A stretch of DNA of 64,000 nucleotides from Ceratodon purpureus (taxonomy: Eukaryota > Streptophyta > Bryopsida > Pseudoditrichales > Ditrichaceae): assembly GCA_014871385.1 (NCBI GenBank), contig CM026422.1:26564151-26628150 (forward strand), in the 5' to 3' direction. Shown one piece after another: positions 1-64,000 of this stretch (position 1 is its first letter; each line of letters starts with the position of its first letter). The position numbers were made by a program, and so were the translations under genes. The notes below the pieces were generated by a model that saw nothing but the letters and a program-made list of their open reading frames with translations, searched no databases and had not been told where the DNA came from.

Positions 1-1803
1 ATTGACCTTCAAGGTCTGTAACCAATTCCCCCTCCTTATTCCATATGAGGCCTTTTGGGTGATTACCAAGTTGGAACTTCTTATTCTTCGCATCCCAGTA
101 TCCATTCAAAGTCTGATAGAAGAAATTTCGTTTCCCTTGGTCCTCCTTCTTTGATCCAATTATCTTCTTTGCCACCCTCACAATCTCCTTCTCGTTATTC
201 TTCCACCCCAACTCGTCACTTACATTGCTCTTGAAGACCGAATGAGTCTGGGCCCGCCAACTCCAAATCAAATCTTCCCCCCACATGTTGCGGTACTCTT
301 CACCTGGTGTGTTTCGGGATTTCTCTCATGGCTTGGTGGCATGTATGGAGTGAGTCCAAAAACCTCGTACAAGTTACATGGAACGGGGATTTGCACATCG
401 GGCAAAATCTCCTTTCCAAAAAAATGTTAATTAAACACATTGGATGGAACATGTGGGTATATGATCCAACTACCCATCCACCCTCATGACCAAATGTGTT
501 TAGACACACCATACATTGTTTTGAACCATCCATCACCCACGATTGAGGATTTGGCCAAAGCTTTCTGCTTTCAACTCCTTCCTTCATTTGAAGATCATGG
601 CACGAAGTTGCGTTCTCTACATCGAAATCCAACTGGGCCCAATCTATGAGTTTAGGATTCGATTCTTGCATTGGCATGTCATCTGGATACATATCATCTG
701 CGTTAATCCATGAAGTGAGGCCAAAATCCCTTCGTCTGTTGTGTTGCAAGTACGACATCAATTGTATTGTTGATGTAAGATTCATCCACCAACATTGGAT
801 CCTGAACTACAGGTATATCATTGGCTTGAGAAGACTGAGGTCTTTCTCGTTCTTGCAATTGATTGCGCAAATCTGATATTACTACATCTTTTGCTGCTGA
901 TTCCAATCGTAGTTTTCGGATGGTCTCTTGTAACTCTGCAATGAAGCCATCCTTTTCTATAACCTGTAATTGCAACTCCCCGACCTCCTCGATTTGGATA
1001 GACTGGTCATTTCTAACTACAACCGGCATGCCAAGAACCATCGTAGGTTCAGTTCCGACCACCTCCAAATTAGCAGCCGTATTCGGATCGTTTTCCACGA
1101 AGATGATGTTCGCATCGTCGTGAGGTTCTATGACGTCCGCTGGATGGTTCATTGGAGGCTCTACAGCCATATTTGCTGGTGCTGCAATTCTACGTGGCAC
1201 TCTTTCTCCACGACGACCATCGGAATCAGAATCTGGTTCTCACTCTGCTGTAGCACGCTCCGGCATTTGTGTTTTTACCTTCATTCTTTTCCCCAGGCCA
1301 CCATCTGGGTATTTCCTTTGTTTGGGAATGTCACGCTCTGTCGGCGCCCTAACACTCGTCATGGATTTGATGGTGGACCAATCCACCACTTTGTAAAGCA
1401 CGACCTCAGCATACACCATTCTGCAAATGAACAATGGTACTTCATTGCGTTCGACACAAGATTGCTTGTATAGATGCTGGTAAACTTGTATAGAACGTTC
1501 AACAAACTCCGCATTCAAGCAATAATAAAGGTTAGCCTTGTCTGAGATCCTGTGATTTCTGTGCCGATCGTGTGGAAATATTTTTGTGATGTGGCACCAC
1601 TCAATGAATTCCTCGCATGTGGAATATTTCCACGGTTCCGGCTCATCTTGCCAACCTCTAAATGCCAACTTCGTCGGGTTGTTCAACACATGAAGCCGCT
1701 TCTTCATCTTCTTACCACCACGCTTCCGTTCACGATTTTTGATTTTTTTCTTTTCCGCCTTGGTGAGTGGCGTTTCCGCCGCCGGAGGTGGGTTTCCCTC
1801 CAT
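1..1803 (-). pseudogene. Degenerate gene: basic N-terminus, coiled coil, RING-like finger
   Basis: Read leftward from an ATG at 1803. The first ~188 residues begin with a lysine/arginine-rich stretch resembling a nuclear signal. An in-frame TGA lies near 1237, but the same frame continues (acidic linker, then a predicted coiled coil rich in E, L and Q near 960-870) to about 703. A frame change between 785 and 703 leads to a 161-residue stretch with CMVC, HMFHPMC and CPMC, a pattern close to a RING-H2 finger; the third cysteine is not obvious. Another one-base shift near 300 lets the frame continue off the left edge. RING fingers usually act in ubiquitin ligases; that role here is inference. 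The protein family is not recognised. One stop and at least two shifts suggest decay or sequence errors in a homopolymer-rich region. Confidence 0.5.
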
Positions 1804-1918
1804 CGTGGTGTAGTGGTAAAGTTCTGTGTGTTAAAAAACACACCAACTCCTCAAAACTTCCCCCAATTGATTTTACAAATTTCGTACGTGGTTGATTATG
1901 GTATTCTAACTATACTTT

Positions 1919-2083
1919 GTGGCCCACCCAAGTATTCAGCAATAAGCCACCGTGAGGTAGTTTAGGGCCCAAATTCCCGGATGAGCGTACAAAATACGGT
2001 TGAAAAAGGTACGTGGCGTTGTCAAAATACTGTAGACCCCACCCAAGTACTCAGCAATAAGCCACCGCGAGGTAGTTCAAGGC
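1919..2083. repeat. Duplicated ~51-bp leader motif upstream of gene A
   Basis: Two copies about 112 bp apart (1919-1969 and 2031-2083) share CAGCAATAAGCCACCG and GAGGTAGTT. They lie in the 5' leader of the minus-strand gene, between its TATA box and ATG. A plausible 3' splice site (reverse complement of 1825-1840, a T-rich tract then ACACAG) sits about 20 bp before the ATG. Function unknown. Confidence 0.6.
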
Positions 2084-2110
2084 CTGAGTGCCAAGGTGGA
2101 GCTTAAAAAC

Positions 2111-2266
2111 TGGGGGGGGGGGGGGGAGGGTGCCCCCTTCACTTATATAGTCGGGGGGGGGGGGGGGCGCGAGCGGGTTCAGGGGGGGGCGCGAGCGGGT
2201 TTGGGGGGGCTCGAGCGGGTATCAAGGGGGCGCGAGCGGGTTCAAGGGTGGGCGCGAGAGGGTCCG
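2111..2266 (-). promoter_or_regulatory. Promoter of gene A: G/C array plus TATA box
   Basis: G runs of about 16 bases at 2111-2126 and 2152-2167 flank a TATA box on the minus strand (GACTATATAAGT, TATA core at 2143-2150). Upstream, to the right, are about five tandem units of ~21 bp with the core GGGGGCGCGAGCGGGTT to 2266. The array directly abuts the TATA box. The kinase gene at 3560 carries the same GACTATATAAG or a close variant, which supports a common origin. Confidence 0.65.
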
Positions 2267-2659
2267 GACCTTAAAAAAATCTTTTGTAATCTTAGGAGTA
2301 GCATTGAAAAGGTTTGAGGACAATAATACAAAGAAATACAATGGATTTTTTCACCATTTGTCTCCAAAAATAAAAAATAAAAAAAATTACAAAGAAATAT
2401 TTAAATAAGGAATATTGATTTGAATAATTTACGGATGAGATATCAAATTATATAAAAACAATCATGACTATAATTAGACACTCGAGATAAAAAGGAATGA
2501 ATAACATGGGATGAAAGAAGTTATCAAGATGAATAAATCTCATGATTAGAAACTGAGTTGTGCCATAACGGAATAATGATCTAATGCACAATGAATAATA
2601 TAATGTTGCTTAAAAAAAATAGTACATTAATATTAGAAAAGATGTGGAAAACTAAAAAA
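2267..2659. other. AT-rich spacer, no gene seen
   Basis: Low-complexity AT-rich DNA between the divergent promoters of the minus-strand gene and the kinase gene. No convincing ORF, RNA gene or terminus was found. Confidence 0.6.
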
Positions 2660-3360
2660 GATAAAACATTGGAAGAGATAAAGGGAATAAAATAAAATCA
2701 ATAGCATGGAGTCGAAGACAGTTAGATTAGAGTTTAAAAAAACAATCTATATATTTCATTGTACATACGGATCCTACAATGCTCCAACATATAATTAAAA
2801 ATATAAAGAACCGTTAGGAAGGGGCTTGATGCAATTGGTTTGGGAGATAAACGGAATAAAATTAAATCAATAGCATGGAGTGGAAGAGATAAACGGAATA
2901 AAATAAAATCAATAGCATGGAGTTGAAGAAAGTTGGATTAGAGCTAAAAAAAACAATCTATATATTTCATTGTACATACAGATCCTACAATGCTCCAACA
3001 TATAATTAAAAATATAAAGAACCGTTAGGAAGGGGCTTGATGCAATTGGTTTGGGAGATAAACGGAATAAAATTAAATCAATAGCATGGAGTGGAAGAGA
3101 TAAACGGAATAAAATTAAATCAATAGCATGGTGTCGAAGAAAGTTGGATTAGAGTTAAAAAAAACAATCTATATATTTCATTGTACATACGGATCCTACA
3201 ATGCTCTAACATATAATTAAAAATATAAAGAACCGTTAGGAAGGGGCTTGATGCAATTGGTTTGGGAGATAAACGGAATAAAATTAAATCAATAGCATGG
3301 AGTGGTTTGGGAGATAAACGGAATAAAATTAAATCAATAGCATGGAGTGGAAGAGAGCTA
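2660..3360. repeat. 211-bp tandem repeat, three copies, with ~40-bp sub-repeats
   Basis: The marker AACAATCTATATATTTCATT recurs at 2741, 2952 and 3163, exactly 211 bp apart. The last copy ends in extra copies of a ~40-bp unit with ATAGCATGGAGTGG. AT-rich and non-coding. It lies between two divergently transcribed genes of the composite element. Confidence 0.85.
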
Positions 3361-3520
3361 AAGGAGAGGTTGTGCATGTATAAAATCTCCAGAGTTTCTA
3401 TTTTTTAATTTGTTTTTTTAAGTATTTATTTTATTTTTTTCTCTTAAAAAGTAGTGCAGAGATTTGACTATTTTCAGAAGAAAAAAAGAAAATAAAAAAA
3501 GAAGTTGTAAAACAAAAGGT

Positions 3521-3736
3521 GGGGGGGGGGGGGGGGCGCGAGCGGGCCCGTGAGGGGACTATATAAGGTGGAGAAAAGCTCTCGGCCCCCCCACTCCTTT
3601 CCACAGCGGCTCCTTGTCCTGACGTGTGAAAACACGCCTTGCTTGGAACTGCTTATGTGGGAAGTCTTCATTTGGGGGGGGGGGGGGGGGGGGGGGGGGG
3701 AGTTGTTGATTTTTTTTTTCAGGGATTTACTTTGCG
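3521..3736 (+). promoter_or_regulatory. Promoter and leader of kinase-like gene
   Basis: A G16 run plus CGCGAGCGGG (3521-3546) precedes the TATA box TATATAAG at 3560-3567. A second G run of 27 bases lies at 3674-3700. A T-rich tract and CAG at 3720-3722 form a good 3' splice site 14 bases before the ATG at 3737. Order and spacing match the promoters of the two neighbouring genes. A 5' UTR intron is inferred; its donor is not assigned. Confidence 0.6.
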
Positions 3737-5315
3737 ATGTCTTCTAGACAAGGCTCCGGCAAGCAGCCTATCTATGAGGACTTGGATGCTCCAGATGCGG
3801 TGGACCCTATGAGTTGTGTAAGACCTCATGGTTCTACTGGTTCTATTCCTTCATCTAGCTCGAAGGGTAAAAAGAAGAAGAGTATAGCGGCGCACGAAAA
3901 GGATGACGGTTATCCACCATTGGAATATACGCATTTCATCAGGAAGGTGACCGTCGAGTACTACAGGGCCCGTACCATACGAATGTTAAAGGCAATGTAC
4001 CTTGATCAAGGAGAGAATGGTATCTACAACCTCCAACGTGATTTGGAAAGGGAATTTTGGAGCGCATTGGAAGGATCAGAGTTCTATATGGATTGCAAGA
4101 CGAAGTATTTTCACAGCCCTAAGTGGTTGACACAACAAGTGAGTAGTGCTACGACAAATGTCATTCATGTGTTTGAATCACATGTGAAGAAACCACAAGG
4201 CGAAGAATGGAGCAACCAAGACAAAGTGTTTATTTAGAAACTGACAGCGGTTCAGGAGGCATGTCAGAGATGTTCCAAGGGGAAAACAAAGATTATGCCT
4301 TGGAATGAGCAAGCGTTGAACTCAACATTGGAAGCACACATGTATGGTTCATTGATATGGATTCCGGTTACGGCCAAAGTTGTGCCATTATTTGGCTTCA
4401 ATGCCGAGGGGGGGTATGGCAAAGTGCGAAAAGTGCAAATAGCCAATATGAAGCGTATTCCAATTCACGTCGAATTTGCGGGAAAACTTTCCAAGGCTAA
4501 AACTGAAGTGGAGCAGCGAGAGCAATGGGCGATTGAAGCCACGGTTTGCCCCGTAGAGCATCCGGGTGTGATAAAATTTTGGGCCATTCACTCCAAGACC
4601 ATGGAAGCTTATACCTTGTGGTGGAATGGAGATTGCCTCCGCAACTTCCTCAAATTAAATGAGAAGGGACCGAGGCAACAAATTACAAAGAAATTTTGAA
4701 GTCGAGGGAAATGCCCATGAAGAGTGCCAAAGAATTGTTGCCTATCGAAAGAACCGAGGAATGTTGGCGTGGAGTCTCATCTACGTTATGGACATAGTCC
4801 ATAAGGCTGAAATCCTCCACAACGACTTAACGCAATCCAATATTCTACTCCACTTTCCACCTCATGACAAGGATAAAGTATATATTGGTGTGTGCGATTG
4901 GGGTATGGCAAGCAGAGTCATTGAGAAGAAGGCCTCCCCTTATGGTGTGAAGAACCCCGATGATCTTGTACGAATAAAGGAGAGGAGGGTAGGAGTTGCA
5001 CCGGAGTTGTTCTTTTTATATGGCGACAAAGATGATGAAGAACGCAATTTGGAGCGCATGAAGAGGATGCATCCATGTACGACGCAATCTGATGCATTTT
5101 CGGTAGGCCATTTGGCAAAGAAGATATGGAGAGAAGAAGAATGCCCAGAACTCTTCAAGGATTCAATGTCAATGATTGCATTCTCATCAAAGTTGGATGG
5201 CTTAGTTAACGAAGATCCTGCAAAGAGGCTTTCACTTGCAAAAGTTGTGAATGATTTGATGAGCCCCCCTTACAACTTCCAAGCTCCCAATGGTTGTTTT
5301 AGATACACATTGTAG
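3737..5315 (+). pseudogene. Protein-kinase-like gene inside the hAT-like unit
   Basis: The frame starts at 3737 with a serine/lysine-rich tail. It is broken by an in-frame TAG at 4235-4237 and by a one-base shift between 4659 and 4699, then runs to 5315 (about 525 residues in all). Kinase landmarks appear in order: glycine-rich loop GGYGKVRKV (~4408), an alphaC-like IEATV glutamate, catalytic loop HNDLTQSN (~4821; HRD reads HND but Asp and Asn are kept), metal-binding DWG instead of DFG (~4898), APE (~4998) and DAFSVG (~5092). I infer serine/threonine-type kinase ancestry. Retained catalytic Asp residues suggest it was active before the lesions. A kinase is not a usual hAT component. The kinase subfamily is not recognised. 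Confidence 0.7.
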
Positions 5316-5547
5316 TTCCATAGTGATTTACGTTTGGAACATTTTGATTGCCTATGTGGCCTTGTTTGCACATTTCTAATATTTTAATAAATCATTTTTT
5401 CGGCGTATACGTGCCTTGGTGGAACATGAAATGCTATTGTTGGTTTTGTAATGGAATTAAAAAACGTTTTTAAAAAAAAATTAAAAAACTGTATGGCCCA
5501 TTCACCGGGACTGCCCCTCGTACAAGGGTGCCTCCCCCCTTTACAGA
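5316..5547. other. 3' region of kinase gene
   Basis: Non-coding DNA after the kinase stop. AATAAA (5387) could serve as a polyadenylation signal. No other feature seen. Confidence 0.4.
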
Positions 5548-5677
5548 AGCTCGCGCCCCCCCCCCCCCCCCCCTTCCAGAAGCTCGCGCCCCCAACCTTC
5601 CAAAAGGTCGCGCCCCCCTCCTTGCAGTAGGTCGCGCCCCCCCTCTCAGAAGCTCGTCCCCCCCCCCCCCCCCCCCC
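5548..5677. repeat. G/C minisatellite array 3
   Basis: About five units of 23-27 bp with the core AGAAGCTCGCGCCCCC, including long C runs near 5556-5573 and 5658-5677. This is the reverse complement of the array at 2111-2266. It abuts the TATA box of the hAT transposase gene. The G-rich strand is a likely G-quadruplex former. Confidence 0.85.
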
Positions 5678-5888
5678 TCACGAGTATAAATGCAGGGTTG
5701 TTAGGCCAAGCCTAATTTCATTTGAAATCATGGCCTCCAGTCCCGGAACTCCTTGTGGGCTCTTTGCTTGAGACTATGTGCATCACATTGGCCTGTGGTT
5801 GATGTCCACACATACAATTTTTTTCTCACATGTGTCATACTAACACTTGCAGACAGGAGATCATTGTACTTTTTGAGAGACACGGAGA
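5678..5888 (+). promoter_or_regulatory. Promoter and leader of hAT transposase gene
   Basis: TATAAA at 5685-5690 lies directly after the C-rich array. A textbook branch point and 3' splice site (ATACTAACACTTGCAG, AG at 5851-5852) precede the ATG at 5889, so a 5' UTR intron is likely. CAGGGTTGTT at 5693 equals the first ten bases of the hAT terminal repeat but the match does not continue. Confidence 0.6.
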
Positions 5889-8800
5889 ATGGCAGGTCAA
5901 CAGCGTCAGTCGACGGCTGAGTGGGCTCCGTGGTGTATGTTCATTGATAAGGACCATGTTAAATGTGTGTGGTGCAATTTCACTTTTCGTTATAAACGAC
6001 AAAGAGCTATGAAGCACTATGGATGGGGTGAAGGTTCAAGCAAGAGTCATTGTACCAAGGCCCCTGCCGCCGTATTTAGGCGCTTTGCCAATTGTGGTAA
6101 TGTAATACCAAAAAGAATGACACATGCGGAGATCTACGGCACTGACGGTGGTGATGGCAAGGCACATTTGGCACCATGTTCTAGCCAGTCTATGCCTGCT
6201 GAGCAATCTACGGAAGTGCCTCAAAGAACGGAGGAGGTCCAAAAGGAGAGGATTTCTCAAGTTGAACCGTCTCAGTCAACTCCGCCTCTAAGCAGAGGCG
6301 ATTCATGTACACCAAGATCTATGCGGCAACAAAGTTTTACCGAGGCCTATCAGATTGGAAAGCGCAATGAATTGGATGAGAAATCGGCGTCCTTTTTTTA
6401 CGAAGCGAATGTGCCTTTCAATGTGGTTAGACATCAATCTTTCATCGCAGCTGTGGAGGCAACATCAAAAGCAGGTTTTGTCTACCGTCCACCAGCATAC
6501 AATGCAATGCAAACCAAGCACATCCAGCCAACAAAGCAGCTTCTCAAGATGAAAATAGAGTAGAAAACGAAGCAGTGTATTAGCTTGTACAGGGCAACTA
6601 TTTGCTCGGATGGATGGGACAACGTTGTTCGTCGGCCGTTGATGAATGTCATGCTTGTGTGTCCAGCAGGAGATATATTCCTGGGTTCCATTGATACAAC
6701 GGGGTACAAGAAATCAAAAGCATACATAGCTGGGAAATTGAAAGAGTACATCAAAGAAGTTGGACCGCAGAATGTGGTACAAATTTGCTCTGACAATGCT
6801 AGTGCGATGTTGGGAGCCATGGACCACGTGGTAGAAGCTTATCCATACATTTACAAGCAAGGTTGTGCAGCTCACATCATGGACCTCTTACTAGAAGATT
6901 GGGGGAAGGAAGCAACCTTCAAAGAGCTGATTGTCTTGGCAAAACGCATACCGACTTTTATACGTCGCCGCCATGTCACCATGGCTTTGTTTCGCCAATT
7001 CAGCCCAAAGTTGTCTTTGTTGTTACCAGCGGAGACAAGATTTGGATGCCGGTACTTGATGATTGTTCGATTGCTTGAACTGAGGGAGGCACTAATCCAG
7101 GTGGTAGCCAATCCAAAATGGGACGAATATGTGGGTACTTTATTCAATCGGTCAAACGGGTATCGTGCTCACGCCTTAGCATGTCAAGTACGGAGTACCA
7201 TTCTTGATGAGACATTTTGGTTACGTTGTGAGGATCTTGTGCATGTTATGAAGCCGGCTGTTGTGACCTTGAAGACCTTTGATGGACAAACACCGGCAAT
7301 GGGGAGGGCATGGTTGGCCATGAATAATTTGAAGAAGCCATTAGGAGAAAAATCAGGTCACAAAAAGGCCGTGTAAGCGGCACGTGAGAGAAAAAAACGG
7401 GCGCTGCCCGCGTACTTTTTGACATGGCATGTGAGGTGCCACCGTGGTGCCAGCAACCGCCACGGGGGCTCGAACCAATGACCTCCGAGCGAGGCGTGTG
7501 GAGGGCACATCTACAGTGTCGGGCTGACACAACCTGCCCACTTGGGACCAAAGCCTGAGCCGAGGCGTTCATGTCTCACCTAATATTCCGAGGACCTTTG
7601 TTGTGAGTGCGCCACGCAGTTCTGTGCGGGCAGCAACTCTGGCATCCGCTGCCAGCGGCAGAGGTGCCCAAAGTAGGGAGTTCACCTAGAAAGGGCAGGC
7701 TTACACGGCTTTATTTTGAGCTCATTTTTCTCCTAATGATGTGTTCCGTCTACGGGGTGACTCTTTTTTCCTAGACCCCGCTATAGCAGGGCGCTTTGAG
7801 AAACATTTTACGAAGAGATGGAAGATGATGTTGACAGATCTCCATTAGGCAGGCGCCATTTGAATCCCTACATTTTCCCGGAGAGCCACGAGCTATTGAC
7901 TAACAGTGCAGCGAAGCGTGCACTCCTGCAAGTCCTAATTCATTTGAGTGAGTCCCTTAAACTAGACCACGATATTGTGTTGTCTGAGCTAACACAGTTT
8001 GAGGAACGCACCGGTCCATTCAGCCCTTTGGAGGCCCCAAACATTCGACAGACTAAGATGCTACCTCATCAATGGTGGCAGCGGGTTGGGGGCGATGCGT
8101 TGCCCTTGATAGCAAAGCGCATCCTTTCGTTAACATGCTCGGCATCATCATGTGAGCGAAATTGGAGCATGTATTCCTTTGTTCACAGTAAGGTTCGCAA
8201 CCGATTGGCCGTGAAGAAGGCAGAGGACTTGGTGTACATTTACACAAACAGTAAGCTCCTTCGAGAACGACGTGGAGCGGATCCTGTTCTTTGGTACGAG
8301 AACCAACCGTTCTCCGAAGACTCGGATGAAGAAGTTCCAGCCATGTACGATGAAGACGTATGTGATGATGATGGAGATAAAGGATTCCACAACGGAGTTG
8401 AAGATAATGAAGGCGATGGTGACGACGGTGGAGTTCATTATACTCCTGCTACTATGGATGATGAGTATCAGGAGTTACCCGTGGACAATGCTGGTGGTGA
8501 CATGCCACGCACTGAACCCGTTAACCAGCCGAATGGAGTTTTTGACTGGGCAGGATTTGATGAAGAGGCAGCTACTTTGCCTCACCACGTTGTCAATGAA
8601 ATACAAACTAGAGGCAAGGTCGCATACGATTGGGCAGACGATGATATTGACGATGAATTTGAAGTCGAAATGACTCAGCATCAAAGCGACGATGGTGGCG
8701 ATAATGATGACATTCACCCCGTTTGTAGCGTTTCGAACAATGACAATGAAGGAGGGGGTAACAACATGGGAGAGCAAATTCCAATTCCAGAAGACGTTGA

Positions 8801-9563
8801 GGGAGGAGAAGAAGTCGAACAACTCCCAGGCACTCTGCCAGTAAATGTTGAGGAAACAATCAGGTCCGGAGGTTTGGATGAAAGCCCTCCAAGAAATGAA
8901 CAATCAGAGACAGTCAGAAATGGACAAGAAGATGAAATTCCTATTGGCCGATTGTTTCAAACACCCCTGCTCCAGAGTACACCTTCAATCGGAGCAATAC
9001 TTGCAGGGTTGGGTAGACCTCCCCCACCTCGTTCAAGCACTTCTATTGGGCATGGTTCATTAACTCCAACACCGAATACAAGCGTTCCACTCACTTCTTC
9101 TGGACGAGGTCTACCAGCTGGACCTTCTACGACGCGTCGTGGAGTGATACGGTCACGGAAAGGTCCAACAAACGTTCGCCCTTTTTTTTCAGGATATACT
9201 GTTGGGACTATCCCGTCTTTACCTGTGGCTGTGGGTAAACGTAGATTACCCGTAATGAATGTGGACGGAATCACCGATAAGACCAAAAGACGGAAGGTCA
9301 AAAGAATTGTGACCACGGTGGTGGATGGTACAATTGACCACGAATTGCGCAATATTCATTCCACGGTACATGAGTATGTGCCTAATCAGGGGGGAGATGG
9401 AGATGACGAGGGCTTGAAATCCTCAGAAGGATATGACTCATCGGAAGATAGCCGTGAAGAAGCACCTGATGATGAAGACATTGTTGCAAGAGTACCATTG
9501 GGTATGCCCGGTACTCGAAGGAATCCAGAGCGGCGCACCGCCAAAAAAAATAAAAAAAAGTAA
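5889..9563 (+). pseudogene. hAT transposase with BED finger, DUF659, dimerisation domain and long acidic tail
   Basis: The start at 5889 gives a BED-type zinc finger (CVWC, then H and HC within ~45 residues), followed by the DUF659-like core (ICSDGW near 6603, ICSDNASAM near 6785, then AETRFG). The C-terminal hAT dimerisation region lies at about 8090-8270 (SSCERNWS, KVRNRLAVKKAEDLVYI). A ~430-residue acidic extension follows, with an NLS-like KTKRRKVKR near 9285 and a basic end. Lesions: in-frame TAG at 6561-6563, a 400-bp inserted element at 7339-7738, and a TAG plus one-base shift near 7845 where the conserved LH-AG-LNPY segment is disrupted. Family membership is firm. This copy cannot make full-length protein. 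The tail is unusual for hAT transposases. Confidence 0.85.
7339..7738. mobile_element. 400-bp inverted-repeat element inside transposase gene
   Basis: Ends CATTAGGAGAAAAAT and its reverse complement bound imperfect ~39-bp terminal inverted repeats reaching GCCGTGTAAG. The transposase frame breaks at the left end and resumes at the right end, so this is an insertion. On the minus strand GGTTCGAGCCC (7466-7475) matches a tRNA-type B box, and TGGTCCCAAGTGG upstream is a weak A-box candidate. A tRNA-derived or MITE origin is inferred. The target duplication is not clear (TA possible). Confidence 0.65.
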
Positions 9564-9847
9564 TACATCTTTCAGCATATTACATATAGAAGTTATATAG
9601 AGAAAGTATAATATATATGACTCCAAAATAATTTTAAAAAATCACAAAAAAACATAATATATATATATATATATCTAAATTTTATACGTAGATACTTATA
9701 TGTTAACCCTTAGTCAATGTCCATAAAACATTAGCTAAGGCTATTGAATGTAATTTTGTTTCGACATGAATTGAAACTTCTCTCATTTATGTCACTATGA
9801 AAACTTCAGTCATGTCTTAATTTCCTTCAATGCTTGATTTTTGTTCC
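9564..9847. other. AT-rich 3' flank of hAT gene
   Basis: Non-coding AT-rich DNA with a short TA repeat near 9655-9675. Nothing else identified. Confidence 0.5.
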
Positions 9848-10083
9848 CCGTTCGCGCCCCCCCCTTCGCAGGCGCTCGCGCCCCCACCCTAAACCCCTTG
9901 CTCGCGCCCCCCCCGCCATCGCAGGCGCTTGCGCCCGCCCCCTCGCTCGCGCCCCCCCCCTTCGCAGGCGCCTGCGCCCCCTCGCTCGCGCCCCCCTTCC
10001 CAAGACGCTTGCGCCCCCCCTCTCAGCCGCTCGCGCCCCCCTCTCAGCCACTCGCGCCCCCCTCCCTCAAGGCGTTGGCGCCC
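9848..10083. repeat. G/C minisatellite array 4 (subterminal)
   Basis: About eleven degenerate copies of GCTCGCGCCCCCC spaced by GCAGG- or CAGCC-type linkers. The core matches the three promoter arrays. It sits about 200 bp inside the right end of the hAT-like unit and could be a subterminal transposase-binding region or an array seeding site; both are inference. Confidence 0.8.
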
Positions 10084-10232
10084 TTCCTCTCAGCCACGTC
10101 ATCCCCCGAGTCAACTGTATATGTGGAATATTTGGTGACATGTCAGACGCGTGGCATCCTAGGTGGCCAAGGTAACTCCCATTTCACCATTTGGATGGTC
10201 AACCGTAAGTCCTGGTCAAACGGACCTCCCCT

Positions 10233-10299
10233 GACCCCTAACGGACGGACGAGCGGACCGGACGGACGGACCGGTCCTTATGTCCCATGAACAACCCTG
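10233..10299. repeat. Right terminal repeat of the hAT-like unit
   Basis: Read inward from 10299 on the minus strand, the sequence starts CAGGGTTGTTCATGGGACAT. Over about 66 bp it matches the left end of the element at 20784-21041 with only a few differences, including repeated GTCCGTCCG motifs. Bases 10300-10307 (GCCCCACC) would be the right copy of an 8-bp target duplication; the left copy is outside the window. Confidence 0.75.
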
Positions 10300-11156
10300 G
10301 CCCCACCGCCCAGACCAAATTTTGGACGGCGGACCCGTCCCTTTCTCCCCAGCCTGGGTTACGGTTTCTTGGATGTGACGGGCTCGGGTTCCTGAATGTC
10401 ATCCCCCTTTCATCACACTTGTGCTGCATTTGGAATTCCGCTCGTGGGTTTGGAAAACATGTAGTGCGCTGCGTCTTTAACTGTGCTACTACACCTCGGG
10501 CGGTGGCAAAGTTGATGGTGTGAAGCTAAGTGTCCTTCACATACTAATGTTTGGGGGGAGTCAATGGCGCAAGTTGTAGAGGTCTGAAGTTCTTCATAGT
10601 GACGGACTGGTATAAGAGAAACGGGGCGAGGGTTTAGCCATCGAAGGTGGGCGTCGAAACATTTGAGGGAGCGAATACTTCACAGAAACAAAGCGATGCT
10701 GGAGTAGGCCAGACTGGGCTACCTCATCAAATCCGGGTGCCTAATCAAAGGCTTGGAATTTCCCAACTTCAAAAATTTTAGGGTTTTCAGATTCGTTTTC
10801 TTGCTCATACAAAAATGCTCACATGTTGTTATCGGTTTGGGTTGAAGGTTTAAAGTTGTTTACTTCTCACATGCTTGCAGGTACTTTAGTAGCAAGTGTT
10901 GGGTCACTACTGGAATGTTTTAATTATCTTATGCTCTTCATTGCTCGAATCGATTAGAGTCGTATTTTATAGCCGTCTCTTGTTATTTGTTGGATTTGTT
11001 GGGTTTGGGGTGCTATGAGTGCGTGGTGGTGAGCTGAGGCTACTGCGACGGAAGTCAAGGAGGAAGTTTGAGGGTTTAGGGTTCTACTGGGCGAGCCTCA
11101 AGGCTGGTTGGATAAACAAAACAACACCAAAGACTGCCAAAATCTGGAAGAGGTCG
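10300..11156. other. Unassigned spacer
   Basis: No supported gene. Short ORFs lack recognisable domains or codon structure. It lies between the hAT terminus and the candidate left end of the decayed CACTA element. Confidence 0.4.
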
Positions 11157-11160
11157 CACT

Positions 11161-12184
11161 ACAAGGAAATTGCTGTTTCACGAAGTAAACGTCAAGAGAA
11201 AAATCTTCGTATCAACAGCAGACCTCGAAATGGGGTTCCACGGATTCGATTCAAGAAAGAGAGGGTTTCCATCAACTGAAATGTCTTGGACCCCACGAGT
11301 GAGGTTCGGTGCATCAAGGGGATGTCGACGTGTTTGTCTGATGTGGCAGCGACCGAGGTTCAGGGTTCAAATTCGTAGATTTCGTGGGTTAGATTTTGAG
11401 AGAATTATAAGGACATTGTCAAGCCATGTTTGCGGAGTGTAGATAATGTACCGAGGTACACCTTATGTAGATTCTCAAATGCAGGGCTTTCTGTGGCTAG
11501 ATTTCTCCATAAGACCAATACATGATCAAGTCACGTGTGCATTGCGTACATAATGAATTGGAATACAACCCACATAGATTACACATACAATGAATCTAAT
11601 TTTCCACATAAATGACACCTAGCTTCCTTTGTTCTCGAACTCCGAGTCAAGATTATTAAAATTACAATTCAAGACAAATTGAAACGTATGTACAATTCAT
11701 CAACAATCAGTATGAAACAGGAAACGAGAGTCTACGATTGGTGGAGGATAGGTACACTCAAGTAACATAAAAAACTTCGGTATTTGATAAAGTCGTTTCA
11801 AGATACCAAAATTACATGCGGACCACAAGTACTGTGGCCGGAAAATGACTGCATATGGAATTGAAAATGTCTGCGGCTTCAACATTCCGAAGTCACTGCA
11901 TACACCTATTCTATCAAGTGCCACAAGTACTTAGTTGCCTGAAGACACTGCTACCTATGAAAATTCTCCAAGACTCCTGCATCAACAAAAAAGGGAGCTA
12001 TGGATTGTAGGAACAGTCCTACAATGAAAGAAGCCTGCCGACTAATGCAGACACGCCGCCCATGTCCTGGTGCACAAGGTCATCCGTGGACTCTGTGCAC
12101 ACACTCCAACAACCTAGGAGCCTGAAAAACGACACGAAGTTCACGGACCAAATGATGAGATGAACCAAGAAGTCAGGGGTACCT
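11161..12184. other. Non-coding left arm of decayed CACTA
   Basis: No supported ORF on either strand. It fits a subterminal region. A duplicated-looking phrase CTCGAAATGG/GAGGTTC occurs but no clean array is visible. Confidence 0.35.
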
Positions 12185-12688
12185 CTATGCACGTGCAGAT
12201 TGTACGACCTAGATGTCGAAGCGTGGGCGGAGCTTCTGGCCTTCGTACACCTAAATTGGAGTGTTCCCCGGACCAGCTAGGCAATCCCGCAGGTGAGAGA
12301 GCTCCGCGGTGGTGAGCGCCGACAGAGGCAGGTCCCGAAAGCATGCGTCAGAGAAGGGGACAGCCATGGTCCAAGACGTGTTGAAATAGTTCCAGGAGTA
12401 GTTGAACTGTGCTTTCTCAAACTCGTCCTTGGTGACCCACGAGGAGTGATCCAGCTAGGCGTAATCAGACCTAGCGAGACGGATTGTGGAGTACTCCGCG
12501 CTGGCGTCAATTGTCTGCTTCCAGAGCTTACATACGGCTCTGGCTTTGTCAATGTCCGCAAACGTGCATATTGTCGGTGCTTTCCAGGAGGAGTTGGTGA
12601 GGTCCCACTCCCACGGGTCTGGGCCGCGAGCCACGTCATTCAGCAGAGACTATAGAACGCCGTGGCAAGCAATGACCTCAAACGACAT
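12185..12688 (-). pseudogene. CACTA accessory-protein pseudogene (homologue of 28239-28748)
   Basis: Read leftward from ATG at 12688, one continuous frame of 168 codons aligns end to end with the 170-codon accessory gene at 28239-28748. Shared blocks include CTF-D-AR, LRLAR-DYA, NTPI and G-KL, with the same RA-TAG end. Four internal in-frame stops interrupt it, all TAG, one replacing a tryptophan codon of the other copy. The frame shows no shift, so decay has been by substitution. Function unknown, but conservation in two separate CACTA elements argues it is a real component. Confidence 0.75.
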
Positions 12689-13515
12689 AGTGCAGAGTCA
12701 AATGGAGCAAACAAAACACAAAACTGAAGAGAGTAGGAGATGATCTAACGTCGACAAGGAGAAGCAAGATCAAAAGGCGAGGGAAACAAGTAAGCACTGT
12801 AAATGGTATAAGAGAAATGAGACGAATTAACAGGAGGTATATGTTGGAGTCCTGCAGGTGATCGGAGATATTCAGGAAGATGAAGCCTACAATTAGTCTG
12901 CCTATCCTCTAGATGCATCGACATAGAATAGGATTCATGATTGCAATTATTACCAATTTAGTCTTGGATGTCACGTACCTGCATGTGTGAAGGAGTATTT
13001 GATGAGCTCCCTCTTTGAGAGCCGAAAGACATGAGTGAAAATGTCATTTCGTGATTATGATGATTGGGAGATTGGATTCAGGTACAACGTCATTTAACCC
13101 TGCTGATACAGCACTGTATAACAGATTTCAAAAATAAAATTACATTTGAATTGGTCACTGATTGAGTAACATTCAAGATTAGTGATAGTAATGTCTTCCT
13201 ATGCGTGAAAATAGAATTTAGGCTGCATAAACATGAATGAAAAAACATGAATACTATAATATGCACGTCATCCACGAATAGAGTGCAGTTGAGAGGAGTT
13301 CTGGAAAAAATTAGTGGGAACATATGTAACATTAAGACATGAGTAGAGGGAGCTTACTTGTTCCAGCGGTGAATTGGTGGAGAACTACACTGATGAATCA
13401 GGAGCTGCATTCAGAAAAAGCGTCACGGAACTCTGTATGGGAGGGCAGTTTCCACTGAGCAGAATGCAACCCGATGATCTCTCAGACTGATGAGGTGTTG
13501 TTCGCTAGTTGCGAA
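12689..13515. other. CACTA remnant left of copia insertion
   Basis: No firm gene. It probably holds introns or degraded exons of the minus-strand accessory gene set. It ends in GCGAA (13511-13515), the left copy of the copia target duplication. Confidence 0.4.
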
Positions 13516-13800
13516 TGTTGAGGATCCTCGGCTTAAACTAAAGCAACAGATAAACTAAAAATTCGGAAGTGCAGTATATATATGCTAAGCATTGACTGCT
13601 CCACTATTACGATCCTTAATGCTACTTAGTTAGTGGAGTTGATGACCACTAACTAAATCGTAACCACATTCTACTTGTACCGCTGGTCAGCAGATACAAA
13701 GGCTAACTGGTACGTTTCCTGATATGGCTGCCGGTACAAGTACTGATAACGGCCAATAGCCATAATGGTTATTAGTGGAGCATCTTTGGTTGCTCCAACA
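13516..13800 (-). repeat. 3' LTR of copia element
   Basis: 285 bp, TGTTG...CAACA, identical by eye to 19298-19582. A TATATATA stretch at 13574-13582 is symmetric and could act as a TATA box in either direction, including toward the antisense ORF at 13850. Confidence 0.95.
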
Positions 13801-13815
13801 CTCCCCCTCGCTCCA
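13801..13815 (-). other. Polypurine tract
   Basis: On the minus strand GGAGCGAGGGGGAG lies directly before the 3' LTR. Such a purine tract primes plus-strand DNA synthesis in retroelements. Confidence 0.8.
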
Positions 13816-13849
13816 GAAGGTGTAATTTTTCGGAGCGTTCAGAGAGGCA

Positions 13850-14635
13850 ATGCCAAAGATGTCGATTCCTCAGGGACTTTCGATCGAAGCCCTCAATGCA
13901 TTCGTTGTTGATATGTCGATCTGGCAGACTTTTCTTTTTAGTCTTTGGGTCTTGAATGTGCTTGTACAGAAGTTTGCTGCAGCCGTTTATCTACCACTCT
14001 GGCTATGGTTCTTGGACTCCTTGACTTGCGCTGAAGTGGAGACCGGTGGAGAATCTTCAGTTGATAATGATAGCTTGCATTCTTCCATAGAGGAGGTTGA
14101 GGAGGAACATGCAGGTGACGACTTGGATTCGAGCAATCTCATTCCTGCTTTGCCTGACCAAGTTGTCAGGGAGAGGGTTTGGCCCGTACTCATGAGATCT
14201 CCTTCGGCTACACAACTCTTCCGTCTGCGATGTGTCAGTAGACATTGGAGCAAGTTTGTTGACACTACACTCGAGTGGAATGCCTTAGGTTTTATCATGC
14301 TGGATATGACCATTAGTGGAAAAATAGTGACACGTAGTGATTTGGGTCGGTTAGCTGCTTCTCAGCTTTCAAGGTTAGAAGCAACAAGCTGTCCGTTTCT
14401 TCTGTCTGAGGACATGAGCAAAATTGTAACTCACAGTTATCTAGACCAGTTGGTGACTGCTGAGTGTTTAAAGCTGGAGGTTTCTAATTATCAGTTCTTA
14501 TTATCGGAGGATATGAGAGAGGTAGAGGAGAGGGTTAGGTATTCTAGACTGCGACTGAGTGCTGCTCCTTTCTACGTTTCTGTCGAAGGATGCCCTCCTG
14601 ATGCGGAAGAGGGGGCTGGGTACTATGATCTGTGA
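13850..14635 (+). CDS. F-box-like ORF antisense to the copia genome
   Basis: An intact 261-residue ORF begins 50 bp inside the 3' LTR and runs opposite to gag-pol, stopping 25 bp before the pol stop. Residues ~15-55 form hydrophobic, possibly membrane-spanning segments. An acidic linker follows. Residues ~100-145 (LPDQVV, then LFRLRCVSRHW) match the F-box-like pattern of a leucine-proline start and V-S-x-x-W. After this a ~33-residue block with FLLSEDM is tandemly duplicated. F-boxes bind SKP1 in SCF ubiquitin ligases; that role here is inference. It is not part of canonical copia coding capacity, so it may be a captured gene. The LTR could drive it in the antisense direction. Confidence 0.6.
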   Translation: MPKMSIPQGLSIEALNAFVVDMSIWQTFLFSLWVLNVLVQKFAAAVYLPLWLWFLDSLTCAEVETGGESSVDNDSLHSSIEEVEEEHAGDDLDSSNLIPALPDQVVRERVWPVLMRSPSATQLFRLRCVSRHWSKFVDTTLEWNALGFIMLDMTISGKIVTRSDLGRLAASQLSRLEATSCPFLLSEDMSKIVTHSYLDQLVTAECLKLEVSNYQFLLSEDMREVEERVRYSRLRLSAAPFYVSVEGCPPDAEEGAGYYDL

Positions 14636-14660
14636 AGTTCGTTCCTATCAATAAATTAAG

Positions 14661-17600
14661 CTATGAGCTGCTTTGGATCAAACTGCTTGACTTTTCTGTG
14701 CCGACTTTGACCAGGCCTAGTTGGTCTCGGATTCTTTCAAAAGCTGTCCTCCCTAACGCCTTTGTGAATATATCTGCTACTTGTTCTCCTGTGGGGACGT
14801 ATTCTAGATTGACCTCTCCTGATAGTATTTTCTCCCTGATAAAATGATGCCTCACTTCTACATGTTTAGTTCTTCCATGATAGACTGGGTTATGGGCCAG
14901 ATTCAGACTTCCCTGATTATCACCATGAATGGTTGTTGGACACCTCAAATCTTGTAGTTTCAATTCTCCAAAGAGTCGTCTTAACCATACAGCTTCTTTC
15001 GTTCCTTCTGTGATAGCCATATATTCGGCTTCTGTTGATGACAACGCAACTGTGGGCTGCTTTTTACTATTCCAGGTGATAGGTGTACTTCCTAGAAAAA
15101 ATACAAAGCCGGTAGTGGACTTACGATCATGAATGTCGCCGGCCCAGTCAGCGTCAGTGAAGCCACAGATATTATCTCCCTCCCCGCGCTTGTATAACAG
15201 GCCGAATTCGGTGGTGCCTTTGAGGTACCGATAGATATGCTTCACAGCTTGAAGATGGGGTTCCTGGGGAGAGCACATGAAGCGACTCACAATGCTTACA
15301 GCGAAGGAAATATCAGGGCGAGTGTGGGTCAGAAAGATCAATTTTCCGACCATCCTCTGATATAGAGTTGGATCGGTGAGCGGTGCCGACATATCAGGCT
15401 CGAGTTTGAGCTTGTCTACCATGGGTGTGTGGACTGGTCGACAGTCAGCTAGGCCGAACTCAGACAGAAGCTCGCGGACGTACTGCCGTTGGGTTACCAG
15501 GATGCCCAAGGCGGTGAACTGGAATTCAAGGCCGAGGGAATATGAGAGCAGACCTAGGTCACTCATTTCGAACTCAGACTGAATGGCTTGTCGGATGCTC
15601 TGAATATGAGCATCGTTGTCACCTGTAATGTAGACGTCATCGACGTAGAGAATGAGGAGCGTCAGTTTCCCTTGATCTTCAAAGTAGTATAGATTGTAGT
15701 CAGCGTGGATTTGTGGAGACCCTGGCTGATCAGATAGCCGTCGACTTTACTGTACCAGGCACGAGGTGCTTGTTTCAAGCCGTAAAGTGCTTTCTTCAAC
15801 TTGCAGGCGTAGCTGGCCTGTGAAGAGCTTTCAAAACCGGGCGGAGGGGTAACATAAATGTCCTCTTCAATCACCCCGTTTAGAAACGCAGTCTTGACGT
15901 CTAAATGATAGATATTCCAGCCTCGGTGACCAGCGAGAGCAACGATGCTACGCAAGGTGTTCCACTTGACCACAGGTGCAAACGTTTCGGTGTAGTCGGT
16001 GCCAGCCTTTTGTTGAAACCCTTTAGCAACAAGTCGTGCCTTGAGTTTTGCAATGGAGCCATCAGCATTGGTCTTAACTCTAAAAACCCATTTTGTGGAG
16101 ATAGCTTTTCGGCCAGCAGGTAGCGGGACTAATTCCCAGGTATCGTTTTTGTATATTGAGTCCAACTCATTTTCCATAGCGGCACACCATCCGGGATGGT
16201 GAAGTGCGGCTTCGACACTGGTCGGAAGTGGTACTGGTGACTCCAGGTCTGCAGCATTCAAGTGGTAATCGGCCAGCTTCGAAGGCGCCTTGCTAACTCG
16301 TCCGCTTCGGGTGGTAAGATGATGGGAAGCAGGGGAAGCTGAGGCGGTAGCAGGGGAAGAGCGACGGTGATAAGTGTGAAGTGGGGCTTGGGCTAGGCTG
16401 GAACGGTCGGGATTCAAGGGAGGCTGAACAGAAAAATCAGAAATTGGAAACTGCAGAGGTGCTGCGGGAGCCTCCGGTTGCAGCCGAGAGGAGCTCTGAG
16501 ATGGTAATGCTGAGGAGTGAAAGGGATCAGGGGTCTGATCTTCCAGGGGTGAAACGGGGTTATGAGTGATCTTTGGGACCTGTGCAGCAGGGGAGGAGGT
16601 TGGAATCTCGGATGGTTTGCACAAGGCAGAAGTTGGGACAGAAGGGCCATTCGGACTAATAGAAGGAGATGTGATAGGTTCACTGAGATCCAGAGGCCAG
16701 TCCTCGAGAGGAACTGTCTGCAGGTGAGGAGCAGGTTGGCTAGAAGAAAATGGAAAGGAGGTTTCATCAAATTCTACATCTTTCGAAATGATGATTTTTC
16801 GTGTGGATCTATGGTAGTTTCTGAAGCCACGGGAGTTAGAGTCGTATCCTAGGAACACGCACTCACGTGAACGTGGAGCCCATTTCTTGCGAGCAGGGTC
16901 TGTATCTAACACAAAGGTGCGGCAGCCAAATACTCGGAGGTGACTAACAGAGGGCTGCAGACCTGTGAGCTTCTGATAGGGCGTGTCACCAGCGTTTGCT
17001 CTCGTGGACGTCCGGTTAATGAGATAATTAGCTGTAGAAACAGCCTCTGTCCAGAGGTGAGCAGGTGTGTGGCTTTCGTAAGCCATGCTTCTGGCTTTTT
17101 CTAGCAAGCTTCGGTTCTTACTCTCTGCTACCCCATTCTGATGGGGAGTATGACTTTGAGTATACTGCCGTAGGATGCCATGGTTGTCACAGAATTTTTG
17201 AAAGGCATGAGAGGTGTACTCCCCTCCCCGATCAGAGCGGATTGCTTTGATCTTGAGATCCCCTTGCACTTCTATCATTGTTCTAAATTTCTGAAAATGA
17301 GATAATGTTTCATCTTTGCTTTTCAAGAAATAAAGCCAGGTGAATCTACTGTAATCATCGGTAATGGTAAGCACATACCTAGAACCGGAAAGGGATTTCT
17401 TGGACAGTGGTCCACACAAATCTGTATGAATGAGCTCGAGGGGTCGTGTCGTCCTGTTGTCCTGTGTTTCGAGCGATATGGAGCGCCTTGGTCGCTGGTC
17501 ATGAGACTTGCGTGGAATACGCTGTCGATGTTGTTTGCCGGTGCGGCAGCTTACGCAGAAGTGTTGTGGAACAATGAGCGGAGGCAGACCACCTGCTTTG

Positions 17601-19117
17601 CTTTGCCGAGCCATAAAAACAAGGGTCTTATAGCTTGCATGGCCAAATCGTTGATGCCAGAGTATAGCAACTCGCTCGGTGCTGTCAATGGATACACTGT
17701 TCACCGAGAGTTGTGGAGAATGGAACTTGTAGAGTCCGTTGCGTTTGTCACGCTTCCCAGTGGTTACCACATGGTGCTGATCAGGGGAAGGAAAGTTCTT
17801 GAGAACCCAGACTTTCCCAGAATCAAAAAGTAACTTGAATTTTTCTCTCCCATCAGTCATGGTTCCGACTGAAAGCAGGTTCTTGGTAACGCCTGGCACA
17901 TAGAGAACATCATGGAATTTTATTTCTCCAAGGGTAGTGGGAATTTCCACTGATCCCTTTCCTGTGACAGTGAGCTTTTCTCCACCGGCTGTGCAGATTT
18001 TTGAGCGACTTCCTGTCCCTAAGTTGGACAAGAGGTGCTTGTGGCCAGTTACATGCCGTGAAGCACCGCTATCTATGTACCAATCTTCCTCCACATTGCT
18101 ATCTGCTAGGTGAAGTTCAGTCACATTTACAGCGAGCTCTGGCTCTTCTACTACCTCGGGAAAATCGTCATCAGAGTCGCTATCGAAATTATCGATGAGG
18201 TTCACCGAAGGCTTCTCGTTCCTGCTTGCTCTGCGTCGCTTGAGTTCGGCTGCCAAATCGGGACAGTTACGCATCCAATGATCCTTCTTGCCACAATAGT
18301 GGCATTCACCAGCAGCCTTCTTTCCCTTGTGTCGGCCTTCTTCGCCACCAACATTTGGTTTCCGACTCATGAATCTCCCGGTTGTCTTGGTCAGCAGTGC
18401 TTCCCCGTCTCCACGTTTGGTGCTCTTGAGTTCACGTCGGATCTCGTCCTGCATCAGTGTGACCGTGAGTTCTTCGACAGTTGGAAGGGCTGGTCTGTAC
18501 ATGATGGTGTTAATGAGGCCTTCAAAGCTGTCAGGTAGCGCCATGAGCACGTATTCGACGAGTTCTGGTTCTGCAACTACTTCGCCTGCACATGCAAGTT
18601 CGTTAACTAGCTCTTTGACTTGCTGTAAGAAAAGAGTCATTGACACACCTTCATCTAGCTTAAGATTAGCAAGCTTTCGTCTAAGCATCAGCTTTCGAGA
18701 GTTGGTGGTGTTGGAATATAGGTTTTTCAGAACCTTCCAGCACACATCAGGTTCCGTAATATTGACAATATAAGGTATAACATTGTCCCTAACCGACAAG
18801 GCTATCATGGTCAAAGCCCTTTTTTTCTGAGTATCGATATCAACGGGAGCTACGGCCCCAGCAGAGGAAGCGACAGTCCCGGCAGCGGGAGCTACTACAG
18901 TTCCCGCGGGATTTGCAGTTCCAGTAGTGGAAGCGATGGTCCCAGCAGCGGGAGCTACTGCAGTTCCGGTGGGATTTGTAGTCCCAGCAGGTGGTTCTAC
19001 CAATTTCCAGACATCATCCCTGATCATTATGTTCCTCATCTTGAAGCTCCAAACACTATAGTTTGAACTGCCTTCAAGTTTGGAACCATCTCCTATCAGG
19101 CTGTCTCTAGATGTCAT
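14661..19117 (-). pseudogene. gag-pol: copia gag-pol polyprotein, one frameshift in RT
   Basis: ATG at 19117. Domains in order: gag N-terminus, a proline/alanine/threonine-rich repeat, CCHC knuckle CHYCGKKDHWMRNC (~residue 270), protease DSGA (~348), GAG-pre-integrase GHASYKTL, integrase HTDLCGP to RSDRGGEY (~564-630), RT with HLDVKTAF (~1070) and YVDD (15635-15646), then RNase H with SSTEAEY and HGDNQ to 14661. The order integrase before RT defines Ty1/copia. Frame is lost by one base between about 15697 and 15720 and regained in another frame that includes YVDD. Otherwise the ~1480-codon frame is intact, which fits the identical LTRs. Confidence 0.93.
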
Positions 19118-19281
19118 TTTGGAAGTTAGGTATCTGTCACCTTCTACAGTGATGCTGTTGCTACTAGTTTCTGACGGTAGTCCTAAACGAAGGTGACGCA
19201 GTTGGCTCTATCCTCAAAGTAAAACTACTAAGTTGACACAACTAGCTCTATCCTTCACAGTAAGGTGCCTACCCTGATAAG

Positions 19282-19297
19282 CCTCGCTCTGATACCA
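19282..19297 (-). other. tRNA-iMet primer-binding site
   Basis: On the minus strand TGGTATCAGAGCGAGG directly follows the 5' LTR. TGGTATCAGAGC complements the 3' end of plant initiator methionine tRNA and is the usual copia primer site. Confidence 0.92.
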
Positions 19298-19582
19298 TGT
19301 TGAGGATCCTCGGCTTAAACTAAAGCAACAGATAAACTAAAAATTCGGAAGTGCAGTATATATATGCTAAGCATTGACTGCTCCACTATTACGATCCTTA
19401 ATGCTACTTAGTTAGTGGAGTTGATGACCACTAACTAAATCGTAACCACATTCTACTTGTACCGCTGGTCAGCAGATACAAAGGCTAACTGGTACGTTTC
19501 CTGATATGGCTGCCGGTACAAGTACTGATAACGGCCAATAGCCATAATGGTTATTAGTGGAGCATCTTTGGTTGCTCCAACA
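19298..19582 (-). repeat. 5' LTR of copia element
   Basis: 285 bp, identical by eye to 13516-13800; drives the minus-strand gag-pol. The right target duplication GCGAA follows at 19583-19587. Confidence 0.95.
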
Positions 19583-20783
19583 GCGAATAAGGAATTAAAC
19601 TGATATATATGGAAGATATAAATATATGGAAAATACCAAGACGAAGATGTGATTATTAATGCGTCTATGGTACATTTGGGGGACTATACAGCTGGAGTTA
19701 GATTTCTGTCTTGAATCCACTTAACCACACACTCAAAAAAATCTTAATAATCACAGTGGTGTGCTGAAGATACCTGTTCCGATGCATCTCTTAATTATCG
19801 TATTGCTGCATCATACAAACCCACTCCATTGCGTGTTCCAAACATAGATGCCTGCAATTGTGCCTACGATTCTCAGGGTGAGTCAGCAAATGAGGGGATT
19901 CATGGAAAATAAAATTAAGAAAAAATAGGGGTGCAATTCACTAAGAAACAAATACATAGTTATCAACACAAGTCGGACTTGAGGATAGGGGCTACTGGAA
20001 ACAACAGTACACGATAACCGAATCGTTGTGAGAGTTAAGAGAAACGTGAAAAAAGTCATATACCATAAATAATCATAAAATTAAGTAACTGATCAACTGT
20101 ATGAAAACATGGAGAAAAAGAGAATGCGGGTGCTTCTCATGCAGATCAAGCCGTAAGGTGTGGGCATACAGTTTGGAAATTTCAATAGCTAGCAAAACAT
20201 CCGAAGCAAATTTTCTCATGATGTTTAAAACAATATCATGCCCATAAAGATCAAAGTTCGCAACCGGAGCTCATTAGGACATAAAGTGAATCACAGTGCA
20301 TGGTCAAATAACTCGATTCCCATAGATAGATAGAAACACCAACCCTGTAGAAGGGCCGGCGTGAATGAAGTGTCCGTTCGTAATGTCAATGACCCGGTGC
20401 CCACAGGACAGAGGGACTCGATTCCCATACTAGATCATGGATCGCATAGGAGAGGGCAACTTCGGCCATTAGAAATAACTAGGCAAAAAAATCCACATCG
20501 GACTGCTTCATGTTCCACTGGGTGGAAGTACACTAGAGGTAGTGCAGTTTGGGCAAAACTCCACTGTACCATTGGGACCTTTTAGTACTGAAGTGTACAA
20601 TAAGTACTCTGCCTTACTCAATCTGAGCCGTTGAAATTCCTTGCAAGAAGCAGGGTTAGGCGATTGGAATCAACCAATCAGGATAGTCTATTCCGACAGT
20701 AGGGATTCGCTTTGATTTAGATCTATATGGGCCAGCGCATCTCGCCATAACATGTGGCGGAATTCAAATACATGGAGTGGCGG
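19583..20783. other. CACTA remnant right of copia
   Basis: No supported gene. CACTAGAGGTAGTG at about 20532 is a short inverted repeat of CACTA-like ends but has no partner that I can recognise. Confidence 0.4.
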
Positions 20784-21041
20784 CAGGGTTGTTCATCGGA
20801 CATAACGACCGGACCATCCGTCCGGTCCTCTCGTCCGTCCGTTAAGGGTCATGTCCGGTCTATAAGAGAATATTTGAGCATATTCAAGAATATTCGAGCA
20901 TATTCGAGCATATTCGAGTATATTTGAGAAAAAATTAGGAATATTCATAGAATATGTCCGATTTTCACCCCGGATCGACCAGTCCGTCCGTCCGTCCGTG
21001 TCCGGAAATTTTGCCCATGTCCGTCCGTTATGACAACCCTG
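20784..21041. mobile_element. 258-bp non-autonomous hAT element (MITE)
   Basis: Starts CAGGGTTGTTCATCGGACAT and ends ATGACAACCCTG, giving terminal inverted repeats rich in GTCCGTCCG. TGGCGG flanks it at 20778-20783 and 21042-21047 (7 bp if one G is shared), a target duplication. Its left end matches the right end of the hAT-like unit (10233-10299). The centre holds tandem GAGCATATTC units (~20873-20930). Probably mobilised by the transposase type encoded at 5889-9563. Confidence 0.85.
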
Positions 21042-21047
21042 TGGCGG

Positions 21048-22189
21048 AAGTTGATGTCCAGCCTCAGTGGCAGGATCTGCGATTCATTGAAGCACTTAGC
21101 ATCCTAGCCTTTCCAGACAGGGTTTCCAAGATTGGTCATTTGATTACAATTATCCTTCTAATGTGCAATCATCCTGCTCTTGAAAATTGTATATTTGTTA
21201 AAGGTCTCAAAGTTATGGACTTGTCTCCACTTCAGGTTTTTTTTAGATGAACTTGGGATGAAGTCTAGTTCAGTCAAGTGATTGGTTGTTTGAAGCATTC
21301 CAAAATATCATGCAAGCTTTTGAAATTAAATTATAGCATGGCTCTAATAAGATTTTCTTTTTAATACGTTGTTATAAAAAAAATTAAATTGAAAACCATG
21401 AGTATCGATTATTTATACACTTGTTTTTTTGGAATTGTATATGGTTCGTGATTTTGTATCTTGAAAATAAACCTCCGTACTTTGAATTGATAGTTCTTCC
21501 TAGAATTCATCATTTTATAAAAGAGAACATGAGAAGTTGAGCTATTAGCATGGTGGGAAAAGGAGAATGCAAGAAAATACTCTATATAGCATGTTTTTTT
21601 TTTGGTTTTTTTTTTGGTTTTTTTTTTTTTTTGTGTATAGCCTTTTGAAGTTGTTTTAATAATAATGTAAAAATTAAAATTAAAATATGGACATCATTTC
21701 CTCCCCCCCCTAACATAACATTTTAAATATTAAGATTAAAGAAGGAAAAAATTGAAAAGAAAAAAAAATAGAAGAGGGAAATAAAAATAATGAAAGAATA
21801 AATAAAATAGAAACAGATATGAAATACGGTAATAAAAGATTCGTGAGGAAAAATAAGTAAAATTAAAAAAAAATAGAAGAAAAAAATAACAATAATAGAA
21901 GGACTAAGGAAGAGACTAATATGAAATATGGTTATAAAAGAACAAAAAGGAAAAAATTTAAAAGAGAAGAAAAAATAAAATAAAATAGAAGGGAGAGAAA
22001 AAGGTTGCGAATATGAAATACTGTACTATAAGAGGGAATGAAAATAAATAAAAGTAGGACACTAAAAGAGGTATGCTATATTTAACTATTTCTGGACTGT
22101 CCAGAGTCCAGAATTAAGTAATCACCCGATAATAGACCTGATAAATTTAGAGCATTGGCGTAACAATGTATGGGAAGAACCGTCGTGGA
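21048..22189. other. AT-rich non-coding segment
   Basis: Long A- and T-rich low-complexity tracts, poly-T near 21594-21633 and purine-rich AAAATAGAAG-like repeats near 21720-22010. No gene found. Confidence 0.5.
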
Positions 22190-22640
22190 CGGGCTCAGAA
22201 GTATTCATCACGGGATCTCTCGACACCGAACTTGACCAAGATATAAGTAAATTGCGAGCGAGATATAAAAGAACGGAGGACATTTGGGCTCCAGAGTATG
22301 TGTCACAAGATCCCCCGATAGCAAACCTGACCCAGATAATTATACGTACATTGCGAGCAAGGAACAGAAAACAGAAGAGATTTCGGCTCTACAATATTCA
22401 TCACGGGATCCCCAGCAGCCAACTTGACCGAGATATACGTACATTGGGTTTAGGGTAATACAAAGGAATAGAAGAGATGGGGGCTCAGAAGTATACATCG
22501 GGGGATCCCGCGATATCAAACTTGAACGAGATATCAGCACATGGCGAGCGAGATAGAGAACAGTAGAATGCATGTCAGTTCAGCATTGTTTTGTCACGGG
22601 ATGCCCCCAATATCAAACATGACCAACATATTAGAAATGG
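22190..22640. repeat. 97-98-bp tandem array, about five units
   Basis: Copies of CACGGGATC-CCC-ATATCAAACTTGACCGAGATAT start near 22206, 22303, 22400, 22498 and 22596. A further diverged copy lies at 23138. Inside the decayed CACTA and probably part of its arm structure. Confidence 0.8.
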
Positions 22641-22760
22641 GAAGCAGATTCGAAACACATCTACAGAAATGAAATATCATTGACAGGAGGAAGGCAGGTA
22701 TTACATGGAAGCCTGACGATCCTTCAGGCACGGATGAATTCGATGTCATTAACTGAAGAT

Positions 22761-22975
22761 CAGGAAGAGAATTAACTCAGACGGACTCGTCGTGGGATCT
22801 CCTGATGTCGTACCTAAACAACATATAGGATCTCCGATCAAAAAACTTATCTCTGATCAGAAGGAAGAGAATCAACTCAGGAAGAGAATTAACTCAGACG
22901 GACTCGTCGTGGGATCTCCCGATGTCGTACCTAAACAGCACATAGGATCTCCGATCAAAAAACTTGTCTCCCTAT
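22761..22975. repeat. 117-bp tandem duplication
   Basis: CAGGAAGAGAATTAACTCAG starts at 22761 and 22878. Both copies continue through GGATCTCC-GATGTCGTACC to AAAAAACTT. Confidence 0.85.
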
Positions 22976-23760
22976 ACGTTTGCTAACGCAGATTCCATGG
23001 CTATCTTGGGAATGATTCTACTCGTCGGATCCATGATCCACGACGAAGTTGCATACACCACTGCATCAACAGTGACCCACAGAGATATCACATGGCGAAC
23101 ATACAATCAGGTACAGGGCCTGCGGGCTCGGAAGTATTTTTCACGCAATACCCCAATATCAAACATGACCGACATATTATACTGTGAAGCAGATTTGAAA
23201 CTATTCTAGACTTGCTACTACTAAATTTATTCTAAACCATGGAAATATTAGAATACAAAATATACAAATATGAAAGCTTAAAATGAATCTCTGTTTTTTA
23301 TTCAAAGCAACTCTGTTTTGAAGGCATTCCATTCAAAAAATAGTTCACAACCCACACGGGGGACACCTTCGGCAAGAGTTACAAAAAGATGAAAGTGATA
23401 TGTTTTCACATCTACGGTTACCAAACATCGTAGGATATAACGGTCTTGCTAACAACTTTCTAAAGTCCCCTTCCGATATCTGAGCTGATTAGCAGCAAGA
23501 AGTTAAACATGTAGAGTATATGGAAGATGCCTGCAAGTTCAGAAGCAAAGAGAAAAAGAAGATCAGATGGTATGAAGTTTAGGGTTTAAAACCGACAAGT
23601 GCATGTCTAAAGCACGGACTCATCCTCTTGACACTCACCACGAACTCAGCATGAGACAATGGAATTCTGCGCAAGACATACAGCAACCGTAATCTATTAC
23701 TATGAAATCATCAAATAAAGGGCGAGGTTAAGGGTTACGAGGAGATAACATTCCACCTCG

Positions 23761-24099
23761 TCACTGATGTAGTGGGCTCCCCAAATCCCCGCTCTCCTCC
23801 TCATTTGAATCAGCTATAGGGAAGACCTCCCCGGAGGTGAGGGGAAAATTGATGTCGGAAGCGTTCATAATCTCCACTTGCTCTAGAGTATGTGCAAGAG
23901 TCCAATCCCACTCCACACCTGGCTGCATTAGGCGTGCAATGCGGTTCCAGGTGGGAATGGCTACGCCGCGACCACGGGCGCGTTCCACCGCCATAAACCA
24001 TGGACGAAGCTCCTCCACTCCTTGTGGGGAAACAACCACCTCCCACTCGTTTGGCGGATAACTTGACACCCTAAAACCACCACCCAACCTCCTCATCAC
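23761..24099 (-). CDS. Hypothetical 112-residue protein in decayed CACTA
   Basis: An uninterrupted ORF from ATG at 24099, with Trp-rich segments (WFMAVERARG, WNRIARLMQPGVEWDW) and an acidic C-terminus with EESGD. Same strand as the transposase and accessory pseudogenes, so it may be a further accessory gene or exon. I see no homologue among the accessory genes at 28-34 kb and recognise no domain. It could also be a fortuitous ORF. Confidence 0.35.
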   Translation of the reverse strand: MMRRLGGGFRVSSYPPNEWEVVVSPQGVEELRPWFMAVERARGRGVAIPTWNRIARLMQPGVEWDWTLAHTLEQVEIMNASDINFPLTSGEVFPIADSNEEESGDLGSPLHQ

Positions 24100-24564
24100 A
24101 GCAAATGAACTACAAGTAAATGAAATAGAAGGGAAACTAAGAATGAAACAACTGTTTCGTCGCGCAAAGGAACTTATGCTTATGAGGGGGCATATTATAC
24201 TGTGAAGCAGAAATGAAACTCATACAGAAACAAACATCATTGACACGAGGAAGGCAGATATTACACGGGGATGAGAAACTGTCAAGCAGTGATGACTCTT
24301 ATTTCTTTAATAGAGAATGACGAAGACAGGTGACTCTGACGTAATCATCGAAGGATGTCCCGATGTCGTTCCTAAGTGGCATAGAAGATCATGGATCAAC
24401 TACGTTAGCTCTCTCTAAGTTTGCTAAAGCAGCCTCCTTAGCTTTCTTAGGAATGGTTCCACTACCAAAGGCTTCAAATAAACGTCGAAGGTCTCGGACG
24501 TAGGTGCGCGTGGTCCTGGAATTAACAGTGATGAGTTGATGAAGAATTTTTTTGTAGCCAGCCA

Positions 24565-25453
24565 TCAAGGTAGATTGTAAACGGCCACCAAGACAATCCA
24601 CGTAGAGTAATTGGAATTCTGATGGCTGTGAAGACAGACGCCGTTGGTAATCAGGGCAAGCCTCAAATGTGATGATAGCTTTGTGAACTCTAGAAACATT
24701 CTCGTGATTTTCCTCCTTCGAAAGCTATGTGCAACAAACGTCATGTTCTTCCCATCGAACGACGCAGTCGCATGATGCTCCAACAATGTAGCCCGTTTTA
24801 GACATCTATAAATTTGGAGCAGCTTTGGTACCAATGGGAAATGCCTCGTCACTGCAGCTAGAATTGTAGTGGATCCTGAAATATACCTAGATCGTTGGCA
24901 TGTAGGGCGCACACTCAAATCGCCGTTCTCAAGACCTTCGAACAGCACATGTCCCTCGGGACACCTATGGATTCTTTGATGTTGCAGTCCGAGCTTTTGT
25001 ATCAGACTCTTCAGTTCATAAGCTGTTCTAGGTAAATTGTTTGTTGTAGGTAACAGACTTCGAGCCAAATATGTTAGGAGTGCCGAGAGGAATGCGTCAG
25101 ATATGCCATAGACTGATGCTAGAGACATCAACACAATTCCGCACTATATCCGGTTCTCATGGCAGCCTGGGTAAACCGGGTCAATGATCTCTCTGATGAG
25201 ATTCTCATAGTCTACGTCGTCTCCCTCTTATTCCTCTGTTTTTGCCTCCATTTGAAAGTTTCCTGCATCCTCTACCGCATCTGCATGAAGTGCGTCAGCA
25301 TGATCGAAGGCGGAATACATCATCCTTTGGAAATCCACGCCTTCAACATTCAGCCAGGCAAAATCTGGTTCTCCAACAACCTCTCCATCTCTGTGGTAAA
25401 ATTCCTCATAAGATAATCGCCAATAGTATGGAGGCGGTGGGATTGCTCCATCT
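24565..25453 (-). pseudogene. TNP2-type CACTA transposase, N-terminal fragment
   Basis: Read leftward, frames give YENLIREIIDPVYPGC, then the conserved TNP2 N-terminus (LARSLLPTTNNLP, LIQKLGL, IHRCPEGHVLFEG) and the core start HSHQNSNYSTW followed by VAVYNLP, where the frame ends. In-frame TAA and TAG lie upstream of 25134. It aligns with the intact TNP2 at 35944-41347 but is more diverged than that element's own parts. The frame is cut at 25453 and the C-terminal half, DUF4218 and DUF4216 are missing. Confidence 0.8.
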
Positions 25454-26364
25454 TGTCAAGACCTCAATAACTTCAAACTTAACAAGTCCTCAATAAAAGT
25501 CCTAGCAATGACCACCATTAGTAATCCACTCCCGGCAGACGCATCAAGTGTAAAACCAAAAAGCACAACCCTAAGGTTGGCCTTGGCTTACGAAACAAAA
25601 TACAACATATGCAATCACATCCCAAGTTGTAAGAGCAACTCAAGGTGGCATGGAATACAAGGAGCGAGGGTCTCACTCCCCAGCCCACATGAGCCTAAGT
25701 CACAGACACAACCTTGACCATGACCAACAACCACAAACCACAACCAAGCTGCAGAGGCAACTCAAATGGCTATAAAGCATAGAGAGTGAGGGTCTCACTC
25801 TCCAACCCTACACCACTTTAAATCACAACCACAACTTCATTTTGGCCAATAACTTTTAACCAACAATACAATCACCAAAACCAAATAACATAAACAAAAA
25901 TACACGCAACAAAATTCAAGTCATTCTTAATTCAACAATTGCCAAGGCTTCAAAATAAAAATTCAACTTTTAATCTATGCAAACATGCACAATTAACATG
26001 AACATAACATTCCTAAAGGCAGGATCACCTGCACTCAAGGGTAGCAACAAAAGATGAAATAAAATAAAAATAAGCAATAACCAGCTTCTTGCCTTCACCA
26101 AAGATAAAAAAAACAACTAAGCATTGAGATGCCTTGGCTCTTGTTCCTTGAATAGCAACCAGCTTCCTTCTCCCAATCAGTCGACACCTTACAATTGCAG
26201 CTTCCGGCCAACAAAAAAATCAATCACCAACACAGTAAGGACCAACTCCAAACCTCCACCGAGCCAATGCCGCCGCTCAAAACCACCAATCTCCGGAAGC
26301 ACCAACGCTTAACCGAAGAATGACAAAAATTACAAATTAAAATGAAAATAAAATAAAAAGATTA
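25454..26364. other. Non-coding DNA between the two CACTA elements
   Basis: Begins TGTCAAGACC exactly where the TNP2 frame is lost, so 25454 may be the start of another insertion, possibly an LTR. It holds a diverged tandem duplication around GAGGGTCTCACTC (25670 and 25790). No ORF is supported. The insertion site of the intact CACTA follows; TTA at 26362-26364 is its left target duplication. Confidence 0.45.
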
Positions 26365-26378
26365 CACTAGTAGAATTC
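26365..26378. repeat. Left CACTA terminal inverted repeat
   Basis: CACTAGTAGAATTC, preceded by TTA. Subterminal DNA to about 26480 contains GTGACACAGTGTC and TGTCACTGTGGCA motifs that may be binding sites. Confidence 0.95.
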
Positions 26379-26515
26379 CCGTCCAAGAAGGCCAGAGCAG
26401 AAGTGACACAGTGTCCGTTTTGTTTATTTTGCGACAAGAAAAATGACGGAATGTCACTGTGGCATTGTCTCAAGATCACTGCAGTTTCGTGGCGGTCTCC
26501 TGGACGTTGCAGCTT

Positions 26516-26764
26516 TTACCCTGCGGGGAAACCAACGACTTCCATGACTTTGGTAATAAAGTTCGGCTTCTTCATCTTCATGTCTGGGAGTTCTTCACCG
26601 AATCCTTGAATCCCACAGAGGAATCTAGTTGTTGTTTTTCGTAGATTGCGCTGTCCATCTACTCTTCGCGGCGGACCTTCGACTATTCGAACATCGTCGG
26701 AGGAACTATGAGCTCGTTGACTAGATGTTCGTTGTCTGCGATTTAATCTACGCAAACTGTACAT
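26516..26764 (-). CDS. Possible basic 82-residue ORF near left CACTA end
   Basis: ATG at 26764 opens an arginine-rich frame (YSLRRLNRRQRTSSQRAHSS) ending at 26516. It is close to the terminus, where non-coding subterminal DNA is expected, so it may be chance or a terminal exon. No domain recognised. Confidence 0.25.
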   Translation of the reverse strand: MYSLRRLNRRQRTSSQRAHSSSDDVRIVEGPPRRVDGQRNLRKTTTRFLCGIQGFGEELPDMKMKKPNFITKVMEVVGFPAG

Positions 26765-28238
26765 CGAAATTCCGGGTTTGAGTTACTTCAGAACATGATA
26801 TCATGTGAGGAATTGCATCAGATGACTCCCGAGCCCTCACACCTATTTTTAAATAATGCAAAACAGCAAGCCTTTCAAGGAGATGAGAAGACGTATTTGC
26901 GTATCGTTTATTTCCGTTTTCATGTTGCATTGTATGGAGCTTAAGGTAAAAGCTATCCATCCACTTCTTGACAATCCTCTTCCACACGTCTGCTTGTCAA
27001 TTTGAAGACCACGAACTCCCACAACAACCTCTGAATCGTTCTCAAATTGTCATGTACTATTACCGCATGAAAAACCCCCATGATAACAATATTCATGCGC
27101 ATAAAAAATAACAAGGCCTGGTTACGATGTGTACGATCTGAAAACGTAAGATTATTACAATCACATAAATTCTTCTCTCTTTTAGCAAAGCAGAAAAGAT
27201 CATACAACACCCAACCCAAAATTGTATGTGAGAACATTGGTTCTGCTTCATATTGCAGAAGTATAACCCAACGGGACCGAAAAGAAGAAATATCAACAGC
27301 GCATTTCAAATTCTTCTGTTGATTTGTTGGTCGACCGACATTATGTAATCAGCAATGTGAGCGACATAAACTACGACACGGCATTTCTAATCAATTACGA
27401 CCTACTCGACTACAATCGGAAAATTTGCATGTGGAACTGTGCAAACTTCCCCGAAGAGGTCGGCTTTTGCGCACTGTCTCAGAGGGAGATCGGCGACTGT
27501 TGAGTGAATTCTTCAAACACAATCTAATTTAATGTCCATTTAAATCGAATGTTCAATGTACCACGGAGTTTCTAAAGTAGGATTTCAAGAATTTAACATA
27601 CATTGCACAGAAGCCTGAACCGACAGCGAGATTCACACTTTTGTGGGTATACTGAATTCAAATATGATAGATATATCGGGAAATATTTACAAAACCAGAT
27701 GACCGGAAATTACATTTTGTCCAATTCAAACGGCCCATTAAAATATGATAATCCAGGCGACATATCCAGAACCTCGTACTGTCTGATTGTAGCTAAGTTG
27801 CATATATCAGAAACTACACCACAAAACACTGGTGATATCCAGCAAAAACGAATGTTGTAGTTCCAGGAGATATTGTTCACATTCTAGAGCCGACAAACCC
27901 GACATACGACACATACTATTGTATCCAAATTTTCAGGTATGTTCAAACACATTTGTTCATAACATTGTCTGATGTGAGACCGTAACTTTGACAGAAGAGA
28001 TTGCGCACAGATTCCAGTGCTCTTGGTGGAGGAACAATCCGGGACACGTAGGAGGGTACGACGACACTATTGACACCTGACCTCCATTATCACGTGGACA
28101 CCTGAAGACCATAGTGTGACGACATATTATTAGAAGGCTTAACAGAAACATCATACTATTGTGCACAATTGAGTACAAGGAAATCACACCTGCTGATTGG
28201 AAGACTGGACAAAAACAGAGTGAATGGATATGAACTTA
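26765..28238. other. CACTA left arm, no firm gene
   Basis: Short ORFs (for example 26953-27309 minus, 118 codons) lack domains. They could be exons of a minus-strand accessory gene, but I could not join them with credible splice sites. Confidence 0.35.
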
Positions 28239-28748
28239 CTAAGCACGATCATATGTTGTCACCCATATGTCGGCTGCAGGGAGTAGTTTTGCGCCGTCTT
28301 CCAGGTCGATGGGCGTGTTGAGGGGGTCCTCCAGTGCACGACGCAGGGCGTGCAATTCGACGCAGGATAGAGCCCCGATTGGCGCAAGTCGTAGTCGACG
28401 AGAAGTGATTGGGGTCGCCATTTTCCACGACTTTCCGATAGAAGCCCAGTTCACCATGAATCGGGATATTTCGTATTCTTCGTAATTCAACCACATTGGA
28501 GAGACCTCGTTCGCGAAATCGTAACGAGCAAGTCTTAACGCAGCAAATTCCGGACTGCCGTCAATTACACCCCTCCACATTGGACTCGCAAGTCGGGCAT
28601 TCTCAACATCCATAAACGTGCATTTCTGTCGGGGAATGAGTGCGCCTTCCGGGAGATCAAGCGCTTCCCAACCGCTCGGGGATTCCGTAAGCTGATGCAG
28701 CAAAGTCCTCAACACGCCGTCGCGTATAACAGTCTCCCACGACGCCAT
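28239..28748 (-). CDS. Conserved CACTA accessory protein, 169 residues
   Basis: ATG at 28748-28746, directly after a candidate 3' splice site (TCTGCAG, A, ATG), to TAG at 28239. Trp-rich, globular-looking, with CTFMDVENARL, LRLARYDFANEVSPMW, SWKMATPI and DPLNTPIDLEDGAKLL. It aligns along its whole length with the pseudogene at 12185-12688 in the decayed CACTA, including the RA-TAG ending. A GTAAGT overlaps the stop, so an extra exon cannot be excluded. No known domain recognised. Conservation across two elements suggests a transposition-related or host-interaction role (inference). Confidence 0.65.
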   Translation of the reverse strand: MASWETVIRDGVLRTLLHQLTESPSGWEALDLPEGALIPRQKCTFMDVENARLASPMWRGVIDGSPEFAALRLARYDFANEVSPMWLNYEEYEISRFMVNWASIGKSWKMATPITSRRLRLAPIGALSCVELHALRRALEDPLNTPIDLEDGAKLLPAADIWVTTYDRA

Positions 28749-29742
28749 TCTGCAGACGACGTGCAACAAAAAGGTGGTAAGAACCAATTTCCTCTCCAGC
28801 AAAAACTCTCTCAACTCGCGACACCCACAGTTCGATCTAAAAGGAAACAATAAAACAAGTAAGCAGTTCGGTGCGATTCAACAAAGATCATGCACAATGT
28901 ACATGACGGCGGCGATGACGAATGAGACTCACTGCGCAGAAGAATGCAAGTGAACCCCGGTGACGGTGGAAAGGAAATCAACAACGACCGTCTGTGTAGA
29001 AACAACGGGGACAAGCTGGCGTAAAGAAAGCAGATGAGAATGAGGAAGACGCAGTCGGAATCAGCTTAGAGGATGAGTTCAGGAAACTAAAATTACTACC
29101 TCTTCCAGACCTCTCATTGCTTATGTATCGGAGATGATCCTCGTTGTGATCATTTCTTGCTAACCTGAATGATACAGAATTAGATTTGACATGTAGAAAC
29201 TCCAACTGCACTCCATTTCCTGCATGGGCAAGTCACTCATTCCCATCAAACTGTCAAATTTCCAAAACAGAACGCTCCCATCGTAAGTCACAATTCATGA
29301 TTAACAGGACCTACCCACAGACTGGGAATCTATGTCAGTCATTTCCAAATAAATCAAGCTACGACTAATGATTTCCACGTCCACATCGTACTCATTTTCA
29401 CGCCTTGTTAGAGAATCGTATAATGACTATAATTACCATATGGGAATGGAGAACCCACCATTTCTTCTTTCCGGCATCACTTCCTCTCACTTGTCGCGTG
29501 TCACGTTTCTGCTTTTCTACTCTTGTAGTCATTTTCAACTGAACAAAAGAAATTATACAGAACACAGTACAACGGAACATGTACACTATGAATTACTCAA
29601 TTTCAAAAGCCGCATACAATACACTAACTCTGCAAGCGTTGTCGCGGAGTGGGACTTATACGCATAAGTTATAATCAAAAAACTCACATTCATTGAAATG
29701 TAGGTGATGCACAGCGAAATGATTTTAACAGAGGTTCTCTCA

Positions 29743-30219
29743 TCAAGCGCGGCGGCTTTCTAGCTTACAACGGGTCCAGACACGAGCAAGCTCCACTACG
29801 GGCCCATGGCAATCTTCCCTACATATCTGCTCAACTGCCTTAAGATTCGCGAGCTCTTCCTCAGCTGTTCTAATCATGCCCTCTAAGTTCTTGGCTCAGC
29901 GGGTTCCACGCCACCATCGATCATATGCTAGCTCCTTCTCCTCCCTTGCCAGCAAAGCATCTTGTAGTTGTCTCCCCATGGTCCTGTCCACATCCACACC
30001 TCCACGCCGGAAACGCGCGGGTGTGAATTGTTGCAGTAGGTTCGCCAAGACATCTAGCTCCGTCTCGTACACAGTCTGCGCATGCCTCAACGCAAATCGA
30101 AGCGCAGGAACATCTATAAATTCCAACTCGTGCTTCATGTTCTGCAATTCTAATATCATGATAAATGTCCTTATTTCGGCGTTCTCAAGCCTCCTCACGC
30201 TCTTAACTAGTTCGTCCAT
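29743..30219 (-). pseudogene. Coiled-coil accessory protein with internal TGA
   Basis: ATG at 30219. The frame is rich in heptad-like L, E and R (LVKSVRRLENAEI, LEFIDVPALRFALRHAQTVYETELDVLANLLQQF), so a helical coiled coil is likely. It stops at TGA 29896-29898, but the same frame continues with equally helical sequence (EEELANLKAVEQICRED) to a second TGA at 29743. Either the last ~50 codons were lost recently by nonsense mutation or the short form is functional. Function unknown. Confidence 0.5.
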
Positions 30220-31562
30220 CGCGAATTCCTATCCTTTCCTAGGCGAATTCTCATTCTGACGATACATAGCTTCTTCAGAGTATTGGACCGAGATCAATAA
30301 TACAATGGTCAAGAACTACGAGATGTGCATGGTAAGCGAATCAAACGGACAGTTTTCACATTCTTGTTTTTAAAAGAGTATGTAGACTGGGAGTTAGGAC
30401 AAGTCATGCCCATGTTCAGAATGTGCTAATATGCATGATTTCCCTACTTGTTAGAAACCCGGAATACGCATAAAAAGGGACTCAGTTCAACTTCTATTGA
30501 ATTTGTAGAATGGAAATACAAATGAACATTTAAGAAAAAAACAAGGTTATGGGTATTGTACCTGGCATTGTAACACAGTCTTGTGTTTCAACTGGACTTC
30601 CTCACTGTATTAGCAAACGTAGAAAGCGAAATTTGAATTAAGCCTTCTCCTCCAATCTCCTTCCATGACAATGCAAGCAAGTCTCAAATTACACGATACC
30701 GCATCAGATCTCTCCAACGTAATTTTTATCAAAGTCGCGCATTGCACACAGTAAGCTAATAGTATAACAGAGCGAAGTCGCACTTACTTCCGTTCTGAGG
30801 TCGCGCTGTAACCAGCGTCGGTTAGTACCTATTCACCAACTTCTTAGCAAGCACCTTCTACTCCAGTGCCTGATAATTTCTGGATTCCAACTCTCACAAC
30901 AATTTCGTAAATTTTTTTTCATACTGTCAAAAACCAGACATGAACGAAGAACTTATTACCGACCTGTTCAAATGAATAAAAATATACATGGGATTCCCAC
31001 CCGGTGAGTGCTGAGCATCAAAATACAGTGCAAGACATTGTTACAATCCGTATGATATTAAAAATGAAAAAAAATAAAAAAATGAAATAAAATACATTGA
31101 CTATAAAAGTCATAAACTCTTATCTTTATTTTTGTAATAGAAAATACGTCCAGAACATTCAACTGAAAGTCTTGTGTATAAAATTTGGTACCGGCTCCCC
31201 TTCGAATGCTTACTTCACATGGTCTCTACATAGTTGCCAAGAAGCACTTCACAGCAACAGATGCTCACAGAATACTCCTATAAAACAACTACATCGCTAC
31301 TCTGTCATGGGAGACACTTAATGAACGAAAACATGTTCTACATGGGAATATTAAAATTACCTCCGCCACTAACAATACTTTTACTCGGCATGCACACTAT
31401 AATGAACTTCATAATTCCTTGTTATAGAAAACCAGTAAACACACTATCCTCAAATAAAAAAAACATGAAATCCACGAAATTACCATCATTTCAAAACATA
31501 AACCAAAAAACAAAATGTGGTACCACACCATAAGAGCCACTACTTCAAAAACCACCTGTGCA
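30220..31562. other. Spacer between accessory genes
   Basis: AT-rich, no supported coding sequence. May contain introns or UTRs of the flanking minus-strand genes. Confidence 0.4.
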
Positions 31563-32321
31563 CTATGTCTGTTTGTTTTCCTCAGACCTGCGCCTCTTCA
31601 ACTTCTGAACCTCCACAAAACGATTAGCAGTCTGAAGGTAAATTGTGTCTCTTATCTTTCTAGGATACGGCATATCCAAACAGTCAAGGTATATACTATG
31701 CAACGTAACATCTGGCCCAAACTCGTCTTCGTCAAGAGTTTGTTGCGTTAAAAACTCCTCTTTTGTGAGTTTCAGGCCTGCAAAATCAGGGTCATTGTCT
31801 GCTTGATCACAATGTCGCCTGTATTGTTTCTCCGATTCAGTCATCCATGATTCCTCATCCAAAATTTCTTGAGTTGGTAGCGACTGCGTTATCTGCCCTC
31901 CCTGTTCGTCATCGCTCAACTCTCCGTCTCGTTTCCTCTTAAGCAAACGTTCAATTATGTTACCGTGTACAGGCCGCGGAGGAATACGTTCTTCATCACT
32001 CAAGTCGTCATCACCTGTAATATTAACAGGGACACATTCAGTATCAGACGGATTAGACTTCAACGCAACGGTACTACCTCCTGCGGTAACTTCCCCTTGC
32101 ATGCTTGTCCTATCCTCCTTAACAGTACTTGCTACCCTGTCTGGTTCATTATCTATTAGGCTATGCCCTTCCCCTTCCGTTTGAGACGCAACATTCACCC
32201 TGTCGCCCATATTGTTCAGCTTGTATCCAACAGCTACCTCACTCAAATCGTCCAAAGTGAATTGAGAAGCATAAAAGTGTACTACATTCTGAAATGACAT
32301 TGCCCGGGCTGCTAAGGACAT
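31563..32321 (-). CDS. Acidic nuclear-type accessory protein, 252 residues
   Basis: Single uninterrupted frame from ATG at 32321. Strongly acidic with SDEE and SDDEQ clusters, an NLS-like LLKRKRDGELSDDEQ and a basic C-terminus KLKRRRSEE. No catalytic motif seen. It is one of several minus-strand genes between the TNP2 3' end and the left terminus. Function unknown; the charge pattern resembles nuclear regulatory or adaptor proteins, which is only an impression. Confidence 0.5.
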   Translation of the reverse strand: MSLAARAMSFQNVVHFYASQFTLDDLSEVAVGYKLNNMGDRVNVASQTEGEGHSLIDNEPDRVASTVKEDRTSMQGEVTAGGSTVALKSNPSDTECVPVNITGDDDLSDEERIPPRPVHGNIIERLLKRKRDGELSDDEQGGQITQSLPTQEILDEESWMTESEKQYRRHCDQADNDPDFAGLKLTKEEFLTQQTLDEDEFGPDVTLHSIYLDCLDMPYPRKIRDTIYLQTANRFVEVQKLKRRRSEENKQT

Positions 32322-32790
32322 ACGAGATGTAACTTATAGTCTTAGAAGAAATCGTCACTCCCACTAACTTTATAGTCTTCACGTGGTAAACTAAAAGAAT
32401 AAAGGTGAACTTTGAACAAACACCACACTAACTGTATCCCAACATGCTGATTGAAATAGTTCTAACGACGCGTCCTCCAGTGAACAGCACATGAATGTAG
32501 TTCAACTACATGTCTAACCTCTGTGTAAATAACTTTTTTAAACGTAAAGTATGTAAAACAGCGGAATATAAATGGTTTCAATGGATCATTTGATCAGATT
32601 TTCGAAAACCGTAATTACCGAAAGGACAGAATAGAGATCATATTGAAAATCAAGAACACATTAGAAGATTTGATAAAACATGCAAAGACAGTTCAACCAT
32701 GTAAATACATTAAACTCTAATTAAATCTTTGGCAATTCAATTCAACGTACCACGTTTAATTTCCTCTATGCTCTTAGTCTTCCAAGCATT

Positions 32791-34277
32791 TCACTGTTCT
32801 TCTAGTTGATTTTTGCCTTTTCGAGAAGACTCAGAGTCCACTTCCTCGTCGTCCACTTTATTACACCTCTCCTCCTCTGATATAGTTCTTGCAATATCGT
32901 TTTCCTTTAGCGGACGGTATTCAGACGTCTCTCCGTATTTTGGAGGTGACTCTACCGGAGGCATGCCCATTTTATTACGCGACTCAGCAGCTGTACAATT
33001 CCCATCCACTAATCCGACCTGGGCCGCCCATTTCCCAACGTCTACAACACCATCCACAGAGAGTCCCCTCTCATACTCCCATTTCTGTAATGCTGTGTAC
33101 AACATCCCTCCTGTTTTTGAAATCGTAGTCGTTGGAGAACTGGTAGGGTAGATATTTGATGCGGTGCTACTCTCTGTAGGATAGTACGAATTCTTTAATG
33201 CATCTTCACTGTCTTCATTACTTTCTCGAAGGGTTCGCAAATAGGCCGGGTTCTCATACATGAGGGGATCATCTATGTCGTCGTCGCTAAGAACTATAAC
33301 TTCATTGTTAACAACCTGGTTAACAGCATCCAGCGGAGAGGGCTCCTTGCGTTCTAAACCGTCGTCACTAACGTGGCCAGACTGACGAACAGAGTTTGAT
33401 ATGTTTTTGTTATGATCATTGATGACCAATGCCCCCACGTTCACAACCTGCCCTGTAACCGGAATCGCAATCTTAGGCTCTGTTTTATCCTCCATTGATT
33501 CGTTGACTCCCACATTGCCAACCTCATTGTAGAACTCATGCACTTCATACTCCTTTGTTGAATCGACGTTTTCTGTTACCACACCATCGGCAATGTCCTC
33601 ACGTACCTCTTGTCCTGCAACGCGGTTTTCAAGAATGTCTTCTATTCTGGGGTTGAAAATGTCATCGACGAGAGGTGGAATTTGACAATCCAATAGTGTG
33701 TCAATATTTGTGTCAATGTCCATGGGGTCGTCCAAAGTTTCCTCATTCACCTCCTGGCACGGATTGCTCCCTACCGCTTCCCCGACGGTACCATAAGCTT
33801 GAACACCTCCAAATTCATCACCTCGTACATCAAGTTCCTGTCCTGGACGGTCTTCAATCCTCGCACTTCCCACCGGGTTGAAATTGTGGTAAGTTACTGG
33901 CACAAGTTCTTCAGAAGATTCCGAGAGAACAAGTGGAATTCCCGAGAATAGTCCTGCTGAAGTAAATGATACAGGGCACAATCCAGGGAATTATCAGTTT
34001 CCAAGACAAATACACTCTCTATAATGCAATCCCTATGTGGTGCGAGCTCCTCACATTACATGGTAGATCAAAGGTGTTTTTCCACTCAGACAGTTTGAGA
34101 CAATATGCATTAAATAAGGTAAATTGCCGACTGTTTGTATCTGTCTTTGTAAATGACTAAGCATATGTCAATGATTCCGTGTTCTATTCGCACTATTACA
34201 ATTCAGTTGACTTATGTAATCTCACCTCCGTCTGTGCCATCTGTTGATGCCGATACAAAACTAAAGGAGGACGACAT
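32791..34277 (-). CDS. Acidic accessory protein, two exons, ~404 residues
   Basis: Exon 1 is 34226-34277 (ATG at 34277, MSSSFSFVSAS), ending at a GTGAG donor. Exon 2 is 32791-33953 after an acceptor TTACTTCAGCAG; joining keeps the frame (TDGTDGG to LFSGIPL). The protein is acidic and probably disordered, with IVLSDDDIDDP resembling a SUMO-interacting motif (hydrophobic core followed by acidic residues) and a lysine-rich end. SUMO binding is inference. No enzyme domain seen. Splicing is predicted only from sequence. Confidence 0.5.
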
Positions 34278-35943
34278 GTTCTCTTCGATGTTTTCTTCTT
34301 AAAAAACCTGCAAAAACGTCATCACAGAAGTTTACAACAAGATTTCACACAACTTGAACAATGTGAAGGAAGTATTTGTGGAGAGACAACATGCTTCAGC
34401 AATGGCTACAAGTACTTTCGGACAATGTCAAATGAAAACAGAGATATACAACACATGTTGGGAGGCCACATGTTAAGTTCAGCCAAAGGATAAGAGAACA
34501 AGTCGTGTACAGAGCATTGGACAAAACGCAGCACGCAGTTCTACTCACCTTCAACTGAAACTATTACAATTTCCAAATGAACGCACATATACCAGTCTCC
34601 AATATGCCCGAGCACAATCGAATGTTTTCCTTCAAACTGTTGCCTCCTTCGAACTCCACATCGCTAGAGACTACGCACTCTCCACCGCACTCTTTGCTTC
34701 AATCCTTAACACAGTAGAGTCATGGGTTAATATGATGTTTATAACACTGTACAATCACAGTCCAAAATTGCGGCATACCCATTGGCTGAAACCATTGGTA
34801 CGAAATGTACGTGACAGTCTAAATGGAAGATACTAATGTTCTATCTTCAACCGAGGCCTCTGAAAATTGCCTCAAACGAACATTTCATTCCGTCCAATTA
34901 ATCATTCAAAATGACTTGAAAGCACGAGTTAAACCACTCATATGATATTCTAAGTTCAGGACCACAGATAATGACATCTAAAAACTTCAGGGAATGGATG
35001 TTGTAATTGCTCTACCCATAAGTGCCAGTCACTCATAATTTTCAAGCCGCAAATGCAAGCATGGAGCAAGACATCACTTCTTACCTGGAAAGCTATGGTC
35101 AGCGTGTGGTCATGAGTGTACACGGTTATGAGGGTGGAGGCCTACTCATCAGTTTCAATCATCTCACTATTATACGATTTTCCCCAAAAGCCACAGTAAC
35201 ATTTCGCAATCCAATTATTACTTTTCATGTTTCAGTTTAGCACCTTGGCATGGAACTTCACACATATGAATTGATTAAGCCCACTAAGTGTATTCTCTGC
35301 TCGTCTTGTGATACAGCTGTGCTGTTCACAGGTTTCAAAGGAAATGACAATATGAATTTCTTCTATTTTACACCTTCAACTACGATGGTTTAAATAATAA
35401 TATTGCCTCTTTGCATAAATCTGAAAAATAATAATATAAATAATTAAACAATAACAGAAAGATTATTCCATTTCCACCTACGTGGCAAAGGTAATTCATT
35501 AATTTCGGTTATTGCTGAAGGAAAATATGCACCGTACTCTGTTCAATAAATGAGAAAATGATTGAATCAACAGAGCAAGGCACTCTTCGTTCTTCTCATA
35601 GTCGTGCGTTCAAGATTACAGAGTTTGTACCTTTGTGTCTGCCTGAATGAGTAGTTCAGTATGGTCACTTACGTTCAGATTCCGAGAATGTTCTGATGAT
35701 GTTTACATCGACGATCTCTCTATGAAAAATCCTCTGATTCCTCTTATCAGAAACACGTGCCACGAATCAAACACTGAACTTCTCACGGTTGTGCTACTGA
35801 GAAACAATTGCAAAATTCGTCTAAATGAAGTCATTGCAGAATTAACACTCTGTAGTAAGGAATTAAAGTTCATATAGAAATGTAATGCAACAGCAACTGC
35901 TGATTATTTTCAGTATGTGCAAGTACCATGTGTCTCTTTTGCG
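34278..35943. other. Non-coding spacer downstream of TNP2
   Basis: Contains the promoter of the acidic gene and the 3' region of the transposase gene. No ORF supported. Confidence 0.45.
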
Positions 35944-38900
35944 TCATGAACGTGACTTCTGTTTCCCTCTGCCGGTACTGTTTCTTGGATGTGAAGGTCG
36001 ATTACGCTCCCGTCTATATTGCAATTCTAGACTCTGAAGAGCCAAAGCATTTTCAGCTTCATTTAGCAGTATGGCGCCAGCCAGGTCTGGCTCTGATGGC
36101 GGGTTACGTAATGTGTAACTGGGTACTACACCTGGAGTTGCAACATTGGTCGTGATGAAAAGGTCTTCGTCCTCTTCCACTGTCCTCCGAGCCCGAGCTT
36201 CCTTGCGCAAGACAACCTTCCATTGAGATCCAGGTGCGTGGAGATCATCGTCAGCAAAATAGACTTGAGTGCATTGGCTTGGAAACACGTAAGGATCCAC
36301 CGTTTTTGGAGTATTGTGCCTGAAATTCACTGTAAGGAATCCGTCTGAATCTCGTACATATGTGTCTCTCTTCAAATTGTCATAACGTTTTTTCCATGTG
36401 CATGAAAATATGATCACCGGTGTCTTGATGTCTCCGTAATCAAGGACGAAAATGTCATTCAGAACGCCCACGTAGTCTAGAACAGCCCCCTCAGACTGCT
36501 CGCTCGCTTCCAAACAAGCCACCCCCGAGTCGTATGTGTCACAGCTTCTATTGTTCATATCATCTACCCTCCAATGATTGCCGTAGGCTTGCATTTTGGA
36601 GTACCTCTTGCAGATCATATTTGGAGAGCTAGAGAGTAGAACAGTGTCATGTTCATCTGGATCTTCCATATTCAATACCATTGAGTGTATAGTGCGTTTC
36701 ATCCAATTTTCAACCGGTCCAACCGCTCCACCGCTGGATTCCCAGAGCTCTTCCCATTGCCTGCAACGAAAGGTCTGTAAATAATTAGTCATTTACAAAA
36801 GGATGATCAGCATTGCAAACAAAGCCAGCAGGTTTTCAGATTGAGCACAGACACAAGTGAAATGGCCAAACCTCGATAGCTTAAGGAAATTCTACTCTAA
36901 CAGAACTGCAAAACCGTATTGATATAGCCAGAGCATTGCTGTTAACAGAGCAAACAATATGCAAGGACAACTAACCTTACACGGAGGTAGATGACATCAA
37001 GCCAACATTCCAACAAAAAGTACGTTTACTTCTACCTGTACAATGGTGCTGTGAGGGTGTTGTTTCTCAGAACAAACTTGTGCATTGAGTCCCGCTGAGG
37101 TCGTGTTAGGATAAAATCCACAGGTGCTCCTTCCAAGACTTCAAACTCCGCACTGTCCTCTGGATCCGCGTCCCACACCCTGCGTCTAACAACGTCGAAA
37201 CCATGCATATACGATGTCGCGTATCCCATCGTTTCGTCCATTAAATAACCATGAGCAATCGACGCCTCCGGCCGAGCTCGATTTCGAACATGGTTCTTGA
37301 GAGTCATCATGTTTCGCTCAATGGGGTACATCCATCGCACCTGCGGCGGGCCTAAAATAATCAACTCATTTACAAGGTGCATGGGAAGATGAGACATCAC
37401 ATTAAAAAAGGTTGGAGGGAAGGTCATTTCCATCAGGCACATTGTTACTGCGACGTCCTCACGCAAATGTTCCTCCTGTGCCGGATCCCATACTCTGCCA
37501 CAAATCCTCCTAAAAACCCGCGAGGTTCTCATTATTGCATACCTTGTACTCTGGTCCATAAGTCCCCTTAATGCCAACGGTAATAGAGTTTGCATCAACA
37601 CATGGTAATCATGTGATTTCAATGCTCCGAACTTCTTATTCCGAATGAGTGTACCAATTTCTTCTGAACAATACCCTGTGGGAACCTTCACATTCTCCAA
37701 TCTTGTGCAGAAGATATCAAATTCTGATGGAGTCAAAACATAGTTTGCTCTTGGTTTCACCATCCTCGAAGGGTGATTTGGATCCCTTGTCATCCATAAA
37801 TGCCTACGGATGCCCTCTCTCTCCATGTCCCGTCTCACCTTGACGCTGTCTTTTTCTTTACACCCACAGATTGTCTTCAACACGTTTTTGGCGAAATTCT
37901 TTTCGCAATGCATGACATCCAGCGAATTCCTTATCTCAAGATGCTGCACATCATAACGTTAACATGGTACACAGTAAGAGCAGTACAAAGTAATAGCTGA
38001 ACCAGTAGTTTTATTTCAAATTTAAAAAAAAAATTAAAAAACATAACCAATCGAAAAGAAGCCAACAAAATATGACTGTCATATTCGAACAGCTATTGCG
38101 AGTTAGCAGCGGAATACACACATGCAATAAGCAAGCGACTATGCAAATCTGAATGCAGCGTCAATATGAAAATGTCATAAAATCAGCATCATTATCAGAA
38201 TATCATAACAGCAGCAGAGCATACTCTGAATTATCATAACATTGAACCAAATAAATGCAAAAATGGATCGACAAATCATAAAAGAAGAGGACAAAGAAAG
38301 GTTTAAAGGCTGTAAAGACTCTGTTATGCTAACAAATGAGAAAACGGCAATACTGTTGTTCGCTTTCTGGTCCATAAGTAAATCTGACTGAGATACTACT
38401 GTCATAGGTACCACTATCAGAAACAGTTACTAATTATCGATAACAATTCCGTTAACATGGTACATAGTAAGATCAGAATAAAGTAATAGCTAAACCGGTG
38501 GTTTCATATCAAATAAAAATATTAAAAATAAAACCAATCCAAAAGAAGCCAATAGAATATGACTGTCATATACGAACAGCTATTGCAAGTCAGCAGCGGA
38601 ATTCAGACATCCGATAAGCAAGCGATTATACAAATCTGAATGCAGCATCATTATGAGAATATCATAACAGCAGTATAGCAAACTCTGAATCATCAAACCA
38701 TTGTCACAAATGAAAGTAAAATTGGATCGGGAAACCAGAAGACGATGACAATCAAACGTTTAAAGGCAGTTAAGGCTCACTTACGCTGACACGTGAAAAA
38801 CCAGTGATATATCGCGGGCATACCGCAACGCTAATAATTCTCACTGAGATACTACTGTCACACGTACTACTATCATAAACATATACTATTTCTCGCAGAT

Positions 38901-41347
38901 ACTACTATCGAAAACAGATGACTACCAGAGAAATATGTACATTGTCTTATGGCAAAGAAATTCAGATACCAACATACATTCACGGCTGGATACAGGAGTA
39001 AATTGTCGGAAACAGAGTGATGTAAACCTACCTCCCAATATGGGAGCTCATAGAAGATGCTGCCTCGTTTGATACCATGTATCTTCGAGGGATCTTGTGT
39101 TTCGACCCTTCTTGTGCGAGGGTCCCTGCATGTGTGACTTTGCCGGGCACTTCTACCCCTGCTCGATTCCCCGACACCTTCAGTAACACTCGTAGCAGCA
39201 GCACACCCGGAAGGTGGAGTACGTTTTCGTTTCTTTGTATTACACCGACTCTGTTCAGGATTTCCGGTAGGTGTTGCATTGGAACCTCCTTCCTCGTTAC
39301 AACGAGACGATCCCTCCTCGGTTCCTGAATTTGAAATTCCTCTTGCCCCTGTGCACGGAGTAGATCTTGTTGTCGAATCCCTTCTTCTAGACAAGTATTG
39401 ATGGTACTCTCGTAAAGCCGCACGCTGTTGATCCGGGGTCTTTGCAGTAGGAGCTAGTCTCGTTTCAGGCAAACCGTCAAAAAATTTATCATACTCTGTA
39501 GACCTTAGGATGTGGTCTGCCCTAAGCCACCGTCTAGCATCTCTGTACGCCATCTTCTTACTGTCTAGCAAATATTTTCCACGCAATTGATCTCCGCACG
39601 GAGGGCAAGCTACGTACCCTTGATGTGCTGCTCCAGAGACGGTCCCGTAGCCAGGAAAGTCATGAGTTGTATAAAGTACTGCAGCTCTGAGAGTGAACAC
39701 GCGATCTCCCTCGGGCTTGGAGACGTCGTACGCTGGAACGCCCTCCCAAAGCTGTTTCAACTCGTCAATGAGCGGCCTAATCCACACATCGAAATATTCA
39801 AACGGTACCTGTGACCTACCAGGTATGAGCAAAGCCAACGTAGTGAAAAACTTCTTCGTTATAAGCCAAGGGGGTAAGTTGAGAAAATTAGCGAGCACAT
39901 GCCAGGCCGACCAACTTGACTTATGCAGCTTGAAGGGACAGATTCCATCGCATGAAATCTGTATTCTTACATCTCGTTCATCCCGTCCAAATCCTTTGGT
40001 GTCAAGAACTTCGGGAGGTATATTGTCTAATCGCTTCCAAGCTCGTGTGTTGGCAGGGTATCGTACCTTACCATCTGTGCTGGGGTTCTCCTTGTGCCAT
40101 CGGAGGAGCTTCGATAGGATTGGAATCCGATAGAATCTCAGTAATCTTGGTGTCACAGGGAAAAACCTGAGAACCTTCAAGGGTCTGATCCTGTTATGCA
40201 TGTCTTTGTACCTGCCCGTCCCACACTTTGGGCATTTATCCAAATCCTTTGTGTCTGGTAGATCGTACAATACGCATCCCTTGGGGCATCCATGAATATT
40301 TGTGAAGTCCAATCCCAACCTTCTAGTTAGAGTCTTGGCTTGGTAAAGTGATCCCGGTAAGCAATTATCTCCTGGAAGAATACACTTGATGGTCGCAAGT
40401 ATATCGTCTGCGGCTTTGTCGGTTATCCCCGGGTGTGTTGCGAATACATTCACAAGCATGACAGTGGCCCCTAATTTAGAATGTTTTGATCCATCAAATA
40501 GAAGATGCATCGCGTCCTCCAGAGCTCTGACATCTTTGAGCCTTTCTTCCTCCAACCTTGCAATGTCTATGTCAGCATAATTTTCTGTATGCGGTGTATT
40601 GCCAGCCGATGTAGTCCCCTGTTCTGTCTGATGAATACCGGTGCCTGTATCGCGGTTGCAATCACCATGCATAGTACTCCCAAAGCGGTCACCTGGAGAA
40701 GCACCGTGGTCGTCATGACGTTGTTGGTGATGGTCTCCTTCTCCCTCGTTACTGTCGTCCTCAACTCCCATCCTGAATTCCCCTGTTCCAGTGTTGTCGG
40801 CAGGCTGCCCCTCGTTCGGGGTTCCTTCATCGCAGTTAATTCCTGTAATATTGTCGACGGTTCCTAAAGCCGCCATGGTGATGTTGTTTAAAATGTCTTC
40901 AGTTTCGGAATATTGTTGTACCTGTTGATGGATGTGTTGCACCATTTCACGAACTTCAACTCCACTGTCTCGCTCCTGGCGCTGGTTGATCGAAGCGGCC
41001 ACCGTAGCTGTGAAATCATTCTCCCACTCCTCGTCCGAAGAGTCTGGGTCATCTGGACCTAACCAAGTCCTACACTCGGGGTATCTACCGAAGCGCAGTA
41101 AATGCTTCCCTACCTCTTCTATCTTGAATGCTTGTCCCACTCCCCGGTGATTATTACAAGGGCATGGTATTCTCCGAAAACGATATAATGCCGCTCTCCG
41201 TTTATCTCGCAGCCAGAGTTTGTCGTCACGAGCTCTGATCCTTTCGGGATCAGAAAGTGACATCCTCGTTGATTCCCTACGAAGAAATCCAGGTTCAGTT
41301 TCAAGCTTTTCTTGGCCGAGAAGAGGACAACGTTGTGTACAATACAA
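35944..41347 (-). CDS. CACTA TNP2-type transposase, three exons
   Basis: Exons 39032-41347, 37036-37943 and 35944-36760 join to 1347 codons without a stop; donors GTAGGT and GTAGAA, acceptors GTGCAG and TTGCAG. The start may be 41347 or the inner ATG at 41263. Exon 1 has the N-terminal PCPCNNHR region, an acidic linker, IHGCPKGC (~350), CPKCG, the catalytic-core start ISCDGICPF (~466), LIPGRSQVP and CPPCGD (~583): Transposase_21/TNP2. Exon 2 opens with LEIRNSLDVMHCEKN and carries DUF4218 (KSHDYHVLMQ, YPIERNMMTLK). Exon 3 carries DUF4216 (NDIFVLDYGD, VYFADD). TNP2 is thought to cut the element ends. A full domain set and open frame suggest activity. Confidence 0.9.
37958..38890. repeat. ~490-bp tandem duplication inside TNP2 intron 1
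   Basis: CGTTAACATGGTACA starts near 37956 and again near 38449. Both copies continue through AAAGTAATAGCT, AAAAGAAGCCAA and AATATGACTGTCATAT to CAAATCTGAATGCAGC. Diverged in places, so not very recent. It accounts for most of the 1088-bp intron. Confidence 0.8.
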
Positions 41348-42765
41348 CTTAGACGATGTACATTCTGCCAGTAGAGTCTAGTATACCTGAGCTGCAACGT
41401 TCCAAGTTGCAAAAACTTCTGGAACAGTAATACGCAGTCCTTAATCTTTTTACTCGAACATGGAGATATACCAAAAGTACGACTAAAGAAGAAGCAGAAG
41501 TCTCCAAATACTTTCCTGACAACACTGTTCGTTTAAACTTTTAAAAATAAAATCATTAGGTGGTAAGTTGCTTCAGTCGCAGCCATTGTTACAAGTATAC
41601 GTGGTTTGCGTCTAATATGAAAAATAATAGTTGAATTTAACAACACTCTGTATCAATGATATACAGCGATCTAAGTAGTTCCTTACAAAAAATAATAGCG
41701 TGAACTTACATTGATAGAGGAGCCTCGTACCGTCCCCAATTTGTCGTGGATAACACTTATTCTCCGACAGCTTTGTTCCTCTGCGAGATGGTCACATACT
41801 CTTCCCTATAGAAATTGTCCTGTACGAAAATAAGCCAGTATCTATTTTTCAACGTATAGTTTGATGAAATCAAATAGCAGACAATTCTTTGGGTACACTA
41901 TGTATTTAAGCAAGATAACAGAGATCAATGTACCATGATTAATTCGAAAAGATTGAGTTGCTATGTAGTCACTGCCAAAAATGTTGTAACCTTCAAACTA
42001 ATCATGTTATAAATTAGCAGCATCAGTGGTTTCATTCATGTTCTATCAACAAATAGAGTAGTATCGCAAAGTTATGAACCTAACCGTGAAACGTTCGAGG
42101 AGCCTGGTTTGCTCGGAGGTTAAAATTCCAGCGTCGCCCCACGCTGTAAAGGAAATTGAGTGACTCCAAACTGCAGAGGAAGAAGCAAAGGATTAATTCG
42201 AACTGAATACGACGAACATAGCTTCAATTGGTATAAGTTGAGACTGTATTGACTGTTTTTTTCACTGAAATCTGAGGAACTTACACTCGGCAAAACATCT
42301 CGCAGTCTCCCTATCTGGTCCTTCAAGAGTGTGTACGTGAAGCTCAGTTAGGATTGAATTCAAACGTTGAATCTCAGCAATTTTCTCATTTCATAACCAA
42401 ACCAGAGACGCAATCATAAAGAATATGGTACCCGAAATCGGTAACACTGTTTGTTAAGTATGTCGCTTTTTTGGCAAAACTTAAGTGTAATGGATATAAT
42501 TGAAGAAGACAGAAGATACTATTCACGACTGCACTTAACAAATAGTGATGACTCCGAGGGAGATGGGTACTGAAACGAAGACATCAATGGAATCAATTTG
42601 CGCATTCCCTTACCTCCACCTCGTTGCGCGGTCTCGCATGATAGAATTCCAACCTCCCAAGTGCGCGCTGATAGTCCTTAACAATTGCGAAGTGAAGATC
42701 AGTCTTTCATTTGTCGCTAAAGTTGTACGCGTCCGTGAAGGAAGTGACGAAAGGTGTCTCAAAGT
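41348..42765. promoter_or_regulatory. Divergent promoter region of TNP2 and TNPA genes
   Basis: 1.4 kb separate the start of the minus-strand TNP2 from the plus-strand TNPA ATG at 42766. No convincing ORF; any 5' UTR exons of either gene would be here. Co-regulation from one region is inference. Confidence 0.45.
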
Positions 42766-45700
42766 ATGTCTACATCTGAGGAGGAGAGCCTACACGAAGA
42801 AGAACCTGACGTTGGAGGAGGAGAGGAGGTAAACGAGTACGAGATGCAGAGGAACGCCAGAGTTGCGAGTAATTTAGCTCTTCTTCAACCCGCAGTCGAA
42901 GCGGCAAAGACTTTGTAAGTTTTCATCTTCTCGGGAAAAACCCTGTAAATTACTCCAATCACCTGACAGATTGTGACACGTGTACTTGTGGACGATGGAG
43001 ATGATATGAACTAGGTCTAATAGAGGATACCACCGAATGTACACAGAGAGTGTTGCTCATTCAGAGAGAGCTTTGTGTGAGTCCATTTGTTTGCATTGAT
43101 GTCAACTACTCGCATGTGTATGTAGAAACTCTGAAATTAGACGAGTAAAACGTAAAACGGAGGTGAAGGACAGGGTGGTAACGAATGCACCGCCCCGGCG
43201 GAGCAGTAGGCTTCATTCGGAGCAGCATGTGGACGTTTCCCTGAATTACGATTTCACCGATTCGCGGGAGACTGAGGATGAACACAACGGACGTGAATCT
43301 AACCCTACCGAACTCTGCCAACACGGTGACCGTAAGCACTCTATTTTTGCTTCTGTTGCGTCATTGACATAGTGTACTTCCGTAGAATTTTGGGACAGTT
43401 GTGTGGTTTCAGTTTTCCAACATTTTCATTTTAACTCACAGCAATAGAAACAGGGACGGCAGAAACAATAGTAGAACCATGTTGGGTTTATGGCAAATGC
43501 ATATTTTTAATTGCGACAAGATGTAACCCAGTTTCGTGAAACAGAATATTCAGATGTAGAGTATGATACACTAAACAAATGACCTAATTTTCGCCTCAAT
43601 GTTCTTATAGGGTCTGCTGACGAAGCTGTTATTGACATTTTTTTTTTTGCCACGACACTGTAGAGAACAATATCAGTCCCAGGAATGTTGATGTTGCTCC
43701 TAGGAGAAGTAGCGCATGTGCTCGCGATGTCGAAAGCGAACCTCGGAAGCGGAAATTACAATTTACCGGTTACACGGGAGCCAATGCTCTTCGGACAAGT
43801 CGGGATCAGGTTGGAGGAATTCACGAAACGAGGCATCGGCGTGATGACGTGAATATACCTCAACCGGGGCACATGTTGCCAACACCTTCATCGACGGTAA
43901 TGCAAGCACCAGTGGGATGGACGTATATCCCGGTTCCAAACAATCACCTACCAGGTGGAATGTTTGATGTATTGGGTGGCACCTCGCAGGGAAATTTTCC
44001 GAGCAATTGGGAATTTCCACGTACCTCGCAGGTCACACCAGACGCTGGGGGAGTGGACCAAGACATCGCTATCGCTGGAGAACAGAGCTTGAAATCTAAT
44101 TCGTCCTCATTACAGGAAGACTCCTTGAAAAAAAGAAGCAGACGAGCCAGCAAGCGAGAAGCGGATGAGGAAGCGAGAAGAAGAGAGAACCAGGGGTTGA
44201 GACCTTATGTTGTTCAGGTGAGACCATCTGGAATCATAGATAGTGGATGTGTCGGCCATTTAAGGTGGCAAGAATATGTTCGCAATTTAACACCTAGGAT
44301 GTTAGATAGGAGTGTTATTAAATATGAAGATCAGGACCAAAACTCTAGGGACAAACTGCGTGACTGTTTGAAAGCGAAGTTCGAATTTGTAGATTACGAT
44401 GTTACCCAGTTTTCTTTCGATACGATGATAAAGACTTGGCTTCGGAGGGATCGTGAGAGGACAAAAAGAATTCACGGAAGGGATGATAAGCCCCTAGGGA
44501 AGCTAACAGATCAGCAATGGCACACGCTGAAGCAGTATTGGGATTCTTCAGAGTATAAAGAAAAATCCGATGTAATGTCTGAAAGGAGGAAAAAAGTTGG
44601 TTTTAATCCACGGTTAGGGAGACATGGATACGCTGGCCAAGAAGCGAGAATGGTCAGTTAACTTCAGTAATCTCATCTTGAAGTCTATTCCATTTCTCTA
44701 TTATCCTTGTTGGATATAGCAGACAGAAGTTAATAGTGACTGTTTGAATTCTGTGCAGTCAACTCTTGCATTCAATTGTGCGTTTTTAGGTTCAGGATGC
44801 CATTTTTAATTATGTGTGATTGTTACACTGTAGGAAAAAGAACAGGAAAAACCTCCGACATTCACAGATGTATCAAACGACCTGAAGGCAGTTCAAGGGA
44901 GTGCTGCAAGTGAGGTACGTGAAGGAATGTCATAATTTTGAATACTACTATAATATGAAGAATAACGTAGTGGCAACTCAATTTGGTCGTAGATGATGAA
45001 GGTGGGTTTTAGCAGGTACTTATAATCGGTAACTGAAGATGGTACGCAGTCATTCCAAGAGTATGTCTATTGTTTCCGCTGTCACCATTTTTTGGGAGTA
45101 TTTGTTCGATGTTCGCAATATTAAATAAAAATTCATCACCTTCTAACAGAAAAGTTCTCTCTTCTGCTTGACATGTTATACAATTGTCCATCATTTTTTA
45201 CTGAATTGCGGAACAAGAAGATATGGTTGTTTTACTTTGTGTGCTGACTCGTAGGAAATGGAGAGGAAAACCTCAACTCGGCTATCAGCAGTGGAGCGGA
45301 ATCAAATGGAAACCAACAGGAGGTTAGAGAATTTGCAGAGTATATTAGAAAACGTACTGACTAATCTTTCAGGTAATGACGCCGGACAACATCAAAAGGT
45401 GACTCCAGTAAAAACACCCAACATCGGAGAGAACTCTGCCAAAGCTGAACACCGTAGAAGCCCGCGTGAGGGGAAATCTGCAGATTATGACTTTAGCGAA
45501 GAATGGTGGGATGAACACTGTAAAACATCTGAGGATGACGAGGAAGGAGTTGAAGAGAATGTGCGAAGGTCAAATGTCATAAGAGACCCAACCCTGAAGG
45601 TATTGCCCTAAAATTACATAATTCTGAGTGATCTTAGTGAACAAATGCCGTACTCGTTGTTGACATATGAATAAGCTAACTCTATGGGAATGACAGGTAT

Positions 45701-47408
45701 GACATTGTAATTTATTATTGTCCTCTTGTCATGACACACTTATTCACGTTGTATTAGTTGTCTAAATTGAGCAATCCACAGTTTGCAAACTTCCTACCGT
45801 GATACTCACATATGGGTATCGGACAATCGACTCATAGAACTGGGTGTGCAGGATTGTGGAGGACAAACCACATAGAAACGACTTAATTTGGTATCTTGTA
45901 CAGCAAATCTTATAAACAATTGTTCGCTAGAGAACACCATCGTGTTGGTTGTGAAATTCGATCATAGTTTCAAAATACACATTTGAGGTTGTATATCATG
46001 GCTTGGATACACGACACTGATGTTTTGTCTAAATTTTTCCCATGAATTCACAGGGAAAGTCGGTTGTTCACAAGGGCGATCATCACTTCGGGAAGCGAAT
46101 TCCCGGTACATCAAATGTAAGTCAGGCGTGTGAATTCTACTCTCAATGTTCTGTGCAACTGACTAAATGCCCGAAAATGTAATTTGTAACAGAGTTTGTC
46201 GTTTTTCTATATTCCGTATAGCTACACCATGTCCAATTTCGTGTTTTCTGTAAGTCAATTTTGAGTAACTCCTCAGCGTATAGTGTTATTAAACATGTCA
46301 TCAATGAAGAAGAAATTCATTTTTTTTTTATATGAATTTTTTCGACGGACTGCGCGGAACTTGCAAGAATTTCTAGATGGGAATGAATTTACACGACAAC
46401 TTTGCTTTGAGGATCTGCTTAGTTCAATATCAATAGGCTTTTGGTTCAAATGTTATGATATGCAACTCCTGAAGAAAACAGTAATGCACCACAGTATCAC
46501 TTATTGTCTCATGGACAAAGTATTTGGTCTGCTGGACTTTTTCATGTACTGAGTGTTCAGGACTTGATTAGTTAAGCAATCCTTAATTTTTTTGGGTGAA
46601 GGCCTAACTTATGTCTCCTTCAACATGTTTCAGATGTATGTTGATTCAACGGGTTCTCCACATAATCCGATTACTGTGGAGGTACGTTATTTGTTACAAG
46701 CACCTAGCCTGTATTCACGTCTTAGGAAGTGGTTTTGTATTGTAAGTTTTTACTTTTAATAAAAAGTTGCTATGATTCATCGTCCGGATTTTTGATTATT
46801 TTCTATGACACAGGCACCAGTTAAAAAGTTGCGGCCGAAGTCCGTGGAGATGGAGAAGAAGGTATGATACAAGCTAATTAACCTGATGACTTCATACGTC
46901 AAGCTAATTAACTTCTTCATTTTATTGACCGCTTCCTTCCTGTTGCAGAAGTATAACCCCAACGATGGAGACAAAGGGTCTACAACCAACAAACAAAGGG
47001 AGGTCAGTAGGAAAGAACTTTTCCCAACTTATTATGTCATTCCGATTTCGTTCTCAACTTTTTTCAGAGTAGGTGAAAAATTCTCCCGAATCAGCACTTT
47101 GGCACAACGTTGGCATTGAATTCAGAAGTTTTTAATTTGCCCAGATCATTGTTGGTGATCGGGTGTGGCTCGGGGACACGGTGGATCCGAACGCACGAGT
47201 GGGAACAGGCACAGTAACAAGTTTGGGTGGACAGGGAATGTTCCACAATCGACCTATCCCTCCAGAATACTTGCGCATAAACCTGGAGGAAGTCTTAGTC
47301 GACATCCCCTTAATGGTCCCTGTGGATGAGGCGGATCAAGTGAATTTATCGGATGCAACAGGATCGAGCATTCTTTGGTTTAAAGGGCTCACGTACGTAC
47401 GAAATTGA
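42766..47408 (+). CDS. TNPA/Tnp1-type CACTA regulatory protein, ten exons
   Basis: Exons: 42766-42914, 43126-43331, 43664-44652, 44834-44914, 45255-45599, 46054-46116, 46634-46681, 46814-46861, 46949-47002, 47145-47408. All introns are GT-AG and the join is 749 codons with no stop. Early exons give an acidic start, EMQRNARVASNLALLQP and PRRSSRL. Exon 3 has the Ptta/En/Spm-type region (~296-430), with LTDQQWHTLKQYWDSSEYKE. Exon 5 is coiled-coil-like (VERNQMETNRRLENLQSILE). The last exon has the En/Spm Tnp1 domain (VGTGTVTSL, VDIPLMVPVD, LSDATGSSILW). TNPA proteins bind subterminal repeats and help assemble the transposition complex. Exon limits are my reading; the agreement of ten phases is strong support. 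Confidence 0.88.
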
Positions 47409-48501
47409 CCTCAAGTAAATTCGGAAAGGACAGAAGTGAAACTACACTGGCTGCATCGCATCCTGAGTTGAGTATCGTATAACTGGTCTTCGATATTATC
47501 ATCTGATTGTCGTCTTGTATTTTGGTTTTCTATCTTACAGATACAAGGGCAGAGCGATGATATAGGCAGACGAGAGTAGTCACGTAGAATATTTCGCACT
47601 CCTTACGGACAGATTCCATCAGTGATGATTACATCCTTTTATATGTAAACGGTTGTAGTGTAGTTTAGAGAAAGGTCGAGACGATAAGACAGTGAGAGAA
47701 TTCAGTGGAAAAATCTCTGCAGAGATGTGTAAGAGTGCAATATCATGTGATTAGATTTCCTGTATTGCAGGAAGCAATTCAAATTTGTAATCGATTATCA
47801 GATCAATGAAACGTACTTCATGCCAAATTAGTATTCTAAGAATTTGGTCTGACTGATTGCACAGTAATTGACACGTGTCAATGCATTGGTTTCATAAATA
47901 AATAGAATTTTTGTTTCCAAATTATTAAAATTTCATCGCTGAAATGCTGTGAACATCACATGTGTATACCCATGAGTAGCTGGTATTGGATATACCGTTC
48001 AGTAAATGGAACCATTGAACAACGCCGCGTGGTCGTTCTGAAGTCGGATAAGCCCGACATCTGCGGTTCGAAACTCGTAGTCGTCACTACTGCATGAGTA
48101 CATTTCAGGAACGCAATGTACATGACACCCATGTCGCAAAGAGAAACATTCAAGCAGTCGGTCCGCATGTCAGCAGGCTGGGGTTTATCCATCCCGAAAC
48201 GAAGAACTGTCTATGCTCCGTCAGTGCAGATTTAGAAGTGCTGTGCATGTTCGCCGTCTGAGATCTCTCTGAGCTGAAACGAAGAGCACACTATGCTCCA
48301 GCGGAGCAGATTTCGAGACTGACAGTGCGCCCGATGAACCCGATTTACCGTCGTGGTAAATTCGAACAGAGGCGACAGCCGGCCTGGAGCGACAAGTCCG
48401 TGGCGACATGAATTTTCCACGTCGTTATTTTCCTCTGTGGTCCGAAGTGACTGTTCGTGGTGTCTCTTAAGACGTCACTGAATCCCAGAATTCTACTAGT
48501 G
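47409..48501. other. Right arm of CACTA with subterminal repeats
   Basis: Non-coding after the TNPA stop. A ~40-bp motif is directly repeated (48196-48236 and 48275-48315), with GAAACGAAGA and CTATGCTCC plus GCAGATTT. CGTCAGTGCAG and GACTGACAGTGCG lie nearby. These are candidates for TNPA-binding subterminal repeats. The TIR ends at 48501. Confidence 0.6.
48488..48501. repeat. Right CACTA terminal inverted repeat
   Basis: GAATTCTACTAGTG, the exact reverse complement of the left end; TTA follows at 48502-48504. Confidence 0.95.
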
Positions 48502-50376
48502 TTAAAACACCGCCAACCGGCCACCTCTAGGCAGCTTTGATCAGACTGCACGCAACCTCCTGCATCCCCTCTATCGAGCCCCCAAGCAACCACCGAATTT
48601 CACTTCAATTCCACCGCTTGCAGCCCTCTCGGCCACTTCCACTAAGCCCCGCTTCCAATTGCCGAGCCTCCTCTCGTTACCAGCAGCTCCACACTTCGAG
48701 CCGTCAACTGCCTCCAACTTCCAATGCTTCACAACCTCGGGAACAATTTCCGGCCAGTAGCTGAGAATTGCCACGAACCAAGCTACGAATCGCCGTAGCC
48801 ACGCTTCCAACTCAGAGCCCAAGTAGGCTCCGCTTGCTGCAATTTCCAATCACCGCACCAAAATCTCCCATTGGAACTCAATCCGCCCCGACTGCACCAC
48901 GGCCGAATCCTTCACAAGCATGCAGCTTCCCTCGAGCCAACCATTGCTTCCACCAAATCCGTCACCGCCCTTCCTTCCAGCAAGTACCAAACCAGCAGAA
49001 TCTTCCACCGCAAGCAGCGCCTCAACCGACAAAGCCGGAGCTCTCAGCTCGCAATTTCCAACCAACCCAAAACGAACCACCCAAAGATAAAAATTAAAAC
49101 ACTCGCAGCAGAAACCACCGAATAGCCTTTCACTCCGACAGTCTCCAAGGTCCATTCGAGCAAAACCTTCCTCCTCCAATGCCGAACTTTTCTTCGGCTA
49201 CTTCCACAAAAAATCCGCTCTCTCTCTCCCAATCAGCAGCGGTCTTCTTGACCAAGCCAGCAGCTAATCCCCTTCAAACCAGCAAAATTACCGCTTCAGG
49301 AACCAAGCTCTGAGCAGCCCTTGTCTGCAGCAACCTCTCGGCCAGGGCACCTCCAGCAAGCTCATGCCAAATGAACCGGCCACCAAATGAACTGCCGCTC
49401 GTCTCCACAACCGGCAACTTGCACACCAAACCTCCATCACGAAACTAGCAGCCTTTCTAAAAAAATCTGCCCTTCACCGCCACAGCTTCCACTAGCTGCT
49501 TTGACTGCCTGACCCGCTGCTCCCTTCAAGCTGCCTTCCTCTTCTCAACCGGAACTCCAGCAACTAATTCCCACCTTCGACATAGCAACACCGAGCAACT
49601 CCTTGAACCCCACGAGCTTCTTCTAAGCCGACTGTCCCTATCCTAACCCACTAACTCCAATAACTAACTTAGAAAAAAACTCACACACTAACCAAGCAGC
49701 AAGCAGCATGCACTCAACCAACAGCCCCTAATCTACGATAGAATAACTAACTCACTCTCAAAACCTAACTTCTAACTCAAAAACTAACACCTCAAAATGC
49801 AAGAGAGAGCGTACTCACACATACCCTGCGGCTACAAGCAGCCACAGCTTCTCCCCTAACCTAATCCCCTCTAACCTAACATTTTTCCTCATCCACTAAG
49901 TCATCCCTAACTCCATCTTCCATCCATGTACATGCGCATGGCCTCAACTTCCCTTACCTAATCTATCTTTTCCACCTCTTGACTCCGACTTCTCTAATTT
50001 AGGAGAACTAGGATCCTCATCGGGTCAAATCCCGTTTTCCTAACTAATGTTCCTGCTTCCCCAATAGCTCATCTTGGTTGCGCGCCCGTCCATGAATCGT
50101 GGCGGATGCATAAATGCAGCCGCTTGAGTTCTTTAATTTTAGAGAATTAAAAATAAAATAAGGAATAGAAAATAAAAATTGGGATAATGAAAAAATATTA
50201 TAATAAAAGGAAGTAAAAGAAAAACAGAAGTAAGATCTTAAAGAAAATTGGAAAAAGGAAAACATAAAAATTAAAAGAAGAATTGGAATTTAAGGGAAGA
50301 AGAAAAATTAGAGATAAAGGAAAATAAAAAAATAGAAAATAGAAAATGGAAAATAGAGAAGTGAAGACTAGAGGTT
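48502..50376. other. C/A-rich non-coding flank of the CACTA insertion
   Basis: Pyrimidine- and C-rich DNA with motifs such as CAGCTTCC and CAACCTC recurring, ending in an A/G-rich tract (50110-50345). Composition resembles 25454-26364 on the other side, consistent with one older sequence split by the CACTA. ORFs of 60-110 codons in several frames look like composition artefacts. Confidence 0.45.
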
Positions 50377-50528
50377 CTATGTTAAGAAGGGACCGGAATG
50401 CAGTGCATTCCGTGAGGTACACCACAGTGGTGTACCTTGCCTGCCACACCAATCTTCAGAAAATCGGTTCTCCCTTGAAAAAGGTCCGATCGGGGATTTT
50501 TCTGGGGCTAGAATTACTGATTTTCTGA
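50377..50528. repeat. Palindrome-headed repeat, copy 1 (type A)
   Basis: Head TATGTTAAGAAGGGACC, then GGAATGCAGTGCATTCC (50395-50411; 8-bp arms, 1-base loop) and a second palindrome at 50416-50436 (10-bp arms around one base). Type A tail contains AAAATCGGTTCTCCC to GAGCTCTTTCC. Confidence 0.85.
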
Positions 50529-50651
50529 GCTCTTTCCAAAAATATTTTTTTCCTCACCTAATTCTTCACGAGCCAGGACTCCGTTTCCCATCCCGGACAC
50601 TGGTTTAGGTGGAAAACTCGAAATATGGCCTAATTTTTCGGGTGTTTTTAT

Positions 50652-50903
50652 GTGTGTAGAGGGGAGCCTGCGTAGGCCACCCCAAAAAAAAAATTGAAAA
50701 AACTTTATTTCCCAAGCGGGAATCATTTCCGGAAGGTCACAGTGCTGCGGGAACGGGCTGGGGCCGAGAGATGTGAAAGTCATTTTTGTCTCCGAAAATT
50801 TTGAAAATTTTATGGTGTGTAGAGGGGGGCCTGCGTAGGCCACCCCAAAAAAACAATTTGAAAAAAGAGTATTTTTCAATCGGGAATCATTTCCCAAAGG
50901 TCA
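50652..50903. repeat. ~164-bp tandem duplication
   Basis: TGTGTAGAGGGG-GCCTGCG with GTAGGCCACCCC, then CGGGAATCATTTCC and AAGGTCAC, occur at 50652-50740 and 50816-50903. Confidence 0.8.
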
Positions 50904-50944
50904 CATTTCTGAAAACTACCTAGAGGATTTAGGTGATCTCCTAA

Positions 50945-51180
50945 CTCTATGGGCTTGGCCTTGGGCTTGGGCTTGGCCTTGGTCTTGGCCTTGAGCTTGG
51001 GGGGCTTGGGCCGCATGGGCCTCGGGGGGGAGACGCTCCTCCTTTGTGGTCCCGTGCGTGCCTTGGCTCCCCCGCGGTCCCTGGGGGGTGTATGTGGGGA
51101 AGGGAGGGGGCTTTGTGTGGAAAGCCCGTGGCCGTCAAGGACGCAGTGGATGAGGACACGCGGTTGTAGGGTCTAGGATT
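50945..51180. repeat. GGGCTT-rich simple repeat and G-rich segment
   Basis: Short-period GGGCTTGGCCTT units from about 50950 to 51010, followed by G-rich DNA and degenerate TTTAGGG-like words to about 51250. No gene. Confidence 0.6.
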
Positions 51181-51316
51181 TAGTGAGGTCTAGGGTTTAG
51201 GGGGGTCTGGGGTTGGTTTAGGGTTTGTAGGGAGTTTAGGATTGAGAGATGAAGATGGGGATGTGCCAAATTCATCGAGCGGAGCGAGAAGGGTTTGGCA
51301 GCGGAAGGGCGCAGGG

Positions 51317-51886
51317 TCTAAGTTAAGAAGGGACCGGAATGCAGTGCATTCCGTGAGGTACACCGCACTGGTGTATCCCGCATGCCACACCAATGTTTAA
51401 GGTGCATTTTCTCCCTCATATCTTGTGCGATTTGAGAGTTTCAAAGGTCGGTCTTGACTGATTTTGTGAGCTCTTTCCAACCATCTAATTTTCATTTACA
51501 GATTCGGTGCGAGTCAAATGCGACATTTTCATTGAAATTGCCGTGTTGTCGCCAACTACCACCTTCCATATCTCCGCCATTTTGTGCCTGATTCCAGTCG
51601 TCCTTGGCTTCATTGTGACTGATTTCTCACGCTCATTCCATCGGTATAAGGCACGGCCGCTAATTCCTCTGCATGCAAAAGTTGCATTTCCGGATGCACC
51701 GTCCAACTGTAAACTTCGGCGACCTATATCTCAATCAATTTTTCCCCAATTTGCATGTTTTTTGCGCGCATCTTGTGCGCTTTTCAAAGAGCTTACCATC
51801 GGTATAAGGCTCGCCCTCCCATTCCCCGCCAATCAAAAGTTGCCTCTTGAGCCGTGGCACCTTTGTAAATAGTGGCGGGGGGGAAG
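51317..51886. repeat. Palindrome-headed repeat, copy 2 (type B, ~560 bp)
   Basis: Same head as copy 1 (palindromes at 51336-51352 and 51357-51377), but a different ~480-bp tail that matches copy 3: CTCATATCTTGTGCG, CATTGAAATTGCCGTG and two CATCGGTATAAGGC phrases. Confidence 0.85.
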
Positions 51887-52514
51887 GTCGTATGTGAGCG
51901 GAGAGCGGAGAGCACAAACCGGTGAGCAGTAAATTGGAAATTTTAGGACCAGTTCACGGTTTAGTATCGCCTTAGACTGCGCATATTAAGCTCATATTTT
52001 GAAACATTTTTCAAGAGATGTCACCCTAGGTTTGGGTGTTGTGAACATATCCGCATAAAAAAAGATGTCACATGTGCAGACATACTCTCTTTCTGGTACA
52101 AAAATTAGGGCTGACGTCATCATGACATCATGGTTAAGGGATTGTATATCATCCCCTCCATATCTAAACCCTTCCATATCTTTGAACCTGCTTGCACATT
52201 ATCATCCACCAAAATCAACACAGAAAGTAACTTCCAATTATGCTTGAAACCTGAAAACAAAATGCAATGGACACACCACATACTAAGCAATCAACTAAGA
52301 AACTTATGGATCCAGAACAATGAAGCCGCATGCGTTTCATCTTGTTCAATTGTGCCTCTCCATTAATCGATGATAAAACTTGTACATAATATTGGCCGAC
52401 CGGCGCTAGCACAATTAGGAGAAATCTGGTCTTTAATTATTAGCTACACCAAAGCTAGGCCAAGCTATATGTAGAAGAACCCCGTATACGGGTTAACTCT
52501 GCGGATGGTGGCTC

Positions 52515-52724
52515 TCAGGTGTACTTGCAGATGTCGACAAGTCGAGAAAACGCAATGCCTGCCTCATAGTTCCAAATTGCAGTGAGGTCCTTGGAGTACA
52601 CGATGTTCTCCCTCAGAATCCGAGAGTACTCCTCCACCTCAGCCTCAATCTCCAGAATGACTCCGATGAAACGCACGTCCCCAAAGAAGCTCTTCATCTC
52701 CACCTCGGACTGCGGCCGCTCCAT
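52515..52724 (-). CDS. Possible 69-residue ORF or exon
   Basis: ATG at 52724 lies just after TTTTTTCGAACTTCAG, a good 3' splice site. The peptide MERPQSEVEMKSFFGD continues with helical, acidic sequence to a stop at 52515. It has better coding character than its surroundings but no domain is recognised; it could be a gene fragment. Confidence 0.3.
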   Translation of the reverse strand: MERPQSEVEMKSFFGDVRFIGVILEIEAEVEEYSRILRENIVYSKDLTAIWNYEAGIAFSRLVDICKYT

Positions 52725-52854
52725 CCTGAAGTTCGAAAAAACAGAAAGAGAAGCAAAGAGGGAGAGGAATGAGAGGAGGGGAGAGCACAGAAAGGAGAGA
52801 GTATGAGAAGGGAGGAAGGAGAGATTGTGAGGAAATGGGAGGAGGGGCGCCCTT

Positions 52855-53010
52855 ATGAAGGGCGCCCCTCTCACCCAGGGTTAGGTCAGAAAAGGTGGCG
52901 CCGCAAGGGGCGCCCCTCTCACCTAGGATTAGGTCAGAAAGAGTGGCCCCCTTCATCAAGGATGGTGCCCATAAACCCCACTGAAAAGGGCTCTCGGTGC
53001 CGAGAGCCCT
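52855..53010. repeat. ~50-bp direct repeat and 11-bp-arm hairpin
   Basis: GGGCGCCCCTCTCACC followed by TTAGGTCAGAAA occurs twice (~52860 and ~52915). At 52987-53010 AGGGCTCTCGG and CCGAGAGCCCT are separated by TG, a strong stem-loop. Confidence 0.75.
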
Positions 53011-53042
53011 ATGGCCGCAAGGGACGCCCGTGACTGAGAGCC

Positions 53043-53607
53043 CCTATGTTAAGAGAGGACCGGAATGCAGTGCATTCCGTGCGGTACACCGCACTGGTGT
53101 AGCCCGCAGGTCACACCAATTTTTGAGGAGCATTTTCTCCCTCATATCTTGTGCGATTTGAGAGTTTCAAAGGTCGGTCTTTACTGATTTTGTGAGCTCT
53201 TTCCAAATATCTAATTTTCGTTCACAGATTCGGTGCGAGTCAAATGCGACATTTCCATTGAAATTGCCGTGTTGCCGCCAACTTCCACCTTTCATATCTC
53301 CGCCATTTTGTGCTCGATTCCGGTTGTTCTTGGCTTCATTGTGACTGATTTTTCACGCTCTTTCCATCGGTATAAGGCACGCCCGCTAATTCCTCCGCAT
53401 GCAAAAGTTGCATTTCCGGGTGCGCCGTCCAACTGGTAACTTCGGCGAGCTATATCTCAATCAATTCTTGCCCAATTTGCATGTTTTTTGCGTGCATCTT
53501 GTGCGCTTTTCGAAGAGCTTTCCATCGGTATAAGGCTCGCCCTCCCATTCCCCGCCAATCAAAAGTTGCCTCTAGAGCCGTCGCACCTCTGTAACAGTGG
53601 CGGTGGA
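53043..53607. repeat. Palindrome-headed repeat, copy 3 (type B)
   Basis: Head palindrome at 53062-53078. The tail matches copy 2 with scattered differences to about 53600. Direct orientation, about 1.73 kb from copy 2. Confidence 0.85.
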
Positions 53608-53814
53608 AAGCACGGCGTGAACGTTGAAGCACGGCGTTTTGATTTAGGGTCAAACTGATTTGGAGTCTCAGATGCCACCTATGGTGCGGGGTTTGCTCAT
53701 TTGAGTTTTTTGGCTTTAGAGTGTATAATCTTCGATGCAATGCACATCACACCGACGCTTTGCAAACAACCACAACACCATCGGCCAAGTTACACTCTCC
53801 TCCGTCACACCCCT

Positions 53815-54680
53815 CCTACACCGCGGGTCACACCATGGACCTACACCCCGGGTCACACCAGTGCAAGTGTGCCCACCGACACCCGGGTCACACCGTCCGC
53901 CTACACCCGGGTCACACCAGTGCAAGTGTGCCCACCTACACCCGGGTCACACCGTCCGCCCACACCCGACGCCACACCGTCCGCCTACACCCGGGTCACA
54001 CCGTCCGCCTACACCCGACGCCACACCGTCCGCCCACACCCGACGCCACACCGTCCACCCACACCCGGGGCTACACCATCCACCTTCACGCGACGCCACA
54101 CCATCCACCCACACCCGACGCCACACTGGTGTGAGTGACTGCCTACACCCGGGTCACACCTTTCGCCTACACCCGACTCCACACCATCCACCTACACCCA
54201 ATGCCACACCAATGTAGCCTCACGGCGACGAGGTGTGGGTGTGCCCGCCTACACCCGACACCACACCCTTCACCCACACTCGGGGCCACACCGGTGTAAC
54301 CTCGTCTCCGTGAGGTTACACCAGTGTGGCCTTGGGTGTGCGTGGATGGTGTGGCGCCGGGGTAGCGGTCACACCCACACCTCGTCGCCCTGAGGTTACA
54401 CCGTTTGCCTACACCCGGCGCCACACCATCTACCCACACCCGGCGCCACACCATCTACCCACACCCGGCGCCACACCATCTACCCACACCTGGGGCCACA
54501 CCGGTGTAACCTCACAGCGAGGAGCTGTGGGTGTGCCCGCCTACACCCAAGTCACCCTGGAGTAACCTCAAGGTGATGAGGTGTGAGCTGAAACCGCGTA
54601 CACCCGGGGTCACATGGGTGTAATTCTACGGACATGAGGTGTGAGTATATCGGCCTACACCTGGGTCTCACTGTTGAGGC
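53815..54680. repeat. 24-25-bp minisatellite
   Basis: Units such as CCGTCCGCCCACACCC plus GACGCCACA or GGGTCACA are repeated about 30 times, with later sections in inverted wording (GGTGTGGGTGTG). Open in all three forward frames because the repeat lacks stops, so not coding. Confidence 0.9.
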
Positions 54681-54723
54681 TGAATTGCTCGGAGTTCTGG
54701 TTTAGGGTCGAATTCATTTGGAG

Positions 54724-54886
54724 TCTATGTTAAGAGGGGACCGGAATGCAGTGCATTCTGTGCGGTACACCGCACTGGTGTAGCCCGCAGGTCACACCAA
54801 TCTTCAGAAAATCGGTTCTCCCTCGAAAAAGGTCCGATCGGGGATTTTTCTGGGGCTAGAATTACTGATTTTCTGAGCTCTTTCCT
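54724..54886. repeat. Palindrome-headed repeat, copy 4 (type A)
   Basis: Head palindrome at 54743-54759, tail nearly identical to copy 1. The TTTAGGG block begins directly after its GAGCTCTTTCC end. Confidence 0.85.
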
Positions 54887-54888
54887 AG

Positions 54889-54975
54889 GTTTAGGGTTTA
54901 GGGTTTAGGGTTTAGGGTTTAGGGTTAAGGGCGAGAAGGTTTAGGGTTTAGGTTTAGGGTTTAGGGTTTAGGGTT
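54889..54975 (+). repeat. Interstitial telomere-type block
   Basis: TTTAGGG repeats with small interruptions (AAGGGCGAGAAGG). G-rich strand on plus, marking the left edge of the higher-order array. Confidence 0.9.
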
Positions 54976-57200
54976 ACATGTGTGTCCCCGATTATATGGC
55001 ATACTTAGAGTGAGGTTTTGAGGTGACCTACCCCCCAATTTACAAGGGTTGTGAATCCAATGGTCCAATAATTTCGCTTAACACTATCACCATTTGGGAG
55101 ATATAGCATCTTGGACTTTGCAAAATTTGAGTTGACTTTTTGATTGGTGAGGTATTTTGGAATTTTGAACATACGTACCCCCCCATATTAGGGCATTGTG
55201 AATCCAATGGTGTAGTCAAAATTCTCATTAGGGTTAGGGTTAAGAAGTTGAAGTGGGGTTGTAAGTGGTCTTTAGGGTTTCCAAATGCTTGTGGGTTTGG
55301 AATTTCGAAATTTCAAGGACATGTACCCCCCCATTTTCAAAGGTTGTGAATCCAATGGTGAAATAATTTCACTTAACACTATCACCATTTGGGAGATATT
55401 AAACCTTTGACTTCGGTAAATGTTGTTGATTTTCACTTGAATATTGATTATTTTAAAAGTTTGAAGATACCTACCCCCACTAATTTGGGCATGGGGAATC
55501 CAATGGTGATGTTGGATTTGTCCAGATGTGCTTTGTTTAACAGATGTACAGGGGTGGTCTTAGGATTATGACTTTTTGATGAGGTTCAGTGTTTGACTTT
55601 AAACTTTTGCCACATCCTAAGGCTTACCTCGAGCATTCCAAAATGGTATCACACTTCATGTTTGGACGTTGTATGCATGAGATATAGATGGATGAAGTTC
55701 TGAATTTGCAAACTTCATCCACTAATATCTTAGGCATACAAAGTCCAAACATGGATTTTAGGGTTCAGGGTTACAAGGGTGTCCCCGCCTTTTTGGCATA
55801 CTTTTTTTGGCATTTTGAGGTGACCTACCCCCCCATTTTAAGGTATAGGGAATTCAAATATGTAAAAACATTTCTATAGACTATTGTAGTTTTGGAGATA
55901 TAGCCTCGTTGACTTTGAGCTAGGGTAGTTGACTTTGGTCTATTTAAAGCAATTTTTAAATTTTCAAAGGCTTATGTCATAGTTGTTAGTTATTTATGGA
56001 TGATGCTTTTTAAAAAAAATCCATAAATAGTGTTGGTTAGGAGTTATAGGCAATCTAAGGTAAAGTCTTTAAATAGGAATCATTGTCAATTGACCAAAGC
56101 GGTCAATGTTTTAAGAATACAAACACTCTATTTTAAGCTCAAGTAATTGGAATATGTAAAAACATTTCTATAGACTTTCTTCATTTAGGAGATATAGACG
56201 GATGAACTTTAGATTGTTGGAACTTCATCCATCCATATCTCATGCATGCAAACTCCGATGACAAAGCCCTACATATGACCGGAATTCCCTCACAATTATC
56301 TATAGCGTGGGCTCCATCTATACGGCTAATAATAGAAAATGCAAGGTCCCTTTTATGGGGGTGGCAATTATGATCTCTTGCCTCCGTGAAGGGCGATTCT
56401 AAACGGAGGGCCCCACAAGGTGGAGATCAACCGTACAGTTCCAAAAAGTTAAAGCACACTCCATTCCAATGTTGGATGCATGAGATATGAGCGGATGAAG
56501 TTTGCGGTTTTCAAACTTCGTCCGCTCATTGCGCATGCATGCCACGTCGGAATGAAGAATGGATTGCGTTCACGGAGAGCGTTGGCAAGGCCTTAGGACG
56601 TGGTGGAGTTCAATTGCGATTTACTTCATAACTTATGGCCGTCAAAAACGTTAACTAATGACGATTTAGATTTTCAATATGTCATGGCCTTATCACTTTT
56701 AGTATGAGTTTTTGCATCTTGAAGTTACAAATCAATCCAAGGTATGAATTGTGTCTTTCTTTCTTGTCTAAAAGCGTCTTATAGTGTTTTTTGATGTAAT
56801 TCCAAGTTAAAATACAGTCATGGCTTTTCAAGGACATGTACCCCCCCATTTTCAAAGGTTGTGAATCCAATGGTGAAATAATTTCGCTTAACACTATCAC
56901 CATTTGGGAGATATTAAACCTTTTACTTCGGTAAATGTTGTTGATTTTCACTTGAATATTGATTATTTTGGAAGTTTGAAGATACCTACCCCCACTAATT
57001 TGGGCATGGGGAATCCAATGGTTTAGGGTTTAGGGTTTAGGGGTTTAGGGTTTAGGGTTTAGGGGTTTAGGGTTTAGGGTTACAAGGGTGTCCCCGCCTT
57101 TTTGGCATAATTTTTTTGGCATTTTGAGGTGACCTACCTCCCCATTTTAAGGTATAGGGAATCCAAATATGTAAAAACATTTCCCAAGACTGTTGTAGTT
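54976..57200 (+). repeat. Array unit U1, long form (2225 bp)
   Basis: The first ~1.17 kb equals the short form. The rest adds ~0.7 kb of further sequence, a second copy of an internal segment and a short TTTAGGG block at 57022-57082. Confidence 0.95.
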
Positions 57201-59425
57201 ACATGTGTGTCCCCGATTATATGGCATACTTAGAGTGAGGTTTTGAGGTGACCTACCCCCCAATTTACAAGGGTTGTGAATCCAATGGTCCAATAATTTC
57301 GCTTAACACTATCACCATTTGGGAGATATAGCATCTTGGACTTTGCAAAATTTGAGTTGACTTTTTGATTGGTGAGGTATTTTGGAATTTTGAACATACG
57401 TACCCCCCCATATTAGGGCATTGTGAATCCAATGGTGTAGTCAAAATTCTCATTAGGGTTAGGGTTAAGAAGTTGAAGTGGGGTTGTAAGTGGTCTTTAG
57501 GGTTTCCAAATGCTTGTGGGTTTGGAATTTCGAAATTTCAAGGACATGTACCCCCCCATTTTCAAAGGTTGTGAATCCAATGGTGAAATAATTTCACTTA
57601 ACACTATCACCATTTGGGAGATATTAAACCTTTGACTTCGGTAAATGTTGTTGATTTTCACTTGAATATTGATTATTTTAAAAGTTTGAAGATACCTACC
57701 CCCACTAATTTGGGCATGGGGAATCCAATGGTGATGTTGGATTTGTCCAGATGTGCTTTGTTTAACAGATGTACAGGGGTGGTCTTAGGATTATGACTTT
57801 TTGATGAGGTTCAGTGTTTGACTTTAAACTTTTGCCACATCCTAAGGCTTACCTCGAGCATTCCAAAATGGTATCACACTTCATGTTTGGACGTTGTATG
57901 CATGAGATATAGATGGATGAAGTTCTGAATTTGCAAACTTCATCCACTAATATCTTAGGCATACAAAGTCCAAACATGGATTTTAGGGTTCAGGGTTACA
58001 AGGGTGTCCCCGCCTTTTTGGCATACTTTTTTTGGCATTTTGAGGTGACCTACCCCCCCATTTTAAGGTATAGGGAATTCAAATATGTAAAAACATTTCT
58101 ATAGACTATTGTAGTTTTGGAGATATAGCCTCGTTGACTTTGAGCTAGGGTAGTTGACTTTGGTCTATTTAAAGCAATTTTTAAATTTTCAAAGGCTTAT
58201 GTCATAGTTGTTAGTTATTTATGGATGATGCTTTTTAAAAAAAATCCATAAATAGTGTTGGTTAGGAGTTATAGGCAATCTAAGGTAAAGTCTTTAAATA
58301 GGAATCATTGTCAATTGACCAAAGCGGTCAATGTTTTAAGAATACAAACACTCTATTTTAAGCTCAAGTAATTGGAATATGTAAAAACATTTCTATAGAC
58401 TTTCTTCATTTAGGAGATATAGACGGATGAACTTTAGATTGTTGGAACTTCATCCATCCATATCTCATGCATGCAAACTCCGATGACAAAGCCCTACATA
58501 TGACCGGAATTCCCTCACAATTATCTATAGCGTGGGCTCCATCTATACGGCTAATAATAGAAAATGCAAGGTCCCTTTTATGGGGGTGGCAATTATGATC
58601 TCTTGCCTCCGTGAAGGGCGATTCTAAACGGAGGGCCCCACAAGGTGGAGATCAACCGTACAGTTCCAAAAAGTTAAAGCACACTCCATTCCAATGTTGG
58701 ATGCATGAGATATGAGCGGATGAAGTTTGCGGTTTTCAAACTTCGTCCGCTCATTGCGCATGCATGCCACGTCGGAATGAAGAATGGATTGCGTTCACGG
58801 AGAGCGTTGGCAAGGCCTTAGGACGTGGTGGAGTTCAATTGCGATTTACTTCATAACTTATGGCCGTCAAAAACGTTAACTAATGACGATTTAGATTTTC
58901 AATATGTCATGGCCTTATCACTTTTAGTATGAGTTTTTGCATCTTGAAGTTACAAATCAATCCAAGGTATGAATTGTGTCTTTCTTTCTTGTCTAAAAGC
59001 GTCTTATAGTGTTTTTTGATGTAATTCCAAGTTAAAATACAGTCATGGCTTTTCAAGGACATGTACCCCCCCATTTTCAAAGGTTGTGAATCCAATGGTG
59101 AAATAATTTCGCTTAACACTATCACCATTTGGGAGATATTAAACCTTTTACTTCGGTAAATGTTGTTGATTTTCACTTGAATATTGATTATTTTGGAAGT
59201 TTGAAGATACCTACCCCCACTAATTTGGGCATGGGGAATCCAATGGTTTAGGGTTTAGGGTTTAGGGGTTTAGGGTTTAGGGTTTAGGGGTTTAGGGTTT
59301 AGGGTTACAAGGGTGTCCCCGCCTTTTTGGCATAATTTTTTTGGCATTTTGAGGTGACCTACCTCCCCATTTTAAGGTATAGGGAATCCAAATATGTAAA
59401 AACATTTCCCAAGACTGTTGTAGTT
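57201..59425 (+). repeat. Array unit U2, long form (2225 bp)
   Basis: Same length as U1 and identical by eye, telomere block at 59247-59307. Indicates very recent duplication or homogenisation. Confidence 0.95.
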
Positions 59426-60725
59426 ACATGTGTGTCCCCGATTATATGGCATACTTAGAGTGAGGTTTTGAGGTGACCTACCCCCCAATTTACAAGGGTT
59501 GTGAATCCAATGGTCCAATAATTTCGCTTAACACTATCACCATTTGGGAGATATAGCATCTTGGACTTTGCAAAATTTGAGTTGACTTTTTGATTGGTGA
59601 GGTATTTTGGAATTTTGAACATACGTACCCCCCCATATTAGGGCATTGTGAATCCAATGGTGTAGTCAAAATTCTCATTAGGGTTAGGGTTAAGAAGTTG
59701 AAGTGGGGTTGTAAGTGGTCTTTAGGGTTTCCAAATGCTTGTGGGTTTGGAATTTCGAAATTTCAAGGACATGTACCCCCCCATTTTCAAAGGTTGTGAA
59801 TCCAATGGTGAAATAATTTCACTTAACACTATCACCATTTGGGAGATATTAAACCTTTGACTTCGGTAAATGTTGTTGATTTTCACTTGAATATTGATTA
59901 TTTTAAAAGTTTGAAGATACCTACCCCCACTAATTTGGGCATGGGGAATCCAATGGTGATGTTGGATTTGTCCAGATGTGCTTTGTTTAACAGATGTACA
60001 GGGGTGGTCTTAGGATTATGACTTTTTGATGAGGTTCAGTGTTTGACTTTAAACTTTTGCCACATCCTAAGGCTTACCTCGAGCATTCCAAAATGGTATC
60101 ACACTTCATGTTTGGACGTTGTATGCATGAGATATAGATGGATGAAGTTCTGAATTTGCAAACTTCATCCACTAATATCTTAGGCATACAAAGTCCAAAC
60201 ATGGATTTTAGGGTTCAGGGTTACAAGGGTGTCCCCGCCTTTTTGGCATACTTTTTTTGGCATTTTGAGGTGACCTACCCCCCCATTTTAAGGTATAGGG
60301 AATTCAAATATGTAAAAACATTTCTATAGACTATTGTAGTTTTGGAGATATAGCCTCGTTGACTTTGAGCTAGGGTAGTTGACTTTGGTCTATTTAAAGC
60401 AATTTTTAAATTTTCAAAGGCTTATGTCATAGTTGTTAGTTATTTATGGATGATGCTTTTTAAAAAAAATCCATAAATAGTGTTGGTTAGGAGTTATAGG
60501 CAATCTAAGGTAAAGTCTTTAAATAGGAACCATTGTCAATTGACCAAAGCGGTCAATGTTTTAAGAATACAAACACTCTATTTTAAGCTCAAGTAATTGG
60601 AATATGTAAAAGGTTTTAGGGTTTTTAGAGGGTTTAGGGTTTAGGGTTTAGGGTTTAGGGTTTAGGGTGTAGGGTTTAGGGTTTAGGGTTTAGGGTTTAG
60701 GGTTTAGGGTTTAGGGTTTAGGGTT
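59426..60725 (+). repeat. Array unit U3, short form (1300 bp)
   Basis: Matches the first part of U1/U2, then switches after TGGAATATGTAAA to a TTTAGGG block (about 60613-60722). It still carries the U1/U2 variants AACACTATC and CGCCTTTTT. Confidence 0.95.
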
Positions 60726-62046
60726 ACATGTGTGTCCCCGATTATATGGCATAGTTAGAGTGAGGTTTTGAGGTGACCTACCCCCCAATTTACAAGGGTT
60801 GTGAATCCAATGGTCCAATAATTTCGCTTAACTCTATCACCATTTGGGAGATATAGCATCTTGGACTTTGCAAAATTTGAGTTGACTTTTTGATTGGTGA
60901 GGTATTTTGGAATTTTGAACATACGTACCCCCCCATATTAGGGCATTGTGAATCCAATGGTGTAGTCAAAATTCTCATTAGGGTTAGGGTTAAGAAGTTG
61001 AAGTGGGGTTGTAAGTGGTCTTTAGGGTTTCCAAATGCTTGTGGGTTTGGAATTTCGAAATTTCAAGGACATGTACCCCCCCATTTTCAAAGGTTGTGAA
61101 TCCAATGGTGAAATAATTTCACTTAACACTATCACCATTTGGGAGATATTAAACCTTTGACTTCGGTAAATGTTGTTGATTTTCACTTGAATATTGATTA
61201 TTTTAAAAGTTTGAAGATACCTACCCCCACTAATTTGGGCATGGGGAATCCAATGGTGATGTTGGATTTGTCCAGATGTGCTTTGTTTAACAGATGTACA
61301 GGGGTGGTCTTAGGATTATGACTTTTTGATGAGGTTCAGTGTTTGACTTTAAACTTTTGCCACATCCTAAGGCTTACCTCGAGCATTCCAAAATGGTATC
61401 ACACTTCATGTTTGGACGTTGTATGCATGAGATATAGATGGATGAAGTTCTGAATTTGCAAACTTCATCCACTAATATCTTAGGCATACAAAGTCCAAAC
61501 ATGGATTTTAGGGTTCAGGGTTACAAGGGTGTCCCCGCGTTTTTGGCATACTTTTTTTGGCATTTTGAGGTGACCTACCCCCCCATTTTAAGGTATAGGG
61601 AATTCAAATATGTAAAAACATTTCTATAGACTATTGTAGTTTTGGAGATATAGCCTCGTTGACTTTGAGCTAGGGTAGTTGACTTTGGTCTATTTAAAGC
61701 AATTTTTAAATTTTCAAAGGCTTATGTCATAGTTGTTAGTTATTTATGGATGATGCTTTTTAAAAAAAATCCATAAATAGTGTTGGTTAGGAGTTATAGG
61801 CAATCTAAGGTAAAGTCTTTAAATAGGAATCATTGTCAATTGACCAAAGCGGTCAATGTTTTAAGAATACAAACACTCTATTTTAAGCTCAAGTAATTGG
61901 AATATGTAAAAGGTTTTAGGGTTTTTAGAGGGTTTAGGGTTTAGGGTTTAGGGTTTAGGGTTTAGGGTGTAGGGTTTAGGGTTTAGGGTTTAGGGTTTAG
62001 GGTTTAGGGTTTAGGGTTTAGGGTTTAGGGTTTAGGGTTTAGGGTT
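60726..62046 (+). repeat. Array unit U4, short form (1321 bp)
   Basis: As U3 but with ACTCTATCACC and CGCGTTTTT variants. Its TTTAGGG block is 21 bp (three units) longer. Confidence 0.95.
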
Positions 62047-63368
62047 ACATGTGTGTCCCCGATTATATGGCATACTTAGAGTGAGGTTTTGAGGTGACCT
62101 ACCCCCCAATTTACAAGGGTTGTGAATCCAATGGTCCAATAATTTCGCTTAACTCTATCACCATTTGGGAGATATAGCATCTTGGACTTTGCAAAATTTG
62201 AGTTGACTTTTTGATTGGTGAGGTATTTTGGAATTTTGAACATACGTACCCCCCCATATTAGGGCATTGTGAATCCAATGGTGTAGTCAAAATTCTCATT
62301 AGGGTTAGGGTTAAGAAGTTGAAGTGGGGTTGTAAGTGGTCTTTAGGGTTTCCAAATGCTTGTGGGTTTGGAATTTCGAAATTTCAAGGACATGTACCCC
62401 CCCATTTTCAAAGGTTGTGAATCCAATGGTGAAATAATTTCACTTAACACTATCACCATTTGGGAGATATTAAACCTTTGACTTCGGTAAATGTTGTTGA
62501 TTTTCACTTGAATATTGATTATTTTAAAAGTTTGAAGATACCTACCCCCACTAATTTGGGCATGGGGAATCCAATGGTGATGTTGGATTTGTCCAGATGT
62601 GCTTTGTTTAACAGATGTACAGGGGTGGTCTTAGGATTATGACTTTTTGATGAGGTTCAGTGTTTGACTTTAAACTTTTGCCACATCCTAAGGCTTACCT
62701 CGAGCATTCCAAAATGGTATCACACTTCATGTTTGGACGTTGTATGCATGAGATATAGATGGATGAAGTTCTGAATTTGCAAACTTCATCCACTAATATC
62801 TTAGGCATACAAAGTCCAAACATGGATTTTAGGGTTCAGGGTTACAAGGGTGTCCCCGCGTTTTTGGCATACTTTTTTTGGCATTTTGAGGTGACCTACC
62901 CCCCCATTTTAAGGTATAGGGAATTCAAATATGTAAAAACATTTCTATAGACTATTGTAGTTTTGGAGATATAGCCTCGTTGACTTTGAGCTAGGGTAGT
63001 TGACTTTGGTCTATTTAAAGCAATTTTTAAATTTTCAAAGGCTTATGTCATAGTTGTTAGTTATTTATGGATGATGCTTTTTAAAAAAAATCCATAAATA
63101 GTGTTGGTTAGGAGTTATAGGCAATCTAAGGTAAAGTCTTTAAATAGGAATCATTGTCAATTGACCAAAGCGGTCAATGTTTTAAGAATACAAACACTCT
63201 ATTTTAAGCTCAAGTAATTGGAATATGTAAAAGGTTTTAGGGTTTTTAGAGGGTTTAGGGTTTAGGGTTTAGGGTTTAGGGTTTAGGGTTGTAGGGTTTA
63301 GGGTTTAGGGTTTAGGGTTTAGGGTTTAGGGTTTAGGGTTTAGGGTTTAGGGTTTAGGGTTTAGGGTT
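62047..63368 (+). repeat. Array unit U5, short form (1322 bp)
   Basis: Shares the U4 variants; one base longer within the telomere block (GGTTGTAGGG versus GGTGTAGGG). Confidence 0.95.
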
Positions 63369-64000
63369 ACATGTGTGTCCCCGATTATATGGCATACTTA
63401 GAGTGAGGTTTTGAGGTGACCTACCCCCCAATTTACAAGGGTTGTGAATCCAATGGTCCAATAATTTCGCTTAACTCTATCACCATTTGGGAGATATAGC
63501 ATCTTGGACTTTGCAAAATTTGAGTTGACTTTTTGATTGGTGAGGTATTTTGGAATTTTGAACATACGTACCCCCCCATATTAGGGCATTGTGAATCCAA
63601 TGGTGTAGTCAAAATTCTCATTAGGGTTAGGGTTAAGAAGTTGAAGTGGGGTTGTAAGTGGTCTTTAGGGTTTCCAAATGCTTGTGGGTTTGGAATTTCG
63701 AAATTTCAAGGACATGTACCCCCCCATTTTCAAAGGTTGTGAATCCAATGGTGAAATAATTTCACTTAACACTATCACCATTTGGGAGATATTAAACCTT
63801 TGACTTCGGTAAATGTTGTTGATTTTCACTTGAATATTGATTATTTTAAAAGTTTGAAGATACCTACCCCCACTAATTTGGGCATGGGGAATCCAATGGT
63901 GATGTTGGATTTGTCCAGATGTGCTTTGTTTAACAGATGTACAGGGGTGGTCTTAGGATTATGACTTTTTGATGAGGTTCAGTGTTTGACTTTAAACTTT
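63369..64000 (+). repeat. Array unit U6, partial
   Basis: First 632 bp of a further unit with the U4/U5 ACTCTATC variant; continues beyond the window. Confidence 0.95.

Follow-up and report, generated by a model that had tools for sequence, protein, structure and literature searches.

A repetitive hAT transposon family of Ceratodon purpureus that carries a protein kinase gene and a RING-H2 gene with its transposase

Introduction

The first 10,299 nucleotides of the window, by which we mean the whole 64,000-nt stretch of Ceratodon purpureus DNA analysed here, contain a RING-like/coiled-coil gene, a kinase-like gene and a hAT transposase gene. hAT elements are usually regarded as small one-gene cut-and-paste transposons. 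The locus raises the question of whether the two additional genes are mobile together with the transposase, and of what they may do for the element. A preliminary description of this DNA had proposed a large cargo-bearing hAT, in which a kinase and a possible ubiquitin-pathway gene travel with the transposase.

Element structure and termini

Positions 1..10299 of the window (plus strand) are the right-hand 91% of an 11,280-bp hAT element, whose true left end is located at C2:26563170, 981 bp to the left of the window. hAT termini are short inverted repeats of the CAGGG type, and such repeats are present here, CAGGGTTGTC at the left end and CAGGGTTGTT, read inwards, at the right end (10290..10299, minus strand). 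The 8-bp target-site duplication GCCCCACC stands on both sides of the element, before CAGGGTTGTC on the left and at 10300..10307 on the right. The right 67 bp are repeated in the genome: of 447 candidates, at least 40 are near-identical. An earlier placement of a terminus at 5693 was wrong: CAGGGTTGTT at 5693..5702 (plus strand) is a change private to the window copy, with CCACCAACTT in 10/11 three-gene copies, and it is ruled out as the left end.

The genome search with the right end that the preliminary description had suggested gave 21 anchored loci (20 fetched plus the window copy), of which 11 contain all three genes; six of these 11 end inside the RING gene at the 10-kb fetch limit, the full-length RING gene there being seen in a separate genome search. 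Each of the 11 three-gene copies lies between CAGGGTTGT termini with an 8-bp duplication outside them, exact in 10 copies and matching at 7 of 8 positions in one. The proposed cargo-bearing hAT is supported, and the opposite outcome considered at the time, a kinase or RING gene never found with the transposase inside shared termini, is contradicted by 11 copies that have all three together. The left ends of five of these copies were located by the duplication followed by CAGG. For the remaining six, only the terminus CAGGGTTGTC was searched for and the duplication played no part; in these six the duplications match at 8/8 positions in five copies and at 7/8 in one. Over the 15 elements with both ends read (nine left ends located via the duplication, six without it; left end unread in L013, L015, L017, L018, L019 and L021 of the 21 loci), 14 duplications are exact and one matches at 7 of 8. 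Exact duplications also flank L027, which is without the RING gene, and L025, which is without the kinase gene. Full copies of the family span about 10.6-12.5 kb.

One insertion site was examined for its empty state. The C10 copy is inserted inside another repeat, and the uninterrupted version of this repeat represents the empty site. When the two flanks of the copy are joined, they align with a repeat in L022 over 192/192 columns, gapless, at 97.9%. The three-gene family is recently active, and its insertions with 8-bp target duplications show the standard hAT cut-and-paste, carried out by the transposase. The anatomy of the element and the co-mobility of the three genes within it can be regarded as practically certain. 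Because intact frames exist, we infer that the element is autonomous.

Copy number and association of the genes

A first look at the genome gave more than 1,400 candidates for each of the three proteins, RING protein, kinase and transposase. Among the best 42 transposase matches listed, the RING gene was in the expected place in at least 35, the kinase in at least 23, both in at least 19 and one or the other in at least 39. The RING gene is head-to-head with the kinase in at least 65 of the 82 kinase matches listed, at least 32 of which have the transposase or the right end downstream, and at least 14 of the 40 right ends listed are accompanied by the kinase. When the 40 left ends and 40 right ends listed were paired within 30 kb, 13 left ends found a partner, 2.9-28.5 kb apart; the longest pairings were set aside as probably nested or unrelated. 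Uninterrupted frames were counted in 72 of 82 kinase, 37 of 42 transposase and 36 of 57 RING matches, counts that are biased because only the best-scoring matches were used. In the window copy all three genes are damaged.

Gene content

The gene identities of the preliminary description hold, with the RING-H2 gene on the minus strand and the kinase and transposase genes on the plus strand. ORF1, the RING-H2/coiled-coil gene (1..1803, minus strand), encodes 793 aa in an intact copy; the C-terminal end of the window copy lies outside the window, about 308 bp are missing near 755, and there are two in-frame stops. The RING-H2 finger (390..518, minus strand) matches Pfam zf-RING_2 with 25.7 bits, just below the cut-off of 27.3. 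Its eight zinc ligands (C2-C1H2-C1-C2) are complete in L009, L010, L012, L016 and L025 and broken in the window copy, where the third zinc-ligand Cys is Tyr (Cys in the other five copies read there). The best PDB match is RNF24 (E 6.3e-7); the AlphaFold model (mean pLDDT 35.4) is unusable. The product is a putative ubiquitin-ligase-like protein. Three tandem copies of 214 nt, with a spacing of 211, lie between ORF1 and the kinase gene (2670..3305).

The protein kinase gene (3737..5315, plus strand) encodes 526 aa in intact copies and contains one stop and two alignment gaps in the window copy. The L016 copy matches Pfam Pkinase with 33.1 bits (cut-off 31.7). The motifs GGYGKV, FAGK, HNDLTPSN and CDWG of the glycine loop, Lys, HxD...N and DxG are present in most copies read, and the catalytic residues Lys250, Asp364, Asn369 and Asp388 are retained in 6/6 intact copies aligned. 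The AlphaFold model, with a mean pLDDT of 29.7, is unusable. Kinase relatives of greater age, with about 68-90% amino acid identity, are likewise repetitive; one scan of IMG/VR, sensitive to close relatives only, gave none.

The hAT transposase gene (5889..9563, plus strand) encodes 1,094 aa in the intact copy L027. The window copy is interrupted by two stops and by alignment gaps, and it contains a 400-bp insert (7339..7738) with 40-nt inverted ends and no visible duplication; none of the 13 fetched copies spanning this site has the insert. Pieces of the window transposase match Pfam Dimer_Tnp_hAT (29.8 bits, cut-off 21.4) and DUF659 (107 bits). The match to Hermes has an E-value of 8.6e-4; taken domain by domain it is weak, the better of the domains reaching 0.22. 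Candidate D, D and E residues of the RNase-H core are retained in the alignment rows that cover them. The N-terminus shows a CxxC...H...C pattern. Pfam zf-BED, with E-values up to 1 allowed, did not match the N-terminal piece of the window copy; the transposase of sister family C gives a weak zf-BED match, below the cut-off. The C-terminal extension is long, acidic and Ser-rich.

Variants common to at least two copies were compared with private variants as a test of selection. Shared variants of the transposase comprise 54 synonymous, 54 nonsynonymous and 3 stop changes (dN/dS about 0.39, p 1e-6), those of the RING gene 23, 29 and 0 (dN/dS 0.45, p 0.002). Private variants are near neutral (0.98 for the transposase, 0.93 for the RING gene), and the two classes differ in both genes (Fisher p 0.00015 and 0.041, respectively). 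Shared variants of the kinase comprise 22 synonymous, 50 nonsynonymous and no stop changes (dN/dS about 0.76, p 0.12, not significant) and are not distinguishable from the private class (Fisher p 0.63). In pairwise comparison, the dN/dS of the kinase is 0.52-0.88. Purifying selection acts on the transposase and the RING gene and is not significant for the kinase, which could be relaxed or fast-evolving.

Promoters and motif arrays

An array, a TATA box and a 3' splice site had been described before each gene. Arrays and TATA boxes stand for all three genes and splice-like signals for the transposase and the kinase; the splice site of the RING gene does not. For ORF1, an array of five GGGGGCGCGAG motifs (2153..2262, plus strand) adjoins the TATA box (2142..2152, minus strand), GACTATATAAG in sense, which reads GACTATATAAG or GACTATACAAG in 11/11 three-gene copies. 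Its splice site is unsupported because the AG is in place in just 2/11 copies (the window copy and L024); in L026 it occurs two bases earlier. The kinase has one motif in the window copy (3521..3546, plus strand), and up to nine, in both orientations, in other copies; its TATA box ACTATATAAGG (3558..3568, plus strand) is present in 10/11 three-gene copies (absent in L012), and a predicted 3' splice-like signal, a T-run followed by CAG, in 10/11 (absent in L014). The transposase promoter has four inverted motifs (5534..5680, minus strand), a TATA box (5685..5692, plus strand) reading TATAAATG or TATAAGTG in 11/11 three-gene copies, and a predicted 3' splice-like signal, TACTAAC...TTGCAG, in 11/11. 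A further array of eight motifs (9845..10083, minus strand) is subterminal on the right, in agreement with the earlier report of arrays with the common core GGGGGCGCGAG and a fourth one beside the hAT terminus. A fifth cluster lies at the true left end, outside the window.

With at most one mismatch, the GGGGGCGCGAG motif has 18 matches in positions 1-10299 and none in the remaining 53,701 bp of the window. It occurs 20-45 times per three-gene stretch searched, a stretch that in 6/11 copies does not include the left end, and had no match in about 98.6 kb of DNA outside the elements. The CTCGCGCCCCC motif has inverse orientation at the two ends and is also found upstream of all three genes. Palindromic non-autonomous relatives (L022, L028) have kept motif arrays at both ends.

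We slightly favour the view that the motif is a shared binding site for ends and promoters. One element-encoded DNA-binding protein, most likely the transposase through a BED-like zinc finger, would bind the CTCGCGCCCCC motif, which would serve as a subterminal repeat at the ends and as a promoter site at the genes; gene expression would thereby be tied to the element's own protein. The BED domain of Hermes is reported to bind subterminal repeats (PMC10368747). A preference for CGG or CGC is frequent among hAT-derived BED proteins, and four hAT-encoded proteins have motifs that fit their own subterminal regions (PMC8097297). Alternatively, the arrays may be mere subterminal transposase sites that spread into the promoters by chance expansion and play no regulatory role. 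The number of motifs per place, which varies widely (1-13 in five fully read copies), and the single motif at the promoter in several copies agree with this explanation; all three promoters, however, have the motif in 5/5 fully read copies, its orientation there does not vary at either end or at the promoters of the RING gene and the transposase, and the TATA boxes adjoin the arrays. We consider chance expansion somewhat unlikely.

Relation to known systems

The element resembles the hAT superfamily (Ac/Tam3/Hermes) in its 8-bp duplications, CAGGG termini, DUF659 and C-terminal hAT dimerisation domains and subterminal repeats, and differs in its two extra full-length genes (kinase and RING-H2), its size of 10.6-12.5 kb and the subterminal motif at every promoter. 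VANDAL elements of Arabidopsis likewise have three genes (VANA, VANB, VANC) and tandem noncoding motif arrays, and VANC proteins are reported to bind tandem motifs in the noncoding regions of the element (PMC5735166); the transposase described here is of the hAT type, whereas that of VANDALs is MuDR-type (PMC12730594). The TET/JBP-carrying hAT7 of rust fungi is also a hAT with an added enzyme gene, discussed for epigenetic marks, but has 7-bp duplications, a dioxygenase gene and a fungal host (PMC12730594). Starships and other giant cargo elements are eukaryotic transposons with cargo as well; they use a tyrosine recombinase and carry up to hundreds of accessory genes (PMC11623301, PMC12134995), whereas here the same two cargo genes occur in 11 full copies. 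No hAT with kinase or RING cargo was found in the titles and abstract openings of the literature searched.

Proposed function of the cargo genes

Overall, an active three-gene hAT with a shared motif bound by an element protein and with cargo acting on the host is the probable reading. The RING-H2 protein and the kinase would most likely be working parts that act in trans on the host, the kinase marking and the RING protein ubiquitinating a host factor of silencing or repair by which the element is held in check, or the two may tune the transposase. That the cargo promotes survival of the element against host control has somewhat less than an even chance. The full version, in which the kinase and the RING ligase would form a phosphorylation-ubiquitination module that jointly removes such a factor, while one self-recognised G/C motif addresses all genes and both ends, is tentative and rather unlikely.

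In an alternative reading, the cargo would target the element itself: the kinase would phosphorylate the transposase and the RING protein would set the amount of it, so that the two switch the dose or timing of transposition instead of acting as a counter-defence. The motif and TATA promoters common to all three genes and the long acidic Ser-rich tail of the transposase are consistent with this, but host targets fit equally well, and we hold an element-directed role to be unlikely. It is quite unlikely that the cargo genes are passive passengers, pieces of host genes from Pack-type capture amplified without function. DNA transposons commonly capture genes, the kinase dN/dS is not significant, and one cargo gene is missing in some copies with exact duplications; against this, many scored copies have full-length uninterrupted frames, each gene has its own TATA box and motif, the RING gene is under purifying selection, the identical two cargo genes recur in 11/11 full-size copies, and the older kinase relatives are repetitive too. 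Independent repeats, neighbouring or nested by chance without a single three-gene element, were suggested only by the mistaken terminus at 5693 and are ruled out, as vanishingly improbable, by the matched ends and duplications round the whole block in 11/11 copies and by the uninterrupted empty site.

On the preferred reading of host-acting cargo, the family would be a tractable case, in a laboratory moss, for asking how the protein-control machinery of a host is affected by a plant DNA transposon. Two signalling-type genes remain open in many copies of this large, young, high-copy hAT family, and for one of the two genes constraint is measurable. The comparison with VANDALs raises the question of whether arrays common to promoters and termini arose again in hATs.

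Sister families

Two sister families are represented by one copy each. For family B (L038), the 5.97 kb upstream gave neither a kinase nor a RING match, and no left end was found for this copy. L038 also has an N6/N4-methyltransferase gene, which was considered as family-B cargo and dropped: it is probably a separate repeat, because among the matches listed, compared by eye, only two places (C4 and C142) have both. In family C (L039), CAGGGTTGT, the presumed left end, lies 920 bp before the transposase, with just a low-complexity frame of 203 aa between them.

Ends, length and insertion of the element

A hAT element with three genes, coding for a RING-H2/coiled-coil protein, a protein kinase and a hAT transposase, inserts as a single unit in Ceratodon purpureus and was amplified recently. 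The window is the terminal 64 kb of contig C2, and the 362 Mb genome was searched with both ends of the element. For the right 67 bp, 447 candidates included at least 40 copies with 99-100% identity. The search with the left 90 bp yielded 487 candidates, and the 40 that were scored are 96-100% identical. Twenty right ends (loci L009-L028) were sampled with 10 kb inward from each, and the window copy was added as the 21st locus. The RING gene (over the fetched DNA), the kinase and the transposase all match the window in 10 of the 20 loci (L009, L010, L011, L012, L014, L016, L020, L023, L024 and L026). L027 is without the RING gene and L025 without the kinase; the remaining eight hold a partial transposase, or scarcely more than the element end.

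Left ends were located with the 8 bp plus CAGG as query in the window copy, L009, L010, L012 and L016. In all five the left end, CAGGGTTGTC, is preceded by 8 bp identical to those after the right end, and the copies are 10,638-11,393 bp long. Six further left ends, located by the terminus alone, show five exact duplications and one with 7/8 (lengths 11,303-12,527 bp). Exact duplications also surround four shorter elements, L022 (3,570 bp), L025 (8,823 bp), L027 (7,176 bp) and L028 (3,450 bp). Loci L013, L015, L017, L018, L019 and L021 are outside the left-end data; the 8-mer of L021 was excluded from the count, as it recurs without the terminus.

The window copy spans 11,280 bp, its start lying 981 bp to the left of the window. 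The preliminary description had placed a terminus at 5693, which is not upheld: CAGGGTTGTT is absent from the 10 kb of all 20 fetched loci. The ten bases at 5693-5702 are identical to the transposon tip CAGGGTTGTT, and 10 of 11 copies have CCACCAACTT at that place.

A three-gene copy on contig C10 is embedded in a related kinase's tail. Joining the two flanks, with a single duplication retained, gives a sequence that aligns gap-free over 192/192 columns to two palindromic elements, L022 (97.9%) and L028 (95.8%), and to a third, L019, at 96.4% with one gap. This empty site is direct evidence that the whole three-gene block inserted. The proposal that a kinase and a RING gene travel with the transposase is supported by this site and by the three-gene copies, bounded by both ends and 8-bp duplications, that the right-end search recovered.

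Gene products

Uninterrupted frames were taken from single copies, not from a consensus. The RING protein has 793 aa in L016 and 792 in L010, the kinase 526 aa in L009, L016, L020, L023, L026 and L027, and the transposase 1,094 aa in L027. RNF24 is the top PDB match of the RING-H2 domain (E 6.3e-7); its match to Pfam zf-RING_2 (E 1.4e-5) is slightly below the curated cut-off. The kinase matches Pfam Pkinase above cut-off and contains the glycine loop, Lys, HND...N and DWG. A Pfam search of its residues 1-200 gave no hit with E of 1 or less. DUF659 and hAT dimerisation domains (Pfam) are present in the transposase, and Hermes is the nearest solved structure by sequence.

All three genes are damaged in the window copy. 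Its transposase gene carries a 400-bp insert (7339-7738) with inverted ends CATTAGG/CCTAATG and no visible target duplication. Three tandem copies of 214 nt, at a spacing of 211, lie between the RING gene and the kinase (2670-3305); similar repeats occur in several other copies.

Abundance and selection

First-look candidates, which are unconfirmed matches with fragments included, numbered 1,680 for the RING gene, 1,415 for the kinase and 1,546 for the transposase, more than for the element ends. Among the top matches, to which scoring was confined, 36 of 57 RING, 72 of 82 kinase and 37 of 42 transposase matches were uninterrupted (rows counted by eye). All 42 transposases share 98-100% identity with the query; part of the family has therefore moved in recent times. 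Around these best 42, among the matches listed, the RING gene is in place for at least 35, the kinase for at least 23, both for at least 19 and either for at least 39. The RING gene is head-to-head with at least 65 of the 82 kinases, among the matches listed. In shorter lists, a kinase accompanies at least 27 of the 57 RING matches, and a transposase or right end at least 32 of the 82 kinases.

Selection was analyzed in 16, 12 and 12 copies, some partial, with differences split into private (one copy) and shared (two or more copies). Private differences behave neutrally in the transposase (dN/dS about 0.98) and the RING gene (0.93). Shared differences are constrained in both (0.39, p 1.1e-6, and 0.45, p 0.002; Fisher, shared versus private, p 0.00015 and 0.041). 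In the kinase the private (0.73, p 0.07) and shared (0.76, p 0.12) ratios are alike and non-significant (Fisher p 0.63), so clear evidence of constraint is absent; the frame and catalytic residues are nonetheless preserved in many copies. Unsplit ratios are 0.67 (transposase), 0.79 (RING gene) and 0.75 (kinase); compared pairwise, copies give 0.26-0.42 (transposase) and 0.52-0.88 (kinase).

Motif arrays

Arrays were searched with GGGGGCGCGAG or its complement, allowing one mismatch. They lie at the left end (+), the RING promoter (+), the kinase promoter (+ or mixed), the transposase promoter (-) and the right end (-). All five sites are occupied, by 1-13 motifs each, in each of five fully read copies, in agreement with the motif shared by promoters and termini that had been described from the window. 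The DNA examined in 11 three-gene copies holds 20-45 motifs per copy, six being covered as 10 kb with the left end omitted, and the RING promoter of L012 being left out. No motif occurs in the other 53.7 kb of the window or in the left flanks of five copies (44.9 kb). The palindromic elements L022 (20 and 16 motifs at its two ends) and L028 (17 and 13) retain little of the family beyond these clusters, which suggests a requirement in cis and a shared binding protein.

We infer that this protein is the transposase, which by binding the arrays would couple gene expression to the termini; hAT BED domains elsewhere are described as binding such arrays (PMC10368747, PMC8097297). With less support than array binding, and in analogy to what is described for VANC (PMC5735166) and for TET-carrying hAT7 elements (PMC12730594), the kinase and RING protein may help the element to withstand host control. 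Alternatively, the two proteins could regulate the transposase itself, or their genes could be carried passively. No hAT with two full-length signalling-type cargo genes under promoters sharing the terminal motif was found in the literature searched. The element itself belongs to hAT.

Related elements

The palindromic elements (L022:101-3670, L028 and L019) are hAT elements of the non-autonomous type, about 3.5 kb long, with 760 candidate places in the genome, of which 150 were scored. The main arms of L022 are 99-100% complementary. The arms of these elements hold the final 75 codons from the gene of a related kinase, at 68-72% aa identity, and their transcripts would make hairpins against kinase 3' ends, which recalls Mu killer. 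Scored kinase tails frequently form inverted pairs separated by about 1 kb (by eye, among the matches listed).

Two sister DUF659 hAT families, at L039:2579 and L038:5975, contain numerous transposases with long open frames (1,032 and 1,095 aa) in this genome. At L039, CAGGGTTGT lies 920 bp ahead of the transposase, and these 920 bp hold no recognisable cargo. A gene piece resembling N6_N4_Mtase (Pfam PF01555, E 8e-5; 23.1 bits, below the cut-off, 26.7) lies at L038:2846-3424 (C4:12775845-12776423). It has 2,759 candidate places genome-wide and probably belongs to a different mobile element.
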